Shown in pieces: positions 1-64,000 of a stretch of DNA of 64,000 bases. A model generated the notes under the pieces. The model was not told the DNA's origin and ran no database searches. It saw only the letters and a program-made list of their open reading frames with translations. Each line of letters opens with the position of its first letter. Position 1 is the stretch's first letter. Position numbers and translations under genes: made by a program. The DNA comes from Martinezella rhizogenes (GTDB lineage Bacteria; Pseudomonadota; Alphaproteobacteria; Rhizobiales; Rhizobiaceae): assembly GCF_007002745.1 (NCBI RefSeq), contig NZ_SGNY01000003.1, positions 248,001 through 312,000 of the forward strand, in the 5' to 3' direction.

Positions 1-1
1 C

Positions 2-565
2 TTTGCCTCGCAGCGTCAGCTCGCCGATACGGCCTTTGCGGGTGATGTGGTCGGCATCCCCAACCACGGCACGCTGCGCATCGGTGATACGCTGACTGAG
101 GGTGAAAACCTTGTTTTCCAGGGCGTTCCGAACTTCTCGCCGGAAATCCTGCGCCGCGTGCGGCTGGAAGATGCGATGAAGGCGAAGAAGCTGAAGGAAG
201 CTCTGCAGCAGATGGCGGAAGAGGGCGTCGTACAGCTCTTCTCGCCGGAGGACGGTTCGCCCGCCATCGTCGGCGTCGTCGGCGCGCTGCAGCTGGACGT
301 ATTGAAGGAACGGCTGATGGGCGAATACGGCCTGCCGGTCTCCTTCGAAATGTCGCGCTTTTCCGTCTGCCGCTGGATTTCATCCGATCAGCCGGCGGAG
401 ATGGACAAGTTCCTCAACGTCAAGCGCGGTGATATCGCCCGCGATCTGGATGGCGATCCGGTGTTTCTGGCGCAGGACGCCTTCTCATTGCGTTATGAGT
501 CCGAGCGTTTTCCGGCGATCAAGATGGTTGCGATCAAGGAATATCACGTCGCCAAGGCGGCGTGA
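2..565 (+). CDS. prfC: Peptide chain release factor 3, C-terminal part (partial at window start)
   Basis: The reading frame is open from the window edge and encodes the last 187 residues of RF3, the translational GTPase that removes RF1/RF2 from the ribosome after termination. The GTPase domain lies outside the window. Visible are the end of domain II (GDVVGIPNHGTLRIGDTL) and domain III, with the RF3 signatures PEILRRVRLEDAMKAKKL, QLFSPEDGSPAIVGVVGALQ and the tail FSLRYESERFP. The gene ends in TGA at 563-565, and coaBC follows 70 bases later. Identification is firm from family-specific motifs; only the 5' end is missing. Confidence 0.95.
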   Translation, partial: FASQRQLADTAFAGDVVGIPNHGTLRIGDTLTEGENLVFQGVPNFSPEILRRVRLEDAMKAKKLKEALQQMAEEGVVQLFSPEDGSPAIVGVVGALQLDVLKERLMGEYGLPVSFEMSRFSVCRWISSDQPAEMDKFLNVKRGDIARDLDGDPVFLAQDAFSLRYESERFPAIKMVAIKEYHVAKAA

Positions 566-635
566 TATCAGCCGGATTGCACTTTGAATGCCAAGGGCTT
601 AGTTTCCCGGTGAAACGGGAAACTGGTCCGGCATC

Positions 636-1841
636 ATGACGCTTTCAGGCAAACATATTCTCCTCATCATCTCCGGCGGCATCGCGGCCTATAAGAGCCT
701 CGATCTCATCCGCCGCCTGAAAGAGCGCGGCGCGAAGGTGACGCCGGTCATGACGAAGGGTGCGCAGGAATTCGTCACTCCGCTGGCGGTCGGCGTGCTG
801 TCTGCCACCCACGTTTTCACCGAGCTTTTTTCCAGACAGGACGAGCAGGATGTCGGCCATATCAGGCTGGCGCGCGACTGCGACCTCGTGCTGGTCGCGC
901 CCGCCACTGCCGATCTGATGGCCAAGATGGCGCATGGTCTGGCCGACGATCTTGCTTCTACCATCCTTCTCGCGACTGACCGCAGGGTGCTGATCGCACC
1001 CGCCATGAATCCGAAAATGTGGACGGCGAAGCCGACGGCCCGCAATGTCGAAACGCTAAAAAAAGACGGTGTGTTTTTCATCGGACCCATGGCAGGCGAG
1101 ATGGCGGAGAAGGGCGAGGCGGGTCTCGGCCGGATGGCGGAGCCGTTGCAGATCGTCGAGGCCGTTGAGGCGCTTTTGGACAATGGCCCCAAACCACTCA
1201 AGGGCAGGAAGGCCATCGTCACTTCCGGTCCCACGCATGAGCCGATCGATCCGGTACGCTATATAGCCAACCGCTCGTCGGGCAAGCAGGGCCACGCCAT
1301 TGCGGCAGCTCTCGCGGAACTGGGGGCGGAGGTGACGCTGGTCTCAGGCCCGGTCACCATCGCCGATCCGGCCGGAGTCACAACGATCCATGTCGAGCGT
1401 GCCGAAGAGATGCGCGATGCGGTGATCTCGAAGCTCCCGGCGGATATCGCAGTCATGGTCGCCGCCGTCGCTGACTGGCGGGTGACAGGTTCATCGGAAC
1501 AGAAGATCAAGAAGCAGCCGGGCGATGCACCGCCCGCGCTGCAATTGACGGAAAACCCCGATATCCTGAAAACCGTCGGCCACCACGAAAAGCGCCCGAA
1601 GCTGGTGGTGGGTTTCGCCGCCGAAACACAGGACGTTGAGAAGAACGGTCGCGCCAAGCTGGAGCGTAAGGGCGCGGATTATATTGTCGCCAATGATGTC
1701 TCGGCTGAGACCGGCATCATGGGTGGAGATCGAAACAGCGTGAAGATCATATCGGCGGACGGTATTGAGGCCTGGCCGGATCTCGACAAGGCCGACGTCG
1801 CAAAACGTCTGGCAGCCCTTATCGCGGAGAAACTCGCATGA
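636..1841 (+). CDS. coaBC: Bifunctional phosphopantothenoylcysteine decarboxylase / phosphopantothenate-cysteine ligase
   Basis: CoaBC catalyses two steps of coenzyme A synthesis: ligation of cysteine to 4'-phosphopantothenate (CTP-dependent, C-terminal CoaB), then FMN-dependent decarboxylation (N-terminal CoaC). The 401-residue length is normal. The flavoprotein half (about 1-180) carries SGGIAAYKSLDLIRRLKERG and APAMNPKMW, matching the conserved PxMNxxMW motif. The CoaB half (about 190-401) starts with VTSGPTHEPIDPVRYIANRSSGKQG and contains AVADWR and the Lys-rich KIKK segment. Its final ATGA overlaps the start of the next gene by 4 bases, so the two are probably translationally coupled. 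Confidence 0.96.
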   Translation: MTLSGKHILLIISGGIAAYKSLDLIRRLKERGAKVTPVMTKGAQEFVTPLAVGVLSATHVFTELFSRQDEQDVGHIRLARDCDLVLVAPATADLMAKMAHGLADDLASTILLATDRRVLIAPAMNPKMWTAKPTARNVETLKKDGVFFIGPMAGEMAEKGEAGLGRMAEPLQIVEAVEALLDNGPKPLKGRKAIVTSGPTHEPIDPVRYIANRSSGKQGHAIAAALAELGAEVTLVSGPVTIADPAGVTTIHVERAEEMRDAVISKLPADIAVMVAAVADWRVTGSSEQKIKKQPGDAPPALQLTENPDILKTVGHHEKRPKLVVGFAAETQDVEKNGRAKLERKGADYIVANDVSAETGIMGGDRNSVKIISADGIEAWPDLDKADVAKRLAALIAEKLA

Positions 1842-2197
1842 GCCTGTTTGATCGCAAGACATTCGACAGAGTGCTGGGCGAATGGCCGGGCGTGCGTTTC
1901 GTCGATCAGTGGGATTCCCATGTCGCCAAGGTCGGCGACAAGGTCTTTGCCGTGCTGGGAGAGCGGGTGGATTGGCGTCTGGTGGTGAAATGTTCGGAGG
2001 AAAGTTTCGAAATCCTCACCTCGCTGGAAGGCATCGGTCAGGCGCCCTATTTTGCCAAACGCAAATGGATATCGATCGGTGACCATTCACCGCTCGAGCG
2101 AGAGGAGCTAGAGCATTATGTGCGCCGCTCCTATGAACTGGTTGCGGCCGGCCTGACGAAGAAACTGCGCTCTGAGCTGGGCATATTCTTCGACTAG
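1838..2197 (+). CDS. MmcQ/YjbR (DUF419) family protein
   Basis: A 119-residue protein of the MmcQ/YjbR family, small cytosolic proteins with a CyaY-like or double-wing fold and no settled biochemical role. Family-like features are the FDRVLGEWPGVRFVDQWDSHVAKVGDKVFAVL start region, the LVVKCSEE strand, GQAPYFAKRKWISIG, and a C-terminal helix with SYELVAAGLTKKLR. It overlaps coaBC by 4 bases (ATGA), which suggests co-expression. Its TAG stop lies inside a CTAGAGC repeat element. Function is unknown; the family assignment is by motif resemblance. Confidence 0.8.
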   Translation: MSLFDRKTFDRVLGEWPGVRFVDQWDSHVAKVGDKVFAVLGERVDWRLVVKCSEESFEILTSLEGIGQAPYFAKRKWISIGDHSPLEREELEHYVRRSYELVAAGLTKKLRSELGIFFD

Positions 2198-2233
2198 AGC
2201 GTTTTCGCATTTCGGAGAAAAGCGGGAATGCTC
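2197..2233. repeat. AGAGC-type imperfect palindrome between convergent genes
   Basis: The segment starts GAGCGTTTTCGC and ends AAAAGCGGGAATGCTC, an imperfect 37-base palindrome. It lies between the convergent YjbR-family and desaturase genes. The preceding CTA-GAGC junction includes the TAG stop of the upstream gene. A related CTAGAGC element occurs at 62786-62868. It resembles the short dispersed intergenic palindromes of rhizobial genomes and may also act as a bidirectional terminator. Confidence 0.5.
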
Positions 2234-2238
2234 CAACC

Positions 2239-3201
2239 TCACATGCCGGGCGTTTCGCCTGAATTGTCTTTTGTGTTTCGACCGATGATCTGGCGAACGC
2301 CCTCCTTGGTGAAGGGCTGAAAAAGCTGGGGCAGAAAGCCCTTCGCAATTTGCCCCTTGATACCGATATTGGTGGAGGACGGGCGATCGGGATTGAAATA
2401 GCTGCCGAACAGCTGGTCGAATATGACGAGATTCTCGCCATAATTGGTGTTTCCCTCGGGAAGCTCCTTGGAATGATGCCAGCGGTGCAGCCGCGGCGTG
2501 CTGAATACATAGTCCAGCGGGCCAGTTTTCATATCGACATTGCAATGGGTCAGAATGCCGATGAAGGCGGTAACGGCGCCAAGCCACCAGAAAACGTGCA
2601 AGGGTGCGCCCATCAAATAGAGCGGAAGCTGACTGAGCGCGATCTTGAAGAGCGAATCCGCCACATGAAAGCGACCGGTATTGACCACCCATAGACGGAC
2701 AACGCTGTGGTGCAGGGCATGGAAACGCCAGAAGAACACGGTCTCATGCGCGATACGGTGCGCCCAGTAGAGGCCAAATTCAGCGATGGTGACCGCAAGT
2801 GCGACCTGAATGATCATCGGCAGGTCGGAGGGCCACAGATTGAACCGCATGGCCGCAAGCGGCTGCAGCACATTGGCGGTCAGCATCGGAAAGATTGCTC
2901 CCGCAACGGCGGCAAGCTGGACAAGGCCCTTGGTCAACAGGGTGTGGCCAATGCTGGTCGCGGTTTCGCCATCGCCCTGAAGCCACTGAACCTCATAGGG
3001 GATATAACGTTCCAGGAGAAACAGGCTCAACACCGCGCCCGCATAGACGCAGAGGAACGCCATGATGGGATGGCTGCTGTTGAAGGCGAAATAGGAGCCG
3101 ACAAGGCCGAAGAAAAACACCATCGGCCACGAACAATAGACAAGGGCCTGTTTCACTGCCTGAGTTTTTGCCATGAATTTCAATTCCCGTCCGGCAATCA
3201 T
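2239..3201 (-). CDS. Sterol desaturase / fatty acid hydroxylase superfamily membrane protein
   Basis: A 320-residue membrane di-iron enzyme of the sterol desaturase/fatty acid hydroxylase superfamily. The histidine clusters are in order: HRIAHE (about residue 150), HALHH (about 160), HCN (about 220) and HRWHH (about 240). Hydrophobic segments lie near residues 20-65 and 80-140, with another after the second cluster. The substrate cannot be read from sequence; sterol, carotenoid or lipid acyl hydroxylation are all possible. The ATG at 3201 overlaps the stop of the upstream small secreted-protein gene (ATGA). A later ATG at 3174 (MAKTQ, 311 residues) is an alternative start. Confidence 0.85.
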   Translation of the reverse strand: MIAGRELKFMAKTQAVKQALVYCSWPMVFFFGLVGSYFAFNSSHPIMAFLCVYAGAVLSLFLLERYIPYEVQWLQGDGETATSIGHTLLTKGLVQLAAVAGAIFPMLTANVLQPLAAMRFNLWPSDLPMIIQVALAVTIAEFGLYWAHRIAHETVFFWRFHALHHSVVRLWVVNTGRFHVADSLFKIALSQLPLYLMGAPLHVFWWLGAVTAFIGILTHCNVDMKTGPLDYVFSTPRLHRWHHSKELPEGNTNYGENLVIFDQLFGSYFNPDRPSSTNIGIKGQIAKGFLPQLFQPFTKEGVRQIIGRNTKDNSGETPGM

Positions 3202-3503
3202 CTACCATTCAACCAGCGACGCAACTCTCCGCAGGATCGCGGTTGCCCGTCGCTGACGCGCCCGTCCCTGCATGGATCGGTGCGCGGGGGGCGCATCGGC
3301 CGATAATAATCCCACTCCCTGCGACCATACCTGTCACTGCGTCGCAATTCCCGTTTCAGCTCGCCGCAACTGCGCGGCTTGCCATCGCTTATGCTGCCAT
3401 CCGTACAGGGATCGTAGACCCTGTGTTGCGCCATTGCTTCCGGCACTGCGACCGGTTGAAGACTGAAGAATAGCGAACCAACCAGAAGGGTTAACAGTCG
3501 CAT
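3198..3503 (-). CDS. Small predicted secreted protein with two DPCxDG...SDGxPRSCGEL repeats
   Basis: I do not recognise a named family. The 101-residue product begins with a typical signal peptide (MRLLTLLVGSLFF..., likely cut after AMA at about residue 25). The mature part is two copies of one unit, residues 31-53 and 76-98. Each reads D-P-C-x-D-G-x-x-S-D-G-x-P-R-S-C-G-E-L, with two cysteines 13 residues apart (33/46 and 78/91). That suggests one disulfide per unit in the periplasm. A basic, Tyr-rich linker joins them. The stop overlaps the desaturase-family start by 4 bases, so the two genes are probably co-expressed. Function is unknown. Confidence 0.75.
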   Translation of the reverse strand: MRLLTLLVGSLFFSLQPVAVPEAMAQHRVYDPCTDGSISDGKPRSCGELKRELRRSDRYGRREWDYYRPMRPPRTDPCRDGRVSDGQPRSCGELRRWLNGR

Positions 3504-3654
3504 AGGCCACCTGTTTCGTTGAGAAGGTCAGGTCACTATTCTTCGTTAGATTGCATGAGCATGGCATGCGGTCGTCACGTCGGCTTGAAAGGCGGTTTTT
3601 GGTAACTGAGGTGCCCAACCGTGACATCGCGCACCTCCAAGGTTCAGATATGTC

Positions 3655-5229
3655 TTAGCTGATTCGGATGGCAATATAGAGAAGCGTCAGCGCGATCACC
3701 CAGAGCGCAATCCGCCCCCATTTGGTATGGCGCGCTTCCGCCCTGCCGATGGCTTCGGCTGTCTGGGCATCGAAACGTAGACCGTTCTCGCTCATATACA
3801 TTAGCTCGGAATGCAGCTTTTCCGTCTTGGCGGCGATCTCGGGTGCCGCTTCGGCAAGCTTTAGAGCGGCCTTCATGCCGTCTTTCAGATCGGTGACGAT
3901 GCGCTTGGGACCGAGATTGTCCCTGATCCAGCCGCCGACGACCGGATCGGCCGCCTTCCACATGTTGAAGCGCGGGTTGAGCATGCGTGATACGCCTTCC
4001 ACCACCACCATGGTCTTTTGCAGCATCACCAGTTCCGGCCGCGTCTCCATGTCGAAAAGCTCGGTCACTTCGAACAGCAGGGTCAACAGCTTGCCCATGG
4101 AGATCGTCTCGGCCGGCTGCCCGTGGATCGGCTCGCCAATGGCGCGGATCGCCTGTGCGAAGCTGGCTTTATCGTGATGGCCCGGCACATAACCGGCCTC
4201 GAAATGTACCTCTGCCACCCGCATGTAATCGCGCGTGATAAAGCCATAGAGGATTTCGGCGAGGAAGCGGCGTTCCTTTTTGCCGAGCCGTCCGGCAATG
4301 CCCATATCCACCGCGACGATCATGCCCTTGTCGTCGACGAAGAGATTGCCGGGATGCATGTCGGCATGGAAAAAGCCGTCGCGCAGCGTGTGCCGCAGGA
4401 AAGACTGGATCAGCGTGTCGGCCAGTTGGTTCAGGTCGTGACCGGCAGCCTTCAGCCCTTCGATATCCGACATCTTGACGCCGTCGATCCACTCCATGGT
4501 GACGACATCGCGGCCGGTGCGTTCCCAGTCGACTTCCGGAACACGGAAACCGGGATCATCCTTTGTGTTTTCGGCAAGCTCGGAAAGGGCGGCGGCCTCA
4601 AGCCGCAGATCCATCTCGATCTTGGTTGTCTGTTCCAGCGTGCGTGTCACCTCGACTGGCCGCAGACGGCGGGCTGAACGGACAAAGCGCTGCTGCAGGT
4701 CGGCGATCAGATACATCGCCTCCAGATCGTTCTGGAAACGCTGGCGCACGCCGGGACGGATGACCTTGACGGCCACCTTGCGTGGTCCCTTCGGCGTATC
4801 CACCATTGCCGGATGAACCTGGGCGATGGAGGCGGCCGCGATCGGATCACCGAATTCCCTGTAGAGGTCGGAAACCGTGCGTCCGAGCGAACCTTCGATA
4901 TTAGCCTTGGCCGCAGCAGCCGGGAAAAATGCCATGCGATCCTGAAGGCTTGCGAGATCGTCGGCGAAATCGGCTCCCACCACATCCGGGCGGGTGGCCA
5001 GAAACTGGCCCATCTTCACATAAGACGGTCCAAGCCGCTCGACGGCCGTTGCCAGCCGGTCGCTACGCTGCGCCCGTTTGGCCTTGCTGCGGGCGAAGGG
5101 CTTCAGCAACGCTTTCAGCATTTGCGCGGGAGCAGGAAGGTCGTCGGAGGGTAGGGCCAGCACGACACCTTCGCGCACGAGAACCCAGCCAACCCTTGCG
5201 AGGCGGAAATATGCGCCCAAAGTGCTCAT
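3655..5229 (-). CDS. ubiB: UbiB-family protein, ubiquinone biosynthesis accessory ATPase/kinase-like
   Basis: UbiB is an ABC1/ADCK-type protein-kinase-like ATPase needed for ubiquinone (coenzyme Q) synthesis. The 524-residue product shows the family order: the KxGQ region (SYVKMGQFLATRPDVVG, about 70-85), the Ala-rich nucleotide loop (PIAAASIAQVHPA, about 130), the catalytic loop DGFFHADMHPGNLFVDDKG (about 285-303) and VDMGIAGRL (DFG-like, about 308). A C-terminal hydrophobic segment (WGRIALWVIALTLLYIAI) anchors it in the inner membrane. It follows ubiE on the same strand by 36 bases, as expected for a ubiEB operon. Confidence 0.95.
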   Translation of the reverse strand: MSTLGAYFRLARVGWVLVREGVVLALPSDDLPAPAQMLKALLKPFARSKAKRAQRSDRLATAVERLGPSYVKMGQFLATRPDVVGADFADDLASLQDRMAFFPAAAAKANIEGSLGRTVSDLYREFGDPIAAASIAQVHPAMVDTPKGPRKVAVKVIRPGVRQRFQNDLEAMYLIADLQQRFVRSARRLRPVEVTRTLEQTTKIEMDLRLEAAALSELAENTKDDPGFRVPEVDWERTGRDVVTMEWIDGVKMSDIEGLKAAGHDLNQLADTLIQSFLRHTLRDGFFHADMHPGNLFVDDKGMIVAVDMGIAGRLGKKERRFLAEILYGFITRDYMRVAEVHFEAGYVPGHHDKASFAQAIRAIGEPIHGQPAETISMGKLLTLLFEVTELFDMETRPELVMLQKTMVVVEGVSRMLNPRFNMWKAADPVVGGWIRDNLGPKRIVTDLKDGMKAALKLAEAAPEIAAKTEKLHSELMYMSENGLRFDAQTAEAIGRAEARHTKWGRIALWVIALTLLYIAIRIS

Positions 5230-5265
5230 GCTTATGCCTGTCTCCTGCTTCTGCTGGCCATGCTC

Positions 5266-6042
5266 TTAAAGCTTCCAGCCGGAATGCAGGGCGGCGATGC
5301 CGCCGGTGTAGTTGGTGTAGGACACGCGGGAGAAGCCGGCGGTGCGGATCATCGCCGCGAAATCCTCCTGATTGGGGAATTTGCGGATCGATTCGACCAG
5401 ATATTGATAGGGTTCGGCGTCGCCGGTGATCATCTTGCCAAATTGCGGAATGGCGTTGAACGACCAGGCGTCATAGACGCGGTCGAGCAGCGGCATTTCG
5501 ACCTCTGAAAATTCCAGTACCAGCAGCCGCCCGCCACGTTTCAGCACGCGATGGGCCTCCTTCAGCGCGACATCGATGCGCGGCACGTTGCGAATGCCGA
5601 AAGCGACCGTATAGGCGTCGAATGAATTCGCCTCGAAGGGCAGTTCTTCGGCATTGGCCTCAACGAAGGTCAGATTGTCGGAAAGCTTCTTTTTTGCAGC
5701 GCGTTCCTCGCCGACCGCCAGCATCGAGCCATTGATATCGAGAACGGTGGCGTGCGCCAGACGGTTGGAGGCCTCGACGATGCGAAACGCGATATCGCCG
5801 GTGCCACCCGCCACGTCCAGAACCCTGTAGGAAGCATCCTTGCGCGGCGAAAGCGAAGAGACCATGGCGTCCTTCCACAGCCGGTGCAGGCCCGCCGACA
5901 TCACGTCGTTCATGATGTCGTAGCGCTTGGCCACCTTGTGGAAGACCTCGTTGACCAGCCCCTGCTTTTTGCCTTCGTCCACTTTGTGGAAGCCATAGGA
6001 CGTTTCCATGCCGCCTTCTGCGGTCGTACGGGCGTCGGTCAT
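5266..6042 (-). CDS. ubiE: Ubiquinone/menaquinone C-methyltransferase
   Basis: UbiE is the SAM-dependent C-methyltransferase of ubiquinone synthesis. Motif I is [15 protein letters not shown]. The family signatures [18 protein letters not shown] and [23 protein letters not shown] are present. I chose the ATG at 6042 ([21 protein letters not shown], 258 residues); an in-frame upstream ATG at 6075 would add 11 residues unlike the family. It is divergent from mutM, with a 142-base shared promoter region, and is followed by ubiB. Confidence 0.96.
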
Positions 6043-6184
6043 CGTCTGTCTCCATTTTATTGCGTGGCGGACCATAGCGGAAACGCCATGGCGACGCTAT
6101 CTGTTGCCGCATCGCCTGGGCGCGACATTTCGCGTGCATTGTATAGACCACATGGTCCTAACGATAAACTGCCGGATAAGCCAG

Positions 6185-7081
6185 ATGCCAGAATTGCCAG
6201 AAGTCGAAACTGTCAGACGCGGTCTTGCCCCCGCCATGGAAGGGGCAAGGGTTCGCAAACTCCACCTTGGCCGCCCTGATCTGCGTTTTCCGTTCCCGGA
6301 AGATTTTGCGACGCTGATCGAAGGCAAAACGATCATATCGCTTGGACGCCGGGCGAAATATCTTTTGATCGAACTTGAGGATGGGCTGACGATCATTGCC
6401 CATCTCGGCATGTCCGGCTCGTTTCGTATCGAGGCGGACGCGGATGAAGCCGGCAATACGCCCGGCGCGTTTCATTATGCCCGCTCAAAGGATGGCAAAC
6501 ACGACCATGTCGTCTTTCATCTGGATAAGGGCGAAGAGCGCGTCTGCGTCATCTATAATGATCCGCGCCGCTTCGGCTTCATGCATCTGGTGGAGCGCAA
6601 CAAGCTCGATCTCTATCCGGCTTTTGCCGAGCTTGGGCCGGAACCAACAGGCAATGCATTGAGCGCCAATTATCTGGCGAGCCGGTTTGAGGGCAAGAGC
6701 CAGCCCTTGAAAGGCACGCTGCTGGATCAGAAGGTCATTGCCGGCCTTGGCAATATCTATGTCTGCGAGGCGCTGTGGCGCGCGCATCTTTCTCCCTTGC
6801 GGGCAGCGGGAACGCTGGTGACGACATCAGGCAAGCCCAAAGCGCAGCTCACCGATCTGACGGAAAAAATCCGTGACGTGATCGCGGACGCTATCGCCGC
6901 CGGCGGCTCCTCACTGCGCGACCATATACAGACAGACGGGACACTCGGTTATTTCCAGCATTCCTTTTCGGTCTACGATCAGGAAGGCCAGCCTTGCCGG
7001 ACACCCGGCTGCGGGGGTACGGTTGAGAGAGTGGTACAGGCCGGTCGTTCGACCTTTTATTGCGCCGCCTGCCAGAAGTGA
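6185..7081 (+). CDS. mutM: Formamidopyrimidine-DNA glycosylase (Fpg)
   Basis: Bifunctional DNA glycosylase/AP lyase that removes 8-oxoguanine and ring-opened purines in base excision repair. The start is fixed by the invariant N-terminal [10 protein letters not shown]: Pro2 (Pro1 of the mature enzyme) is the nucleophile. The helix-two-turn-helix region has [26 protein letters not shown]. The C-terminal zinc finger is [20 protein letters not shown] followed by FYCAACQ (Cx4C...Cx2C). The length is 298 residues, normal for rhizobial Fpg. The open frame extends further upstream, but nothing there resembles the family. Confidence 0.97.
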
Positions 7082-7128
7082 CTGAGCCAAGAGTAATGGG
7101 CCGCAACAACGGAGAAGGGGAGATTGCC

Positions 7129-7902
7129 GTGGACTATGAAACGATACTGGTCGAAAAGCGTGATGAGGTGGGCGTCATAACGCTCAACCGCCCCAAGGCG
7201 CTCAACGCTCTCAACTCGGTGCTTCTGAAAGAGCTGCGGCACATTCTCTCTTCATTCTCCACCGATGATTCCATTGGTGCGATCATCATCACCGGCTCGG
7301 AAAAGGCATTTGCCGCAGGCGCCGACATCAAGGAGATGCAGGGGCTGGATTTTGTCGACGCCTATGTCGGTGATTTTCTCGGCGGCTGGGACGAGGTTGC
7401 GTCGACGAGGAAACCGGTCATCGCTGCCGTTTCGGGTTTTGCGCTCGGTGGCGGCTGCGAGCTGGCGATGATGTGCGATTTCATCATCGCTTCGGAAACG
7501 GCGAAGTTCGGCCAGCCGGAGATCACCCTCGGCGTCATCCCCGGCATGGGTGGCTCACAGCGGCTGACACGGGCAGTGGGCAAGGCAAAGGCCATGGATC
7601 TGGTTCTGACCGGCCGCATGATGGATGCGGCGGAGGCCGAGCGCTCAGGCCTCGTCTCGCGCATCGTGCCATCCGCAAATCTGATGGAGGAGGCGGTGGA
7701 GGCTGCTACCCGCATCGCTTCGCTGTCGCGTGCCTCGGTTCTTATGGCCAAGGAAAGCGTCAATCGCTCCTTCGAGGTGTCGCTGGCGGAAGGCCTGCGA
7801 TATGAAAGGCGGTCCTTCCAGTCGCTCTTTGCAACGGCGGACCAGAAGGAGGGCATGGCGGCCTTCATCGAAAAACGCAAACCCGTTTTCCGGAATCGCT
7901 AA
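7129..7902 (+). CDS. Enoyl-CoA hydratase (crotonase family)
   Basis: A 257-residue crotonase-fold enzyme hydrating trans-2-enoyl-CoA in fatty-acid or other acyl-CoA degradation. Oxyanion-hole motifs are [10 protein letters not shown] (about 62-71) and [13 protein letters not shown] (about 105-117). The catalytic glutamates lie in GGGCELAMM and [19 protein letters not shown] chose the GTG at 7129 because a strong ribosome binding site (GGAGAAGGGGAG) sits just upstream and the protein then starts like family members (xDYETILVE). ATG at 7096 is a less likely alternative. It lies 47 bases after mutM. Confidence 0.9.
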
Positions 7903-7938
7903 GGAGTCGGAATATCGGCGTTTTCCGCCATTTGCGCG

Positions 7939-7967
7939 TTGACGGGCGTGCGCTTTAGCGGTATATG
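7939..7967 (+). promoter_or_regulatory. Probable sigma-70 promoter of rpsT
   Basis: TTGACG (7939-7944) and TATATG (7962-7967) are separated by exactly 17 bases, a near-consensus housekeeping promoter. Transcription would start near 7974, leaving a leader of about 120 bases before rpsT. Confidence 0.6.
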
Positions 7968-8096
7968 CCCGCCCACGGTTAAGGAAAGCCATCCGGCTTG
8001 TCCGAAATTACTCCCGCATTCTTGGGTTAAGTGAGGTCGTCGAACGACCCGATCCTCTGGTTGCGGAATTTGGTTTGAATTCGAAGAGAGGCATAC

Positions 8097-8363
8097 ATGG
8101 CCAATACAACTTCGGCGAAAAAGGCGACCCGCAAGATCGCTCGCCGTACCGCAGTCAACAAGGCTCGCCGTTCGCGCGTTCGCGGCTTCATTCGCAAGGT
8201 CGAGGAAGCAATCGCTTCCGGCGATCTGGCTGTTGCCACCGAAGCTCTGAAGGCTGCTCAGCCCGAGATCCAGCGCGCAGCTACCCGCGGCGTCCTGCAT
8301 GGCAACACCGCATCCCGCAAGGTGTCGCGTCTCGCACAGCGCGTTAAGGCTCTTTCGGCCTAA
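8097..8363 (+). CDS. rpsT: 30S ribosomal protein S20
   Basis: S20 is a primary 16S rRNA-binding protein of the small subunit. The 88-residue product is Lys/Arg/Ala-rich and has [17 protein letters not shown], then [18 protein letters not shown], and the C-terminal [22 protein letters not shown] typical of S20. A GAGAGG ribosome binding site precedes the ATG. It has its own promoter and a strong terminator, so it is probably a monocistronic unit upstream of dnaA. Confidence 0.97.
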
Positions 8364-8388
8364 TCCGGCTAATCACAAATAACTATTC

Positions 8389-8418
8389 AAAAAGCCTGGT
8401 CTTTTGACCGGGCTTTTT
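8389..8418 (+). terminator. Rho-independent terminator of rpsT
   Basis: AAAAAGCCTGGTC, a TTTT loop, then GACCGGGCTTTTT: a 13-bp stem with one G-T pair ending in a T tract, 25 bases after the rpsT stop. Confidence 0.9.
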
Positions 8419-9107
8419 GTGATTCTAACTGCCCGTTAATCATTCCTGCCGTAACGTGACAAACGCGTGTCAGATGGACGACAGGAAATATTAAGCAAAA
8501 ACAATGGCTTGTAGGAGGTCTCCCGGAAAATGGGAAGCTTTCTCTACGGAAGTCGTGACGAGTTTTGAGTCAAGAAGATTTTTATTTTTTTGCCAAAACA
8601 GGCTCTCTAAAATTGCCAAAATTGAATCTCATTGATTCATAAGCGATTCTGCTTCGGGCCTTGCCCGTGATGCAAAACGGCCTTTGTGAGTCAATGGCCG
8701 ATCTGAGTTTTTGCAGAAAAAACGCCATTGATCTCTCCCCACGATCCTGCCTAAATGCATTCCAACAAGGGGTGCGGATCTCAGTCCACAGATTATCTCG
8801 ATGATCGTATCGACGATATTCACCTTCTTGCTGGCGGGTCTTTCGGGGCCCGTTTTCTCAGGTCATGGAGCTTTTTGCGCCGTTTCGGTCTCGGAACGGG
8901 CAGGGGTTTTTTGTCCTCAAGAATACGCCTTAGGGTTGTGGCGAAAGGAGCGTCTTTAGCGTGTCGCAGGCCTCTCCATGAGGGGGAGGGAAATGGGATA
9001 ACCGGCTCGCAAACAAGTAGTAGCCTTTGATGCTCTTTCGAGGGGAGCACTGAAGGCCGGAATAATACGAGGGGGATCTCTGGCGATCGATTTTTGATCG
9101 TCAGGCT
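8419..9107 (+). promoter_or_regulatory. Long gene-free dnaA upstream region
   Basis: About 690 bases between the rpsT terminator and dnaA hold no credible gene. The AT-rich part (about 8565-8650) has poly-T and poly-A runs. Five GANTC sites lie at 8567, 8624, 8634, 8645 and 8688, two of them arranged as the palindrome GAATCTCATTGATTC. No good match to the DnaA box TTATCCACA was found, so I do not call it an origin. An imperfect hairpin at 9080-9104 abuts the first dnaA ATG. The dnaA promoter is probably in the AT-rich part, implying a long leader. Confidence 0.5.
9080..9104 (+). promoter_or_regulatory. Imperfect hairpin immediately upstream of dnaA
   Basis: CTGGCGATC (9080-9088) pairs with GATCGTCAG (9096-9104) with one G-T pair, around the loop GATTTTT. 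It ends 3 bases before the ATG at 9108 and covers the place where a ribosome binding site for that start would lie. Confidence 0.45.
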
Positions 9108-10697
9108 ATGATTGGCAATTTGAAAGGCGGCAATATGCAATTGAATTTGGCGATGGGTGCGGTGGCTGATGGGGACCGCGCACCGAAGGCATGTGATGCA
9201 GCTTGCTCTGATGCGGCAGGGGACAAATCGGCAATGAAGCACGATGCGCTGTTTGAGCGTTTTAGCGCGCGGCTCAAGGCACAGGTTGGTCCGGAGGTCT
9301 ATGCAAGCTGGTTTGCACGGCTCAAACTCCATACCGTTTCGAAAAGCGTCGTCCGCTTTACCGTTCCGACGACCTTTCTGAAGTCGTGGATCAACAACCG
9401 TTACATGGATCTGATCACCAACCTCGTTCAGAGCGAGGATCCGGATGTGTTGAAGGTGGAGATTCTTGTTCGCTCGGCCAGCCGTCCGGTTCGCCCGGCG
9501 CAGGCTGACGAACGGGTGCAGCCCGCACCTGAGGTCGGTGCTGCTCCGCGCAACAAGTCCTTCATTCCGTCGCAGCCCGCGACGGCGCCCGCCGCACAGC
9601 CTGCGGCAGCGCAGGCGACCCTGCGTCAGGGCGGCTCCGGGCCGTTGTTCGGTTCGCCGCTTGATACGCGCTTCACCTTTGATACGTTTGTCGAAGGCTC
9701 GTCCAACCGTGTCGCACTTGCGGCGGCAAAGACGATCGCCGAAGCCGGTGCCGGCGCCGTGCGCTTCAACCCGCTGTTCATCCATGCGGGTGTCGGTCTT
9801 GGTAAGACGCATCTTCTGCAGGCCATTGCCAATGCCGCCATCGACAGCCCGCGCAATCCGCGTGTTGTCTATCTGACGGCTGAATATTTCATGTGGCGTT
9901 TTGCAACGGCGATCCGCGACAATGATGCGCTGACGCTGAAGGATACGCTGCGCAATATCGACCTGCTCGTCATCGACGACATGCAGTTCCTGCAGGGCAA
10001 GATGATCCAGCACGAATTCTGCCACCTGCTGAACATGCTGCTCGACAGCGCCAAGCAGGTCGTGGTGGCTGCTGATCGTGCACCGTGGGAGCTGGAATCG
10101 CTCGATCCGCGTGTGAGGTCCCGTCTTCAGGGCGGCATGGCGATCGAGATCGAAGGTCCCGATTACGACATGCGGTATGAAATGCTCAACCGTCGTATGG
10201 GTTCGGCGCGCCAGGACGATCCGTCTTTCGAGATTTCGGACGAAATCCTGACCCACGTGGCCAAAAGCGTGACTGCGAGCGGACGCGAGCTTGAAGGTGC
10301 CTTCAACCAGCTGATGTTCCGTCGCTCTTTTGAGCCGAACCTCTCGGTTGACCGTGTCGATGAGCTGCTGTCGCACCTCGTCGGAAGCGGTGAGGCCAAG
10401 CGCGTGCGCATCGAGGATATTCAGCGCATCGTCGCCAGACACTATAATGTGTCGCGACAGGAGCTGGTATCCAACCGCCGCACCCGCGTCATCGTCAAGC
10501 CGCGCCAGATCGCCATGTATCTGGCCAAGATGCTGACGCCGCGCTCCTTCCCCGAGATCGGTCGCCGTTTTGGCGGTCGCGACCACACCACGGTTCTTCA
10601 CGCGGTGCGCAAGATCGAGGAACTGATTTCCGGCGACACCAAGCTCGGCCACGAGGTTGAGCTGCTGAAACGCCTGATCAACGAAAACAACGCATGA
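9108..10697 (+). CDS. dnaA: Chromosomal replication initiator protein DnaA
   Basis: DnaA is the AAA+ ATPase that binds DnaA boxes and opens the origin. Domain I (about 43-120) begins [23 protein letters not shown] low-complexity Ala/Pro/Gln linker spans about 125-180. Domain III has Walker [13 protein letters not shown] (about 226), Walker [13 protein letters not shown] (about 285), and sensor motifs. Domain IV ends with the DNA-binding signature [17 protein letters not shown] (about 486-502). The start is uncertain: the ATG at 9108 has a hairpin over its leader, the ATG at 9135 (MQLNLAMG) has AAAGGCGG just upstream, and the ATG at 9235 ([10 protein letters not shown]) starts close to domain I. 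Confidence 0.96.
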
Positions 10698-10726
10698 AAA
10701 AAAGCGGCCTCCGGGCCGCTTTTTTT
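10697..10726 (+). terminator. Strong rho-independent terminator of dnaA
   Basis: Seven A, GCGGCC, loop TCCG, GGCCGC, then seven T. It begins at the last base of the dnaA stop and is symmetrical, so it can also end hemW transcripts from the other strand. Confidence 0.92.
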
Positions 10727-10773
10727 ATTTTTTTCTCAATTCTTGATTGGCTGAGGGCAGGCAGTACTGCCGG

Positions 10774-11982
10774 TCAGCAGGCGAGATCGGCGACCACCGC
10801 ATCCAGAATAAGCATGCCAGAAGGCGTGCAGCGCAGGCGCGAATTGCCGAGCCTTTCCACGAAACCGTGCTGCAGAAGGAATTCTTCCTTTTCCGGGTCG
10901 AGATCGCGGCCGGAAAGATCGCTCCAGCGGGCCAGATCGATGCCTTCGCGCAGGCGAAGCCCCATCAGCAGCAATTCGTCGGCCTGCTCGTCGACACCCA
11001 GCATTTCCTTATCGACCATGCCATGGCCTTCCCGCTCGACGGTCTCGAGCCAGGTTTCCGGGTGTCGTTCGGTGGCGGTGGCGAGCTTGGAGGCGCCGCG
11101 CGTCAGGCGTCCATGCGCGCCAGGGCCAATGCCGGCATAGTCGCCATAACGCCAGTAGGTGAGGTTATGGCGGCTTTCGGCGCCGGGGCGGGCGTGATTG
11201 GAAACCTCATAGGCCGGCATGCCGTAGCGCTCGGTGATTTCCTGCGTCGCCTCATAAAGCACAGCCGAATGCTCGCCATCCGGCACGATGAGCTTGCCGG
11301 CCTTGTGCAAACCATAAAAAGGCGTGCCTTCCTCGATGGTCAGCTGGTAGAGCGACAGATGGTCGACGGCATAGGAAACCGCCTCCTTCAGTTCGGCATC
11401 CCATTCGGCCACCGTCTGCTTCGGGCGTGCATAGATCAGATCGAAGGACATGCGCGGAAAGATTTCCCGCGCCAGCCGGATGGCTTTCAGGGCATCGGCG
11501 ACATCATGCAGACGGCCAAGGAACTTCAGGTCCCGGTCGTTCAGTGCCTGCACGCCAAGCGAGACGCGATTGACGCCCGCTGCGCGATAACCGCGAAACC
11601 GTTCCGCCTCGACGCTGGAAGGGTTGGCTTCCATGGTGATCTCGATACCATCAGGCACATGCCAGAAACGCGCAACGCCATCCAGAATGGCCGCAACCGT
11701 CTGCGGATCCATCAGCGATGGCGTGCCGCCGCCCATGAAAATGCTGGTAACGACCCGCGGGCCACTCAGCGCCCGCATATGCTCCATTTCACGCAGGAAG
11801 GCCGCGGTAAACCGCTCCTGATCCACCGGCCGGTGGCGGACGTGGCTGTTGAAATCACAATAGGGACATTTGGCCGCACAAAAGGGCCAATGCAGATAGA
11901 TCCCGAAACCGGGATCGCCCGTATCCGGCAGAAGCGATGCGCCGGGGGCAGAAAAATGATGCTCCCCGACCATCGGGTTCAT
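10774..11982 (-). CDS. hemW: HemW-like radical SAM protein (heme chaperone; formerly HemN-like)
   Basis: The 402-residue product has the radical SAM cluster motif [13 protein letters not shown] (CxxxCxxC, about residues 36-43), the GGGTPSLMD glycine motif (about 88), EANPSSVE and [10 protein letters not shown]. These fit the HemN/HemW family. HemW is now regarded as a heme-trafficking protein rather than a coproporphyrinogen oxidase. The extra cysteine after the triad seen in true HemN (CxxxCxxCxC) is absent: the motif reads CPYCDF, as in HemW. It overlaps rdgB by 4 bases (ATGA), indicating an operon. Confidence 0.92.
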
Positions 11983-12626
11983 GCCTCCAGGCAGGTTTCT
12001 ACGAATTCTTTAAAGGCGCGGGCGCGGTGCGACAGCGCAAAGGCGTCACCATGTTTCCAGCCATGTTTTTCATCCGCCGTCATCTCACCGAATGTAGTGT
12101 CGTAACCCTCGGGTTTGAAGATCGGATCGTAACCGAAACCGCTCGTTCCGCGCGGCGGCCACACGACGGTGCCTTCCACCTCGCCACGGAAATATTCGAC
12201 ATGACCGTCCGGCCAGGCAAGGCACAATACGCTGACGAAGCGGCCCGTGCGATCCTCGGCTTTCGATGCGCCGCGTTCCGCCAGCGCATCTTCAACCTTT
12301 TGCATTGCCATGGCGAAATCGCGCGTGCCATCGGCCGTTTCTGCCCAATTGGCGGTGTAGACACCCGGCGCGCCATCCAGTGCGTCGATGACAAGACCGG
12401 AATCGTCGGACAAAGCCGGCAGGCCAGATGCCTTGGCGGAGGCAAGCGCCTTGATGGCGGCATTTTCCTCGAAGGTGGTACCCGTCTCATCCGGCTCTGC
12501 GAAATTCAGCTCGGCAGCCGATTTGGCGGAAAAGCCGAAAGGTCCGATCAGATCGGCGATTTCGGCGATCTTACCCTTGTTGTGGCTGGCGACGACGATC
12601 GTTCTGGTATCGAGCTTGCGCATCAT
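11979..12626 (-). CDS. rdgB: RdgB/HAM1 non-canonical purine NTP pyrophosphatase
   Basis: House-cleaning enzyme that hydrolyses dITP, XTP and ITP to monophosphates, keeping deaminated purines out of nucleic acids. Family motifs: [13 protein letters not shown] (substrate loop, about 11-23), [24 protein letters not shown] (about 75-98), and the C-terminal [20 protein letters not shown] plus SHRARAF. The length of 215 residues is typical. It lies between rph (14 bases upstream) and hemW on the same strand, a common alphaproteobacterial order. Confidence 0.96.
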
Positions 12627-12640
12627 GCTTTCCTGTCGGC

Positions 12641-13357
12641 TCAGGCAATCGCCTGCTTCTGAAGGGCGACCAGTTCGCTGCAGCCTGCCTTGGCAAGGCC
12701 AAGCAGCGTCAGGAATTCTTCTTCGGAGAAGGGTGCGCCTTCCGCCGTTCCCTGAACTTCAACGATGCCGCCGGAGCCGGTGATGACGAAATTCGCGTCG
12801 GTCTCGGCGGACGAGTCTTCCAGATAATCGAGATCGATCACCGGCTGCTTGGCGAAGATGCCGCAGGAGATCGCGGCGATATGGTCTTTCAGGACCTTCT
12901 CGACCTTGATCATGTTGCGGGTTTCCATCCACTTCAGGCAATCATGCAGGGCAATCCATGCGCCGGTGATGGAGGCGGTGCGTGTGCCGCCGTCCGCCTG
13001 GATGACGTCACAGTCAATGCTGATCTGGCGTTCGCCAAGCGCCTGGAGGTCGACGACAGCGCGCAGCGAGCGGCCGATGAGGCGCTGGATTTCCTGCGTG
13101 CGCCCACCCTGCTTGCCGGCGGCGGCTTCGCGCTTCATGCGCTCATTGGTAGAGCGTGGCAGCATGCCGTATTCGGCGGTCACCCAACCCTTGCCGCTGT
13201 TGCGCAGCCATGGCGGCGTCTTTTCTTCAAGGCTAGCGGTGACGAGCACATGCGTGTCGCCGAATTTGACCAGACAGGAGCCTTCGGCATGTTTCGAGAA
13301 ATTGCGCTCGAAGGAAACCTTGCGCATCTGATCGGTTTTTCTGCCTGAAGGCCGCAT
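12641..13357 (-). CDS. rph: Ribonuclease PH
   Basis: Phosphorolytic 3'-5' exoribonuclease that trims tRNA 3' ends. The chosen ATG at 13357 gives [20 protein letters not shown], the standard N-terminus, and a 238-residue product; an open frame extends 31 residues further upstream without family similarity. Signatures: [64 protein letters not shown], and [19 protein letters not shown] (active-site region). It is divergent from hrcA and leads the rph-rdgB-hemW cluster. Confidence 0.97.
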
Positions 13358-13493
13358 ATGATCCACTCTCCATGTTGGTTCCTGCCTTCTAAGGCGCGCT
13401 CCGGGCTTTTGCAAAGCCAATTTCCATTTTGCCGCAGCGGCGCGACGCATTATATTGGCGCAGAGTAGATTTGGGCGACAAAGAACGGACGAG

Positions 13494-14585
13494 ATGGGTT
13501 TTTCAGCACCGCTTTCAAAAGATCAGGCATCTCTGCTGGATGAACGGTCGCGGGAAATTTTCCGCCGCATCGTCGAAGGCTATCTCGACACTGGTGAACC
13601 CCTGGGCTCGCGCAGCCTGTCGCGGCTGCTGCCAATGTCGCTTTCGCCGGCCTCCGTGCGCAACGTCATGAGCGATCTCGAGGAACTTGGCCTCATCTAT
13701 TCGCCACATATCAGCGCCGGACGCCTGCCCACCCAGACGGGGCTGCGTTTCTTTGTTGACGCCTTCATGCAGGTGGGCGATCTGCCTGCCGACGAGCGGG
13801 CGAATATCGACCGGCAGATCGGCCCGGTCGCCGGCCACGAACAATCGCTGGAAGGGCTGCTGACGGAAGCAAGCCGCATGCTGTCGGGCATGTCGCGCGG
13901 CGCCGGCCTCGTGCTGACGGCCAAGAACGATGTCATCCTTAAACATGTCGAATTCATTCGGCTGGAACCCACCAAGGCGCTTGCGGTGCTGGTGGGCGAC
14001 CATAATCAGGTCGAAAACCGCATCATCGAATTGCCGGCCGGCATTTCCTCGTCGCAATTGACCGAGGCGGCCAATTTCATCAACGCCCATCTCTCCGGCC
14101 AGACGCTGCAGGAACTGCGCGGCCAGTTCCAGACGCAGCGTGCGGAGCTGCAATCGGAACTCGGCACGCTGGCGCAGGATCTCATTGAACGTGGCCTTGC
14201 CGTCTGGGCGGGTGACAATGAGGAAGGCAAGCTCGGCCGCCTCATCGTTCGCGGACGTTCCAACCTGCTGGAAGGCCTGGCCGGCGAAGAAGACATCGAT
14301 CGTGTGCGCCTGCTGTTCGACGATCTGGAGCGCAAGGAAAATCTGATCGAGATCCTCAACCTTGCGGAAAGCGGCTCGGGTGTGAGGATTTTCATCGGTT
14401 CGGAAAACAAGCTCTTTTCGCTGTCCGGCTCGTCGCTCATTGTTGCGCCCTATCGCGATGAGGACAACCGGGTCGTGGGTGCTGTCGGTGTCATCGGGCC
14501 AACACGGCTGAATTACGCCCGTATCGTTCCCATGGTCGATTATACCGCCCAGATCATGGCCCGCCTTTCCCGAAAGCAAAGATAG
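13494..14585 (+). CDS. hrcA: Heat-inducible transcription repressor HrcA
   Basis: HrcA represses chaperonin operons by binding CIRCE elements. The 363-residue product has an N-terminal winged helix ([56 protein letters not shown]; about 12-75) and the C-terminal HrcA dimerisation region ending in [22 protein letters not shown] chose ATG 13494 ([11 protein letters not shown]), preceded by a GGACGAG ribosome binding site. No CIRCE element was seen in front of it or grpE, so its targets are outside the window. Confidence 0.95.
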
Positions 14586-14698
14586 GGCAAGCCCGCAAGG
14601 CCAGAGAATGCGGCAAGCTTTTCGCCGCAAGCCTTGATTTTTGCCCGCCAAAGCTCGATATCGGGCGCAACCAACAATATTCAAATTTGGAGAACGTC

Positions 14699-15334
14699 AT
14701 GACCGACGATACGAAAAAGCCCGGACCTGACGCGGACATCGCCGAAGAGTTTCTCGATCCCGCACTTGCCGGGGAAGAGCCGACTGATGCTGCCGAACCC
14801 GATCCGGTCGAGCTGCTGAAGGCAGAAAATGCCGATCTGCGCGACAAGTTCCTGCGTCTTGCCGCCGAAATGGACAATCTTCGTCGCCGCACCGAGCGCG
14901 ACGTCAAGGACGCCAAGGCCTACTCGCTGGCCGGTTTTGCACGCGACATGCTCGCGGTTTCCGACAATCTTCGCCGCGCGCTCGAGGCTATCCCGGATGA
15001 GCTCAAGACCAATGGCGAAGCCGGTCTCAATGGCCTGATCGAAGGCGTCGAGATGACCGAGCGCTCGATGTTGTCGACGCTCGAGCGCCATGGGGTCAAA
15101 AAGATTGATGCAGAGGGCCAGAAGTTCGATCCGAACTTCCACCAGGCCATGTTCGAAATTCCCAATCCGGCAGTTCCGAACAACACCGTGCTTCAGGTTA
15201 TCCAGGCCGGTTTCACCATCGGCGACCGCGTCCTGCGCCCGGCCATGGTGGGTGTTGCCAAGGGTGGCCCGAAGGCGGAAACCGCCGCATCGGCAGAGCC
15301 CGGCACGGCCTCTCTCAATGAAAAGGATGCCTGA
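14699..15334 (+). CDS. grpE: GrpE, nucleotide exchange factor for DnaK
   Basis: GrpE accelerates ADP release from DnaK. The 211-residue protein has an acidic disordered N-terminus (about 1-40), a long coiled coil ([33 protein letters not shown], about 38-75) and the C-terminal beta domain with [13 protein letters not shown] and [29 protein letters not shown] 14699 has a GGAG ribosome binding site. It lies 113 bases after hrcA with a possible heat-shock promoter between them, so it may be read independently. Confidence 0.96.
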
Positions 15335-15350
15335 GGCATTTCTTCCCGTA

Positions 15351-15383
15351 ATAAAAAACGCGCCCTTGAGGCGCGTTTTTTAT
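15351..15383 (+). terminator. Rho-independent terminator of grpE
   Basis: AAAAAACGCGCC, loop CTTGA, GGCGCGTTTTTT: a 12-bp stem with T tract between convergent grpE and ptsN, usable in both directions. Confidence 0.9.
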
Positions 15384-15415
15384 TGTCATGAAAACCTGAG
15401 ATCAGTGGTGGCGGA

Positions 15416-15877
15416 TCAGGCCGCCGTCGCCTGTTCCTGATTGAGGAAAGCATAGATTGCCGTGTCGGAATCGGTGGCGCGCAGCTTGGCCACCAGTTCA
15501 GGGTCGCGCAGGGCGCGCGCAATTCGAGACAGTGCCTTCAGGTGATCCGCACCAGCGCCTTCAGGCGCAAGCAAAAGGAAAACCAGATCGACCGGCTGGT
15601 CGTCCAGCGCTTCGAAATCGACCGGCGTTTCAAGGCGTGCGAAGACACCCGTGATCTGATGAATGCTGGCGAGCTTGCCGTGTGGAATGGCGATGCCATG
15701 GCCGACGCCGGTGGAGCCGAGCTTTTCACGCTGGAGGATGACGTCGAAAACTTCCCGTTCCGAGACTCCGGTAATTCTGGCTGCCTTTGCGGCCAGCTCC
15801 TGAAGCAATTGCTTTTTGGAATTCACCTTGAGGGCGGGAATAATCGCATCTTGTTGCAGCAAATCTGCCAACGCCAT
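15416..15877 (-). CDS. ptsN: PtsN, nitrogen-PTS EIIA-type phosphoprotein
   Basis: EIIA(Ntr) is the terminal phospho-acceptor of the nitrogen PTS (PtsP-PtsO-PtsN) and regulates potassium, nitrogen and carbon functions by protein contact. The 153-residue product is a single EIIA mannitol-type domain. The phosphorylated histidine lies in GHGIAIPHGKL (about residue 66), and other signatures are VFDVILQREKLGSTGVG and VDLVFLLLAPEGAGADHLKALS. It closes the rpoN-hpf-ptsN cluster, a conserved order linking sigma-54, ribosome hibernation and nitrogen PTS. Confidence 0.95.
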   Translation of the reverse strand: MALADLLQQDAIIPALKVNSKKQLLQELAAKAARITGVSEREVFDVILQREKLGSTGVGHGIAIPHGKLASIHQITGVFARLETPVDFEALDDQPVDLVFLLLAPEGAGADHLKALSRIARALRDPELVAKLRATDSDTAIYAFLNQEQATAA

Positions 15878-15959
15878 TCTCTTTTTCCTTCATGCCATCG
15901 AGACGATGCAGGAGGCAGAGACGCTTTCGCGTTCTGCCTCCCACGTCTTGTCAGACTGT

Positions 15960-16532
15960 TCAGCTCTTGATCGTTTCCGCGTCGATCCAGCCAATATTGC
16001 CGTCATGACGTCGGTAGACGATGTTGAGATATTCCTTGCCCGGGCTGCGGAACAGCAGAACCGGTTCGTCCGTCATGTCGAGCGCCATCACGGCGCTGGC
16101 AACGGACATTGTCTTTATCTGTTTCGAACTCTCCGCGACGATCGTGGGTGCGTAGTCCTCGGGAACCTCATGGTCCTCATCGGGAACAGCATCCATCACC
16201 GTATAGGCGATTTCCTGCGACACGCCATTCGAACCATTGTGATGGTCCTTCAGCTTGCGCTTGTAGCGACGCAGGCGCTTCTCGATCCGCTCTGCGGCGG
16301 CATCGAAGCTTGCCTGCGGATCATTTGCCTGACCCGCCGCATGCAATACAACGCCTGTATCGAGATGCAGCTTGCAGTCGGCGGCAAAACGCGATCCGGA
16401 CTTCTCCACGGTTACCTGGCCTGAATACCCCCCATCGAAGTATTTGGTAACTGCCAGACCTATATTGTCCTCAATCCGCTGACGGAAAGATTCGCCGATC
16501 TCCATATGTTTACCAGATACACGCACACTCAT
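15960..16532 (-). CDS. hpf: Long-form ribosome hibernation promoting factor
   Basis: HPF dimerises and silences 70S ribosomes in stationary phase. The start at 16532 (MSVRVSGKHMEIGESF) follows an AAGGAAAA ribosome binding site and gives 190 residues. The N-terminal S30AE domain covers about 1-105. After a linker, the C-terminal dimerisation domain contains EPVLLFRSPGKEYLNIVYRR and GNIGWID, which marks the long form. The older name is sigma-54 modulation protein. It lies between rpoN and ptsN. Confidence 0.95.
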   Translation of the reverse strand: MSVRVSGKHMEIGESFRQRIEDNIGLAVTKYFDGGYSGQVTVEKSGSRFAADCKLHLDTGVVLHAAGQANDPQASFDAAAERIEKRLRRYKRKLKDHHNGSNGVSQEIAYTVMDAVPDEDHEVPEDYAPTIVAESSKQIKTMSVASAVMALDMTDEPVLLFRSPGKEYLNIVYRRHDGNIGWIDAETIKS

Positions 16533-16732
16533 GGAAATTTTCCTTTTTGTAGTGATTTGCGAGTACCAGCTTACGTCAAGCCGAGCGCGCATCCAAGCGT
16601 TTCGAAGACCTTAAAAAGCCTCCATTCGAATTTTACGCCCATGGACGGTGGAGATGAATCCGTTACAAATGACCTTGCTTACGTGTGCGGCGGGCTTCTA
16701 GCCCCTGGCGTGATAAGAGTCAATGGTGCGGC

Positions 16733-16764
16733 AAAAAAGCGCTCCAAACGTGATCAGGCGCGCC
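16733..16764 (-). terminator. Probable rho-independent terminator of rpoN
   Basis: Read on the minus strand: GGCGCGCC, an 11-base loop, GGAGCGC, then TTTTTT. The stem has one mismatch, starts just after the rpoN stop and ends in a T run, so hpf needs its own promoter or readthrough. Confidence 0.6.
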
Positions 16765-16766
16765 GC

Positions 16767-18317
16767 TCAGAAGACTGACAACTTCGCGAGCGCCTTCTTT
16801 TCGCGGCGTCTCTGAACGGAGGAGGGGATGTTCATCGCCTCACGATATTTGGCGACAGTGCGGCGGGCGAGATCAACGCCACTCTTTTTCAGATTGTCGA
16901 CGATGTCATCATCGGAAAGCACCGCCTCGGCAGCCTCCTGGGCGATCATGGCCTTGATGCGATGACGTACCGCCTCCGCCGAATGGCTGTCGCCGCCTTC
17001 AACCGCGCTGATCGAGACGCTGAAGAAATATTTGAGCTCGAACAGCCCGCGTGGCGTCAGCATGTACTTCTTCGATGTCACCCGGCTGACGGTGGATTCG
17101 TGCATCTTGATGGCGTCGGCCACCGTCTTGAGGTTCAGCGGGCGCAGGTGATCAACGCCGTTGACGAGAAAGGCGTCCTGCTGGCGCACGATCTCGGTCG
17201 CTACCTTCATGATCGTCCGGGCACGCTGGTCGAGGCTGCGGGTCAGCCAGTGAGCCGTCTGCATGCACTCGGAAAGGAAATCCTGGTCCTCATCTGCACG
17301 CGCCTTATGTTTCGAAACCTCGGCGAAATAGCTCTGGTTGATGAGCACACGCGGCAGGGTGTCGGGATTTATCTCCACAAGCCAGCCGCCGGATGAAGAG
17401 GGCCGAACGATGATATCGGGGACGATTGTCTCCGAAACGGTCGAATCATAACTCGCGCCGGGACGCGGATTGAGCGTCCGGATCTCCGCCAGCATGTCGA
17501 GAAGGTCCTCTTCATCGACGCCGCAGAGTTTTTTCAAGGTAGCAAAGTCGCGTTTGGCCAAAAGCTCGAGATTATCGATCAGGGCCCGCATCGCCGGATC
17601 GAGCCGATCTCTCTGGGCGAGCTGGATTGCCAGACATTCGCTCAACGAACGGGAAAACACGCCCGGAGGATCGAAACCCTGAAGCGTCTTTAAAACATGC
17701 TCCACCGCCGATGGCGCCGTTCCCAGCCGTTCAGCGACATCATCGACGGCATCCGCTGCGATATATCCGGTTTCGTCGAGCTGGCCGATCAGTGCATCGG
17801 CGATCATGCGGTCCTCGGGGGAGGATATGGCCAGCGGCATTTGCTGATTGAGATGGTCACCAAGGCTTTGTTTCGCGGCAACGAAATCGTCGAGATCATA
17901 GCTTTCGCCGGATTCCTGCCCGGGCATGGATTTCCACTGGCTTGCCAGTTCGGGCGCATCGGCCTTTCTGGGCTCGGCATCGTCCGGGAAGACATTTTCG
18001 AAGCTGGTATCGAGCTGTTCGCCGAGATTTGCGGCGCGGTCGCCGTACCAGTCTTCGCTGTCGGCCGTTACCGTGGGGTTTTTATCCGAGGCTTCGCCGT
18101 CGGTATCGCTGAAATTATCCGCATTATCAGGTAAGTCGCCGCCCAAATCGCCGTCGTTTGCTGCAATTTCGAGCAGCGGATTACGCTCCACTTCCTGCGC
18201 GATGAACTGCGTCAGCTCGAAATGCGTCATCTGAAGCAGCTGGATGGACTGCATCAGCTGAGGTGTCATGACGAGAGACTGGTTTTGACGCAGCAAAAGG
18301 CTGGCAGACAATGCCAT
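16767..18317 (-). CDS. rpoN: RNA polymerase sigma-54 factor
   Basis: Sigma-54 directs transcription from -24/-12 promoters that need enhancer-binding ATPases (nitrogen, C4-dicarboxylate and related genes). The 516-residue product has the Gln/Leu-rich region I (LLLRQNQSLVMTPQLMQSIQ, about 6-25), an acidic region II (about 50-110), the core-binding region III, and the C-terminal RpoN box ARRTVAKYRE (about 485) that reads the -24 element. It lies downstream of lptB, a placement conserved in many proteobacteria. Confidence 0.97.
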   Translation of the reverse strand: MALSASLLLRQNQSLVMTPQLMQSIQLLQMTHFELTQFIAQEVERNPLLEIAANDGDLGGDLPDNADNFSDTDGEASDKNPTVTADSEDWYGDRAANLGEQLDTSFENVFPDDAEPRKADAPELASQWKSMPGQESGESYDLDDFVAAKQSLGDHLNQQMPLAISSPEDRMIADALIGQLDETGYIAADAVDDVAERLGTAPSAVEHVLKTLQGFDPPGVFSRSLSECLAIQLAQRDRLDPAMRALIDNLELLAKRDFATLKKLCGVDEEDLLDMLAEIRTLNPRPGASYDSTVSETIVPDIIVRPSSSGGWLVEINPDTLPRVLINQSYFAEVSKHKARADEDQDFLSECMQTAHWLTRSLDQRARTIMKVATEIVRQQDAFLVNGVDHLRPLNLKTVADAIKMHESTVSRVTSKKYMLTPRGLFELKYFFSVSISAVEGGDSHSAEAVRHRIKAMIAQEAAEAVLSDDDIVDNLKKSGVDLARRTVAKYREAMNIPSSVQRRREKKALAKLSVF

Positions 18318-18470
18318 GGCGGACGCGAAACTCCCCTTACAGCTTCTCCATTGCCACAGTTTTCATAAATTTTGAGAAGGCAAAGAAACTTGGCCCAAAA
18401 ATTGCTTTTTTATCTTGTTTGGTCAAGCGCCGGCGCAGGGCGCGATGAAGAATCTTTCGCGCCCGCAAGC

Positions 18471-19280
18471 TTAAAGGCTGAAATTATTGCCGAGATAGAG
18501 CCGGCGCACGTCCGGATTGTTGACGATATCGTCCGCGCGGCCGTGGGTCAGAACCTCACCGGCATGGATGATATAGGCGCGGTCGATGAGGCCGAGCGTT
18601 TCGCGGACATTGTGGTCGGTGATGAGAACACCAATCCCGCGTGCGGTGAGGTGTCTGACGAGATTCTGAATGTCGCTGACCGAAATCGGATCGACACCGG
18701 CAAAAGGCTCGTCCAGCAGCATGAAAGTCGGATCGGTCGCCAGAGCGCGGGCGATCTCAAGGCGACGGCGTTCACCGCCCGACAGTGCGACTGCCGGCGA
18801 CTTGCGCAGCTGGGCAATGTGGAATTCTTCCAGCAGCTCGTCGAGCTTGCGGCTTCGCTTGGCACTGTCCGGTTCGTGGACTTCAAGTACGGCGCGGATG
18901 TTTTCCTCGACCGTCAGCCCGCGAAAAATCGAGGCTTCCTGCGGCAGATACCCGACGCCGAGACGCGCACGCCTGTACATCGGCATGCCGGTCACATCAT
19001 TGCCATTGATGGCGATCTTGCCGCTATCGACGGGTACGAGGCCGGTGATCATGTAAAAACAGGTCGTCTTGCCGGCGCCGTTCGGACCTAAAAGCCCCAC
19101 GGCCTCACCGCGGCGCACGACGAGTGACACGCCGTTGACCACCCGGCGTGTATTATAGGTCTTCGTCAGCCCATGCGCGATCAGCGTGCCTTCATAACGG
19201 GCTTTGTCGGCCTGTGAGGTCGCTTCCACGGATGGGTTGCGCCCACCGCCAAACATTTTTGAGATCGAAGGTATCTTCAC
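18471..19280 (-). CDS. lptB: LPS export ABC transporter ATP-binding protein LptB
   Basis: ATPase of the LptB2FG transporter that extracts lipopolysaccharide from the inner membrane. The 269-residue product has Walker A GPNGAGKTT (about 69), Q-loop LPQEASIFRGLTVEENI, signature LSGGERRRLEIARAL (about 162), Walker B FMLLDEPFAGVDP (about 182) and the H-loop ITDHNVRETL (about 220). About 30 extra N-terminal residues precede the canonical IAHGLTKTY start. It follows lptA by 9 bases in the lptC-lptA-lptB operon; lptF, lptG and lptD are not in the window. Confidence 0.96.
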   Translation of the reverse strand: MKIPSISKMFGGGRNPSVEATSQADKARYEGTLIAHGLTKTYNTRRVVNGVSLVVRRGEAVGLLGPNGAGKTTCFYMITGLVPVDSGKIAINGNDVTGMPMYRRARLGVGYLPQEASIFRGLTVEENIRAVLEVHEPDSAKRSRKLDELLEEFHIAQLRKSPAVALSGGERRRLEIARALATDPTFMLLDEPFAGVDPISVSDIQNLVRHLTARGIGVLITDHNVRETLGLIDRAYIIHAGEVLTHGRADDIVNNPDVRRLYLGNNFSL

Positions 19281-19289
19281 GAGGTGAGA

Positions 19290-19880
19290 CTACTGTTTTT
19301 TCTGCGATTTCGGATCGAGCATGATCCGAACGGGGCCGCCGCAGCTTTCGAGCTTCGCCTGTCCCGAGTTCATGAGGACAGTGAGCTTGCAGCCGGTGAA
19401 TACATTCGTGCCCTCGGACAGAACGACCTGCTTGCCCGTCAGGATGAAGGTCTGCGCCGCCATGTCGAATTCGCCATGATCAGCCGTGGCCTTCTGGGTC
19501 TCGGACGTCAGATAGACATTGTTATCGACGAAGATTTTTTCGATATTGGCGTCACCACTGGTGAGCGAGGAGCCCTCGCCCTTGTAGTTGACCGTCATCT
19601 TGCCGGCCTGAAGGGTGGTCGTGCCCTGCACAACTTTCACGTTTCCGGTGAAGTAGGCCTTGCGCTCCTGATCCCGGATTTCGAGCTGGTCGCTTTCGAT
19701 CGCGATCGGCTGATCGCTGGAGAGCTTCACACCCTGCATGTTGCTGGTGGTGCTCTGGGCGAAGGCCACGGTTGCGAGACAGGAGAAAACAAGACCTGCG
19801 GCTGCAACGCCTGCGGATCTGCCAAGGGAAACGGGACGGGAAACTTGCATCATCTGGACCGGGCTCTCACTTGGCTTCAT
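19290..19880 (-). CDS. lptA: LPS transport periplasmic protein LptA
   Basis: LptA bridges inner and outer membranes and carries lipopolysaccharide across the periplasm on a beta-jellyroll (OstA fold). I chose ATG 19880 (MKPSESPVQMMQ), which overlaps the lptC stop by 14 bases and gives 196 residues. The signal peptide GRSAGVAAAGLVFSCLATVA ends near AFA (about residue 42). The jellyroll contains QPIAIESDQLEIRD, AYFTGNVKVVQG, LQAGKMTVNY and FILTGKQVVLSEG. Its position between lptC and lptB supports the call. Confidence 0.92.
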   Translation of the reverse strand: MKPSESPVQMMQVSRPVSLGRSAGVAAAGLVFSCLATVAFAQSTTSNMQGVKLSSDQPIAIESDQLEIRDQERKAYFTGNVKVVQGTTTLQAGKMTVNYKGEGSSLTSGDANIEKIFVDNNVYLTSETQKATADHGEFDMAAQTFILTGKQVVLSEGTNVFTGCKLTVLMNSGQAKLESCGGPVRIMLDPKSQKKQ

Positions 19881-20532
19881 TTTTGATATTGGATGCAGCG
19901 ATACGTGCCCGTACCTGCCCCGAAAATGTAATTGTCTTGCCATTATCGGCGATATCAATCGATTGCGCAACAATGGCACCGTCGTTTGTTTTGATCGAAA
20001 CGGGCTCTTTGCTGCTCATTTTTCCGGCCTTCAAATCAACATCCGCAGACTGGAACTTCGCTTGTATGCCATTGCTGAGATTGATGTCAAAAGGTGCCGT
20101 CATCTTCAGCGTATTGGTGGCCCGGTCGAAAATGCCTTCCTTGGCGATCACCTGTGCGACGCTGTCATTGACAGGCACTGCGGCCAGAACTTTTTCCAGC
20201 GTCATCAGGTTGGGATTGGCGATATCCTGCAACGCACGGTCGGCGTTCATGGAATAATCGATCCCCTTCTCGTTGCGGCCGGCAACGGCAGGTTTTTCCA
20301 TCACGATCTTGCCGTCTTCGATCCTTGCGCTTTCCAGCGAAACCTCGTCTGGCGCCCAGGTGCGGATGAGCGAAACGGCGATGAAGGCGAGCGAAATCAC
20401 CGCGGCACTGAGCGGCAGGATGATTTTCAACCGCTTCACGCGCGCGGAATGCCGCAGAGCGCGCTCGTAAGCGCCGTTCTGGTCATTCGGCAGCGGAAAT
20501 GCTGGCGCGGGTTCGCGGAGTCGTTCAAGCAT
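19867..20532 (-). CDS. lptC: LPS export protein LptC
   Basis: Bitopic inner-membrane protein that passes lipopolysaccharide from LptB2FG to LptA. A transmembrane segment (IILPLSAAVISLAFIAVSLI, about 37-56) is followed by a periplasmic jellyroll with KLMxTG-like segments (IAKEGIFDRATNTLKMTAPF). The ATG at 20532 (MLERLREP, 221 residues) is preferred; the open frame begins 15 residues earlier at a TTG. It heads the lptC-lptA-lptB operon. Confidence 0.88.
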   Translation of the reverse strand: MLERLREPAPAFPLPNDQNGAYERALRHSARVKRLKIILPLSAAVISLAFIAVSLIRTWAPDEVSLESARIEDGKIVMEKPAVAGRNEKGIDYSMNADRALQDIANPNLMTLEKVLAAVPVNDSVAQVIAKEGIFDRATNTLKMTAPFDINLSNGIQAKFQSADVDLKAGKMSSKEPVSIKTNDGAIVAQSIDIADNGKTITFSGQVRARIAASNIKNEAK

Positions 20533-20779
20533 AAGAGTGGGTCCGGAAACTTCCTGGGTGCCATTTTTGGCGCACAATTGAAGCTTGTATGTTTATCTGA
20601 ATGTGTTTGGCACGAGTGCTTTGTCCTGCCAATATGGTTTTTGTCTGGAAAGGTGCAAGGGAAATGCGAATTTTATCGTAATTCTGGTTTCCTTATTGTT
20701 TCCTTGCGGCTTCGCGCTAGAAGAACCATATGGCCGTGAAGCACGCGTGGCGTCAAAGGCCGGATGGCAGAGGTTCTCG

Positions 20780-21733
20780 ATGGATAATATGGCGATAGCA
20801 GATCGCAGGCAATTGCGCCGCAAGCTGACTTTCTGGCGGATTGCCGCTGTTTTGCTGTTTGTCGTCGGTATTTTCGGCCTTTACCGGTTTTTCTGGACCG
20901 AGCCGCAGCAAAGTGCCAAGCCGCATATCGCCCGCGTCGAGATTTCCGGTCTGATCCAGGACAATACGGAGCTTCTGGAACGGCTCGACAAGATCGCCAA
21001 GAGCGACAATGTCAAAGGGCTGATCGTGTCGATCTCCTCACCGGGCGGCACCACCTATGGCGGTGAGCGTATCTTCAAGGCCATTCGCGGCGTTGCGGAC
21101 AAGAAGCCGGTCGTTTCCGACGTCCGCACGCTGGCCGCCTCCGCCGGTTACATGATCGCTTCGGCTGGCGACGTCATCGTCGCGGGGGAAACCTCGATCA
21201 CCGGTTCGATCGGCGTCATCTTTCAATATCCGCAGGTGGGCCAACTGATGGACAAGCTCGGCGTCTCGCTGCAGGAAATCAAGTCCTCCCCGTTGAAGGC
21301 GGAACCTTCGCCGTTCCACGAGGCACCTGAAGAAGCAAAGACGATGATCCGAGCCATGGTGATGGACAGCTATGGCTGGTTCGTTGACCTTGTGGCCGAT
21401 CGTCGCAAGCTGCCGCGTGAGGATGTGCTGAAACTGGCGGATGGATCGATTTTCACCGGCAGGCAGGCGCTCGCCAACAAGCTGGTCGATACGCTCGGTG
21501 GCGAAAAGGAAATCCGCGGTTATCTCGAAACGCACGGCGTCGCCAAGGATTTGCCGATCGTCGAATGGCGCGCACCGTCGTCTCGTTCGCCTTTTTCGTT
21601 TTTCAGTGTTGCGCAAATAGCGAAGTTTCTGGGATATGACGATTTAATTCCCTTTGCGGGACCCGGCCAGCTCGGTGCGGACAAGTTGTTTCTTGACGGT
21701 CTTGTTTCCGTTTGGCAGGTTGGGCCACGTTAA
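20780..21733 (+). CDS. S49-family (SppA-like) signal peptide peptidase
   Basis: Membrane-anchored serine protease of the SppA/S49 family, which degrades leftover signal peptides and membrane-protein fragments. The start at 20780 ([12 protein letters not shown]) has a GCAGAGG ribosome binding site. A signal anchor lies at about 20-36 ([19 protein letters not shown]). The Ser/Lys dyad is likely Ser121 in [15 protein letters not shown] and Lys173 in [11 protein letters not shown], with the helper motif SSPGG (about 87-91). The 317-residue length is the short, one-domain form. ihfB follows after 26 bases. Confidence 0.92.
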
Positions 21734-21759
21734 AAATCCAATTCTTTCAGGGGGCAACC

Positions 21760-22065
21760 GTGATCAAATCTGAACTGGTGCAGATCGTTGCTGCGCGTAA
21801 CCCGCACCTTTATCACCGTGACGTGGAAAACATCGTCAATGCGGTGCTGGATGAAATCACCGATGCCCTGGCGGGTGGAAATCGTGTCGAGCTTCGTGGT
21901 TTCGGCGCATTTTCCGTGAAAAACCGACCTTCACGTTCGGGGCGGAACCCGCGCACGGGCGAATCGGTTTTCGTCGAGGAAAAATGGGTGCCTTTCTTCA
22001 AGACGGGCAAGGAGCTGCGTGAGCGCCTTAACCCTGGAATGGGTGACGAAGAAGAGGACGATTGA
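21760..22065 (+). CDS. ihfB: Integration host factor subunit beta
   Basis: IHF-beta pairs with IHF-alpha to bend DNA sharply in replication, recombination and sigma-54 transcription. GTG 21760 follows a strong AGGGGG ribosome binding site and gives [17 protein letters not shown], 101 residues. The HU/IHF core has [27 protein letters not shown], with the DNA-intercalating proline arm (residues about 55-80). The acidic tail GDEEEDD is extra. The gene lies between the S49 peptidase and the LapA-domain gene. Confidence 0.95.
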
Positions 22066-22130
22066 TCGTCCCGGACGCAGGACGCCGGAAACGGAGCCGG
22101 CGGAACCCCGCAGCGATGGAGTAATGTCGG

Positions 22131-22472
22131 ATGTCGAAAAAAATCATCAACCTCATCATCCTGCTTCCGCTGGCGATCATCCTCGTCATCCTGTGCGTGG
22201 CCAACCGTCAGGCCGTGACGCTTGCACTCAACCCCTTCCGTCCCGATGACGGCGTTCTGTCCTTCACCGCGCCGTTTTTCGTGTTCCTGTTTCTGGCCGT
22301 CATTTTTGGCGTGTTGCTGGGATCGGCAGCCACATGGTTCGCGCAGGGCAAACATCGCAAACGCGCCCGTATCGAAGCCAGGGAAGCGGTTCGCTGGCAC
22401 GATGAGGCGAACCGCCAAAAGGCGACTTCGGCCGCTCAGCTTCCGAATGCGGGCCAACTCCCGGCAAAGTGA
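22131..22472 (+). CDS. LapA-domain (DUF1049) membrane protein
   Basis: A 113-residue inner-membrane protein with two hydrophobic segments (IINLIILLPLAIILVILCVANR, about 5-26; FFVFLFLAVIFGVLLGSAATWF, about 48-69). The signature ANRQAVTLALNPF lies between them, and a basic cytoplasmic tail follows. It matches the LapA/DUF1049 family; in Escherichia coli LapA helps assemble or regulate lipopolysaccharide synthesis. It lies 65 bases after ihfB, a common neighbour. The exact role here is unproven. Confidence 0.85.
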   Translation: MSKKIINLIILLPLAIILVILCVANRQAVTLALNPFRPDDGVLSFTAPFFVFLFLAVIFGVLLGSAATWFAQGKHRKRARIEAREAVRWHDEANRQKATSAAQLPNAGQLPAK

Positions 22473-22564
22473 TATAGCCGACAGTCGTTCCGGCTCTAGT
22501 CGAGCGGCGTGCGGAATGCTATTTGCTGCGCCATAAGACGCGGGCAGAAGCGGAAAGATTTCCA

Positions 22565-23698
22565 TTGAAGAAAAAAGACAGCCGGCCGGGCAATCGTGCA
22601 CGTGCCGGGAGCGAGAAAAAACAGGTTCATGCCGCAAAGCCGGCGCGACGCGCCGATGCAGCGTCGAAAAAGCGCGAACCCGACGCGGTTCGCAGCGTGC
22701 CGAAACCTGCACCGAAGGAGAAGGTTGCTGCCGCACCGGCGGTTGAGCAGGCGCCTGCACGGCCCCTCAAGCAGCGCACCGGGGAACGTCCCGCAGAACA
22801 GGTTCCGGTCATTCTGGAATCGAGCGGTGCCGGCGATTTTCACCTGATCGACAGCGGCAATGGCCTAAAGCTCGAACAATATGGCGACTACCGCATCGTC
22901 CGTCCCGAGGCGCAGGCGCTGTGGCAACCGTCGGTCCCCGACCGGGTGTGGCAGAATGCCGATGCCATTTTTACCGGCGATACGGATGAAGACGGCATGG
23001 GCCGCTGGCGCTTTCCGAAGACGGCGCTGGGCGAAACCTGGCCCTTGTCCCTGCTCGGCGTTGAATTTCTGGGCCGCTTCACGGCCTTCCGGCACGTCGG
23101 CGTCTTCCCGGAACAGATCGTCCATTGGGAATGGCTGAAACATGCCGTCGAGACGGCCGACCGGCCGCTGAAAGTGCTGAACCTCTTCGGTTACACCGGC
23201 GTCGCCTCGCTGGTTGCGGCCGCCGCGGGGGCTGAAGTCACCCATGTCGATGCTTCCAAGAAGGCGATTGGCTGGGCCAAGGAAAATCAGGCGCTTGCCG
23301 GGCTGGAACAGGCGCCCATCCGCTGGATCTGCGAAGATGCGATGAAATTCATCCAGCGTGAGGAGCGTCGTGGCAGCACCTATGACATCATCCTCACCGA
23401 CCCGCCGAAATTCGGCCGAGGCACCCATGGCGAGGTCTGGCAATTGTTTGACCATCTGCCGTTGATGCTGGATATCTGCCGGGAAATCCTCTCACCCAAG
23501 GCGCTCGGCCTGGTGCTGACGGCCTATTCCATCAGGGCCAGTTTTTATTCGATGCACGAGCTGATGCGCGAAATCATGCGTGGCGCCGGCGGCGCCGTTG
23601 CGTCAGGCGAGCTCGTCATTCGCGAGGCCGGGCTTGACGGCAAGACGCCGGGCCGGGTGCTTTCCACATCGCTGTTCAGCCGTTGGGAGCCGAAATGA
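22565..23698 (+). CDS. Class I SAM-dependent RNA methyltransferase (RlmI-like)
   Basis: The methyltransferase core (about 170-377) has motif I NLFGYTGVASLVAAAAGA with HVDASKKAIGWAKEN, and motif IV LTDPPKFGRG, matching the RlmI/YccW-type rRNA methyltransferase superfamily. The first ~75 residues are a Lys/Arg/Pro/Ala-rich low-complexity tail, probably an RNA-binding extension. No ATG fits: I propose TTG 22565 (377 residues), with GGAAAG upstream; TTG 22523 is an alternative. It overlaps the next RNA methyltransferase gene by 4 bases. The target base is not determinable. Confidence 0.8.
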   Translation: MKKKDSRPGNRARAGSEKKQVHAAKPARRADAASKKREPDAVRSVPKPAPKEKVAAAPAVEQAPARPLKQRTGERPAEQVPVILESSGAGDFHLIDSGNGLKLEQYGDYRIVRPEAQALWQPSVPDRVWQNADAIFTGDTDEDGMGRWRFPKTALGETWPLSLLGVEFLGRFTAFRHVGVFPEQIVHWEWLKHAVETADRPLKVLNLFGYTGVASLVAAAAGAEVTHVDASKKAIGWAKENQALAGLEQAPIRWICEDAMKFIQREERRGSTYDIILTDPPKFGRGTHGEVWQLFDHLPLMLDICREILSPKALGLVLTAYSIRASFYSMHELMREIMRGAGGAVASGELVIREAGLDGKTPGRVLSTSLFSRWEPK

Positions 23699-24555
23699 TG
23701 AAAGATATGCGCGAAAACACCACGCGCCGGGTTGGCCAGGTCAAGGAAGTGACCAGCCTCGCCAATCCCATCATCAAGGATATCAAGGCGCTCACCCAGA
23801 AAAAGGGCAGGGAAGAGACCGGCACCTTCATGGCGGAAGGCTTGAAGCTGGTCATCGATGCCCTCGAACTCGGCTGGACGATCAAGACGCTGGTTTACGC
23901 AAAGGCCGCCAAGGGCAAGCCGCTGGTAGAGCAGGCGGCGGTCAAGACGGTCGCGTCAGGCGGGCTGGTGCTCGAAGTCAGCGAAAAAGTCATTGCCTCG
24001 ATCACCCGCCGCGACAATCCGCAGATGGTCGTCGGCATTTTTGAACAGAAATGGGCCTCTCTCAGGGATATTCGCCCGGAAAAGGGCGAGACCTATATCG
24101 CGCTCGACCGTGTCCGCGATCCCGGCAATCTCGGCACCATCATCCGCACCGCCGATGCGGCGGGCGCCTCCGGTGTCATTCTGGTCGGCGATTGTACCGA
24201 TCCTTTCTCGCTGGAAACGGTTCGCGCCACCATGGGTTCGGTCTTCGCCATGCCCGTCGCCCGTGCCTCGGTTGAGGAATTCCTCTCCTGGAAAAAATCG
24301 GCGCAGGTTAGCGTCGTCGCCACCCATCTCTCGGGTTCCTCGGATTATCGGAAGATCGACTATGCCGGCAGGCCGGTCGTGCTTTTGATGGGTAACGAGC
24401 AATCCGGTCTGCCGCCGGAACTGGCTGGCAAGGCGGATCAGCTGGCGCGCATCCCCCAGCAGGGCCGTGCCGACAGCCTCAATCTCGCCATCGCAACCGC
24501 CGTGATGCTTTTCGAAGCACGGCGCCATCTCCTCGAACTGGCACCGGTGAAGTAA
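23695..24555 (+). CDS. TrmH/SpoU-family RNA 2'-O-methyltransferase
   Basis: A 286-residue SPOUT methyltransferase. The N-terminal substrate-binding domain covers about 15-100 ([30 protein letters not shown]). The knotted catalytic domain has [22 protein letters not shown] (motif 1 with catalytic Arg, about 140), [12 protein letters not shown] (motif 2) and [23 protein letters not shown] (motif 3). It resembles TsnR/RlmB-type 23S rRNA methyltransferases; the exact nucleotide is unknown. ATG 23695 overlaps the previous stop, and lspA overlaps its own stop by one base. Confidence 0.9.
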
Positions 24556-25043
24556 TGGCCAAAGCGGCTTTGTTTTCGAAGTTCGGCCCGGCCTTTGCGC
24601 TGATCATCGCCGCACTGGTGCTGGACCAGATCGTCAAGCAACTGGTCGAAGCCTATCTGCCATTGCAGGAGATGGTGCCGGTCATTCCGTTTCTGGCGCT
24701 TTACCGCACCTATAATCTCGGCGTCGCCTTTTCGATGCTATCGGACATGCAGGGCTGGTTCATTGTCAGCATGCGGCTCGTTATTGTCGTCTTCGTGCTG
24801 TGGTTGTGGCGCAAGACGGCGGCGGACCGCACCTTTGCCCATCTCGGCTTTGCCTTCATCATCGCGGGTGCTGCCGGCAATCTTCTCGACCGGTTCTTTT
24901 ATGGACACGTCATCGACTACATCCTGTTTCACACGCAGACATGGTCCTTCGCTGTGTTCAATCTCGCCGACAGTTTCATAACCATCGGTGCAGCCTGCGT
25001 CATTCTTGACGAATTTCTGCACGCCCGGGCGGCTAAAAAGTAA
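24555..25043 (+). CDS. lspA: Lipoprotein signal peptidase (signal peptidase II)
   Basis: Inner-membrane aspartyl protease that removes signal peptides from diacylated prolipoproteins; Lnt, also in this window, acts next. The 162-residue product has four transmembrane segments. The conserved boxes are LDQIVKQ (about 22), [10 protein letters not shown] (about 54), [20 protein letters not shown] (catalytic Asp in NLLDR, about 116) and [12 protein letters not shown] (catalytic Asp, about 139). The ATG overlaps the stop of the TrmH-family gene (TAATG), so translation is coupled. Confidence 0.96.
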
Positions 25044-25098
25044 AATTTTAGGGTTTGCACCAAACATATCAAAACCGCTGCCATGGTAGCGGTTGCAT

Positions 25099-27342
25099 AT
25101 GAGCGAACTGGCAAAACTTCGGGAAAAAGTTTCAGACGGGCTTGGGCTGGCGCCTGTAGCGGCGCAGCCGGATGATCGTGTCGACGCGACAAGGCGGCAT
25201 GCCGGCACGAAACACGAGATCGGCTCAGGGCCGATTTCCCTCTACGTTGCCATTTCGTTGTCGGTCGGCGCATTCGTCGCTGCGCTGATTGCGCTTGCAG
25301 TGCCCTATGTGATCACCGTCGCCGTAGCATCCTTTTTCGGCGCCGTGCTCGTCGGTGTCCTTCTCTACGCGCTGTTTGGCAAACCGGTCCGAAATACAGA
25401 CGCGCTGGCCGAGGATTTGGATGTCCGGCTGCGGCAGACGCAGAACCGCTCGCTGATCGCCGAGATGCAGGAATCCATGGGTGATATCGTCGTCATCCGC
25501 AATCTGGATAGGCGTATCGTTGAAGCGAACCGGATCTTTCGTGAAATGACGGGATGCTCGGCCCCCGAAGGGTTGAGTTGCGAGGAAATCGGCATTGCCT
25601 TCCGTCCAGGCGACAAGGTTCACGCCTATGACGTGGAAATTGCCACCCCTTTCGGACAGCGCATCTTCTCCTGGCACGATGTGGTAACCCGCGATCTGGC
25701 CAGCAGCCGTCTTCTCATCAGCAGCATCGCCAGAGACGTGACGGAAGAGCGGCTTGCGCTTGCCGAAAGGGAAGACGCCCGTTTGCGCGCCGAAAAGGCC
25801 GATGCCGAAAAGGCAAGGCTGCTTGCCACGGTAAGTCATGAAATCCGCCTGCCGCTTTCCGGCATGCTCGGCATGAACCATCTGCTGTCACAAACGAAGA
25901 TCAACGAAGAGCAGCGTAATTATCTTGATGGCATGAAGCAGTCCGGCCAGTCGCTGGTGCAGCTCGTTGAGGATCTGCTGGATTATTCGAGCATGGAAGC
26001 GGGCCGCTTCAAGCTCAATCCGCGCGCGGAAAACCTGCGGCGGTTGATCGAGAGCATTGTCGAGATGCTGGCGCACCGCGCCCACGAAAAAGGGATCGAA
26101 ATCACCTCCTTCGTCAGCCCTGACGTGCCCGATTATCTCGATTTCGATCCGGCAAGACTGCGGCAGGTTCTGTTCAATCTTCTCGGAAACGCCGTCAAAT
26201 TCACCCGCGAAGGCGGGGTTGTCATCCGGGCGCGCATGGTCGAGGGCGAATTGCAGGTGACCGTTGAGGATACCGGTCCGGGCATGAGCGAGAGCGAACA
26301 GGCCCGTATCTTCGGTGAATTCGAGCAGGCAGGGCCGATGTCGCAGCGAAGTGCCGGCACGGGCCTCGGTCTTGCGATTTCCGCCCGCATCGTGCGGGAA
26401 TTCGGCGGCAGCCTTACGGTTTCGAGCCACAGGGGGAAGGGCAGTATCTTCACGCTTTCGTTCCGCCCGGGCGGCGCGCCCGTTGCAGTTCCGGATCCTG
26501 GCCGGCGCCGCTGTCTGCAACACACCAATGTCCTGCTGATTGCGCCCAGGGGTGTGGCTGGGGCGGTGACGATGGAGGCGATAGAGGCGTTTGGCGGCAA
26601 ATGTGTTCTCATTCATCAGCCGGAAGATCTGCAAAAGCTGCGGGATGGGGCAGCTGACCTTAGTGCCGATCTCACCGATATCATCGTCGACCGGCGCGTT
26701 TCACCCCTGTTCAGGGATACCCTGAAGGATTGGCCGCAGCAGAATGTTCGCCGCACCCTGCTGGTGAGCCCGGAGGAACGGCCTTCGACGATGCATGTCT
26801 CCTTCGACGCCTGGCTTATCCGACCACTGCGCGAAAAATCGCTGATCGACGTCCTCTGTGGCCGCCTGCGGGGCATAGAACGCCGCGACGCGCTGAACGA
26901 CAACCACCCCGATGTGGGCTTTTCATCACGGTTGAAGGAAGGGGCAAGTGGCGTCGAAATTCTCGTGGCCGAGGATGATGCCGTCAATGCCCGCATCATC
27001 CGGGCGGTCCTGGAGAAGAGCGGCTATATCGTTCGTGCCGTCGATGATTTTCAGGCCCTGCGGCAGTCGTTGGCGCCGGGTGCTGCCCGTTTGCCGCATC
27101 TCGTCATCTCGGATCTCAATATGCCAGGTGGCGAGGGGCTTGAGGTGCTGCCGGAACTTTTCTGCACGTTGAGGGATGAGAGAAATATTCCCGTCATCGT
27201 GCTCAGTGGTGATGCCAGCGCCGACACGGCTGAAATCCTGCTGAAAGCCGGTGCAGCCAAGGTTTTGACCAAGCCAACCGACCCGAGACAGCTGGTTGAG
27301 GAAATTCGTCGTATGCTGGAGGCGAAACGCCTTTCGCCATAA
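25099..27342 (+). CDS. Hybrid sensor histidine kinase/response regulator with PAS and a degenerate middle receiver
   Basis: A 747-residue hybrid kinase. Two transmembrane helices (about 47-95) have almost no periplasmic loop. A PAS domain (about 120-215) has the typical MGDIVVIRNLDRRIVEANRIF start. HisKA has H247 in SHEIRLPLSGMLGM, and HATPase_c has NLLGNAVKFT, EDTGPGMSE and GTGLGLAIS. A receiver-like region (about 475-590) lacks a clear phosphorylation site. The C-terminal receiver (about 618-740) has VAEDDAVNARI and the phospho-Asp at about 671 in ISDLNMPGG. The lack of a sensor loop suggests a cytoplasmic or membrane signal. Target unknown; olsB follows. Confidence 0.9.
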   Translation: MSELAKLREKVSDGLGLAPVAAQPDDRVDATRRHAGTKHEIGSGPISLYVAISLSVGAFVAALIALAVPYVITVAVASFFGAVLVGVLLYALFGKPVRNTDALAEDLDVRLRQTQNRSLIAEMQESMGDIVVIRNLDRRIVEANRIFREMTGCSAPEGLSCEEIGIAFRPGDKVHAYDVEIATPFGQRIFSWHDVVTRDLASSRLLISSIARDVTEERLALAEREDARLRAEKADAEKARLLATVSHEIRLPLSGMLGMNHLLSQTKINEEQRNYLDGMKQSGQSLVQLVEDLLDYSSMEAGRFKLNPRAENLRRLIESIVEMLAHRAHEKGIEITSFVSPDVPDYLDFDPARLRQVLFNLLGNAVKFTREGGVVIRARMVEGELQVTVEDTGPGMSESEQARIFGEFEQAGPMSQRSAGTGLGLAISARIVREFGGSLTVSSHRGKGSIFTLSFRPGGAPVAVPDPGRRRCLQHTNVLLIAPRGVAGAVTMEAIEAFGGKCVLIHQPEDLQKLRDGAADLSADLTDIIVDRRVSPLFRDTLKDWPQQNVRRTLLVSPEERPSTMHVSFDAWLIRPLREKSLIDVLCGRLRGIERRDALNDNHPDVGFSSRLKEGASGVEILVAEDDAVNARIIRAVLEKSGYIVRAVDDFQALRQSLAPGAARLPHLVISDLNMPGGEGLEVLPELFCTLRDERNIPVIVLSGDASADTAEILLKAGAAKVLTKPTDPRQLVEEIRRMLEAKRLSP

Positions 27343-27360
27343 TAGCTTGACAGACTCGCG

Positions 27361-27409
27361 CTGGCGTCATTTTGTCACTATTCTGTCGTCAATTAGTGAT
27401 TTATGACAG
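27361..27409 (+). promoter_or_regulatory. Candidate PHO box cluster upstream of olsB
   Basis: Three units spaced exactly 11 bases apart: CTGGCGT (27361), TTGTCAC (27372) and CTGTCGT (27383), compared with the PhoB unit CTGTCAT. The opposite strand has a perfect CTGTCATAAAT (27399-27409). A weak -10-like TTTATG lies 10 bases after the last forward unit, the spacing used by PhoB-activated promoters. Confidence 0.4.
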
Positions 27410-27439
27410 GAAAATTCTTTGGTGGCGGAGCGATTCCCC

Positions 27440-28321
27440 ATGGTTGCCGAAATCTTCAATCACGACATTTGTGAAAACAATGTTGTCATTCCCCCACGCC
27501 CTGAGTCCGCTCAGGATAATGAGGGTCTTTTCGGTCGTATCGGCACGCTGGAAACCCGGCTCGCGAGAAATGAGCGCGAGATCGATGCCGCACAATCCGT
27601 GCGTTACAAGGTTTTCGTTGAGGAAATGAATGCGCGCCTTCCCGCTGAGGCGATGCGGCGCAAGCGTGACATCGACGCCTGGGACAGTGTCTGCGACCAC
27701 CTGCTCGTACTGGACAAGGCAATCGAAGGTGACAGCGAGGATCAGATCGTCGGCACCTATCGTCTGCTGCGTCAGGAAACGGCGCTCGCCAATAATGGTT
27801 TTTATTCCGCCAGCGAATTCGACATTGCCGGGCTGGTTGCGCGCCATCCGGGCAAGCGCTTCATGGAGCTTGGCCGCTCCTGCGTGCTGCCGGAATATCG
27901 CACCAAGCGCACGGTCGAGCTTCTGTGGCAGGGCAACTGGGCCTATGCGGTGAAACATCGCATGGACGCCATGATCGGCTGCGCCTCCTTCCCCGGCGTG
28001 CAGCCGGAAACCCATGCGCTGGCGCTCTCCTTCCTTCACCACAATTGCGTTGCGAAAGGCGAGTGGGAGGCTTCGGCGCTTCCCGAGCTTTACCACGAGA
28101 TGGACCTGATGCCGGCGGAGGCGTTGAACACCCGCAAGGCGCTGAACGCCATGCCGCCGCTGATCAAGGGCTATATGCGTCTTGGCGCCATGTTCGGTTC
28201 CGGCGCGGTGGTGGATCATGCCTTCAACACCACGGATGTTCTTGTGGTTCTGCCGGTCACGTCCATCGCCGGCCGCTATATCAGCTATTACGGCGGCGAG
28301 GCCGAGCGCATCAACGGCTGA
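27440..28321 (+). CDS. olsB: L-ornithine N(alpha)-acyltransferase, ornithine lipid synthesis (GNAT-like)
   Basis: OlsB transfers a 3-hydroxyacyl group from acyl carrier protein to ornithine, giving lyso-ornithine lipid, the first step to phosphorus-free ornithine lipids. The 293-residue product matches rhizobial OlsB in length and in blocks such as AQSVRYKVFVEEMNA, GTYRLLR, FMELGRSCVLPEYRTKR, IGCASFPGV, and a C-terminal LPPLIKGY-like segment (MPPLIKGYMRLGA). ATG 27440 has GGAG upstream. The partner OlsA-type acyltransferase is encoded at 40384-41178. PhoB-like sites lie upstream. Confidence 0.85.
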   Translation: MVAEIFNHDICENNVVIPPRPESAQDNEGLFGRIGTLETRLARNEREIDAAQSVRYKVFVEEMNARLPAEAMRRKRDIDAWDSVCDHLLVLDKAIEGDSEDQIVGTYRLLRQETALANNGFYSASEFDIAGLVARHPGKRFMELGRSCVLPEYRTKRTVELLWQGNWAYAVKHRMDAMIGCASFPGVQPETHALALSFLHHNCVAKGEWEASALPELYHEMDLMPAEALNTRKALNAMPPLIKGYMRLGAMFGSGAVVDHAFNTTDVLVVLPVTSIAGRYISYYGGEAERING

Positions 28322-28438
28322 TCGGCTTTTTGCCGGATGTTCCTGTGGGCAGCGGGCCTGCGCGTGTTGTCTTGAGGCGGGCATTCCCGCTAGTGTCGGC
28401 GCTCGTTTTCCGCAACACGATATGACATCGGCAGGCCA

Positions 28439-31153
28439 TTGACGGACGTTCTGACAACCGCTTCCCTGATCTCGGAGGAGAGCCGCGCGACGGCCACTCC
28501 GATGATGGAACAATATATCGAGATCAAGGCGAACAATCCGGGTTCGCTGCTGTTTTACCGCATGGGCGATTTTTACGAATTGTTCTTTGACGATGCGGTC
28601 GAAGCCTCCCGTTCTCTGGGCATCACGCTGACGAAACGTGGACAGCATATGGGGCATGATATTCCCATGTGCGGCGTTCCCGTCCACGCGGCGGACGACT
28701 ATCTCCAGAAACTCATCCTGCGCGGTTATCGCGTTGCCGTCTGCGAGCAGGTGGAAAGTCCCGCCGAGGCGAAGAAACGTGGCTCGAAATCCGTGGTCAA
28801 GCGTGATGTGGTGCGGCTCGTCACGCCCGGCACGCTGACCGAAGAAAAGCTGCTGTCGCCGACGGAATCCAACTATCTGATGGCGCTTGCCCGCATTCGT
28901 GGCAGTGCCGAGGCACAGTTTGCACTGGCCTGGATCGATATTTCCACCGGCGTTTTCCGGTTGGCGGAAACCACGCTAACGCGGCTTCTCGCCGATATCT
29001 GGCGCATCGACCCGCGTGAGCTGATCGTTGCCGACAGCCTGTTTCATGACGAGGAGCTGCGGCCGGTCTTCGACGTTCTTGGCCGCGTTGCGGTGCCGCA
29101 GCCGGCCATTCTTTTCGACAGCGCCACGGCGGAAGGGCGGATCGCCCGTTATTTCAACGTCTCGACGCTTGATGGTTTTGGCACGTTTTCGCGGGTGGAA
29201 ATGGCTGCCGCTGCCGCCGCCGTCGCTTATGTCGAAAAGACCCAGATTGCCGAGCGTCCGCCTCTCGGCGCGCCGGAACGCGAAAGTGCTGCCTCTACCC
29301 TCTTCATCGATCCCGCCACCCGCGCCAATCTGGAGCTGGTGAAGACGCTATCAGGCGAAAGGGATGGATCGCTGCTGCATGCCCTCAACCGCACGGTGAC
29401 CGGCGGTGGCGCGCGGATGCTGGCCGAGCGGCTGATGTCGCCGCTCACCGACCCGGACAAGATCAATGCCCGCCTTGATGCCGTGGCCTATCTCATCGAT
29501 GACGTCTCTCTCTGCGAAGACCTGCGCGACGCCTTGAAACATGTCGCGGATATGCCGCGCGCGTTATCCCGCCTCGCGCTGGAGCGTGGCGGCCCGCGCG
29601 ATCTCGGCGCTATCAGGCAGGGGTTGGCTTCGGCTGAAAAAATCGCGATTATTCTCGATGGCGGGTTGCTACCGGATGAACTGGCGACGGCTCTCAAGGA
29701 TCTGAAAGCCTTGCCGGGCGGGCTGGAAGCCATGCTCGGCTCGATGCTCGCTGACGACCTGCCGCTTCTGAAACGCGACGGCGGTTTCCTGCGTGACGGC
29801 GCCAATCCTGAACTTGACGAGGTGCGGGCGCTGCGCGACCAGTCGCGCCGGGTTATCGCCGGTCTGCAGCTGAAATATGCCGATGAGACTGGCATCAAGT
29901 CACTGAAGATCAAGCACAATAACGTTCTCGGTTATTTCATCGAGGTGACGGCGGGCAATGCCGATGTGATGATGGCGACGGATGAGGCCAAGGCGCGCTT
30001 CATCCATCGCCAGACGATGGCGGGCGCCATGCGCTTCACCACCACCGAGCTTGCCGATCTCGAAAGCCGCATCGCCAATGCCGCAGCGCAGGCTCTGACC
30101 ATGGAGCTGGAAGCCTTCGCCCGCATGGTCGAGGCCGTGGTGCAGCAGGCCGAAGCGATCAAGGCCGGTGCTTTCGCACTCGCCGTCATCGACGTCGCCT
30201 CAAGCCTCGCCTATCTCGCCACCGAGCAGGCCTATTGCCGTCCGATTGTCGATGCCTCCATGACCTTTGCGATCAAGGGCGGGCGTCATCCGGTCGTAGA
30301 ACAGGCGTTGCGGCGGCAATCGGCCGGACCCTTCATTGCCAATAATTGTGATCTTTCGGCCGTCAATGGTGGCAAGAACGGTGCAATCTGGCTGCTCACC
30401 GGCCCGAACATGGGCGGTAAATCGACCTTCCTGCGCCAGAATGCGCTGATCGCCATTCTCGCGCAGATCGGCTCCTTCGTTCCGGCGGAAGCCGCCCATA
30501 TCGGCATCGTCGACCGGCTGTTTTCCCGCGTCGGCGCTTCCGACGATCTGGCGCGCGGCCGTTCGACCTTCATGGTGGAGATGGTGGAAACCGCTGCCAT
30601 CCTCAATCAGGCGACGGATCGCTCGCTGGTCATTCTGGACGAGATCGGCCGTGGTACTGCGACCTTTGACGGTCTTTCGATTGCCTGGGCAGCGGTCGAA
30701 CATCTGCACGAGGTCAATCGTTGCCGTGGTCTCTTTGCCACCCATTTCCACGAGTTGACCGTTTTGTCGGAAAAACTCGGTCGCCTCTCCAATGCCACGA
30801 TGCGGGTGAAGGAGTGGGAAGGTGACGTTATCTTCCTGCACGAAGTCGGACCAGGTGCAGCGGATCGCTCCTACGGTATTCAGGTCGCACGGCTTGCGGG
30901 CCTGCCGGCATCGGTGGTGGAGCGTGCTCGTGAAGTGCTGACGAAACTGGAGGATGCCGACCGCAAGAACCCGGCCAGCCAGCTGATCGATGATCTGCCG
31001 CTGTTCCAGATCGCCGTTCGCCGCGAGGAAACCCGCAAGGCCGGACCATCGAAAGTGGAAGAATCATTGAAGGGGATCAATCCGGACGAAATGACGCCAC
31101 GTGAGGCATTGGACGCGCTCTATGCGTTAAAGAAAGAACTTGGCAAGGCTTGA
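28439..31153 (+). CDS. mutS: DNA mismatch repair protein MutS
   Basis: MutS recognises mismatches and recruits MutL. The mismatch-reading motif [19 protein letters not shown] (Phe-x-Glu type) lies at about 35-53. The core and clamp domains follow. The ATPase has Walker [14 protein letters not shown] (about 659), signature region [14 protein letters not shown], Walker [17 protein letters not shown] (about 730) and ATHFHELT. The first available start is TTG 28439 (904 residues); ATG 28502 ([14 protein letters not shown], 883 residues) is a plausible alternative that keeps the whole mismatch-binding domain. Confidence 0.95.
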
Positions 31154-31298
31154 ACTTTTTGCGCATCGAATTTTCCGAAAACCGCTGACACTTTTCGGTT
31201 CGATGCGGAGACTGCCTGTCCATCGCCTTTAAAACTCGCTATAGGACACTCCCATCGCAAGCGGTGGGATTTCCCACAGGACATGGATACCGGCATAG

Positions 31299-34127
31299 AT
31301 GGCCATCAAGGACCTGGATTTTTCCGAAATTCTCGATGTCTCGGCGCTGAAGCGCGACTGCGACATCATCTTTAAGGAAGATGGCAAGCGCATCGCCGAT
31401 GTCAGGTCCGACCTTCTGCCGCTGTTTCGCAAGGCCAGCACGGAAGGCCGGGAAAAGGTCCGCGAACTGCTGAAGGCTGATGGCAGCGGCATTGATTGCG
31501 CCCGCCGCATTTCCTGGCTTCAGGACCGCCTGATCGAGACGCTTTATGATCTCGCCTGCCAATATGCCTATCCGAAGGATGCCCCGCAGATCGCGGTGGC
31601 GGCCGTCGGTGGTTACGGCCGCGGCACACTGGCGCCGGGATCGGACATCGACCTCCTGTTCCTGCTGCCCGCGAAAAATACGCCTGATATGCACAAGGCC
31701 GTGGAGTTCGTGCTTTATCTGCTCTGGGATCTCGGCTTCAAGGTTGGCCATGCCACCCGCACAGTGGATGAGTGCATTCGCCTGTCCAAATCCGATATGA
31801 CGATCAGGACCGCAATTCTGGAAGTGCGGGCGATCTGCGGCAAGAAATCTTTGACCGACGATCTGGAAAAACGCTTCGAGGCGGAAGTCGTCACTGGCAC
31901 CGGCCCGGAATTCATCGCAGCCAAGCTCGCCGAGCGTGACCAGCGTCACCGCAAGGCTGGCGACACGCGTTATCTGGTGGAGCCGAACGTCAAGGAAGGC
32001 AAGGGCGGCCTGCGCGATCTGCACACGCTGTTCTGGATCGCCAAATATTATTACCACGTTCGCGATACCGCCGATCTCGTCAAGCTCGGTGTTCTGTCGC
32101 GGCGTGAACTCAGGCTGTTCGAGAAGGCCGATGATTTTCTCTGGGCTGTCCGTTGCCAGATGCATTTCATCACCAATAAAGCGGAAGAGCGCCTTTCCTT
32201 CGATATTCAGCGCGAGATCGCCGATGCGCTGAACTACCAGCCGCGCCCCGGCCTTTCGGCCGTCGAGCGCTTCATGAAGCATTATTTCCTCGTGGCGAAG
32301 GATGTGGGTGACCTCACCCGCATCGTCTGCGCCGCACTGGAAGACCGGCAGGCGAAGGATGTACCGGGCCTCTCCGGCGTTCTCAGCCGATTCGCGCATC
32401 GTGTGCGTAAAATTCCGGGTTCGGTGGAATTCGTCGAGGATAGGGGGCGCATCGCGCTGGCCAAACCTGACGTCTTCAAGAATGACCCGGTTAATATGAT
32501 CCGGCTGTTCCACATCGCCGATATCAACAATCTCGAACTGCACCCGGATGCCTTGCGCGTCGTCACGCGCTCGCTGTCGCTCATCAACGATGCTCTGCGG
32601 GAAAACGAGGAGGCGAATCGGCTTTTCCTGTCGATCCTCACCTCGCGGCGCGATCCTGCATTAACGCTTCGACGCATGAATGAGGCAGGCGTTCTCGGCA
32701 AATTCATTCCCGAATTCGGCAAGATCGTCGCGATGATGCAGTTCAACATGTATCATCACTATACCGTGGACGAGCACCTGATCCGTTCGGTCGGTGTGTT
32801 GTCCGAGGTGGACAAGGGGACGGCTGTCGATGCCCATCCGCTGGCCAACCAGCTGATGCCGGGTCTTGAGGAGCGCGAAGCGCTTTATGTCGCCGTCCTG
32901 CTGCATGATGTGGCCAAGGGGCGGCAGGAAGACCACTCGATTGCCGGCGCGCGCGTGGCCCGCAAGCTGTGCCAGCGTTTCCGCCTCACCGGCAAGCAGA
33001 CCGAAACCGTCGTCTGGCTGATCGAGCAGCATCTCCTGATGTCCATGGTCGCCCAGACACGCGATCTGCACGACCGCAAGACCATCACCGATTTCGCCGA
33101 CAAGGTGCAATCCATGGAGCGGCTGAAGATGCTGCTCATCCTGACGGTCTGCGATATTCGCGCCGTTGGTCCGGGTGTGTGGAACGGTTGGAAGGGACAG
33201 TTGCTGCGTTCGCTTTATTACGAGACGGAACTGCTGCTTTCCGGTGGCTTCTCGGAAGTCTCTCGCAAGGAACGCGCACAGATCGCCCGGCAGGCGCTTT
33301 ACGAGGCACTGGACGACTGGGGCCAAAAGGCGCGGCGCAAATATACCAAGCTGCATTACGAGCCCTATCTGCTGACGGTGGCGCTGGAAGATCAGGTGCG
33401 CCACACCCGCTTCATCCGCGAGGCCGACAAGCAGGAAAAGGCACTGTCGACCATGGTGCGTACCCATTCCTTCCACGCGATTACGGAAATTACCGTGCTG
33501 GCGCCCGACCATCCGCGCCTGCTGTCGATCATAACAGGCGCCTGCGCGGCGGCCGGCGCCAACATTGCCGATGCGCAGATTTTCACCACATCGGATGGAC
33601 GGGCGCTCGATACGATCCTCATCAACCGTGAATTTCCGATCGATGAAGATGAGACGCGGCGCGGCAACAATGTCGGCAAGCTCATCGAGGAGGTTCTGTC
33701 CGGCAAGCAGCGCCTGCCGGAAATGATCGCGACGCGCACCAAGAGCCGCAAGAAAAAAAGCGCCTTCATCATTCCGCCCTCGGTCATCATTTCCAACGGG
33801 CTGTCGAACAAGTTCACCGTTATTGAAGTCGAATGCCTCGACCGGCCGGGCCTGCTGGCGGATATGACGGCTGTCATCGCCGATCTGTCGCTCGATATTC
33901 ATTCCGCCCGCATCACCACCTTTGGCGAAAAGGTCATCGACACCTTCTATGTGACTGATCTCTTCGGGCAGAAGGTGACGAACGACAACCGGCAGGCCAG
34001 CATCGCCACCCGCCTGAAGGCGGTGATGAGCGAACAGGAAGATGAATTGCGCGACCGCATGCCGAACGGCATCATCGCCCATCCCGACGTGGCCGCACTG
34101 CCGGCCGCGCGCACGGCAAAGGCTTGA
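31299..34127 (+). CDS. glnD: Bifunctional PII uridylyltransferase / uridylyl-removing enzyme
   Basis: GlnD senses glutamine and uridylylates or deuridylylates the PII proteins, the top of the nitrogen cascade that acts with RpoN and PtsN. The 942-residue product has the nucleotidyltransferase motif [21 protein letters not shown] (about 106-126), the HD hydrolase domain with [14 protein letters not shown] (about 530-545), and two C-terminal ACT domains (about 725-800 and 840-920). Both ACT domains have the PxRPGLL/ApDxPRLLS-type starts ([26 protein letters not shown]). murJ follows after 7 bases. Confidence 0.97.
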
Positions 34128-34134
34128 AGCGCCC

Positions 34135-35724
34135 ATGAGTCTGATCGGCAAGTTCGCCACCGTCGGCACCGCCACGCTCGGCAGCCGCATCTTCGGCTTC
34201 CTCCGGGAAACCCTGATGGCTGCCGCCGTCGGCACCGGCCCGGTGGCCGATGCCTTCAATGCCGCTTTCCGTTTTCCGAACACCTTCCGGCGGCTTTTTG
34301 CCGAAGGCGCGTTCAACTCGGCTTTCGTGCCGCTCTTCGCCAAGGAAATCGAGGCGAACGGCATGGAGGGCGCAAGGCGCTTTTCCGAGGAAGTTTTCGG
34401 CGTCCTGTTCACCGTGCTTTTGGCTCTGACAATCCTGATGGAATTGTCGATGCCGTTCATCGTGCGTACCGTGATTGCACCGGGCTTCCTCGAAGATCCG
34501 GTGAAGTTCGATAACACGGTGCATCTTGCCACCATCATGTTCCCCTATCTCGCCTGCATGTCGCTGGCGGCGATGATGGGTGGCATGTTGAACTCGCTGC
34601 ACCGCTATTTCGCGGCTGCTATCGCTCCGGTTTTCCTCAACATCATCCTGATCGGCGTGCTCGCTTGGGCATGGTGGAAGAATTATGATCCCCTGCAGGT
34701 GGGTTATGCCCTTTCCTGGGGGGTGATGGTGGCGGGTCTGGTGCAGCTTGCCATCGTCTGGATTGCCGTGCGCAATGCCGGCATGCGCATCGGTTTCCGC
34801 AGGCCACGACTGACGAAGAATGTGCAGCGGCTTCTGGTCCTCGCGCTGCCGGCGGCAATTACCGGCGGCATCACCCAGATCAACCTGCTAATCAACACCA
34901 ATATCGCCTCTGCTGGCGAAGGAGTGATCTCCTCGCTTGCCTATGCGGACCGGATTTACCAGCTCCCGCTCGGTGTCGTCGGTATCGCTGTCGCCACCGT
35001 GCTTCTTCCGGAACTGGCGCGCGCCCTGCGCGGTGGCCATATGGTCGAGGCGGGAAGCCTGCAGAACCGTTCGGTCGAATTCGTACTCTTCCTGACCTTG
35101 CCCGCTGCCGCTGCCCTTCTCGTCATGGCGGAACCGATTGTCCGTTTTCTCTATGAGCGCGGCAATTTTTCGCCGTCCGCCACCATCACTGTTGCGCAAA
35201 TCCTCGGCATCTATGGTCTTGGCCTGCCGGCTTTCGTGCTGATAAAGGCCTTCATTCCGGGCTTCTTCGCCCGCGAAGACACCCGCACACCGATGATTTT
35301 CGCAGCAATTTCCGTGGTGGTGAACGTCTCGCTGGCGCTGACGCTGTTTCCGCGTCTCGGCGGTCCAGGCATCGCCATTGCCGAGATCACCGCCGGCTGG
35401 GTGAATGCCGCCTTGCTGTTTGCCATGCTGCTGTGGCGCGGTCACTGGCAGGTGGATATTCCGCTGCTTACTCGCATTCCGCGGCTGCTGCTGGCTGCCG
35501 CCCTCATGGCGGGCTTCGTCCACTATGCGCTGACCTGGCTTAGTTTCGAGCTATCTTCGGCCTCGTCGATTTTCGTTCAGGCCGGCACCATCATGGCTCT
35601 CGTTTTTGCCGCCATGCTGGTTTATTTCGTGCTGGCCTTCGCTTCGGGCGGCGCTGATATCGGCATGGTCAAGCGCGCCATTCGCAAGCGCGGCAAAAAG
35701 AACGTCGAGACGGAGGCAGGCTGA
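34135..35724 (+). CDS. murJ: Lipid II flippase MurJ
   Basis: MurJ (MviN) flips the peptidoglycan precursor lipid II across the inner membrane. The start at 34135 (MSLIGKFATVGTATLGSRIFGFLRE) carries the conserved N-terminus; the frame extends upstream inside glnD without similarity. The 529-residue product has about 14 hydrophobic helices and the signatures DAFNAAFRFPNTFRRLFAEGAFNSAFVP and RGNFSPSAT. The gene lies 7 bases after glnD and overlaps the VOC gene by one base. The glnD-murJ pairing is common in rhizobia. Confidence 0.96.
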   Translation: MSLIGKFATVGTATLGSRIFGFLRETLMAAAVGTGPVADAFNAAFRFPNTFRRLFAEGAFNSAFVPLFAKEIEANGMEGARRFSEEVFGVLFTVLLALTILMELSMPFIVRTVIAPGFLEDPVKFDNTVHLATIMFPYLACMSLAAMMGGMLNSLHRYFAAAIAPVFLNIILIGVLAWAWWKNYDPLQVGYALSWGVMVAGLVQLAIVWIAVRNAGMRIGFRRPRLTKNVQRLLVLALPAAITGGITQINLLINTNIASAGEGVISSLAYADRIYQLPLGVVGIAVATVLLPELARALRGGHMVEAGSLQNRSVEFVLFLTLPAAAALLVMAEPIVRFLYERGNFSPSATITVAQILGIYGLGLPAFVLIKAFIPGFFAREDTRTPMIFAAISVVVNVSLALTLFPRLGGPGIAIAEITAGWVNAALLFAMLLWRGHWQVDIPLLTRIPRLLLAAALMAGFVHYALTWLSFELSSASSIFVQAGTIMALVFAAMLVYFVLAFASGGADIGMVKRAIRKRGKKNVETEAG

Positions 35725-36128
35725 TGTCCTTTGCCGAAAACCGCCGCATCGCCCTCGTCACCCTCGTGGTCGATGACTACGATCGGGCAAAGGCGTTTTA
35801 TTGCGAGGTTCTGGGGTTTGAGTGCCTCTCCGATCAGCCGCTTGGTGATGGCAAAAGGTGGCTGGTGGTGAAACCTCAAGGCACCGACGGCTGCGCCCTG
35901 CTGCTTGCCGAGGCCGATGGTGAATCGCAGCGGCTTGCCATTGGCAATCAGACCGGCGGACGTGTCGGGTTTTTCCTCAATACCGATGATTTTCAAAGCG
36001 ACTACGAGACGATGCTGGCGCGCGGCGTGCGTTTTCTGGAAGAGCCGCGCCATGAGGTTTACGGCTCCGTCGCGGTCTTTGTCGACCCTTATGGAAATCG
36101 CTGGGATCTTCTTCAGCCGCGCGGCTGA
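35724..36128 (+). CDS. VOC (glyoxalase/bleomycin resistance) superfamily protein
   Basis: A 134-residue single-domain VOC protein. It has the paired beta-alpha-beta-beta-beta units of the fold: VTLVVDDYDRAKAFYCEVLGFECL at the start, WLVVKPQGTDGCALLL, and the C-terminal FVDPYGNRWDLLQ. Potential metal ligands are not clear enough to name an activity, so glyoxalase, dioxygenase or binding functions are all possible. The ATG overlaps the murJ stop (TGATG), which implies co-translation, but no functional link to murJ is evident. Confidence 0.85.
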   Translation: MSFAENRRIALVTLVVDDYDRAKAFYCEVLGFECLSDQPLGDGKRWLVVKPQGTDGCALLLAEADGESQRLAIGNQTGGRVGFFLNTDDFQSDYETMLARGVRFLEEPRHEVYGSVAVFVDPYGNRWDLLQPRG

Positions 36129-36229
36129 TATGCCCTGAAACCGCTTGATTGCGAGGGGCTGCGGGTGCATAAGCGCGTGCAATTCAAATCACGGGGCGGG
36201 GCCCTCCACAAGCCTTTTCGAGGACGACA

Positions 36230-37294
36230 ATGAACGTATTCAAGCCGCTGGTTTTCTCGGGCGTCCAGCCGACCGGCAATCTGCATCTCGGCAATTATCT
36301 CGGCGCTATCCGCAAGTTCGTGGCTTTGCAGGAAGATAACGACTGCATCTATTGCGTCGTCGACATGCACGCCATCACTGCCCAGCTCGTTCATTCTGAC
36401 TTGAAGGCGCAGACCCGCTCGATCGCGGCCGCCTTCATCGCCTCGGGCATCGACCCCGTAAAGCACATCGTCTTCAACCAGTCGGCCGTGCCGCAGCATG
36501 CGGAACTGGCATGGGTGTTCAACTGCGTGGCGCGTATCGGCTGGATGGAGCGCATGACGCAGTTCAAGGACAAGTCCGGAAAGAATGCCGAACAGGTCTC
36601 GCTTGGCCTGCTTGCCTATCCGAGCCTGATGGCCGCCGACATTCTCGTCTACCGCGCCACGCACGTTCCTGTTGGTGACGACCAGAAGCAGCATCTGGAA
36701 CTGGCCCGCGATATCGCCCAGAAATTCAACATCGATTTCGGCGACCACATCCGCAATGCCGGTCTCGGCCTCGATATCAAGGTGGGCGACGAGCCGGTGC
36801 ACGCCTATTTCCCGATGGTGGAGCCACTGATTGGCGGCCCGGCGCCGCGTGTCATGTCTCTGAAGGACGGCACCAAGAAGATGTCGAAGTCCGACCCGTC
36901 CGACCTGTCGCGCATCAACCTGATGGACGACGTCGACGCGATTTCGAAGAAGATCAAGAAGGCAAAGACCGATCCTGACGCGCTGCCGAGCGAAGTGGAA
37001 GGCCTGAAGGGCCGCCCCGAGGCGGAAAACCTCGTCGGCATCTATGCTGCGCTCTCCGACAAGACGAAGGCGGACGTTCTGGCCGAATTCGGTGGACAGC
37101 AATTCTCGGCCTTCAAGCCGGCACTCGTCGAACTTGCCGTCAACGTGCTCGCGCCGGTCAACAACGAAATGCGCCGCCTTCTCGATGACCCGACCCATAT
37201 CGACGCCATCCTCAAAGAGGGCGGTGAGCGGGCGCGTACTATTGCCGAAAAGACGATGAACGAGGTGCGCGACATCATCGGCTTCCTGCGCTGA
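36230..37294 (+). CDS. trpS: Tryptophanyl-tRNA synthetase
   Basis: Class I aminoacyl-tRNA synthetase charging tRNA-Trp. The 354-residue product has the HIGH-type motif [12 protein letters not shown] (about 16-27) and the KMSKS loop ([19 protein letters not shown], about 210-228). It also has the family blocks [24 protein letters not shown] (here THVPVGDDQ) and [17 protein letters not shown] run of AGGACGAC just before ATG 36230 serves as the ribosome binding site. It is followed by a hairpin and a universal stress protein gene. Confidence 0.97.
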
Positions 37295-37348
37295 GAGAGG
37301 TCGCTGCCGCGCTGATGCGGCGGGCGGTTTGCGCCTGCCGTGATTTGA

Positions 37349-37376
37349 TATAATCTCCGCCCGAACCGTCGGGCGG
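37349..37376 (+). promoter_or_regulatory. Consensus -10 element followed by a GC hairpin, between trpS and the usp gene
   Basis: TATAAT (37349-37354) is directly followed by CCGCCCGA-ACCG-TCGGGCGG (37357-37376), a perfect 8-bp stem with a 4-base loop. The hairpin may end trpS transcripts or sit at the 5' end of a usp transcript. A matching -35 is not obvious (GGTTTG at 17-base spacing). Confidence 0.4.
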
Positions 37377-37410
37377 TTCTCGGATCACGGCGGACCTTAG
37401 GGAGTGCGGA

Positions 37411-37902
37411 ATGGTTTCAACACGGCTGTCGCGTCTGGAAGGGCATCGTCGCAAATTTCTCGCTGTTATCGACGACACACCGGAATGCGAAAGGGCCGTG
37501 CATTATGCCGGTCGTCGCGCCAAGAATTCCAATGGCGGGCTGGTGCTGCTCTACATGATCCCGGAAGGCGATTTCCAGCAATGGCTGGGTGTCGAGCAGA
37601 TCATGCGGGCCGAGGCCCGCGAGGAGGCGGAAGCCACGCTTGCCAAGATCGCCCAGAAGGTGCGTGAGACAATCGGCATCGAGCCTGAATCAGTGATCCG
37701 CGAAGGCAGCGCCACCGAGCAGATCCACGGGTTGATCGAAGAAGACCGCGATATCGCCATTCTCGTGCTGGCGGCGGGTTCGACAAAGGAAGGGCCGGGG
37801 CCGCTCGTATCTTCCATCGCCGGGCGAGGGGCAGCCTTCCCCATTCCCGTCACTGTCCTGCCGGATACGCTGACGGATGAGGAAATCGATGCGCTCTGCT
37901 GA
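37411..37902 (+). CDS. Universal stress protein (UspA family)
   Basis: A 163-residue single Usp domain: first strand KFLAVIDDTPECERAVHYAGRRAKNS (about 15-40), GLVLLYMIPEG, and a C-terminal nucleotide-binding-like segment (ILVLAAGSTKEGPGPLVSSIAG, about 113-134). That segment approximates the ATP-binding G-2x-G-9x-G-S/T motif only loosely. The precise role is unknown; Usp proteins generally accumulate under starvation or oxygen stress. The gene stands alone, 116 bases after trpS and 139 before the Nfu gene. Confidence 0.88.
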   Translation: MVSTRLSRLEGHRRKFLAVIDDTPECERAVHYAGRRAKNSNGGLVLLYMIPEGDFQQWLGVEQIMRAEAREEAEATLAKIAQKVRETIGIEPESVIREGSATEQIHGLIEEDRDIAILVLAAGSTKEGPGPLVSSIAGRGAAFPIPVTVLPDTLTDEEIDALC

Positions 37903-38041
37903 TCCGGGTTTCGGACAAGATTTAGGGGCTGACGATTTCTTGAATGTAATTATCATGTCAGGGCTTGAAGTGAAGCTTCGCCGGGCGTATTTTGGAAGAA
38001 TTCTAAATTACGAGGCGTGAACCGCGACCTCGAAGGAGACG

Positions 38042-38608
38042 ATGATGTTCATTCAGACGGAAGCCACGCCCAACCCCGCCACGCTGAAGTTTTTGCCCGG
38101 CAAGGTGGTGCTGGAAAGCGGGACAGCTGAGTTTCTCAATCCTTCGCAGGCGCAGGCTTCTCCGCTGGCGGAGCGTCTTTTTACGATTCCCGGCGTCACC
38201 GGCGTTTATTTCGGCTTCGATTTCATAACCGTGACCAAAGACGATGCGGAATGGCAGCACCTGAAGCCCGCCATTCTCGGTTCGATTATGGAACACTTCA
38301 TGTCCGGTCGCCCGATCATGGGTACGGCGATTGCGGCGGAAGTCTCGGACGAAGAGGACGAGTTTTTCGAAGAGGGTGACGAGACAATCGTCGCCACGAT
38401 CAAGGAACTGCTGGAAACCCGTGTGCGTCCTGCCGTGGCGCAGGATGGCGGCGACATTACTTTCCGCGGTTTCCGTGATGGCACCGTGTTCCTGAACATG
38501 AAGGGCGCCTGCTCGGGTTGCCCGTCCTCCACGGCCACGCTGAAGCACGGTGTTCAGAACCTGCTTCGCCATTTCGTGCCGGAAGTGCGCGAAGTCGAAG
38601 CGGTATGA
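38042..38608 (+). CDS. NifU-like (Nfu) iron-sulfur cluster carrier protein
   Basis: A 188-residue Fe-S carrier of the mitochondrial NFU1 type. The N-terminal Nfu_N domain starts FIQTEATPNPATLKFLPG and spans about 1-90. An acidic linker (SDEEDEFFEEGDE) follows. The C-terminal NifU domain has RPAVAQDGGDITFRGFRDG and the cluster-binding CSGC (CxxC) within GACSGCPSSTATLK (about 158-170). ATG 38042 or the adjacent ATG 38045 could be used. tsaB follows after 21 bases. Confidence 0.93.
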   Translation: MMFIQTEATPNPATLKFLPGKVVLESGTAEFLNPSQAQASPLAERLFTIPGVTGVYFGFDFITVTKDDAEWQHLKPAILGSIMEHFMSGRPIMGTAIAAEVSDEEDEFFEEGDETIVATIKELLETRVRPAVAQDGGDITFRGFRDGTVFLNMKGACSGCPSSTATLKHGVQNLLRHFVPEVREVEAV

Positions 38609-38629
38609 CATCGTAAGCCAGGTCCCGAC

Positions 38630-39298
38630 ATGATTGTTCTCGCACTCGACACGTCAGGTGTGGATTGTTCCGCCTGCGTTTATGACAGCGCCTCCGACAG
38701 GGTACTCGGCGAGGTGTGCGAAATGATCGGCAAGGGTCATGCCGAAAGGCTGATGGCCGTCATCGATGGCGCCTTGCAGCAGGCGCAACTCCCGCTGCAG
38801 AAGGTTGAGCGTATTGCCGTGACCATCGGTCCGGGCTCCTTCACTGGCATTCGTGTCGGTGTCGCTGCTGCGCGCGGCTTTGCCCTGTCGCTTGGCGTCG
38901 AGGCCGTTGGCATCACCACGCTTGAAACGCTTGCCCTGCATCATCTGCTGACAAATCCCGGCCGGCCGGTGGCCGTCGGGCTGGATGCCAAACGTGGCGA
39001 AGCATATCTCCAGACTTTCGCGGCGGATGGATCGCCGCTCGCTGAGGCGACACTTTTGTCTCTGAATGATGCCAGGGGCGTTCTTTCCGGTTTCGATGGT
39101 GCCGTGATTGGTTCGGCCGCGCCGCTGTTTGCAGGAGAGGAAATCGGCTCGGGGCCGGACCATTTCCCGATTGCTTCGGTTGCACGCTCGGCGGCGCGCA
39201 AGCCGGCGGGTCAGCCGAAACCGGCGCCGCTTTATCTGCGCGGTCCGGATGCCCGTCCGCAAACCGGTTTTGCGCTGGCACGCCAGGACGTTGCCTGA
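38630..39298 (+). CDS. tsaB: TsaB, tRNA t6A modification protein
   Basis: TsaB (YeaZ) partners TsaD and TsaE to make N6-threonylcarbamoyladenosine at tRNA position 37. The 222-residue ASKHA-fold protein has the N-terminal ALDTSGVDCSACVYD, GHAERLMAVIDGAL, and the signature TIGPGSFTGIRVGVAAARGFAL (about 64-85). It lacks the metal-binding histidine pair of TsaD, as expected. rimI follows 61 bases downstream, the common tsaB-rimI pairing. Confidence 0.94.
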   Translation: MIVLALDTSGVDCSACVYDSASDRVLGEVCEMIGKGHAERLMAVIDGALQQAQLPLQKVERIAVTIGPGSFTGIRVGVAAARGFALSLGVEAVGITTLETLALHHLLTNPGRPVAVGLDAKRGEAYLQTFAADGSPLAEATLLSLNDARGVLSGFDGAVIGSAAPLFAGEEIGSGPDHFPIASVARSAARKPAGQPKPAPLYLRGPDARPQTGFALARQDVA

Positions 39299-39359
39299 TA
39301 GGGCATTGCCCGTGAATGATTCCTGTAATGCCCGATTCTTTTGATGCCAGATTCCTATT

Positions 39360-39854
39360 ATGTTTGACGAATATCTGAGCTGGAAACCCTATTTCGAGAT
39401 CGTGCCGATGCAGCATGAGGATTGCGCCGCGGTGGCGGAACTGCATGCGCTGCGTTTTCCGCGCCCGTGGAATGACGGTGAATTTTCCGGGCTGTTGACG
39501 CAAGGTTCGGTTTTTGGCGCCGTTGCCCGCCAGACCAACGCGTTCTTCAGCAAGCCTCTCGGCGGTTTTGTGCTGGCGCGGGAAGTGGCGGGCGAGGCGG
39601 AAATCCTGACCGTTGCGGTTTCCGACAAGTTCGGACGCACCGGTCTCGGCTGGCGCCTGATGCAGTCGGCGGTACGTGAAGCGATGATGCGCGGCGCTGA
39701 AACCATGTTTCTCGAGGTGGACAACGGCAACACCTCCGCTCTCGGGCTTTATAAAAAGCTCGGCTTCAAGACGGTTGCGGAGCGCAAGGCCTATTACACC
39801 TCCAGGGATGGAACCAAGTCGACGGCGCTTGTCATGCGCCGCGATCTTCGCTAG
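39360..39854 (+). CDS. rimI: RimI-type GNAT N-acetyltransferase (ribosomal protein S18 alanine acetylase)
   Basis: A 164-residue GNAT enzyme in the RimI position beside tsaB. The acetyl-CoA loop is VSDKFGRTGLGWRLMQSAVREAM (about 95-117, a variant of RxxGxG/A). LEVDNGNTSALGLYKKLGFKTVAERKAYY (about 119-147) matches the RimI signature EVRxSNxxAxxLYxxxGF. In E. coli RimI acetylates S18; context and motifs support this, though substrate range varies in the family. Confidence 0.88.
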   Translation: MFDEYLSWKPYFEIVPMQHEDCAAVAELHALRFPRPWNDGEFSGLLTQGSVFGAVARQTNAFFSKPLGGFVLAREVAGEAEILTVAVSDKFGRTGLGWRLMQSAVREAMMRGAETMFLEVDNGNTSALGLYKKLGFKTVAERKAYYTSRDGTKSTALVMRRDLR

Positions 39855-39924
39855 TTCCCTGCGACAGGCATTTTTTCGGCGAGAGCCGCAAAATTCAACC
39901 GGAATACTCAAAAGGCCAGAAGAC

Positions 39925-40353
39925 GTGATAGACCTTTCGAAAACGCTGGAGGAGCTTTGTGCCGAGCGCGGCATGCGGATGACGGACCAGCGCCGCGTCA
40001 TTGCCCGTGTCCTGCAGGAATCGGCCGACCATCCGGATGTCGAGGAATTGTACCGCCGTTCCTCCGCGGTGGATCCACGCATCTCGATTTCCACCGTCTA
40101 CCGAACGGTGAAGCTGTTCGAAGATGCCGGTATCATCGAACGGCACGATTTTCGCGATGGCCGTTCGCGTTATGAGACCGTGCCCGAAGAGCACCACGAT
40201 CATCTGATCGATCTGAAGAACAGCGTGGTCATCGAGTTTCATTCGCCGGAAATCGAAGCGCTGCAGGAAAAGATCGCCCGCGAGCACGGCTTCAAGCTGG
40301 TGGATCACAGGCTGGAACTCTACGGCGTGCCGTTGAAGCCCGACGAACGCTGA
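39925..40353 (+). CDS. fur: Fur-family metalloregulator (Mur-type in rhizobia)
   Basis: A 142-residue Fur-family repressor. The start GTG 39925 follows AAAAGG. The winged helix is about 1-80 (MRMTDQRRVIARVLQESADHPDVEELYRRSS, STVYRTVKLFEDAGIIERHDF). Metal-site candidates include His/Glu/Asp in EEHHDHLIDLKNSVVIEFHSPEIE (about 95-118). The CxxC zinc site of E. coli Fur is absent, as in rhizobial Fur/Mur proteins that respond chiefly to manganese. In Agrobacterium the homologue influences both iron and manganese genes. I cannot tell metal preference from sequence. Confidence 0.9.
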   Translation: MIDLSKTLEELCAERGMRMTDQRRVIARVLQESADHPDVEELYRRSSAVDPRISISTVYRTVKLFEDAGIIERHDFRDGRSRYETVPEEHHDHLIDLKNSVVIEFHSPEIEALQEKIAREHGFKLVDHRLELYGVPLKPDER

Positions 40354-40383
40354 GACGCCGGTGAACAAACGGGCGTTTCACTC

Positions 40384-41178
40384 ATGATGTGGCTGCGCAC
40401 AGCCTATATCGCGATCGTCCTCCTGATCGTCACGCTCATGCTGCTGCCGCTGCAACTGCTGGGCCTTGCCTTCGACTGGCGGCTGCGTCGCCGTATTCCC
40501 CGCCTATGGCATCGCATTGCCTGTCATGTTCTCGGCATTCGTGTGCATGTTCACGGAGAGGTGGAGCGGGCAAAACCGCTGATGCTGGCGGTCAATCACG
40601 CCTCGTGGAAGGACATCCTCGTTCTCGGCAGCATTGCCGACGTTGTGTTCATTGCCAAGACGGAAGTGCGGGACTGGCCGGTTTTTGGCTGGCTCGCCCG
40701 CCTGCAGAAAAGCATCTTCGTTCAGCGCGAGCAGAAGCGGAGCACTGGCGCACAGGTCGGCGAGATCGCTGCCCGCATGGCCGACGGCGAGATTGTCGTG
40801 TTGTTTCCGGAAGGCACCACTTCGGATGGGAACAGAATGCTGGCGGTGAAATCCTCGCTGTTCGGTGCGGCCTCCACCGCCGCTGAACAGGTGCCGGGCA
40901 AGCTGGTTTATGTGCAGCCGGTTGCGATTGCCTATACGCGGGTACATGGGATGGCCATGGGCCGCTACCACCGGGTTATTGCCGCCTGGCCGGGCAGCAT
41001 AACGCTGGTGCCGCATCTGCTTGGCATCATCAAGGCCGGCGCCATTGATGTGGACGTGACCTTCGGCGAGAGTGTTCCATTTCACAGCACGGATAACCGC
41101 AAGCGCCTGGCGACCGATATCGCTGCTTCCATCCGTTCCATGCTGGCCTTCAGCCTGCGCGGCGGCTGGCGGAAATAG
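40384..41178 (+). CDS. olsA: 1-acyl-sn-glycerol-3-phosphate acyltransferase family; likely OlsA (lyso-ornithine lipid acyltransferase)
   Basis: A 264-residue PlsC-family acyltransferase with an N-terminal membrane helix (IAIVLLIVTLMLLPLQLLGLAF, about 6-27). The catalytic motif I is NHASWKDI (HxxxxD, about 77-84) and motif III FPEGTTSDGN (about 142-151). It lies between fur and miaB. By memory of Sinorhizobium gene order this is the position of olsA, whose product O-acylates the lyso-ornithine lipid made by OlsB (27440-28321 here). A general lysophosphatidate acyltransferase remains possible; family certain, specificity inferred. Confidence 0.75.
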   Translation: MMWLRTAYIAIVLLIVTLMLLPLQLLGLAFDWRLRRRIPRLWHRIACHVLGIRVHVHGEVERAKPLMLAVNHASWKDILVLGSIADVVFIAKTEVRDWPVFGWLARLQKSIFVQREQKRSTGAQVGEIAARMADGEIVVLFPEGTTSDGNRMLAVKSSLFGAASTAAEQVPGKLVYVQPVAIAYTRVHGMAMGRYHRVIAAWPGSITLVPHLLGIIKAGAIDVDVTFGESVPFHSTDNRKRLATDIAASIRSMLAFSLRGGWRK

Positions 41179-41244
41179 CGGTGTCGTCGCTCTTTCCGGG
41201 ATTTTTTTGTTTAATCTGGCCGGGAAAAACACTAAATAGCGGCC

Positions 41245-42648
41245 ATGACCCAGGAAACGCTTGGCCTTGACGCCCCACACATGATCGCCCGCGAGGGCTC
41301 TAACAGCCGCAAGGTCTTTATCAAGACCTATGGCTGTCAGATGAACGTCTACGATTCCGTCCGCATGAGTGATGCGCTGGCGAAGGACGGTTACGTTCAG
41401 ACCGAAGATATGGGCGAGGCGGATCTGGTTCTGCTGAACACCTGTCACATCCGCGAAAAAGCGGCTGAAAAGGTGTATTCGGCGCTTGGACGTCTGCGCG
41501 ACATGAAAAAATCGCGCGAAGAGCAGGGCCGCGAATTCATGATCGGCGTTGCCGGCTGCGTGGCGCAGGCCGAAGGCGAGGAAATTCTCCGCCGCGCGCC
41601 CGCCGTGGACGTCGTTATTGGCCCGCAGACCTACCACCGCCTGCCGGATGCCCTGAAGCGGGTGCGCGGCGGTGAACGCGTCATCGAGACCGAATATGCG
41701 GTCGAGGACAAGTTCGAGCATCTGCCGGTCGCTGAAAAGGCGACGTTGCGCACCCGCGGCGTCACCGCGTTTCTGACGGTGCAGGAAGGCTGCGACAAGT
41801 TCTGTACCTTCTGCGTCGTACCCTATACCCGTGGCTCGGAAGTCTCCCGTCCCGTGCGGCAGATCGTCGATGAGGCGATGAAACTGGTGGATGCCGGCGT
41901 GCGGGAGATCACGCTGCTTGGACAGAACGTCAACGCCTGGCAGGGCGAAGGCCCGAAGGGCGATAAATGGGGTCTTGCCGAACTGCTTTACCGGCTGGCG
42001 GAAATTCCGGGTCTTGCCCGGCTTCGCTACACCACCAGCCATCCGCGTGACATGGACGATCGGCTGATCGGCGCCCATCGCGATCTCCGGATCCTCATGC
42101 CTTACCTGCATCTCCCGGTGCAGTCAGGGTCGGATAGCATTCTGAAAGCAATGAACCGTCGCCATACGGGCGAGGAATATATCCAGCTTATCGAAAAAAT
42201 CCGCACCGCCCGCCCTGATATCGCCATGTCGGGAGATTTTATTGTCGGCTTCCCCGGCGAGACGGATCGCGATTTCGAAGACACGATGGCGATGGTCGAG
42301 ACGGTGAAATACGCGCAGGCTTTTTCCTTCAAATATTCTACCCGTCCCGGCACGCCGGGCGCTGACCTTAACGATCAGGTCGAGGAAGAGGTAAAGGCCG
42401 AGCGGCTGGAGAGATTGCAGGCGCTGTTGCTGCGGCAGCAGAAGGAATTTGCGGAATCGCTAGTCGGAAAGACCATGGATGTGTTGCTGGAAAAGCCCGG
42501 CCGCATGCCTGAACAGTTGATAGGTCGCTCCCCCTGGCTGCAATCCGTGAATCTTGATGCAAAGACTTTGAAAATCGGTGACATTGTTAATGTACGAATC
42601 ACCGCAACGGGTCCAAACAGCTTGTTTGCCGAGGTGGCAGAGAGTTAG
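41245..42648 (+). CDS. miaB: tRNA-2-methylthio-N6-isopentenyladenosine37 synthase MiaB
   Basis: Radical SAM methylthiotransferase acting on A37 of tRNAs. The 467-residue product has the N-terminal UPF0004 cluster domain ([14 protein letters not shown], about 28-41; [16 protein letters not shown]), the radical SAM motif [18 protein letters not shown] (CxxxCxxC, about 181-198) and a C-terminal TRAM domain (about 378-440). phoH, ybeY, corC-like and lnt follow in the classic order. Confidence 0.97.
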
Positions 42649-42688
42649 AGTGAGGAGCCGACACTGATTGGGACAGGAGCCTGACCGC

Positions 42689-43744
42689 TTGAACGCACAT
42701 GAATTGGTATCACCTTCATCGCGCCAGCCACGCCAAGCCGCGACCGACGCCAATCACTTCGTCCTCACGTTCGAGAATAACAGGATAGCGGGAGAGCTAT
42801 TCGGTCAGTTCGATCAGAACCTGAAATTGCTGGAACAGCGCCTCAACATTGATACGCGCCCGCGCGGCAATTCCGTCGCCATCACCGGTGATGTCGTCGC
42901 CACCAATCAGGCCCGCCGGGCGCTGGATTTCCTCTACGAACGTCTGCTCAAGGGCGGAACCGCCGAGGTTTCCGACGTGGAAGGCGCGATCCGCATGGCG
43001 ATGGCCGCGGACGATCAACTGACCTTGCCGACGATGGAGCGCAAGGCGAAGATTTCCATGGCGCAGATTTCCACCCGCAAGAAGACCATCGCTGCCCGCA
43101 CGCCGACGCAGGATGTCTATATGCGGGCGCTGGAGCAATCCGAGCTGGTTTTCGGCGTCGGCCCTGCCGGCACCGGCAAGACCTATCTTGCCGTGGCGCA
43201 TGCCGCGCAGCTTCTGGAGCGCGGTGCGGTTGACCGTATCATCCTGTCGCGTCCTGCCGTCGAGGCGGGCGAACGGCTGGGCTTCCTGCCGGGCGACATG
43301 AAGGAAAAGGTCGATCCCTATCTTCGTCCGCTTTATGACGCGCTTTATGACATGATGCCGGGTGACAAGGTGGAGCGCGCCATTCAGGCAGGCGTCATCG
43401 AAATCGCCCCACTCGCCTTCATGCGCGGCCGCACCCTTGCCAACGCCGCCGTCATTCTGGACGAAGCCCAGAACACCACGACCATGCAGATGAAGATGTT
43501 CCTCACCCGCCTTGGTGAAAACGGCCGTATGATCGTGACCGGCGACCCGAGCCAGGTGGACCTGCCGCGCGGCGTGAAATCCGGTCTTGTCGAGGCCCTG
43601 CAAATCCTCACCGATGTGGAGGGCGTGTCGGTCGTGCGCTTCAAGGATGTCGACGTCGTGCGTCATCCGATGGTGGCGCGTATTGTCCGGGCGTATGAAT
43701 CCCACACGGCGGTGCCGGATGAAAGCCTCGTGAAGGGCAGCTGA
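42689..43744 (+). CDS. PhoH-family ATPase (YbeZ)
   Basis: PhoH/YbeZ ATPases associate with YbeY in rRNA processing. The likely start is TTG 42689, with AGGAG 9 bases upstream, giving 351 residues; no suitable ATG exists nearby. After an N-terminal KH-like region (about 30-110), the ATPase has Walker A VGPAGTGKTYLAVAHAA (about 152-168), SRPAVEAGERLGFLPGDMKEKVDPYLRP, and Walker B AAVILDEAQNTT (about 251-262). ybeY follows after 10 bases. Confidence 0.94.
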   Translation: MNAHELVSPSSRQPRQAATDANHFVLTFENNRIAGELFGQFDQNLKLLEQRLNIDTRPRGNSVAITGDVVATNQARRALDFLYERLLKGGTAEVSDVEGAIRMAMAADDQLTLPTMERKAKISMAQISTRKKTIAARTPTQDVYMRALEQSELVFGVGPAGTGKTYLAVAHAAQLLERGAVDRIILSRPAVEAGERLGFLPGDMKEKVDPYLRPLYDALYDMMPGDKVERAIQAGVIEIAPLAFMRGRTLANAAVILDEAQNTTTMQMKMFLTRLGENGRMIVTGDPSQVDLPRGVKSGLVEALQILTDVEGVSVVRFKDVDVVRHPMVARIVRAYESHTAVPDESLVKGS

Positions 43745-43754
43745 CGTAAAGACA

Positions 43755-44261
43755 ATGACAGCTCTGGATATTCAAATCAGCATCGAGGCCGAAGGCTGGT
43801 CCTCGGAAGAGGACTTGGCTGCCTTTGCCACCAAGGTGCTGGACGCGGCGGTCGATTTTCTGAAGCGGGAAGAGGAGCAACCCTTCCCGAAAATGCCGGT
43901 GGAGCTGTCGCTGGTCTTTACCGATGATGAAAATATTCGGGAAATCAATGCCGAGTGGCGCGACAAGGACAAGGCGACCAATGTCTTGTCTTTCCCCGCT
44001 TTTCCGCTGGAACCGGGCGGTATGCCCGGCCCGATGCTGGGCGATATCGTCATCGCGCGCGAGACGGTTGAGCGTGAGGCCCTTGAACTTGACAAGAGTT
44101 TCGAGGATCATCTGACCCATCTGCTCGTTCATGGGTTCCTGCATTTGTTTGGTTATGACCACATGGACGAGGAAGAAGCGGAAGAAATGGAGTCGCTTGA
44201 GACTCGCATTTTGGCGGTGCTTGGCCTATCTGATCCATACGCGGGTCAGGAACCGCTTTGA
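43755..44261 (+). CDS. ybeY: Endoribonuclease YbeY (rRNA maturation factor)
   Basis: Zinc metalloprotein needed for 16S rRNA 3' maturation and 70S quality control. The 168-residue product has the zinc motif HLLVHGFLHLFGYDH (HGxxHxxxYDH type, about 116-130), with the supporting NAEWRDKDKATNVLSFP (about 57-73) and LGDIVIARETVEREA. It lies between phoH and the corC-like gene with short gaps (10 and 15 bases), indicating one operon. The homologue in Sinorhizobium is known to affect symbiosis and stress. Confidence 0.96.
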   Translation: MTALDIQISIEAEGWSSEEDLAAFATKVLDAAVDFLKREEEQPFPKMPVELSLVFTDDENIREINAEWRDKDKATNVLSFPAFPLEPGGMPGPMLGDIVIARETVEREALELDKSFEDHLTHLLVHGFLHLFGYDHMDEEEAEEMESLETRILAVLGLSDPYAGQEPL

Positions 44262-44276
44262 ATATTGTCTGGAGCC

Positions 44277-45422
44277 ATGAACGAACATTCTGCACGACCT
44301 GCCAATGAGGGCAGAGAAAACGGCGAGCAGTCCTCCTCGGAAGAGGGCAGTAGTCATTTACGTCAAGACTACAACGCAAAGCCGAGATCGACGATCTGGT
44401 CGCGCATCGCGCGGTTGCTGAGACCGTCTCAAGGCGAGCGCCTGCGCGAGGATTTGACCGACGCGCTGATGGATGACACCGAAATCGGTGCCGCCTTTTC
44501 GCCCGAAGAACGGGCGATGTTGAACAATATCCTGCGTTTCCGTGAGGTTAGAGTCGAAGATATCATGATCCCGCGGGTCGATATTGACGGTCTCGATCAG
44601 AACATGACAATCGGCGAGGCGCTGATCCTCTTTGAGGAAACCGGGCGCTCGCGCATGCCGGTCTATGACGAAACGCTGGATGACCCGAAGGGCATGATCC
44701 ACATTCGCGATCTCTTGGCGTACGTCGCAAAGCAGGCCCGCAACAAGCGCCGGGCGGGATCGCGCAGCGTCGCTTATGGCGAAGCGAAAGCGCCGCGTTC
44801 GCCGCGCCCGAATTTCGATCTGGCGCGGGTCGATCTGGAGCAGACGGTTGCCGATGCCGGGCTGGTGCGTAAAATTCTGTTCGCGCCGCCCTCGATGCTG
44901 GCCTCCGATCTTTTGAAGACCATGCAGGCCCAGAGAACCCAGCTCGCCCTCGTGATCGATGAATATGGTGGCACCGACGGTCTCGTCAGCCACGAAGATA
45001 TCGTCGAGATGGTCGTTGGTGATATCGACGACGAGCACGACAAGGACGAGGCGATGTTTTCGCGCCTGTCCCCCGACGTGCTTGTGGCCGATGCCCGCGC
45101 CGAACTTACGGAACTCGCTGAGGCGATCGGGCCGGAATTCGATGTCCGCGAACATCTGGAGGAAATCGATACGCTCGGTGGGCTCATCTTCTTTGCGCTC
45201 GGCCGTATTCCGGCCAAGGGCGAGGTGGTCAGGGCCGTGCCCGGTTTCGAATTCCAGATTCTCGATGCGGATACACGGCGCATCAAGGGTGTCCGCATTG
45301 TCCGTAATCACGGCTCGGAAGGGCAGGATGATCGCGCGCCAGGCGACGCTCATGCCAATGAGGTAATTGCGCTGCCCGCGCCGGATGTGCGCCTTATCAC
45401 GCACCAGCAGAATGCCGACTGA
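44277..45422 (+). CDS. CorC/HlyC-type CBS-pair protein
   Basis: A 381-residue cytosolic protein with two CBS domains (about 95-160 and 205-265), the transition IMIPRVDIDGLD (about 90) and ALVIDEYGGTDGLVSHEDIVEMVVG (about 222-246). A C-terminal CorC_HlyC domain (about 285-360) follows. An acidic N-terminal extension (about 1-40) and an insertion of about 30 basic residues between the CBS domains (KQARNKRRAGSRS) are additional. Members have been called hemolysin C or magnesium/cobalt efflux factor CorC; the true role is unclear. It lacks the membrane CNNM domain. Confidence 0.9.
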   Translation: MNEHSARPANEGRENGEQSSSEEGSSHLRQDYNAKPRSTIWSRIARLLRPSQGERLREDLTDALMDDTEIGAAFSPEERAMLNNILRFREVRVEDIMIPRVDIDGLDQNMTIGEALILFEETGRSRMPVYDETLDDPKGMIHIRDLLAYVAKQARNKRRAGSRSVAYGEAKAPRSPRPNFDLARVDLEQTVADAGLVRKILFAPPSMLASDLLKTMQAQRTQLALVIDEYGGTDGLVSHEDIVEMVVGDIDDEHDKDEAMFSRLSPDVLVADARAELTELAEAIGPEFDVREHLEEIDTLGGLIFFALGRIPAKGEVVRAVPGFEFQILDADTRRIKGVRIVRNHGSEGQDDRAPGDAHANEVIALPAPDVRLITHQQNAD

Positions 45423-45430
45423 ACAGGATC

Positions 45431-45450
45431 CGACGGGATAATACCCGTCG
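45431..45450 (+). promoter_or_regulatory. GC-rich hairpin after the corC-like gene
   Basis: CGACGGG-ATAATA-CCCGTCG forms a perfect 7-bp stem with a 6-base loop, 9 bases after the corC-like stop. No T tract follows, so it may be an mRNA-stabilising or partially terminating structure within the 223-base gap before lnt. Confidence 0.4.
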
Positions 45451-45645
45451 GTTCGCTGCTTCAATATCGATTTGACCGCTTCTGATGCTTCTGTGGGCCG
45501 ACGAAAAACACGCCGGGTCATCAGGGCTTCCTCCACTCCTGTGGACTGCGAATCTTTTTTCCGTTACTCCGGGTCTGAGGGAAAATTCCGCGGCGCCGCC
45601 TTGCCGGGAGCGGTATTTTCCGGACGCGCATAAAACGGAGATGGC

Positions 45646-47235
45646 ATGGAGCGTCTTGCAGGCAGGGTAATGCTGGCCGGTGGCAAAAGCCGAGCAGTGA
45701 TGGCGATTGCCGCAGGCGCGGTTGGTGCGCTGGCTTTGCCTCCATTCGGTTTTTTCGCGGCGCTGTTTTTCTCCTTCACGCTGCTTGTCTGGCTGGTGGA
45801 CGGCTGCACGGGCAAGCCCGGCGGCGGCATCTTCAGCCGCATCCTGCCCGCCTTTGGCATCGGCTGGTGTTTCGGCTTCGGCTATTTCGTGGCGGGCCTT
45901 TGGTGGCTGGGTAATGCCCTGTTGCTGGAGGCAGACGAATTCGCCTGGGCACTGCCGCTCGCCATCATCGGCCTTCCGGCTCTTCTTGCGCTGTTTTATG
46001 GTTTTGCAGTCGCTGCGGCCAACATCGTCTGGTCGGATGGTCTTGGCCGTATCGCCGCCCTTGCCGCCGCATTCGGCCTGTTTGAATGGCTGCGCAGTTT
46101 TCTTGCGACCGGTTTTCCCTGGAACGCCATCGGCTACGGTATCATGCCCATTCCGGTCATGATGCAGTCCGCGCATCTGCTAGGGCTTTTCAGCGTCACC
46201 ACGCTCGCCGTCTTTATTTTTGCCGCGCCGGCCCTGATTGGCACAAAAAAAGGCATGTGGCCGGGCCTCGCTCTGGCGGGCCTGCTGCTGGCCGGCCATT
46301 TTGGGTATGGCTTCTATCGCCTTCAGACACCCGTGGAAACGCCGCAGGATGCACTGACGGTCAGGATCGTACAGCCGTCCATAGACCAGTCCCGCAAAAT
46401 GCTGAATGCCGATCGTGCGGAGATATTTGGCGAACATCTGCGGCTGACGGCGCTGCCGCCCGGCGAGGGGAAAAAGCGCCCCGATATCGTCGTATGGCCG
46501 GAAACCTCCGTGCCCTTCATCCTGACGCAGAACCCGGATGCTCTGGCGGAAATCGCAAAAACGCTGGAAGATGGACAAATCCTGTTCACCGGCGCTGTCA
46601 GAATGGAAGATCAGGGTGCCGGTCGGCCACCACGTTATTACAATTCGGTCTATGCGATCGACAGCCAGGGCGAAATCCTCGCCGCAAGCGACAAGGTTCA
46701 CCTGACGCCCTTTGGCGAATACGTCCCCTTCGAAGGCATTCTGCGGGAGTTCGGCATCGACAATGTCATCAGCCTGCCGGGTGGTTTTTCGGCCGCCTCG
46801 TCGCGCACGCCCCTGACGTTGCCGTCCGGCAAGACCTTTTATCCCCTGATCTGTTACGAGATCATTTTTCCGGGTGAGATGACGCCGGGTCTGTCGGGTT
46901 CGGCAGCAATTCTGAACGTGACAAATGACGGCTGGTTCGGCGACACGCCTGGCCCCTATCAGCACTTTTTGCAGGCAAGAGTCCGTGCGGTTGAAACGGG
47001 CGTGCCGGTGATTCGCGGCGCCAATACCGGAATTTCGGCTGTCATCGACCCCTATGGTCGCATTATTGCCGGGTTGGATTACGGTCGGGTTGGCATTGTT
47101 GACGCCACTTTGAGTGGTGGGTCAAACGACGCATTTACTTACGACACACATCGGACGTATTTCTGGTTGATTTTTTCAATCATGCTAATCGTTGCGGTAT
47201 TTCCTGCCTGGAGTTTTGCTCGGCGTCAGAATTGA
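45646..47235 (+). CDS. lnt: Apolipoprotein N-acyltransferase
   Basis: Lnt adds the third acyl chain to lipoproteins in the inner membrane, after LspA. The 529-residue product has six hydrophobic N-terminal helices (about 15-225) and a nitrilase-fold periplasmic domain. The catalytic triad is Glu in VVWPETSVPF (about 285), Lys in SDKVHLTPFGEYVPFE (about 348) and Cys in LICYEIIFPGEM (about 405). NVTNDGWFGDTPGPYQH and GANTGISAVIDPYGR complete the signature. It starts 223 bases after the corC-like gene. Confidence 0.96.
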   Translation: MERLAGRVMLAGGKSRAVMAIAAGAVGALALPPFGFFAALFFSFTLLVWLVDGCTGKPGGGIFSRILPAFGIGWCFGFGYFVAGLWWLGNALLLEADEFAWALPLAIIGLPALLALFYGFAVAAANIVWSDGLGRIAALAAAFGLFEWLRSFLATGFPWNAIGYGIMPIPVMMQSAHLLGLFSVTTLAVFIFAAPALIGTKKGMWPGLALAGLLLAGHFGYGFYRLQTPVETPQDALTVRIVQPSIDQSRKMLNADRAEIFGEHLRLTALPPGEGKKRPDIVVWPETSVPFILTQNPDALAEIAKTLEDGQILFTGAVRMEDQGAGRPPRYYNSVYAIDSQGEILAASDKVHLTPFGEYVPFEGILREFGIDNVISLPGGFSAASSRTPLTLPSGKTFYPLICYEIIFPGEMTPGLSGSAAILNVTNDGWFGDTPGPYQHFLQARVRAVETGVPVIRGANTGISAVIDPYGRIIAGLDYGRVGIVDATLSGGSNDAFTYDTHRTYFWLIFSIMLIVAVFPAWSFARRQN

Positions 47236-47364
47236 CCGGGAACTCCCGCAATTGCATAGTGAATACGTCAGTCGTAAAACAAGTTTAGACGCTGTCGAAA
47301 TGCAGCTCATTTATTCGAATAGTAATGAAGCGAGATATCAACCCTTTCCGAGTGTCAGGACCGC

Positions 47365-47787
47365 ATGATGACCGAGAATAAGAAAAAGCCTAACCCCATC
47401 GACATTCATGTCGGAAGCCGAATTCGTCTTCGCAGAACCATGCTCGGCATGAGCCAGGAAAAGCTGGGCGAAAGCCTTGGAATTACCTTTCAGCAAATCC
47501 AGAAATATGAAAAGGGCACGAACCGCGTCGGTGCGAGCCGCCTTCAGAATATTTCCGCGATCCTCAACGTTCCGGTGTCCTTCTTTTTCGAAGATGCTCC
47601 CGGTGATCAGGTTGGCGGCGCATCCGGCATGGCGGAAGCCTCCAGCTCCAATTACGTGGTTGACTTCCTGTCCTCGGCTGAAGGTTTGCAGCTGAACCGC
47701 GCTTTTGTGAAGATCGCCGATCCCAAGGTCCGCCGTCGTCTCGTTGATCTCGTCAAGGCGCTCGCCGCCGAAGGAGACGCGGAGTAA
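47365..47787 (+). CDS. praR: XRE-family transcriptional regulator, PraR/PhrR type
   Basis: A 140-residue DNA-binding protein with an N-terminal helix-turn-helix (IDIHVGSRIRLRRTMLGMSQEKLGESLGITFQQIQKYEKGTNRVGASRL, about 11-60) and a C-terminal region LVDLVKALAAEG. The location between lnt and metK and the sequence match the rhizobial PraR/PhrR regulators, known from Azorhizobium, Rhizobium leguminosarum and Sinorhizobium for effects on biofilm, quorum sensing or acid response. The ATG is doubled (47365/47368). A terminator follows. Targets in this organism are not visible. Confidence 0.82.
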   Translation: MMTENKKKPNPIDIHVGSRIRLRRTMLGMSQEKLGESLGITFQQIQKYEKGTNRVGASRLQNISAILNVPVSFFFEDAPGDQVGGASGMAEASSSNYVVDFLSSAEGLQLNRAFVKIADPKVRRRLVDLVKALAAEGDAE

Positions 47788-47835
47788 GTCTCCACAGTTG
47801 ATGCCCATAATTTCCGGCAAGGGCGCCGGACACTC

Positions 47836-47860
47836 AACGGTCCGCAAGGGCCGTTTTTTT
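47836..47860 (+). terminator. Rho-independent terminator of praR
   Basis: AACGGTCC, loop GCAA, GGGCCGTT and a further T run: an 8-bp stem with one G-T pair, 48 bases after the praR stop, separating it from metK. Confidence 0.85.
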
Positions 47861-47883
47861 GTGCCGGATTAGAAAGGAATTCT

Positions 47884-47905
47884 CACATAAAGATATATTT
47901 ATGTG
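47884..47905. promoter_or_regulatory. Perfect palindrome upstream of metK
   Basis: CACATAAA-GATATA-TTTATGTG: two 8-base arms around an AT-only-like centre, 71 bases before the metK ATG and 24 bases after the praR terminator. It is AT-rich in a GC-rich genome, has no T tract, and so looks like a repressor or activator operator at the metK promoter. Confidence 0.45.
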
Positions 47906-47975
47906 GTTGTGTCCTTGTTTTTCGCGGCCGAAATGACTAACAAACTCGAAGACCGTTCTTTGAGGGGAATCCCGC

Positions 47976-49238
<1,263 letters not shown>

Positions 49239-49350
49239 CACTTGTTATTTGGCGGCGATTGAGAGATACCGTCACCAACTTTTGTAACCCGCATAGTGCC
49301 ATTCATCTGGCGCTGTGCGGGTTAAATCTATTTGTTCTTGAGAGTATGAC

Positions 49351-50049
49351 ATGACGGAAGAACGGCGTTCGCGCGCAACGGAAGCGTTTTTTGGCAGACG
49401 CAAGGGCAAGCCTTTGCGCAATCAGCAGGTCGACACGATCGAAAACCTGCTGCCTTTGCTGAAAATCGATCTGGAGAGCACACCGCCACAAAATCTGGCG
49501 GCTCTCTTTCCTGCGGATGTGAGATCGGTTCGTCTGGAGATCGGTTTCGGCGGCGGCGAGCATCTTGCCCATCGCGCGGTTGAAAACCCCGAGACAGGCT
49601 TTATCGGCGTCGAGCCCTTCGTCAATTCCATGGCCAAGCTGCTCGCAACCGTGCGCGAACGCGAGTTGATGAATATCCGCCTTTACGATGATGACGCGAC
49701 GCAATTGCTGGACTGGCTGCCGGAAGGGTCGATCGATCACATTGATCTTCTCTACCCCGATCCGTGGCCGAAGAAAAAGCACTGGAAGCGCCGTTTCGTC
49801 TCCGACGTCAATCTTGCCCGCTTCCACAGGGTGCTGAAACCCGGCGGCAAGTTCTGCTTCGCTTCGGATATCGACACCTACGTCAACTGGACGCTGCAGC
49901 ATTGCGCCCGCCATGGCGGTTTCGAATGGACGGCGACGAGCGCTGACGATTGGCGCACGCCCTATGCCAACTGGCCGGGCACGCGTTATGAGAACAAGGC
50001 GAAAAGAGAAGGCCGCAGTTCGGCCTATCTCACCTTTATTCGTCGCTGA
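49351..50049 (+). CDS. trmB: tRNA (guanine-N7-)-methyltransferase TrmB
   Basis: Makes m7G46 in tRNAs using SAM. The 232-residue product has motif [18 protein letters not shown] (about 60-76), [13 protein letters not shown], the family signature [18 protein letters not shown] (about 132-149), [21 protein letters not shown], and the C-terminal [13 protein letters not shown]. It lies 112 bases after metK, a common rhizobial pairing. Confidence 0.96.
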
Positions 50050-50061
50050 GCGGCTGAAGTC

Positions 50062-50961
50062 TCAGATATTCGCATCCACTTCCGCCGCAAGCGGAATGGA
50101 AGGCTGGGCGCCGGCGCGGGTGCAGGCGAGCGAACCTGCGACGGCGGCACGCTTCAGCGCCTTTTCGAAATCCATCCCCTGATCGAGGCTGGCGGCGAGA
50201 TAACCGCAAAAAGTATCGCCTGCGCCAACCGTATCGACGGGTACGATCTTCAGACCGGCGGCCCGGTAAAGCTTGCTGTTGCGAATGGCGATCACGCCGT
50301 CCGCTCCAAGCGTGACGATCAATGTCTGGCCGGTTTTTTCATGTAAGGCCTTGAGTTCGTTTTCCCGTTCCGAACCGGAAAGCCCGTTCTTGCCGATCAG
50401 CAACTCGAACTCTGTTTCGTTGGCGATGACGATATCGGCAAGGCCGGCAAGGCGAGGTCCGTCTGCGGTCAGCGGCGCAGTATTGATGACGGTGGTGACG
50501 CGCTTCGCCTTCGCGGCCGTCAGCGCCGCTTCGATGGCGGATGCGGGTATTTCGAACTGCAGCATCAGAATATCGCCCGCCGACATCTCCGACACGACCT
50601 TGGCGGCGTCGGATGCCGACACTTCGCCATTGGCGGCAGGAATGACCGAGATCATGTTCTCTCCGCCTTCACCGATGAGGATCATCGCCGTGCCGGTCGG
50701 GCCCGGCGCGGTCTTGACGAGCGAGAGGTCGGTGCCGGCATCACGCAACAATGTCAGCGCCGGTGCGGCAAACGTATCGTCACCCGCTGCACCCGCCATT
50801 TTGACCGTGGCGCCCGCCCGCTTTGCGGCAAGCGCCTGATTGGCTCCCTTTCCGCCCGCCGCGGTGGAGAAGCTTTCTCCCGTCACGGTTTCACCGGGTT
50901 TTGGAAGACGTTTGGCGGTGGCGATGAGATCCATGTTGATGGAGCCGAAAATAGTAATCAT
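50062..50961 (-). CDS. rbsK: Ribokinase (PfkB family)
   Basis: A 299-residue PfkB-family sugar kinase. The N-terminal signature is ITIFGSINMDLIATAKRLPKPGETVTG; GGKGANQALAAKRAGA binds substrate (about 38-53). The catalytic base and anion hole lie in DTVGAGDTFCGYLAASL (about 247-263). The substrate is most likely ribose, but related deoxyribose or nucleoside kinases share these motifs, and no ribose transporter is nearby. ATG 50961 is chosen over an extended start at 51018. A nucleoside hydrolase at 61 kb could release ribose, a speculative link. Confidence 0.82.
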   Translation of the reverse strand: MITIFGSINMDLIATAKRLPKPGETVTGESFSTAAGGKGANQALAAKRAGATVKMAGAAGDDTFAAPALTLLRDAGTDLSLVKTAPGPTGTAMILIGEGGENMISVIPAANGEVSASDAAKVVSEMSAGDILMLQFEIPASAIEAALTAAKAKRVTTVINTAPLTADGPRLAGLADIVIANETEFELLIGKNGLSGSERENELKALHEKTGQTLIVTLGADGVIAIRNSKLYRAAGLKIVPVDTVGAGDTFCGYLAASLDQGMDFEKALKRAAVAGSLACTRAGAQPSIPLAAEVDANI

Positions 50962-51014
50962 GGGCGGCATGTCCGTATGAAATTCAAGCGAGACGGCGAC
51001 TTTGCCCGAGACGA

Positions 51015-52208
51015 TCACTCGTCGTCAACTACCCGTAATTTGGCCGCACCGGCTCTGTTATCCGCAAAGCGGCGAGCCTGCTCGATTTCCCCATGCGCAG
51101 CTTCTTTTTCCGTCGGCGAAAAATCGAGGCCCTCAATTTTTTGGCCGCGCGCCAAGACCTTGTCGGAGGAAATCAGCATCATGTCGACGTCCTTCTGCGC
51201 CAGCCCGAAATGAGCCTGCAGCTTGCGCGTCCGGTCGTCCAGCCGCCGCACATCGTCCATCAGCAACGCCACTTCGCCTTGAATGAGATGCGCCTGCTCG
51301 CGCATGCGCTGATCTTTCAGCACCGACTGGATGACCTGCACCGACAGCATCAGAAGGGACGGCGATACGATGACGACGCGAGCCCGATGGGCGCGCTGCA
51401 CCAGATATTCGAAATGCTGGTGAATATCGGCGAAGATCGATTCGGACGGCACGAAGATGAAGGCCGTATCCTGTGTCTCGCCGCGAATGAGGTATTTCTC
51501 GGCCACGTCGCGAATGTGCACTTCCATATCGCGCCGGAACTGCTGAATGGCGGCGCGCTTCGCTTCCGGCGACTCATCTGCTTTCAGTGCGTTCCAGGCT
51601 TCCAGCGGAAACTTGGCGTCGATGACAAGCGGCGGCGCGTTATTCGGCATCTTGATGGTGCAGTCCGGCCGGTAACCGTTCGAAAGTGTGGGCTGAAGCT
51701 GGAACGCACCTGCGGGAAGTGCATCGGCGATCAGCGCCTCCATGCGCGCCTGTCCGAAGGCGCCTCGCGTCTGCTTGTTGGAAAGGATCGCCTGCAGCCC
51801 GACCACATCCTTGGCCAGATCCTGAATATTGCCCTGTGCGGCATCGATGACAGCCAAGCGCTCCTGAAGACGGCTCAGATTTTCATGCGTTGATCGGGTC
51901 TGCTCCGTCAGCGTTTCGCCCAGCCGCTGCGACATGCCGTCGAGACGCTGGTTGAGCGTCTGGCTCATCTCGGTCTGGCGTGTGCCAAGCGTCTCCGCCA
52001 TGGCGGCAATTCGGCCGTGCAGTTCGGACTGGGTTTTCAGAAGGTCGGAGATTTCTCCATCCGCTCCCGCTTTTTTCACGCGGTTCGTTGTGACTAGCCA
52101 TGTGATCGCCAGACCGAAAAGCAGAGCCGCGAGCAGCGCGCCGAAGCTGATATCGACGGAACCGGCCCGCAATGCTGGATCGAGGAGAACGGATAAATCT
52201 ATGCTCAT
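51015..52208 (-). CDS. rmuC: RmuC-family DNA recombination protein
   Basis: RmuC limits inverted-repeat recombination in E. coli by an unsettled mechanism; it has a PD-(D/E)XK-like nuclease fold. The 397-residue protein (ATG 52208) has an N-terminal membrane helix (FGALLAALLFGLAITWLVTT, about 23-42), a coiled coil (about 50-150), and the catalytic-like region PLVIDAKFPLEAW (about 200-212), ETQDTAFIFVPSESIFADIH and ARVVIVSPSLLM. It is divergent from def. Confidence 0.92.
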   Translation of the reverse strand: MSIDLSVLLDPALRAGSVDISFGALLAALLFGLAITWLVTTNRVKKAGADGEISDLLKTQSELHGRIAAMAETLGTRQTEMSQTLNQRLDGMSQRLGETLTEQTRSTHENLSRLQERLAVIDAAQGNIQDLAKDVVGLQAILSNKQTRGAFGQARMEALIADALPAGAFQLQPTLSNGYRPDCTIKMPNNAPPLVIDAKFPLEAWNALKADESPEAKRAAIQQFRRDMEVHIRDVAEKYLIRGETQDTAFIFVPSESIFADIHQHFEYLVQRAHRARVVIVSPSLLMLSVQVIQSVLKDQRMREQAHLIQGEVALLMDDVRRLDDRTRKLQAHFGLAQKDVDMMLISSDKVLARGQKIEGLDFSPTEKEAAHGEIEQARRFADNRAGAAKLRVVDDE

Positions 52209-52357
52209 GATTAAATCTAGCAGATTTCTTGTGATTCGTAAGATCAAAACAAGAACATTCCTGCGGCGGAAATGAGTCCGGCAGAGCGGAAGCCCGGCGC
52301 GGTTTGACCGCTCGTGTTTTTTATTTCCTCCGCGCAAGAGATACGTTATGGGAAGCT

Positions 52358-52870
52358 ATGACTATCAAACCGCTTATCATTTTGCCCGATCCCGTGCTGC
52401 GCCAGCAATCGAAACCCATCGAACAGGTGGATGCCGAGGTGCTGCGCCTTGCCGACGACATGCTGGAAACCATGTATGATGCGCCGGGCATTGGCCTTGC
52501 CGCCATCCAGGTCGGCGTGGCGCGCCGTATGCTGGTGATTGACGTTGCGCGTGAAGGCGAGGAAAAGACCCCCGTCGTCTTCATCAACCCGGAAATCCTC
52601 AAGGTGTCGGACGATATTTCGACCTATGAGGAAGGCTGCCTCTCCATTCCCGATTATTACGCCGAAGTCGAGCGCCCAGCGGCGCTGACGGTGCGCTATG
52701 TCGGTCGTGACGGCAAGCAGCAGACCGTTGAGGCGGACGGGCTTCTCGCCACGTGCCTGCAGCATGAGATCGATCACCTGAACGGTGTTCTGTTCATCGA
52801 CCATATCTCGCGGCTGAAACGCGACATGGTCATCAAGAAATTCACCAAAGCGGCCCGCGCAAAGGTCTGA
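52358..52870 (+). CDS. def: Peptide deformylase
   Basis: Removes the formyl group from nascent protein N-termini. The 170-residue product has the three motifs [10 protein letters not shown] (motif 1, about 44), [10 protein letters not shown] (motif 2, with metal Cys, about 91) and [16 protein letters not shown] (HExxH motif 3, about 133-148). ATG 52358 follows GGAAGC; the frame extends upstream only as non-coding. fmt, encoding the opposite reaction on initiator tRNA, starts 50 bases downstream. Confidence 0.97.
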
Positions 52871-52920
52871 TCCGTCCTCCTTGTCTGGAGACGGAAGGGC
52901 ACAAAGGGCAGGGGGCGACG

Positions 52921-53856
52921 ATGTCTCTTCGCATCATCTTCATGGGTACGCCGGATTTTTCCGTTCCCACCTTGCGTGCATTGGTGGAAGCGGGCCACGA
53001 GGTTGTTGCCGTTTATACGCAGCCGCCGCGTCCCGGCGGTCGTCGTGGCCTCGATCTGCAGAAGTCTCCCGTGCATCAGGCGGCCGAACTTCTGGGCCTG
53101 CCCGTGCTGACGCCCGTGAACTTCAAGGCCGAGGAAGATCGCCAGCAGTTCCGGGACTTCAACGCAGATGTGGCGGTTGTCGTGGCTTACGGGTTGCTGT
53201 TGCCTGAAGCGATCCTCACCGGCACGCGCCTTGGCTGTTATAATGGTCACGCCTCCCTGCTGCCGCGCTGGCGGGGTGCGGCTCCCATCCAGCGGGCGAT
53301 CATGGCCGGCGATGCCGAGACCGGCATGATGGTCATGAAAATGGAAAAGGGGCTCGATACCGGCCCCGTCGCGCTGACCGCAAAGGTCGCGATCGGCGAG
53401 AATATGACAGCCGGCGAGCTGCACGACAGTCTCATGCTCGCAGGCGCGCGGCTGATGCGGCAGGCGATGGACAGGCTGGAAGCAGACGACCTGCCCCTCA
53501 TCACACAGGCCGAAGAGGGTGTTGTTTACGCTTCGAAGATCGACAAGGGTGAGACCCGCATCGATTTCTCCCGCCCTGCACAGGATGTCCATAACCATAT
53601 TCGGGGCCTTTCGCCGTTTCCCGGCGCATGGCTGGAAATGGATATTGGCGGCAAGGCCGAGCGCGTGAAGGTTCTGGCCTCTGAGCTGGCAAGTGGCATG
53701 GGAGAAGCGGGCACCGTGCTGGACGACGCCCTCACCATTGCCTGCGGCAGCGATGCCGTTCGGCTCACTCGCCTGCAAAAGGCGGGCGGCAAGCCGATGT
53801 CGGCCGCCGATTTCGTTCGTGGCACGCCGGTTCCCGTCAAAACGAGGCTCGGCTGA
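52921..53856 (+). CDS. fmt: Methionyl-tRNA formyltransferase
   Basis: Formylates initiator Met-tRNA using 10-formyl-tetrahydrofolate. The 311-residue product begins [24 protein letters not shown]. The catalytic region is [22 protein letters not shown] (Asn-His-Asp type active site with SLLP motif, about 104-125). The C-terminal tRNA-binding domain starts with [22 protein letters not shown] (about 218-239). It forms def-fmt-truA, and its TGA overlaps the truA ATG. Confidence 0.97.
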
Positions 53857-54656
53857 TGCCACGCTTCCGCATGACCGTCGAATATGACGGTTCACCCTAT
53901 TTCGGCTGGCAGAGACAGGATAACGGCCCCTCGGTTCAAGGCGCGCTGGAGGCTGCCGTCCGGTCGCTGACAGGGGAAACCGTTTCCATTCGCGGTGCGG
54001 GCCGTACCGATTCCGGCGTACATGCCGTCGGGCAGGTGGCCCATGCCGATCTTTCTCGCGACTGGGAGCCTTACAAGCTTCGCAATGCGTTGAACGCCCA
54101 TCTGGCGATGGCGAAGGAGGCCGTCTCGGTTCTGGACGTCGCAGCCGTAACGGAAGATTTCGACGCCCGTTTTTCCGCCACCCGCCGCCATTACCTCTAT
54201 CGCATCATTTGCCGGAAGGCTCGGCTGGCGCTGGAACACAAACGTGCATGGTGGGTCTCGAAAGACATGGACCATGAGCGCATGCACGCGGCTGCGCAGA
54301 TGCTTGTCGGCCGGCATGATTTCACCACCTTTCGCTCGGTTCATTGCCAGGCGAACAGCCCGATCCGGACCCTCGACCGGCTGGATGTGACACGCAATGG
54401 CGACCTCATCGAAATCCGCGCGACGGCGCAGAGTTTCCTGCATAACCAGATCCGCTCTTTCGCCGGTACGCTGAAAATGGCCGGTGAAGGCGCCATGACA
54501 CCGGAGGATGTGCGCGTGGCACTGGAAGCCCGGGATCGCAAGGCCTGCGGCCCGGTTGCGCCGCCGGACGGTCTTTATTTCATGCAGGTCGATTATCCTG
54601 ATGTCATTCCGCCGCGTGTGCATTCAAAAGTCGAGACCGTGGAAGACGCGGACTGA
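53856..54656 (+). CDS. truA: tRNA pseudouridine synthase A
   Basis: Makes pseudouridine at positions 38-40 of tRNA anticodon arms. The 266-residue product has the N-terminal [23 protein letters not shown], the catalytic aspartate in [18 protein letters not shown] (about 47-64), TRRHYLYRI, and the C-terminal [17 protein letters not shown] 53856 shares bases with the fmt stop (TGATG). It closes the def-fmt-truA operon and converges with a membrane-protein gene. Confidence 0.97.
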
Positions 54657-54677
54657 CCCAGAAGTGAGTGTCGGCTA

Positions 54678-55274
54678 TCAAGCCGGGTAGACGCCAAGAA
54701 AACGCTGCAGCGCCTCCGACAGAAGCATGCCCGGCACCAGCAGCGTCATGACGATGGCGGAGACGAGTAGCGACTGGTCACGGATGAAGAACCGCACGAT
54801 CCGCGAAAAGGCGAAGACCAGCGACAGAAGCAGCGCCAGCCACAGAATGGCGATCAGCCCTTGCAAGGGCGGCAGGAAGAAAGCGATCAGGATCAGAATG
54901 GCATAGGCGTAGGAAAACGGCAGCGACAGCCAGTTCATGGTGGTGACCAGCGGGGCGAATTTTTCCCGTGCGCCGAAGGCGAACAGCAGCATGCCGATCA
55001 GCAGTAGCGGCACGATCCAGCAGATGGCCTCGACCATCGCCAGACGGAAAAAGAAGATCAGCCCGGTTCCGGTGCCCGGTGGACATCCGGCGAGGAAGGC
55101 CGCGCGCAGCCACAGCCAGGAAACCAGCATGGCGGGCAGGCACCACAGGGCGGAATAGAAGGATCGTGCCATGCCACGCTCGGTCAGATCGAGATAGCGC
55201 GCGCCGGTATGGTCGCCGAGCAGCAGAAGCCACAGACCTTTCAGATAAAGCCTTATTTCACTTGCCGTCGGCAT
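54678..55274 (-). CDS. Conserved-looking hypothetical membrane protein
   Basis: I do not recognise the family with confidence. The 198-residue product has five or so hydrophobic segments (about 37-60, 70-102, 117-135, 138-160 and 170-190) and a short soluble N-terminus ([30 protein letters not shown]). The overall layout is reminiscent of YIP1-like small membrane proteins. It overlaps the 3' end of dapE by 17 bases and would be the third gene of dapD-dapE, so it is probably translated with lysine and peptidoglycan precursor enzymes. No catalytic motif is visible. Confidence 0.75.
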
Positions 55275-56454
55275 GGGCGAACCATCGTTCGATAAAGGTT
55301 TCGTAGATGCGCGTCAGTGTCTCGAGATCGGCAACCGCCACACGCTCATCGACCATATGCATCGTTTGTCCGACGAGGCCGAATTCCACCACCGGGCAAT
55401 AATCCTTGATGAAGCGGGCATCCGAGGTGCCGCCGGTGGTCGACAGTTTCGGCTCCTTGCCGGTAACGGCCTCGACAGCACCTGACAGCGAGGAGATGAG
55501 CGCATTGTTGCGCGTCAGGAAAACGTGGGCCGGTCGGTCCGCCCAGACGATCTCGTATTTGACCGGGCTGCGGTCAGGGCGAAGCTCACCTTCGGTGGCA
55601 GCCGCATCCAGACGGCGGATGATTTCCGCCCGCAGGCTTTCGGCTGTCCAGGTATCGTTGAAACGAATGTTGAAGGCCGCCGTCGCCCGTGAGGGGATGA
55701 CATTGGTGGCGGCATTGCCGGTATCGACGGTCGTGACTTCCAGATTGGAGGGCTGGAAATTATCCGTGCCGTGATCGAAGGGCGGATGCATCAACGCATG
55801 GGTCAGCTGCAACAGCCCGCGAATGGGGTTGTCCGCGAGATGCGGGTAGGCGGCATGACCCTGAACGCCATGGACCGTTATCCGGCCGGAAAGCGACCCT
55901 CGGCGACCGATCTTGATCATGTCGCCCAGCTGGTCGGGATTGGTCGGCTCCCCCACCACGCAGGCATCCCATGTCTCGCCTTTGGCAGCGGCCCATTCCA
56001 GCAGCTTGGAGGTGCCGTTGATTGACGGGCCTTCCTCGTCGCCGGTAATCAGGAAAGAAACGGAGCCCTGTGGTTTGCCGTGTTTTTCGATATGGCGGGC
56101 AATGGCCGCGACGAAACAGGCAATGCCGCCCTTCATATCCACCGCACCGCGGCCGTACATTTCCCCGCCGGCAATCTCTGCCGAGAAGGGGGGATGGCTC
56201 CATGCGGCCTCGTCACCCACGGGAACGACATCCGTATGGCCCGCAAACATCAGATGCGGACCTTCGGTGCCGAGCCGGGCATAGAGGTTTTCCACGTCAG
56301 GCGTTCCCGCCTCGCTTGCAATCATCCTTTCAACCGCAAAGCCAAGCGGCGAAAGCAGGCTGTCGAGCAGGGAAAGCGCGCCGCCTTCCGCAGGCGTCAC
56401 CGACGGGCAACGGATGAGGGCGGCGAGATTGGCAACGGGATCGGTCGTGGTCAT
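55258..56454 (-). CDS. dapE: Succinyl-diaminopimelate desuccinylase
   Basis: Di-zinc M20 hydrolase producing LL-diaminopimelate for lysine and peptidoglycan. The 398-residue product has [13 protein letters not shown], the metal/catalytic motif [13 protein letters not shown] (about 69-81), [10 protein letters not shown] (about 101-110), [12 protein letters not shown] (Glu base, about 135-146) and a C-terminal [19 protein letters not shown] with the last metal ligand. It starts 14 bases after dapD, and the next gene overlaps its 3' end. Confidence 0.96.
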
Positions 56455-56468
56455 GGTATCAGCTTTTA

Positions 56469-57323
56469 TCAGTCGCGCAGAAGCTCGTTGATGCCGGTCT
56501 TGGAGCGGGTCTTTTCATCGACGCGCTTGACGATCACGGCGCAATAGAGGCTTGGGCCCGGCTCGCCGTTCGGGAAAGGCTTGCCCGGCATGGTGCCGGC
56601 AACGACGACGGAATAGGGCGGAACTTCGCCATAGGTGATTTCGCCGGTGGCGCGATCGACGATCTTGGTCGACTTGCCGATGAAGACGCCCATGCCGAGA
56701 ACGGCGCCTTCGCGCACGATGCAGCCTTCAACGACTTCCGAGCGGGCGCCGATGAAGCAGTTATCCTCGATGATGGTCGGGCCGGCCTGCAGCGGCTCCA
56801 GAACGCCGCCAATGCCAACGCCGCCGGAGAGGTGCACATTCTTGCCGATCTGCGCGCAGGAACCGACGGTTGCCCAGGTGTCGACCATCGTGCCTTCATC
56901 AACATAGGCACCGAGATTGACGAAAGACGGCATCAGCACGACGTTCTTGGCCACGTAAGCCGAACGGCGCACGACAGCGTTCGGCACGGCGCGGAAACCG
57001 GCGGCACGGAACTGGTTTTCACCCCAGTTTTCGAACTTCGACGGCACCTTGTCCCACCAGGTGGATTCACCCGGTCCGCCGGTGACGATTTCCATGTCGT
57101 TGAGGCGGAAGGAAAGAAGCACGGCCTTTTTCAGCCACTGGTTCACCTTCCAGTTGCCATCCGCCTGCTTTTCAGCCACGCGCGCCTTGCCGCTATCGAG
57201 AAGTTGAAGAGATGTGTTCACCGCACCGCGAACCTCGCCCTTCGTCGATACGTTCACGCCATCGCGGTTGTCAAAGGCGGTTTCGATGATGGTTTCGAGG
57301 GAGGTGAGATCCGTAAGGCTCAT
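56469..57323 (-). CDS. dapD: Tetrahydrodipicolinate N-succinyltransferase
   Basis: Commits tetrahydrodipicolinate to the succinylase branch of lysine synthesis. The start at 57323 ([23 protein letters not shown]) gives 284 residues. The left-handed beta-helix of hexapeptide repeats covers about 105-230 ([39 protein letters not shown], then [25 protein letters not shown]). It is followed by dapE with a 14-base gap. An extended start at 57359 is not family-like. Confidence 0.96.
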
Positions 57324-57466
57324 GGAAAATTCCTTAAAGTCGCGTGTGGTCGTGGTCACGGCAGGTCCCGCGCCGCTGGAAGGCTTTGGCCATTTGATCT
57401 AAGGGAGTGTTGGAAAGGCGTCAATGTGATTTGGGTGATTTGGCGCGTCAGACGAAAGGCATGGAA

Positions 57467-58327
57467 ATGACACGACTGAAAAATGGCAAATTGCGGCGTA
57501 AGGATGGGGTATGGGACCCCTTGAAGCGCAGCTCTGCGGACAAGCAGCAGGCCGAGGTCGTTCCGAAAACACCGCAGTCGGATTCCCCGTCTTACCGGCT
57601 TGCCTATGTGGACATGGATTTCCTCTGCCGTGAGGAATTGCGTCCCGTCAGGCTGCAGCTGGAACTTCTGAAGACGGAAATGGCGCTCACCGAACGCGGC
57701 ATCAAATCCACCGTCGTCATGTTCGGCGGCGCCCGCATTCCCGAACCCGGTGGCGAGGCCTGGGCGGCGCGCAACGAAACGCAGAAGCGTAATCTGGAGC
57801 AATCCTCCGTCTATTACGACGAGGCGCGCAAATTTGCCCGGCTGTGCACCGACTATGCCGCGAAATCCGATCATCTCGAATATGTCGTGGTCACCGGCGG
57901 CGGCCCCGGTGTCATGGAAGCGGGCAATCGTGGTGCGGCCGATGTGGGCGGCCCGTCGATCGGTCTCAACATCGTTCTGCCGCATGAGCAGGCGCCGAAC
58001 CCCTATGTCACGCCGGAGCTGAGCTTCAATTTCCACTATTTCGCCATCCGCAAGATGCATTTCCTGATGCGGGCGAAGGCGGTGGTGATCTTCCCCGGCG
58101 GTTTCGGTACGCTCGATGAACTGTTCGAGACGCTGACGCTTATCCAGACCAAGCGCATGGCGCCCATTCCGCTCATCCTGTTCGGCGAGAAGTTCTGGCG
58201 CTCGGTGGTCAATTTCGAATTCCTGGCGGATTTCGGCACCATCGCCCCGGAAGATATGGAATTGCTGCATTTCGCCGAAACGGCTGACGATGCATGGGAA
58301 ATCATCTCAGCCTATTACGAACACTGA
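57467..58327 (+). CDS. LOG-family (TIGR00730-like) Rossmann-fold protein
   Basis: A 286-residue protein with the LOG-family signature: VTGGGPGVMEAGNRGA (about 141-156) and the motif FPGGFGTLDELFETLTLIQTK (PGGxGTxxE, about 207-227). Some LOG proteins cleave cytokinin-ribotide or AMP to free the base and ribose 5-phosphate; many bacterial members are uncharacterised. The N-terminal ~75 residues are polar and additional. ATG 57467 fits the AAAGG ribosome binding site better than ATG 57461. In a plant-associated bacterium a cytokinin-activating role is possible but unproven. Confidence 0.85.
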   Translation: MTRLKNGKLRRKDGVWDPLKRSSADKQQAEVVPKTPQSDSPSYRLAYVDMDFLCREELRPVRLQLELLKTEMALTERGIKSTVVMFGGARIPEPGGEAWAARNETQKRNLEQSSVYYDEARKFARLCTDYAAKSDHLEYVVVTGGGPGVMEAGNRGAADVGGPSIGLNIVLPHEQAPNPYVTPELSFNFHYFAIRKMHFLMRAKAVVIFPGGFGTLDELFETLTLIQTKRMAPIPLILFGEKFWRSVVNFEFLADFGTIAPEDMELLHFAETADDAWEIISAYYEH

Positions 58328-58337
58328 TTTTTGCTTG

Positions 58338-58399
58338 GCGCGACGAAGTAAATTTTAGGGCTTAATTAGCAAAGATACTCTAATTTTGCCTCGTCGCGC
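58338..58399. repeat. Nine-base inverted repeat between the LOG-family and chemoreceptor genes
   Basis: GCGCGACGA (58338-58346) and TCGTCGCGC (58391-58399) flank 44 AT-rich bases that include TTAATTAG. This could be a long-range terminator stem or paired operator half-sites ahead of the chemoreceptor gene. Confidence 0.4.
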
Positions 58400-58492
58400 T
58401 GCAGCGCACTGTCCATGCGGACGGGCCTCCATGACGGAGATTTATCATCCGTTGACGTCAGCCTCCCGGCAGACGATTTGATCGAGGCCAAA

Positions 58493-60826
58493 ATGTTCAA
58501 TTTCAAAGTGAAGTCGCTTGCGACCAAGCTTATCCTCGTTACCGGCTGTGCCATCACCACGGTCCTTGTCGCATCGAATTCCTTCCTCATTTCCCAGACC
58601 AGCGAGCGCGTCCATGCTTTGACCATGGATCAGGCCAATACCGAGGCGCGCGCCATCGCCAACGTCATCGCCGCCGATGTGGGTGAGCTTGGCAGCGCCG
58701 CGCGTTCCATGGCCGGTGTCATCGGCCGCGCGCATCAGGCGAAATCGATGGATCGCCCCGGCATCATCAATATTCTCAAGGCCAATGTCGAGCAGAATAC
58801 TTTCGCTTTCGGAAGCTGGTTCTGCGAGCAGCTCGGCCTTTTCGACGGCCAGAGCACCGAGATTGCCAACAGGCTCGATCTCGGCACCAATAAAAATGGC
58901 GTCTTCGCCCCCTATTGGTCGAAGACCCAGAAGGGTGACATCCAGTTCTCGACTTTCGATAATGACTACGCCGCCGAATGGTGGGCGCTTGCCGCCAAGA
59001 CGGGCAAGGGCGCCATCACCCAGCCATATCTGGCGCAGGGCACGGAAGTTCCCACCACCATGACCTCGCTTGCCTATCCCGTCATGTCCGACGGCAAGAT
59101 GATTGGCGTTGCCGGCGTCGATATTTCGCTGGCCTCGCTGTCGCAGAAGCTGCAGGCGCTGCGTCCTTTCGAAACCGGCCGCGTGACGCTCGTGTCGCAG
59201 GGCGGCCAGTGGCTGGTGCCGCCGACGCCCGAGCAGAACATGAAGGCCTATGACGGAGACGGCGCCAGCGCCATTCAGGCGGCACTCGCTTCCGGCAAGC
59301 ACGGTCTCATCGAAAATCTCGGCCTCGATACCGATGCGCCCTATAACCGCCTCGTCTATCCCTTTGCGGTTCCGGGCCTCAACGCCACCTGGGTCGTACT
59401 GGTGGATATTCCGCATCAGGCACTGAACGCGCCGGTGGAAGAGCAGACCTACATGATGATCATCGGTGCGCTCGTCATTCTCGCCGCCGTCATCACCGCA
59501 CTTTACTTCGCCGTGCGTCACTTCGTCGGCAACCCGCTCGCCTCGCTGGTTTCGGATGTGCGGACGCTGAGCGAAGGCCGTTACGATGAACCGGTGTCCG
59601 GGCAGGACCGCCGGGATGAAACGGGGGCTGTTGCCACCGCGCTGGAAGGCTTCCGCGCAAAACTCGCCGGCATTCGTGAAATGGAAGCGGACGCCGCTGT
59701 CCAGCGTGGCAATGCGGAAACGGCACGCCAACGGTCGGAATCCGAGCGCACGGAAAACAGCCGCATGCAGCAACACATCGTCAGCGTGCTCGGCTCGGGT
59801 CTCAACGCGCTTTCGCAGGGCAACCTCACCTACCGGATCGAGGACGAATTCCCTGGCGACTATGCGAAGCTGCGCAGTGATTTCAACTTGGCGCTAGCAA
59901 GCCTCGAGGAAACCGTCTCCACGGTCAATGCGACGGTTGTCACCATCGGCAATGGCACCGGTGAGATCACCCGCGCTGCCAGCGATCTTTCCCACCGCAC
60001 GGAACAGCAGGCCGCAAGCCTGGAAGAAACCGCCGCAGCCCTCAACCAACTGACCGCACAGGTCAATTCCAGCGCGGAAAATGCCGCGCAGGCGGCCGGT
60101 GCCGTCAGTCATGCCTGCGATGACGCCGGCAAGTCGGGTGAGGTGGTGCAGCAGGCCGTCAACTCCATGCAGGGCATCGCGCAATCCTCGGCGGAAATTT
60201 CCCGCATCATCGGTGTGATTGATGAGATCGCCTTCCAGACCAATCTTCTGGCGCTGAATGCCGGTGTGGAAGCGGCCCGCGCAGGGGATGCCGGCAAGGG
60301 CTTTGCGGTTGTCGCGCAGGAAGTGCGCGAACTGGCGCAACGGTCTGCAACCGCTGCCAAGGAGATCAAGGGACTGATCAACACCTCGGCCACCCAGGTG
60401 GGCGAGGGCGTCCAGCTGGTCGGCAAGGCCGGCGAGACGATGAAGAACATCGCTGATCAGGTTTTGCAGATCAACCAGCTGATACGGCAGATTTCCGCTT
60501 CCGCCAGCGAACAGGCGGTAGGTCTTAAGGAAATCAATTCTGCCGTTACCCAGATGGATCAGGTCACCCAGCAGAATGCGGCGATGGTGGAAGAAACCAC
60601 GGCGGCCAGCGTGACGCTGAACGGCGAGGCCGAGACGCTGAAATCGCTCGTCGCCGGTTTTGCCGTGTCCGGTAGTCAACCCAGCCAGCAATTGCGCTCC
60701 GCGGCAGCTGCCATGCGTGCACCTTCGGCTCCTGCCGCAGCACCGGCCCGCTCTACGGCATCGCGTCCCCGTCCAAGGACCAGCGGTGCAAACGCACTGG
60801 CGCAGGATGACTGGACGGAATTCTGA
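58493..60826 (+). CDS. Methyl-accepting chemotaxis protein
   Basis: A 777-residue chemoreceptor. TM1 is about 12-35; a large periplasmic Cache-type sensor is about 36-318 ([21 protein letters not shown]-like [20 protein letters not shown]). TM2 is about 320-342, and HAMP about 343-395. The signalling domain (about 500-710) has the hairpin tip [38 protein letters not shown]. An Ala/Pro/Ser/Arg-rich flexible tail (about 728-772) ends in DWTEF, an xWxxF pentapeptide like the CheR/CheB tether NWETF. ATG 58493 (MFNFKVKSL) is chosen. The ligand is unknown. Confidence 0.93.
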
Positions 60827-60846
60827 CGGGTTTCCCCGCTTCAAAT

Positions 60847-60882
60847 AAAAAGGGCCGCTGGTATCGCCAGCGGCCCTTTTTT
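60847..60882 (+). terminator. Rho-independent terminator of the chemoreceptor gene
   Basis: AAAAAGGGCCGCTGG, loop TATCG, CCAGCGGCCCTTTTT and more T: a perfect 15-bp stem between convergent genes, working in both directions. Confidence 0.93.
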
Positions 60883-60898
60883 CATTCCTGCGTTCCGG

Positions 60899-61843
60899 TC
60901 AGAGCCGGGCAAAACGTTCCGTCAGCAATTCGAAGAAACCGTCCGCATCCACGTTGCGCATCACGCGGGCATTGGCGGGGCGTTCGGTCACGCGCCACCA
61001 GTCAACCACCGTCATGCCCATGGTCAGTTCGGACGTGGCCTCGATTTCGACGTTACACTCGCGACCCTGAAACAGCTCGGGTCTGATGAGATAGGCAATG
61101 ACGGATGGATCGTGCAGCGGGCCGCCGTCCGAACCGTATTTCTCGATGTCGAAGCGCTCGAAGAACTCCAGCATTTCCGCCATGGCGATGGCCGGGCGTG
61201 TGCCGATGTCGCGAATGCGGCTGACCCGCGCCTTGGTGGTCAGAAGCTTATGGGTGACGTCGAGCGGCATCATGACAACAGGAATGCCGGCACGGAAGAC
61301 GATATCGGCAGCCTGCGGATCGACATAGATGTTGAACTCGGCCGCCGGCGTGATATTGCCGCCCTCGAAGAAGCCGCCGCCCATCATCACCAATTCCTGG
61401 ATGCGGTCGGCAATCTCGGGCGCTTTAAGCAGTGCCAGCGCCACATTGGTGAGCGCCCCGAGCGTGCAGAGCGTCACCGTGCCGGCGGGTTCCCGCATCA
61501 GCGTTTCGATGATGAAATCGACCGCATGCTGCTTTTGGGCCTCCATCGTCGGTTCATCGAGAACAGGGCCGTCGAGACCGGTGCTGCCGTGAACATGCTC
61601 GGCGGTAATGGGCTTGCGCACCAGCGGCTTCTCTGCGCCCTCATAGACGGGAATATCGGTGCGGCCGCACAATTCGCAGATGATGCGAATATTGCGGCTG
61701 GTCAGTTTCAGCGGGACGTTGCCTGCGACGGCGCACAATCCGAGAATGTCGATTTCATCAGGGCTTGCGAAAGCGAGCATGATTGCCGCCGCGTCGTCCT
61801 GGCCCGGATCGGTGTCGATGATGATTTTTCTGCGTTCTGCCAT
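60899..61843 (-). CDS. Inosine-uridine preferring nucleoside hydrolase
   Basis: A 314-residue ribonucleoside hydrolase that splits nucleosides into base and ribose for salvage. The calcium-site signature DTDPGQDDAAAIMLA is at about 9-23. Other conserved parts are GAEKPLVRKP, VHGSTGLDGP, LCTLGALTNVALAL, MMGGGFFEGGNITPAAEFNIYVDPQAA and PLDVTH. The C-terminal active-site histidine region lies near GGPLHDPSVIAYL (about 236-248). ATG 61843 is chosen (MAERRKIIIDTDPG); the frame runs 75 residues further upstream over hsp20's regulatory region. Purine versus pyrimidine preference cannot be read. Confidence 0.92.
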   Translation of the reverse strand: MAERRKIIIDTDPGQDDAAAIMLAFASPDEIDILGLCAVAGNVPLKLTSRNIRIICELCGRTDIPVYEGAEKPLVRKPITAEHVHGSTGLDGPVLDEPTMEAQKQHAVDFIIETLMREPAGTVTLCTLGALTNVALALLKAPEIADRIQELVMMGGGFFEGGNITPAAEFNIYVDPQAADIVFRAGIPVVMMPLDVTHKLLTTKARVSRIRDIGTRPAIAMAEMLEFFERFDIEKYGSDGGPLHDPSVIAYLIRPELFQGRECNVEIEATSELTMGMTVVDWWRVTERPANARVMRNVDADGFFELLTERFARL

Positions 61844-61938
61844 GTCTTGCCCGCCGTTGAGGTGAGCGCTTTTTTCGAGCGACGGATGCTCACTTGTCAA
61901 GCTCATTCCTCGGCGTCCCCTTCGCGCCGTTCTCCCGT

Positions 61939-61968
61939 CTTGCGCATCGCGGCCTGGCTTCCCATATT
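61939..61968 (+). promoter_or_regulatory. Candidate RpoH (sigma-32) promoter of hsp20
   Basis: CTTGCG (61939-61944), 16 bases, then CCCATATT (61961-61968). This fits the heat-shock pattern of a CTTG -35 and a C-rich CCxxAT -10. It would start transcription about 75 bases before the hsp20 ATG, with the thermometer-like leader between. Confidence 0.5.
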
Positions 61969-61981
61969 GTTTGAGCCGGTT

Positions 61982-62040
61982 CGCTTGACCGGCAAGGTTG
62001 CCGGAAGCGGGACCGCGAAACGTCGCTTGGTTGCAAGGAC
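61982..62040 (+). ncRNA. ROSE-type RNA thermometer in the hsp20 leader
   Basis: Two hairpins cover the leader. The first: CGCTT-GA-CCGGCAA-GG-TTGCCGG-AAGCG (61982-62009), a perfect 7-bp stem extended by 5 bp. The second: GTC-G-CTTG (62022-62029), loop GTTG, CAAGGAC (62034-62040). In it the ribosome binding site AAGGA pairs with TCGCTT, leaving G62025 bulged. UCGCU opposite the Shine-Dalgarno is the UYGCU signature of ROSE elements, which melt at heat-shock temperature and allow translation of small heat-shock genes in rhizobia. Confidence 0.7.
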
Positions 62041-62049
62041 AGAAAAGAT

Positions 62050-62475
62050 ATGAGCCGCATGACGCCATTCACCCACCCGCTTCTGCTGGGCTTTGATGCC
62101 ATGGAAAAAACGCTGGAGCGCATGGCGAAGGCCAATGACGGCTATCCCCCCTATAACATCGAACGGCTGCCCGGGGTCGAAGACGTGCCGGAGCGCCTGC
62201 GCATCACCATCGCTGTTGCCGGGTTTTCACAGGACGATCTGGATGTGACGACGGCCGACAACCAGCTTGTCATTCGCGGTCGCCAGCAGGAACAGGAAAA
62301 GCGGGACTTCCTCTATAGGGGCATTGCGGCGCGCCAGTTCCAGCGGGTCTTCGTGCTTGCCGATGGCATGCAGGTCAGGGAAGCGCGCATGCGCAACGGC
62401 CTTCTTTCCATCGATCTGGTGCGGCCTGAAATTTCGAACGTGGTAAAGAAAATTAATATTTCCGTCTCAGAGTAG
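62050..62475 (+). CDS. Small heat-shock protein, Hsp20/alpha-crystallin family
   Basis: ATP-independent holdase that binds unfolding proteins. The 141-residue product has an N-terminal arm (PFTHPLLLGFDAMEKTLERM, NDGYPPYNIERL) and the alpha-crystallin domain (about 40-135; LRITIAVAGFSQDDLDVTT, LVIRGRQ, GIAARQFQRVFVLADGMQV, ARMRNGLLSIDL). The C-terminal I-x-I anchoring motif (INISV) is present. The YPPYNIE start places it with the IbpA-like class A. Expression is probably controlled by an RpoH-like promoter and a ROSE thermometer upstream. The DUF1150 gene follows after 56 bases. Confidence 0.95.
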   Translation: MSRMTPFTHPLLLGFDAMEKTLERMAKANDGYPPYNIERLPGVEDVPERLRITIAVAGFSQDDLDVTTADNQLVIRGRQQEQEKRDFLYRGIAARQFQRVFVLADGMQVREARMRNGLLSIDLVRPEISNVVKKINISVSE

Positions 62476-62531
62476 AACGTGAACGCCGGAATCGGACATG
62501 AATCGCTCGGCGTGAAGAAGGAGGCTGAAAT

Positions 62532-62789
62532 ATGCTTTTAAAAGAAGCGCATGCGCGTCTCACCCGATCCCAGCTGGCCCATATCGGCGAAGGAGAAGTG
62601 GGATATATCCGCAAAATCCGTGCGGAAGACGTAAGCCGCTGTTTCCCGGAAGCACCTGATCTCGATCCGCAACTGGATCTCTGGGCGCTGTTTGGTGCGG
62701 ATGGCACGCCGATCCTCCTGACCGACAACCGTTCAAGTACCTTTTTCAAGGCTGCCGAAGACGATCTCAAGACCGTCAGCCTGCACTAG
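62532..62789 (+). CDS. DUF1150 family protein
   Basis: An 85-residue cytosolic protein of the alphaproteobacterial DUF1150 family, often found next to hsp20 genes. Family-like segments are GEVGYIRKIRAEDV, LDLWALFGADGTPILLTDNRSS and a short C-terminal stretch (FFKAAEDDLKTVSLH). No function is established. The ATG has GGAGG just upstream and the gene is 56 bases from hsp20, so it is probably on the heat-induced transcript. Its TAG stop falls within a CTAGAGC repeat. Confidence 0.88.
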   Translation: MLLKEAHARLTRSQLAHIGEGEVGYIRKIRAEDVSRCFPEAPDLDPQLDLWALFGADGTPILLTDNRSSTFFKAAEDDLKTVSLH

Positions 62790-62868
62790 AGCATTTCCCG
62801 TAAAAGTGCGTAGCGGTTTTACGTCTGAAAAACGCGTGCAAACAAACAGATGGAGAATTTACGGGAAA
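62786..62868. repeat. CTAGAGC-type dispersed palindromic element
   Basis: The element starts CTAGAGCATTTCCCG directly at the DUF1150 stop. TTTCCCGTAAA (62794-62804) is inverted as TTTACGGGAAA (62858-62868), an 11-base perfect inverted repeat. An inner copy, GTAAAAGTGCGTAGCGGTTTTAC, is also partly self-complementary. It shares the CTAGAGC(A/G)TTT start with 2194-2203. Such elements are scattered in rhizobial intergenic DNA. Confidence 0.55.
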
Positions 62869-62902
62869 AGTGAATCCCTGTTTTCCGTCTGGAGATGCAA
62901 AG

Positions 62903-62930
62903 AAAAAGCCCGCTTTTGAGCGGGCTTTTT
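62903..62930 (-). terminator. Rho-independent terminator between DUF1150 and EF-hand genes
   Basis: AAAAAGCCCGC, loop TTTTGA, GCGGGCTTTTT: a symmetrical 11-bp stem, 11 bases beyond the stop of the minus-strand EF-hand gene; it can stop transcription from both sides. Confidence 0.9.
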
Positions 62931-62941
62931 CCTTGATGGAT

Positions 62942-63544
62942 TTAAAGGAACGGGCGGTCCGGCATATCGTCGATCGAGATGACGCCGTCCTTGTTCTTGT
63001 CCAGCCGCTCGAACATTTTCTCGCCGGCTGCGGTGAATTCGGCCTTGCTGACCTGCCCGTTCTCGTCGGTATCGGCCCAGCGGAGCATGCCGAGGCCCGC
63101 ACCCTTGCCGCCATGCTTGCCCCAGCCCTGATGACCGGAACGGCCGCCATGCTCGCGTTCGGCATGTCTTTCGGCGCGCTTGCCCTCCGGGCCTTTGCCG
63201 TCTTCGGCTTTGGCGTCCTCACGCTCGGGGCGCGGATTGGCGGCGCGGAAAGCTTCCATTTTCGCCTGGCGATATTCGCGCATTTCCTTCGGCGTGATCG
63301 AACCGTCCTTATCCTTGTCGATCTCGGTGAAAAGCGCGTCCTGTCGTGCGGCGAATTCTTCCTTCGAAATCTTGCCGTCCTTGTTGGTATCGGCAACCTT
63401 CAGGAGGTGAATGAAGGCAGCTTCCTGGCGGATCGGCATGCGATCCTTATGGCCTTTGCCGGGTGCGGCGAAACTTGCCGTTGCGGCCGTGCTGAGCACA
63501 AGGGCTGCGCCAAGAGCAGAGAGGGCGATTTTTCGTGTGGTCAT
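62942..63544 (-). CDS. Secreted EF-hand calcium-binding protein
   Basis: A 200-residue protein with a signal peptide (MTTRKIALSALGAALVLSTA..., likely cut after SFA at about 26) and four EF-hand loops. They are DTNKDGKISKEE (about 52-63), DKDKDGSITPKE (76-87), DTDENGQVSKAE (158-169) and DKNKDGVISIDD (182-193). The last ends in Asp instead of the usual Glu at position 12. A charged Gly/His/Lys/Glu-rich spacer (about 100-152) separates the two pairs. ATG 63544 lies 8 bases from AAAGG; ATG 63550 is too close. Likely a periplasmic calcium buffer or sensor; function unknown. Confidence 0.88.
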   Translation of the reverse strand: MTTRKIALSALGAALVLSTAATASFAAPGKGHKDRMPIRQEAAFIHLLKVADTNKDGKISKEEFAARQDALFTEIDKDKDGSITPKEMREYRQAKMEAFRAANPRPEREDAKAEDGKGPEGKRAERHAEREHGGRSGHQGWGKHGGKGAGLGMLRWADTDENGQVSKAEFTAAGEKMFERLDKNKDGVISIDDMPDRPFL

Positions 63545-63667
63545 CGTCATTACCTTTCTTTGGTGTCCCTGAAGAAAAGATAGTGACCTCTATCGAGCCT
63601 CACCACTTAAACATCGGTAAGGTGGATGAAGCTTCGGTAATGTTGCGGCGTAACTCGGCTATGGCGC

Positions 63668-64000
63668 TCAGCCGGCAATGGTTTTCGTCAGGAAGCCGGT
63701 CAGATTGTCGGTGATGTAGTCGATATGCGCATCGGTCTCGACGGGAATTTCCCAGCGCTCCATGATGACACCCTCGAGATTGGAGGGAACGAGCAGCACG
63801 GTTTTCATGCCAAGCGCCTTGGGGGCCGCAAGATTGCGCGGCAGGTCTTCGAACATGGCTGCTTTTTTCGTGTCGAGTTTCGCAAGCGCTGCGAATTTCT
63901 CATAGGTTGCGCGGGCCGGCTTCGGCAGGTAACCGGCAGCGACGATATCGAAGATATCCTCGAACTGATCGAGAATGCCAAGCGCGCCGGCGGCCGCCTG
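63668..64000 (-). CDS. HAD-family hydrolase, pyrimidine 5'-nucleotidase-like (partial at window end)
   Basis: The frame is open to the window edge; only the C-terminal 110 residues are present. They include FEDIFDIVAAGYLPKPARATYEKF (motif III lysine in PKPA) and FEDLPRNLAAPKALGMKTVLL (motif IV acidic pair, with the FEDxxRNL signature of SDT1-like pyrimidine 5'-nucleotidases). It is followed by DYITDNLTGFLTK. The nucleophile motif DxDxT lies outside the window. It would release phosphate from nucleotides or related substrates; specificity is unknown. Confidence 0.85.
   Translation of the reverse strand, partial: QAAAGALGILDQFEDIFDIVAAGYLPKPARATYEKFAALAKLDTKKAAMFEDLPRNLAAPKALGMKTVLLVPSNLEGVIMERWEIPVETDAHIDYITDNLTGFLTKTIAG

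Follow-up and report, generated by a model that had tools for sequence, protein, structure and literature searches.

The window analysed here, a stretch of 64,000 nucleotides, carries on its forward strand an hsp20 gene for a protein of 141 amino acids (62050..62475; PF00011, 62.9 bits), followed on the same strand by a DUF1150 gene (62532..62789; PF06620, 103.8 bits) with which it probably forms an operon. A divergent nucleoside hydrolase gene on the reverse strand (60899..61842; PF01156), with its probable start at 61842, lies upstream, and the gap of 207 nt between it and hsp20 holds the leader considered below. A DUF1150 homologue stands beside the small heat-shock gene in the examined flank of all 80 named relatives, tying this protein of unknown function to the small heat-shock protein, and a nucleoside hydrolase homologue occurs in the examined flank of 67 of the 80. 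The window belongs to Agrobacterium, A. tumefaciens and its neighbours being the named relatives at 96-99% protein identity. Farther downstream an EF-hand protein gene (62942-63550, reverse strand) faces the DUF1150 gene, and an inverted repeat between the two, AAAAAGCCCGC...GCGGGCTTTTT at 62903-62930, is likely a two-way terminator. Elsewhere in the window, the Rhizobiales small RNA Atu_C3 (RF02498) is matched at 8761-8916 on the forward strand with 177 bits.

Two HSP20 genes are present in the genome of the window and four in genome G203, of which one is on contig C1, one on C2 and two on C3. We take these contigs to be the circular chromosome, the linear chromosome and the pAt plasmid of strain C58, a label based in part on the HSP20 gene layout. 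According to PMC2885654, the circular chromosome carries hspC (atu0375), the linear chromosome hspL, and pAt both hspAT1 and hspAT2. Because the layout of G203 matches this description and its C1 HSP20 protein is identical to that of the window but for two residues, the window gene is, judged by its sequence, the hspC orthologue.

Conservation was followed in 198 hspC leaders: those of the 80 named loci, 21 other loci (of 30, the remaining 9 duplicating named loci or the window and being left out), 95 more genomes of the family, the window and C58. They cover part of the family, in which 195 of 199 genomes have a match. A putative RpoH (sigma-32)-type promoter spans 61939..61967 on the forward strand, with CTTG at 61939-61942 and CCATAT at 61962-61967 separated by 19 nt, a pattern that resembles the consensus of RpoH promoters. 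CCATAT is present in 196 of the 198 leaders and the upstream CTTG in 185, and the spacing is exactly 19 nt in 167. Transcription would be expected to start near 61974.

Three forward-strand hairpins can be drawn between this position and the start codon. The last of them, hairpin 2 (62022..62040), has the form GUC-G-CUUG/GUUG/CAAGGAC, with G62025 bulged and seven pairs (62022-62040, 62023-62039, 62024-62038, 62026-62037, 62027-62036, 62028-62035 and 62029-62034). The sequence-only reading had drawn exactly this pairing, with its GUUG loop and single bulged G, and had described the AAGGA ribosome binding site as fully paired, which it is: every base of the Shine-Dalgarno sequence (SD; 62035..62039), 10 nt from the ATG at 62050, lies in the hairpin, and UCGCU at 62023-62027 pairs with AGGA at 62036-62039. 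The free energy of hairpin 2 at 37 C is -7.3 kcal/mol, and the median of the hspC set is -6.2. Shuffled sequences fold as well as the native one in 9 of 200 cases for 62018-62045, in 59 of 200 for 62012-62052 and in 64 of 200 for 61960-62075, and the folding z-scores of the window leader are weak to moderate (-0.36 to -1.92). Hairpin 2 is not exceptional by folding energy alone. An alternative helix, GCGA-AACG-UCGC, that would free the SD was set aside as a chance pairing; by eye it is absent in L004 and L010.

Upstream lie hairpin 0 (GCCGGU/ACCGGC; 61975..61993), examined within the A. tumefaciens complex, and hairpin 1 (GGUU-G-CCG/GAAG/CGGGACC; 61996..62014), with G62000 bulged. In the lowest-energy fold of the window the two are merged into one long hairpin, and the three-hairpin fold costs 4.3 kcal/mol at 37 C (-25.8 versus -30.1). 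Hairpin 2 is nevertheless part of the fold in all 15 leaders of the complex (14 distinct sequences, L013 being identical to G229), and 13 of these, one of them from the species of the window, have three hairpins, of which the middle one also bulges a G; the exceptions are the window and L010. The second, very stable upstream hairpin of the sequence-only reading thus holds as the lowest-energy fold of this strain, but it occurs in only 2 of the 15 leaders, and the conserved hairpin is a different one (61996-62014). Hairpins 1 and 2 are identical in the window and C58.

The two conserved hairpins resemble each other, the core of hairpin 1 (N-Y-G-C-Y...R-G-G-N') echoing that of hairpin 2 (U-Y-G-C-U...A-G-G-A). 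Under strict search conditions 173 of 196 leaders have this core upstream of hairpin 2 (shuffles: 5.0% of 3920), and 164 of 196 still have it when six or more pairs are demanded (shuffles: 2.0%).

Conservation of the SD hairpin is far beyond chance. Hairpin 2 with its one bulged G is present in 194 of the 198 leaders, in which the anti-SD 5' arm is GUCGCU (192 leaders) or GUUGCU (2) and the 3' arm is AGGAC (189) or AGGGC (5). A U(U/C)GCU arm with a bulged G is therefore opposite the SD in 194 of 198 leaders, in keeping with the earlier proposal that UCGCU at this position is a ROSE signature; the available passages of PMC3669281 name U(U/C)GCU as the hallmark of ROSE elements. The hairpin is missing from L131, L179, L210 and L212. 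Model R1 still matches the element in L131, L179 and L212, although not in L210, and these matches suggest that a different start codon is used in those three.

Compensatory changes were sought in alignment A1, which holds 62 leaders of less than 78% identity and leaves out the four misses and C58. In hairpin 1 (columns 41-69), both sides change in seven of nine pairs and 82.8% of cells are paired; its bulged G is present in 62 of 62 leaders and the C that follows in 61. In hairpin 2, both sides change in three of eight pairs, three pairs are invariant and 93.8% of cells are paired, one pair being U-A in 37 leaders, C-G in 16 and U-G in 7. The covariation score over both hairpins is 0.390, compared with 0.194 (sd 0.011) for shuffled partners and 0.053-0.169 for slid partners, and 156 cells are changed on both sides, compared with 67 after shuffling. 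The columns of A1 vary so much that the count of pairs changed on both sides (10 of 17) does not exceed the shuffled one (9.8). RNAalifold predicts 11 pairs on A1, all of them within hairpins 1 and 2. In hairpin 2 the core pairs hardly vary within A1 and so contribute no covariation themselves, and across the 62 diverged leaders compensatory changes are stronger in hairpin 1 than in the SD hairpin. The alignment check proposed for 62022-62040 thus brought out compensatory changes, in three of the eight pairs there. The two-hairpin structure and its conservation are firm.

Model R1 found the leader in all 80 named relatives (14 in its training set, 66 outside it) with 29.5-57.8 bits, the next best match scoring 14.2. 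Searched across the class with strict filters that lose weak matches, it gave matches at E<=0.01 in 25 of 289 genomes. Besides the window, 13 of 26 such matches precede HSP20 genes, including all six with E<1e-7; the examined flanks of the remaining 13 showed no HSP20 frame. A further R1 match, G000:C2:88219 (E 6.4e-4), falls within an open reading frame and was put down to chance.

The curated Rfam families respond less readily. A search with the ROSE families had been suggested with the first description of the hairpin, and it returned no ROSE match in 61600-62300 at E<=10. RF00435, with its 45-bit threshold, had none in the window and none at E<=1 in the genome of the window, where 150 of 337 candidates were scored and both HSP20 loci were also scanned directly. 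The same family does match hspAT1 (69.2 bits) and hspAT2 (58.1 bits) in G203; the instances in Agrobacterium that Rfam recognises are these two and not the hspC leader. RF02523 (ROSE_3) comes closer. Among 20 diverged hspC leaders, five match it with 24.5-28.6 bits, below the gathering score of 43; all five Rfam matches listed at E<=1 for these leaders are to ROSE_3, lie on the leader and are in the sense orientation. Over all 25 distinct hspC leaders scanned at E<=1, the ROSE_3 matches remain these five; a separate set of seven hspC leaders gave a single match, which is one of them. No Rfam gathering score was reached in any of 20 loci (19 relatives and the hspL locus of the same genome as the window). 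The hspC leader is below the membership scores of the curated Rfam ROSE families and, judged by its sequence, is probably related to ROSE_3.

In a class-wide search, ROSE_3 exceeded its cut-off in none of 240 genomes and gave 15 weak matches. Among the 14 weak loci examined (L230 left out), only L224 adjoins an HSP20 gene, and the best two sub-threshold matches, L220 and L221, precede clpB. At L222 a ROSE_3-like match coincides with an R1-like one (near 1500-1568; G300:C1:57428; 26.3 bits), and GUUGCUCCACGGAGGAC stands directly before an ATG; this ATG opens a frame of 61 aa without any Pfam match, and no adjacent HSP20 gene turned up.

ROSE elements are the commonest type of bacterial RNA thermometer. 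Features of a ROSE-like class are present in the hspC leader, namely its place before a small heat-shock gene, a U(U/C)GCU arm on the SD and compensatory changes. No description of this leader was found in the titles and passages of the open-licence literature searched. A passage in PMC3669281 cites an earlier prediction of more than 40 ROSE candidates in alpha- and gamma-proteobacteria, a list that may include hspC leaders.

A ROSE-type translational lock on hspC is likely, and we hold with rather more confidence than doubt that the leader of hspC-DUF1150 is a compact lock of this type, loosened by warming or another signal. The RpoH-like promoter would give a 5' leader of about 75 nt. Within it the anti-SD arm GUCGCU of hairpin 2 pairs with the whole SD, leaving one G bulged, and at low temperature the paired SD would deny access to the 30S subunit. 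The conserved bulged-G hairpin 1 would probably protect the anti-SD arm from pairing with sequence farther upstream and favour the folding of hairpin 2. Warming, or some other destabilising signal, may then loosen hairpin 2 around the bulged G, and translation would rise. Repression of translation, the role of hairpin 1 and the type of promoter are the parts of this scheme that we infer.

Predictions of SD opening bear on the heat response. Between 25 and 42 C the predicted opening rises from 0.16 to 0.29 in the window (1.8-fold) and from 0.26 to 0.27 in C58 hspC (1.1-fold); the corresponding figures are 0.0011 to 0.0094 for hspAT1 (8.6-fold) and 0.0005 to 0.0207 for hspAT2 (38.6-fold). The median opening ratio is 5.6 over 195 hspC leaders versus 4.8 over the leaders of 32 control ORFs of the window, not all of which need be genes, and the two sets are not separable by predicted SD closure or its temperature dependence. 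Since the SD-opening figures vary with the length of coding sequence included and ignore non-canonical pairs, they neither prove nor exclude a thermometer. The weak to moderate z-scores, together with an SD accessibility that does not set this leader apart from the control leaders, led us to exclude energy as support for the lock. A weakened thermometer in the A. tumefaciens complex was also considered and dropped, the local hairpin being as strong as that of relatives. The high SD openness in the complex came from folding the leader together with 30 nt of coding sequence. When this was cut to 6 nt, the probability of the pair 62024-62038 was 0.99 at 25 C, falling to 0.98 at 42 C.

According to the passages available from PMC3504140, tagged HspC of C58 is not heat-inducible (data not shown there), and an earlier study is cited for hspC mRNA being likewise not heat-inducible; the other three small heat-shock genes are described as heat-induced in the accessible part of PMC2885654, by which the same is implied for hspC. 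The two papers are from one group and, in these passages, both lean on Balsiger et al. 2004. Acetosyringone is reported to have raised hspC mRNA and HspC-HA modestly (PMC3504140), and an hspC promoter fusion to have shown no acetosyringone response (PMC2885654, in the part available). A measurable heat response of hspC in Agrobacterium is therefore partly contradicted, for C58. The small predicted opening, the reported lack of heat induction in C58 and the failure to reach any ROSE threshold were all counted against the ROSE-type lock. Of the original proposal, a ROSE-type RNA thermometer controlling hsp20 translation, the ROSE-type architecture stands, backed by covariation, and the thermometer is contradicted in part by the report on HspC in C58 (PMC3504140, as far as its passages go).

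One alternative is a true thermometer in most Rhizobiaceae that is masked in C58 by poor transcription of hspC or an unstable mRNA. This overlaps with the ROSE-type lock, so that the odds given to the two are not exclusive, and we regard it as possible but doubtful. The retention of lock and promoter in nearly all of the 198 sampled leaders and the 5.6-fold median opening speak for it, but the 4.8-fold median of the control leaders means that the calculation does not single out hspC. A second possibility is that hairpin 2 is a translational lock but no heat sensor in Agrobacterium, opened instead by a protein, a small RNA or growth state. The behaviour of HspC-HA expressed from its native promoter, which the passages of PMC3504140 describe as not heat-inducible and as modestly raised by acetosyringone along with the mRNA, fits such a lock, as do the small predicted opening in the window and C58 and the sameness of hairpins 1 and 2 in both. 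Yet the RpoH-like promoter and the ROSE core are conserved together, the energy of hairpin 2 is ordinary, the statement on heat consists of data not shown and a cited earlier study, and the promoter fusion was unresponsive to acetosyringone (PMC2885654, in the part available); we consider this possibility unlikely. That hairpin 2 arose by chance, its conservation coming from the SD and its spacing alone, is scarcely credible: the weak to moderate z-scores would agree with it, but the anti-SD arm varies as little as the SD itself, unlike loop and flanks, and pair types change together in both hairpins (0.390 against 0.05-0.17 for slid controls), which already refutes it.

The bulged-G hairpin is found before other heat-shock genes as well. 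The two best sub-threshold ROSE_3 matches precede clpB, and leaders of clpB and dnaK were then examined. The clpB set comprises 34 loci, with no start found in L331, L332, L339 and L349; a bulged-G core hairpin with at least six pairs occurs within 130 nt in all 30 leaders (28 of 28 from Rhizobiaceae), as against 7% of shuffles. Under strict positions, 18 of the 28 have two such hairpins. The clpB leader of the genome of the window (L315) carries its hairpin about 110 nt before the start; its relatives are L323-L352. In alignment A2, of the 28 Rhizobiaceae clpB leaders, covariation over both hairpins is 0.520 versus 0.265 +/- 0.021 for shuffled partners and at most 0.233 for slid ones, and 14 of 16 pairs are changed on both sides. 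By eye, these hairpins leave the SD uncovered, and TGGAGA or a similar SD lies downstream.

In the relatives set, made up mostly of Agrobacterium, 28 of 30 dnaK loci have the hairpin (3.4% of shuffles), and so do 27 of 37 dnaK leaders across family and order (5.1% of shuffles); the latter set consists of one Agrobacterium and 36 genomes from elsewhere in the family or order, with L385 and L404 lacking a usable start. Alignment A3 gives a covariation of 0.478 for dnaK hairpin 1 versus 0.305 +/- 0.024 for shuffled and at most 0.267 for slid partners, with four pairs changed on both sides, not above the shuffles (3.8). Ahead of the dnaK SD stands another Y-G-C motif, whose G and C are invariant (37 of 37 leaders). 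The SD can be paired around a bulged G in 16 of the 37, but this occurs in 23% of shuffles, and an SD lock in dnaK leaders outside Agrobacterium is not claimed. In the relatives set, CUC-G-CU/AG-GAG or a longer form occurs in 17 of 30 leaders, all 17 from Agrobacterium. The SD of Agrobacterium dnaK sits in CUC-G-CUUCAAGGAG (own dnaK leader L360; set L353-L409). Three weak R1 matches (G000:C3:65236, G203:C1:128104 and G205:C2:111401) directly precede dnaK. No relevant Rfam family was matched at E<=0.5 in 12 clpB and 10 dnaK loci.

The core is likewise present in four of four Agrobacterium leaders of hspL, a gene described as RpoH-controlled in the accessible part of PMC2885654. R1 matches hspL with 20.7 bits in the genome of the window (L001:1308-1377) and 21.6 bits in G203 (L114:312-384), and the hspL leader carries both bulged-G hairpins. 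As controls, ORF leaders of the window had the core in 4 of 49 cases, window tiles in 2.4% of 984, and clpA-like leaders in none of four. Before clpB and dnaK the hairpin mostly lies away from the SD, so the hairpin as such implies no SD lock.

We suggest tentatively that the bulged-G hairpin is a leader module shared by heat-shock genes in Rhizobiales (hspC, hspL, clpB, dnaK), in hspC placed over the SD and upstream of it and in clpB usually in two copies upstream of the SD, and that it is a common RNA signal of which the ROSE lock is a special case. If so, the module might be a fold that melts with heat or a site recognised by a single common factor, the ROSE lock would be the case where the SD was drawn into the hairpin, and an hspC lock that does not answer to heat alone could be explained. 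ROSE-type leaders in Alphaproteobacteria are spread more widely than the RNA catalogue detects, and if the hairpins work, major chaperones of Rhizobiales would have a level of regulation within their mRNA leaders in common. The hspC leader offers a clean test, with a conserved lock on a gene that the accessible literature reports as unresponsive to heat.

Among known systems, ROSE_3 is similar in having two hairpins, a bulged G in the first (GAU-G-CCG...CGGGUC), a hairpin over the SD and a start codon just after; the first hairpin and its CCG/CGG core were compared by eye, from the consensus lines and A1. Its second hairpin differs in having nine pairs with an inner loop. The ROSE elements of hspAT1 and hspAT2 (RF00435) also precede small heat-shock genes and have a UUGCU anti-SD arm with a bulged G, and the first hairpin of the RF00435 consensus likewise has a bulged G next to CC/GG, but these elements are larger, with a long SD stem of -8.8 kcal/mol at 37 C and -12.5 at 25 C. 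In S. meliloti, ibpA is described as having a predicted ROSE element (PMC2873474, in the passages available). A Sinorhizobium genome carries the R1 element at its hspC-type gene (45.1 bits). The same genome has a second chromosomal small heat-shock gene, presumably ibpA, with UUGCU before AAGGAGGA. The short ROSE-like thermometers of Pseudomonas ibpA, compared with the hspC leader through their description in the accessible part of PMC3669281, differ in having been tested by reporters and probing; they resemble it in possessing only two hairpins, hairpin I being stable and hairpin II short, with U(U/C)GCU flanked by G-C pairs, and in a promoter of the sigma-32 type.
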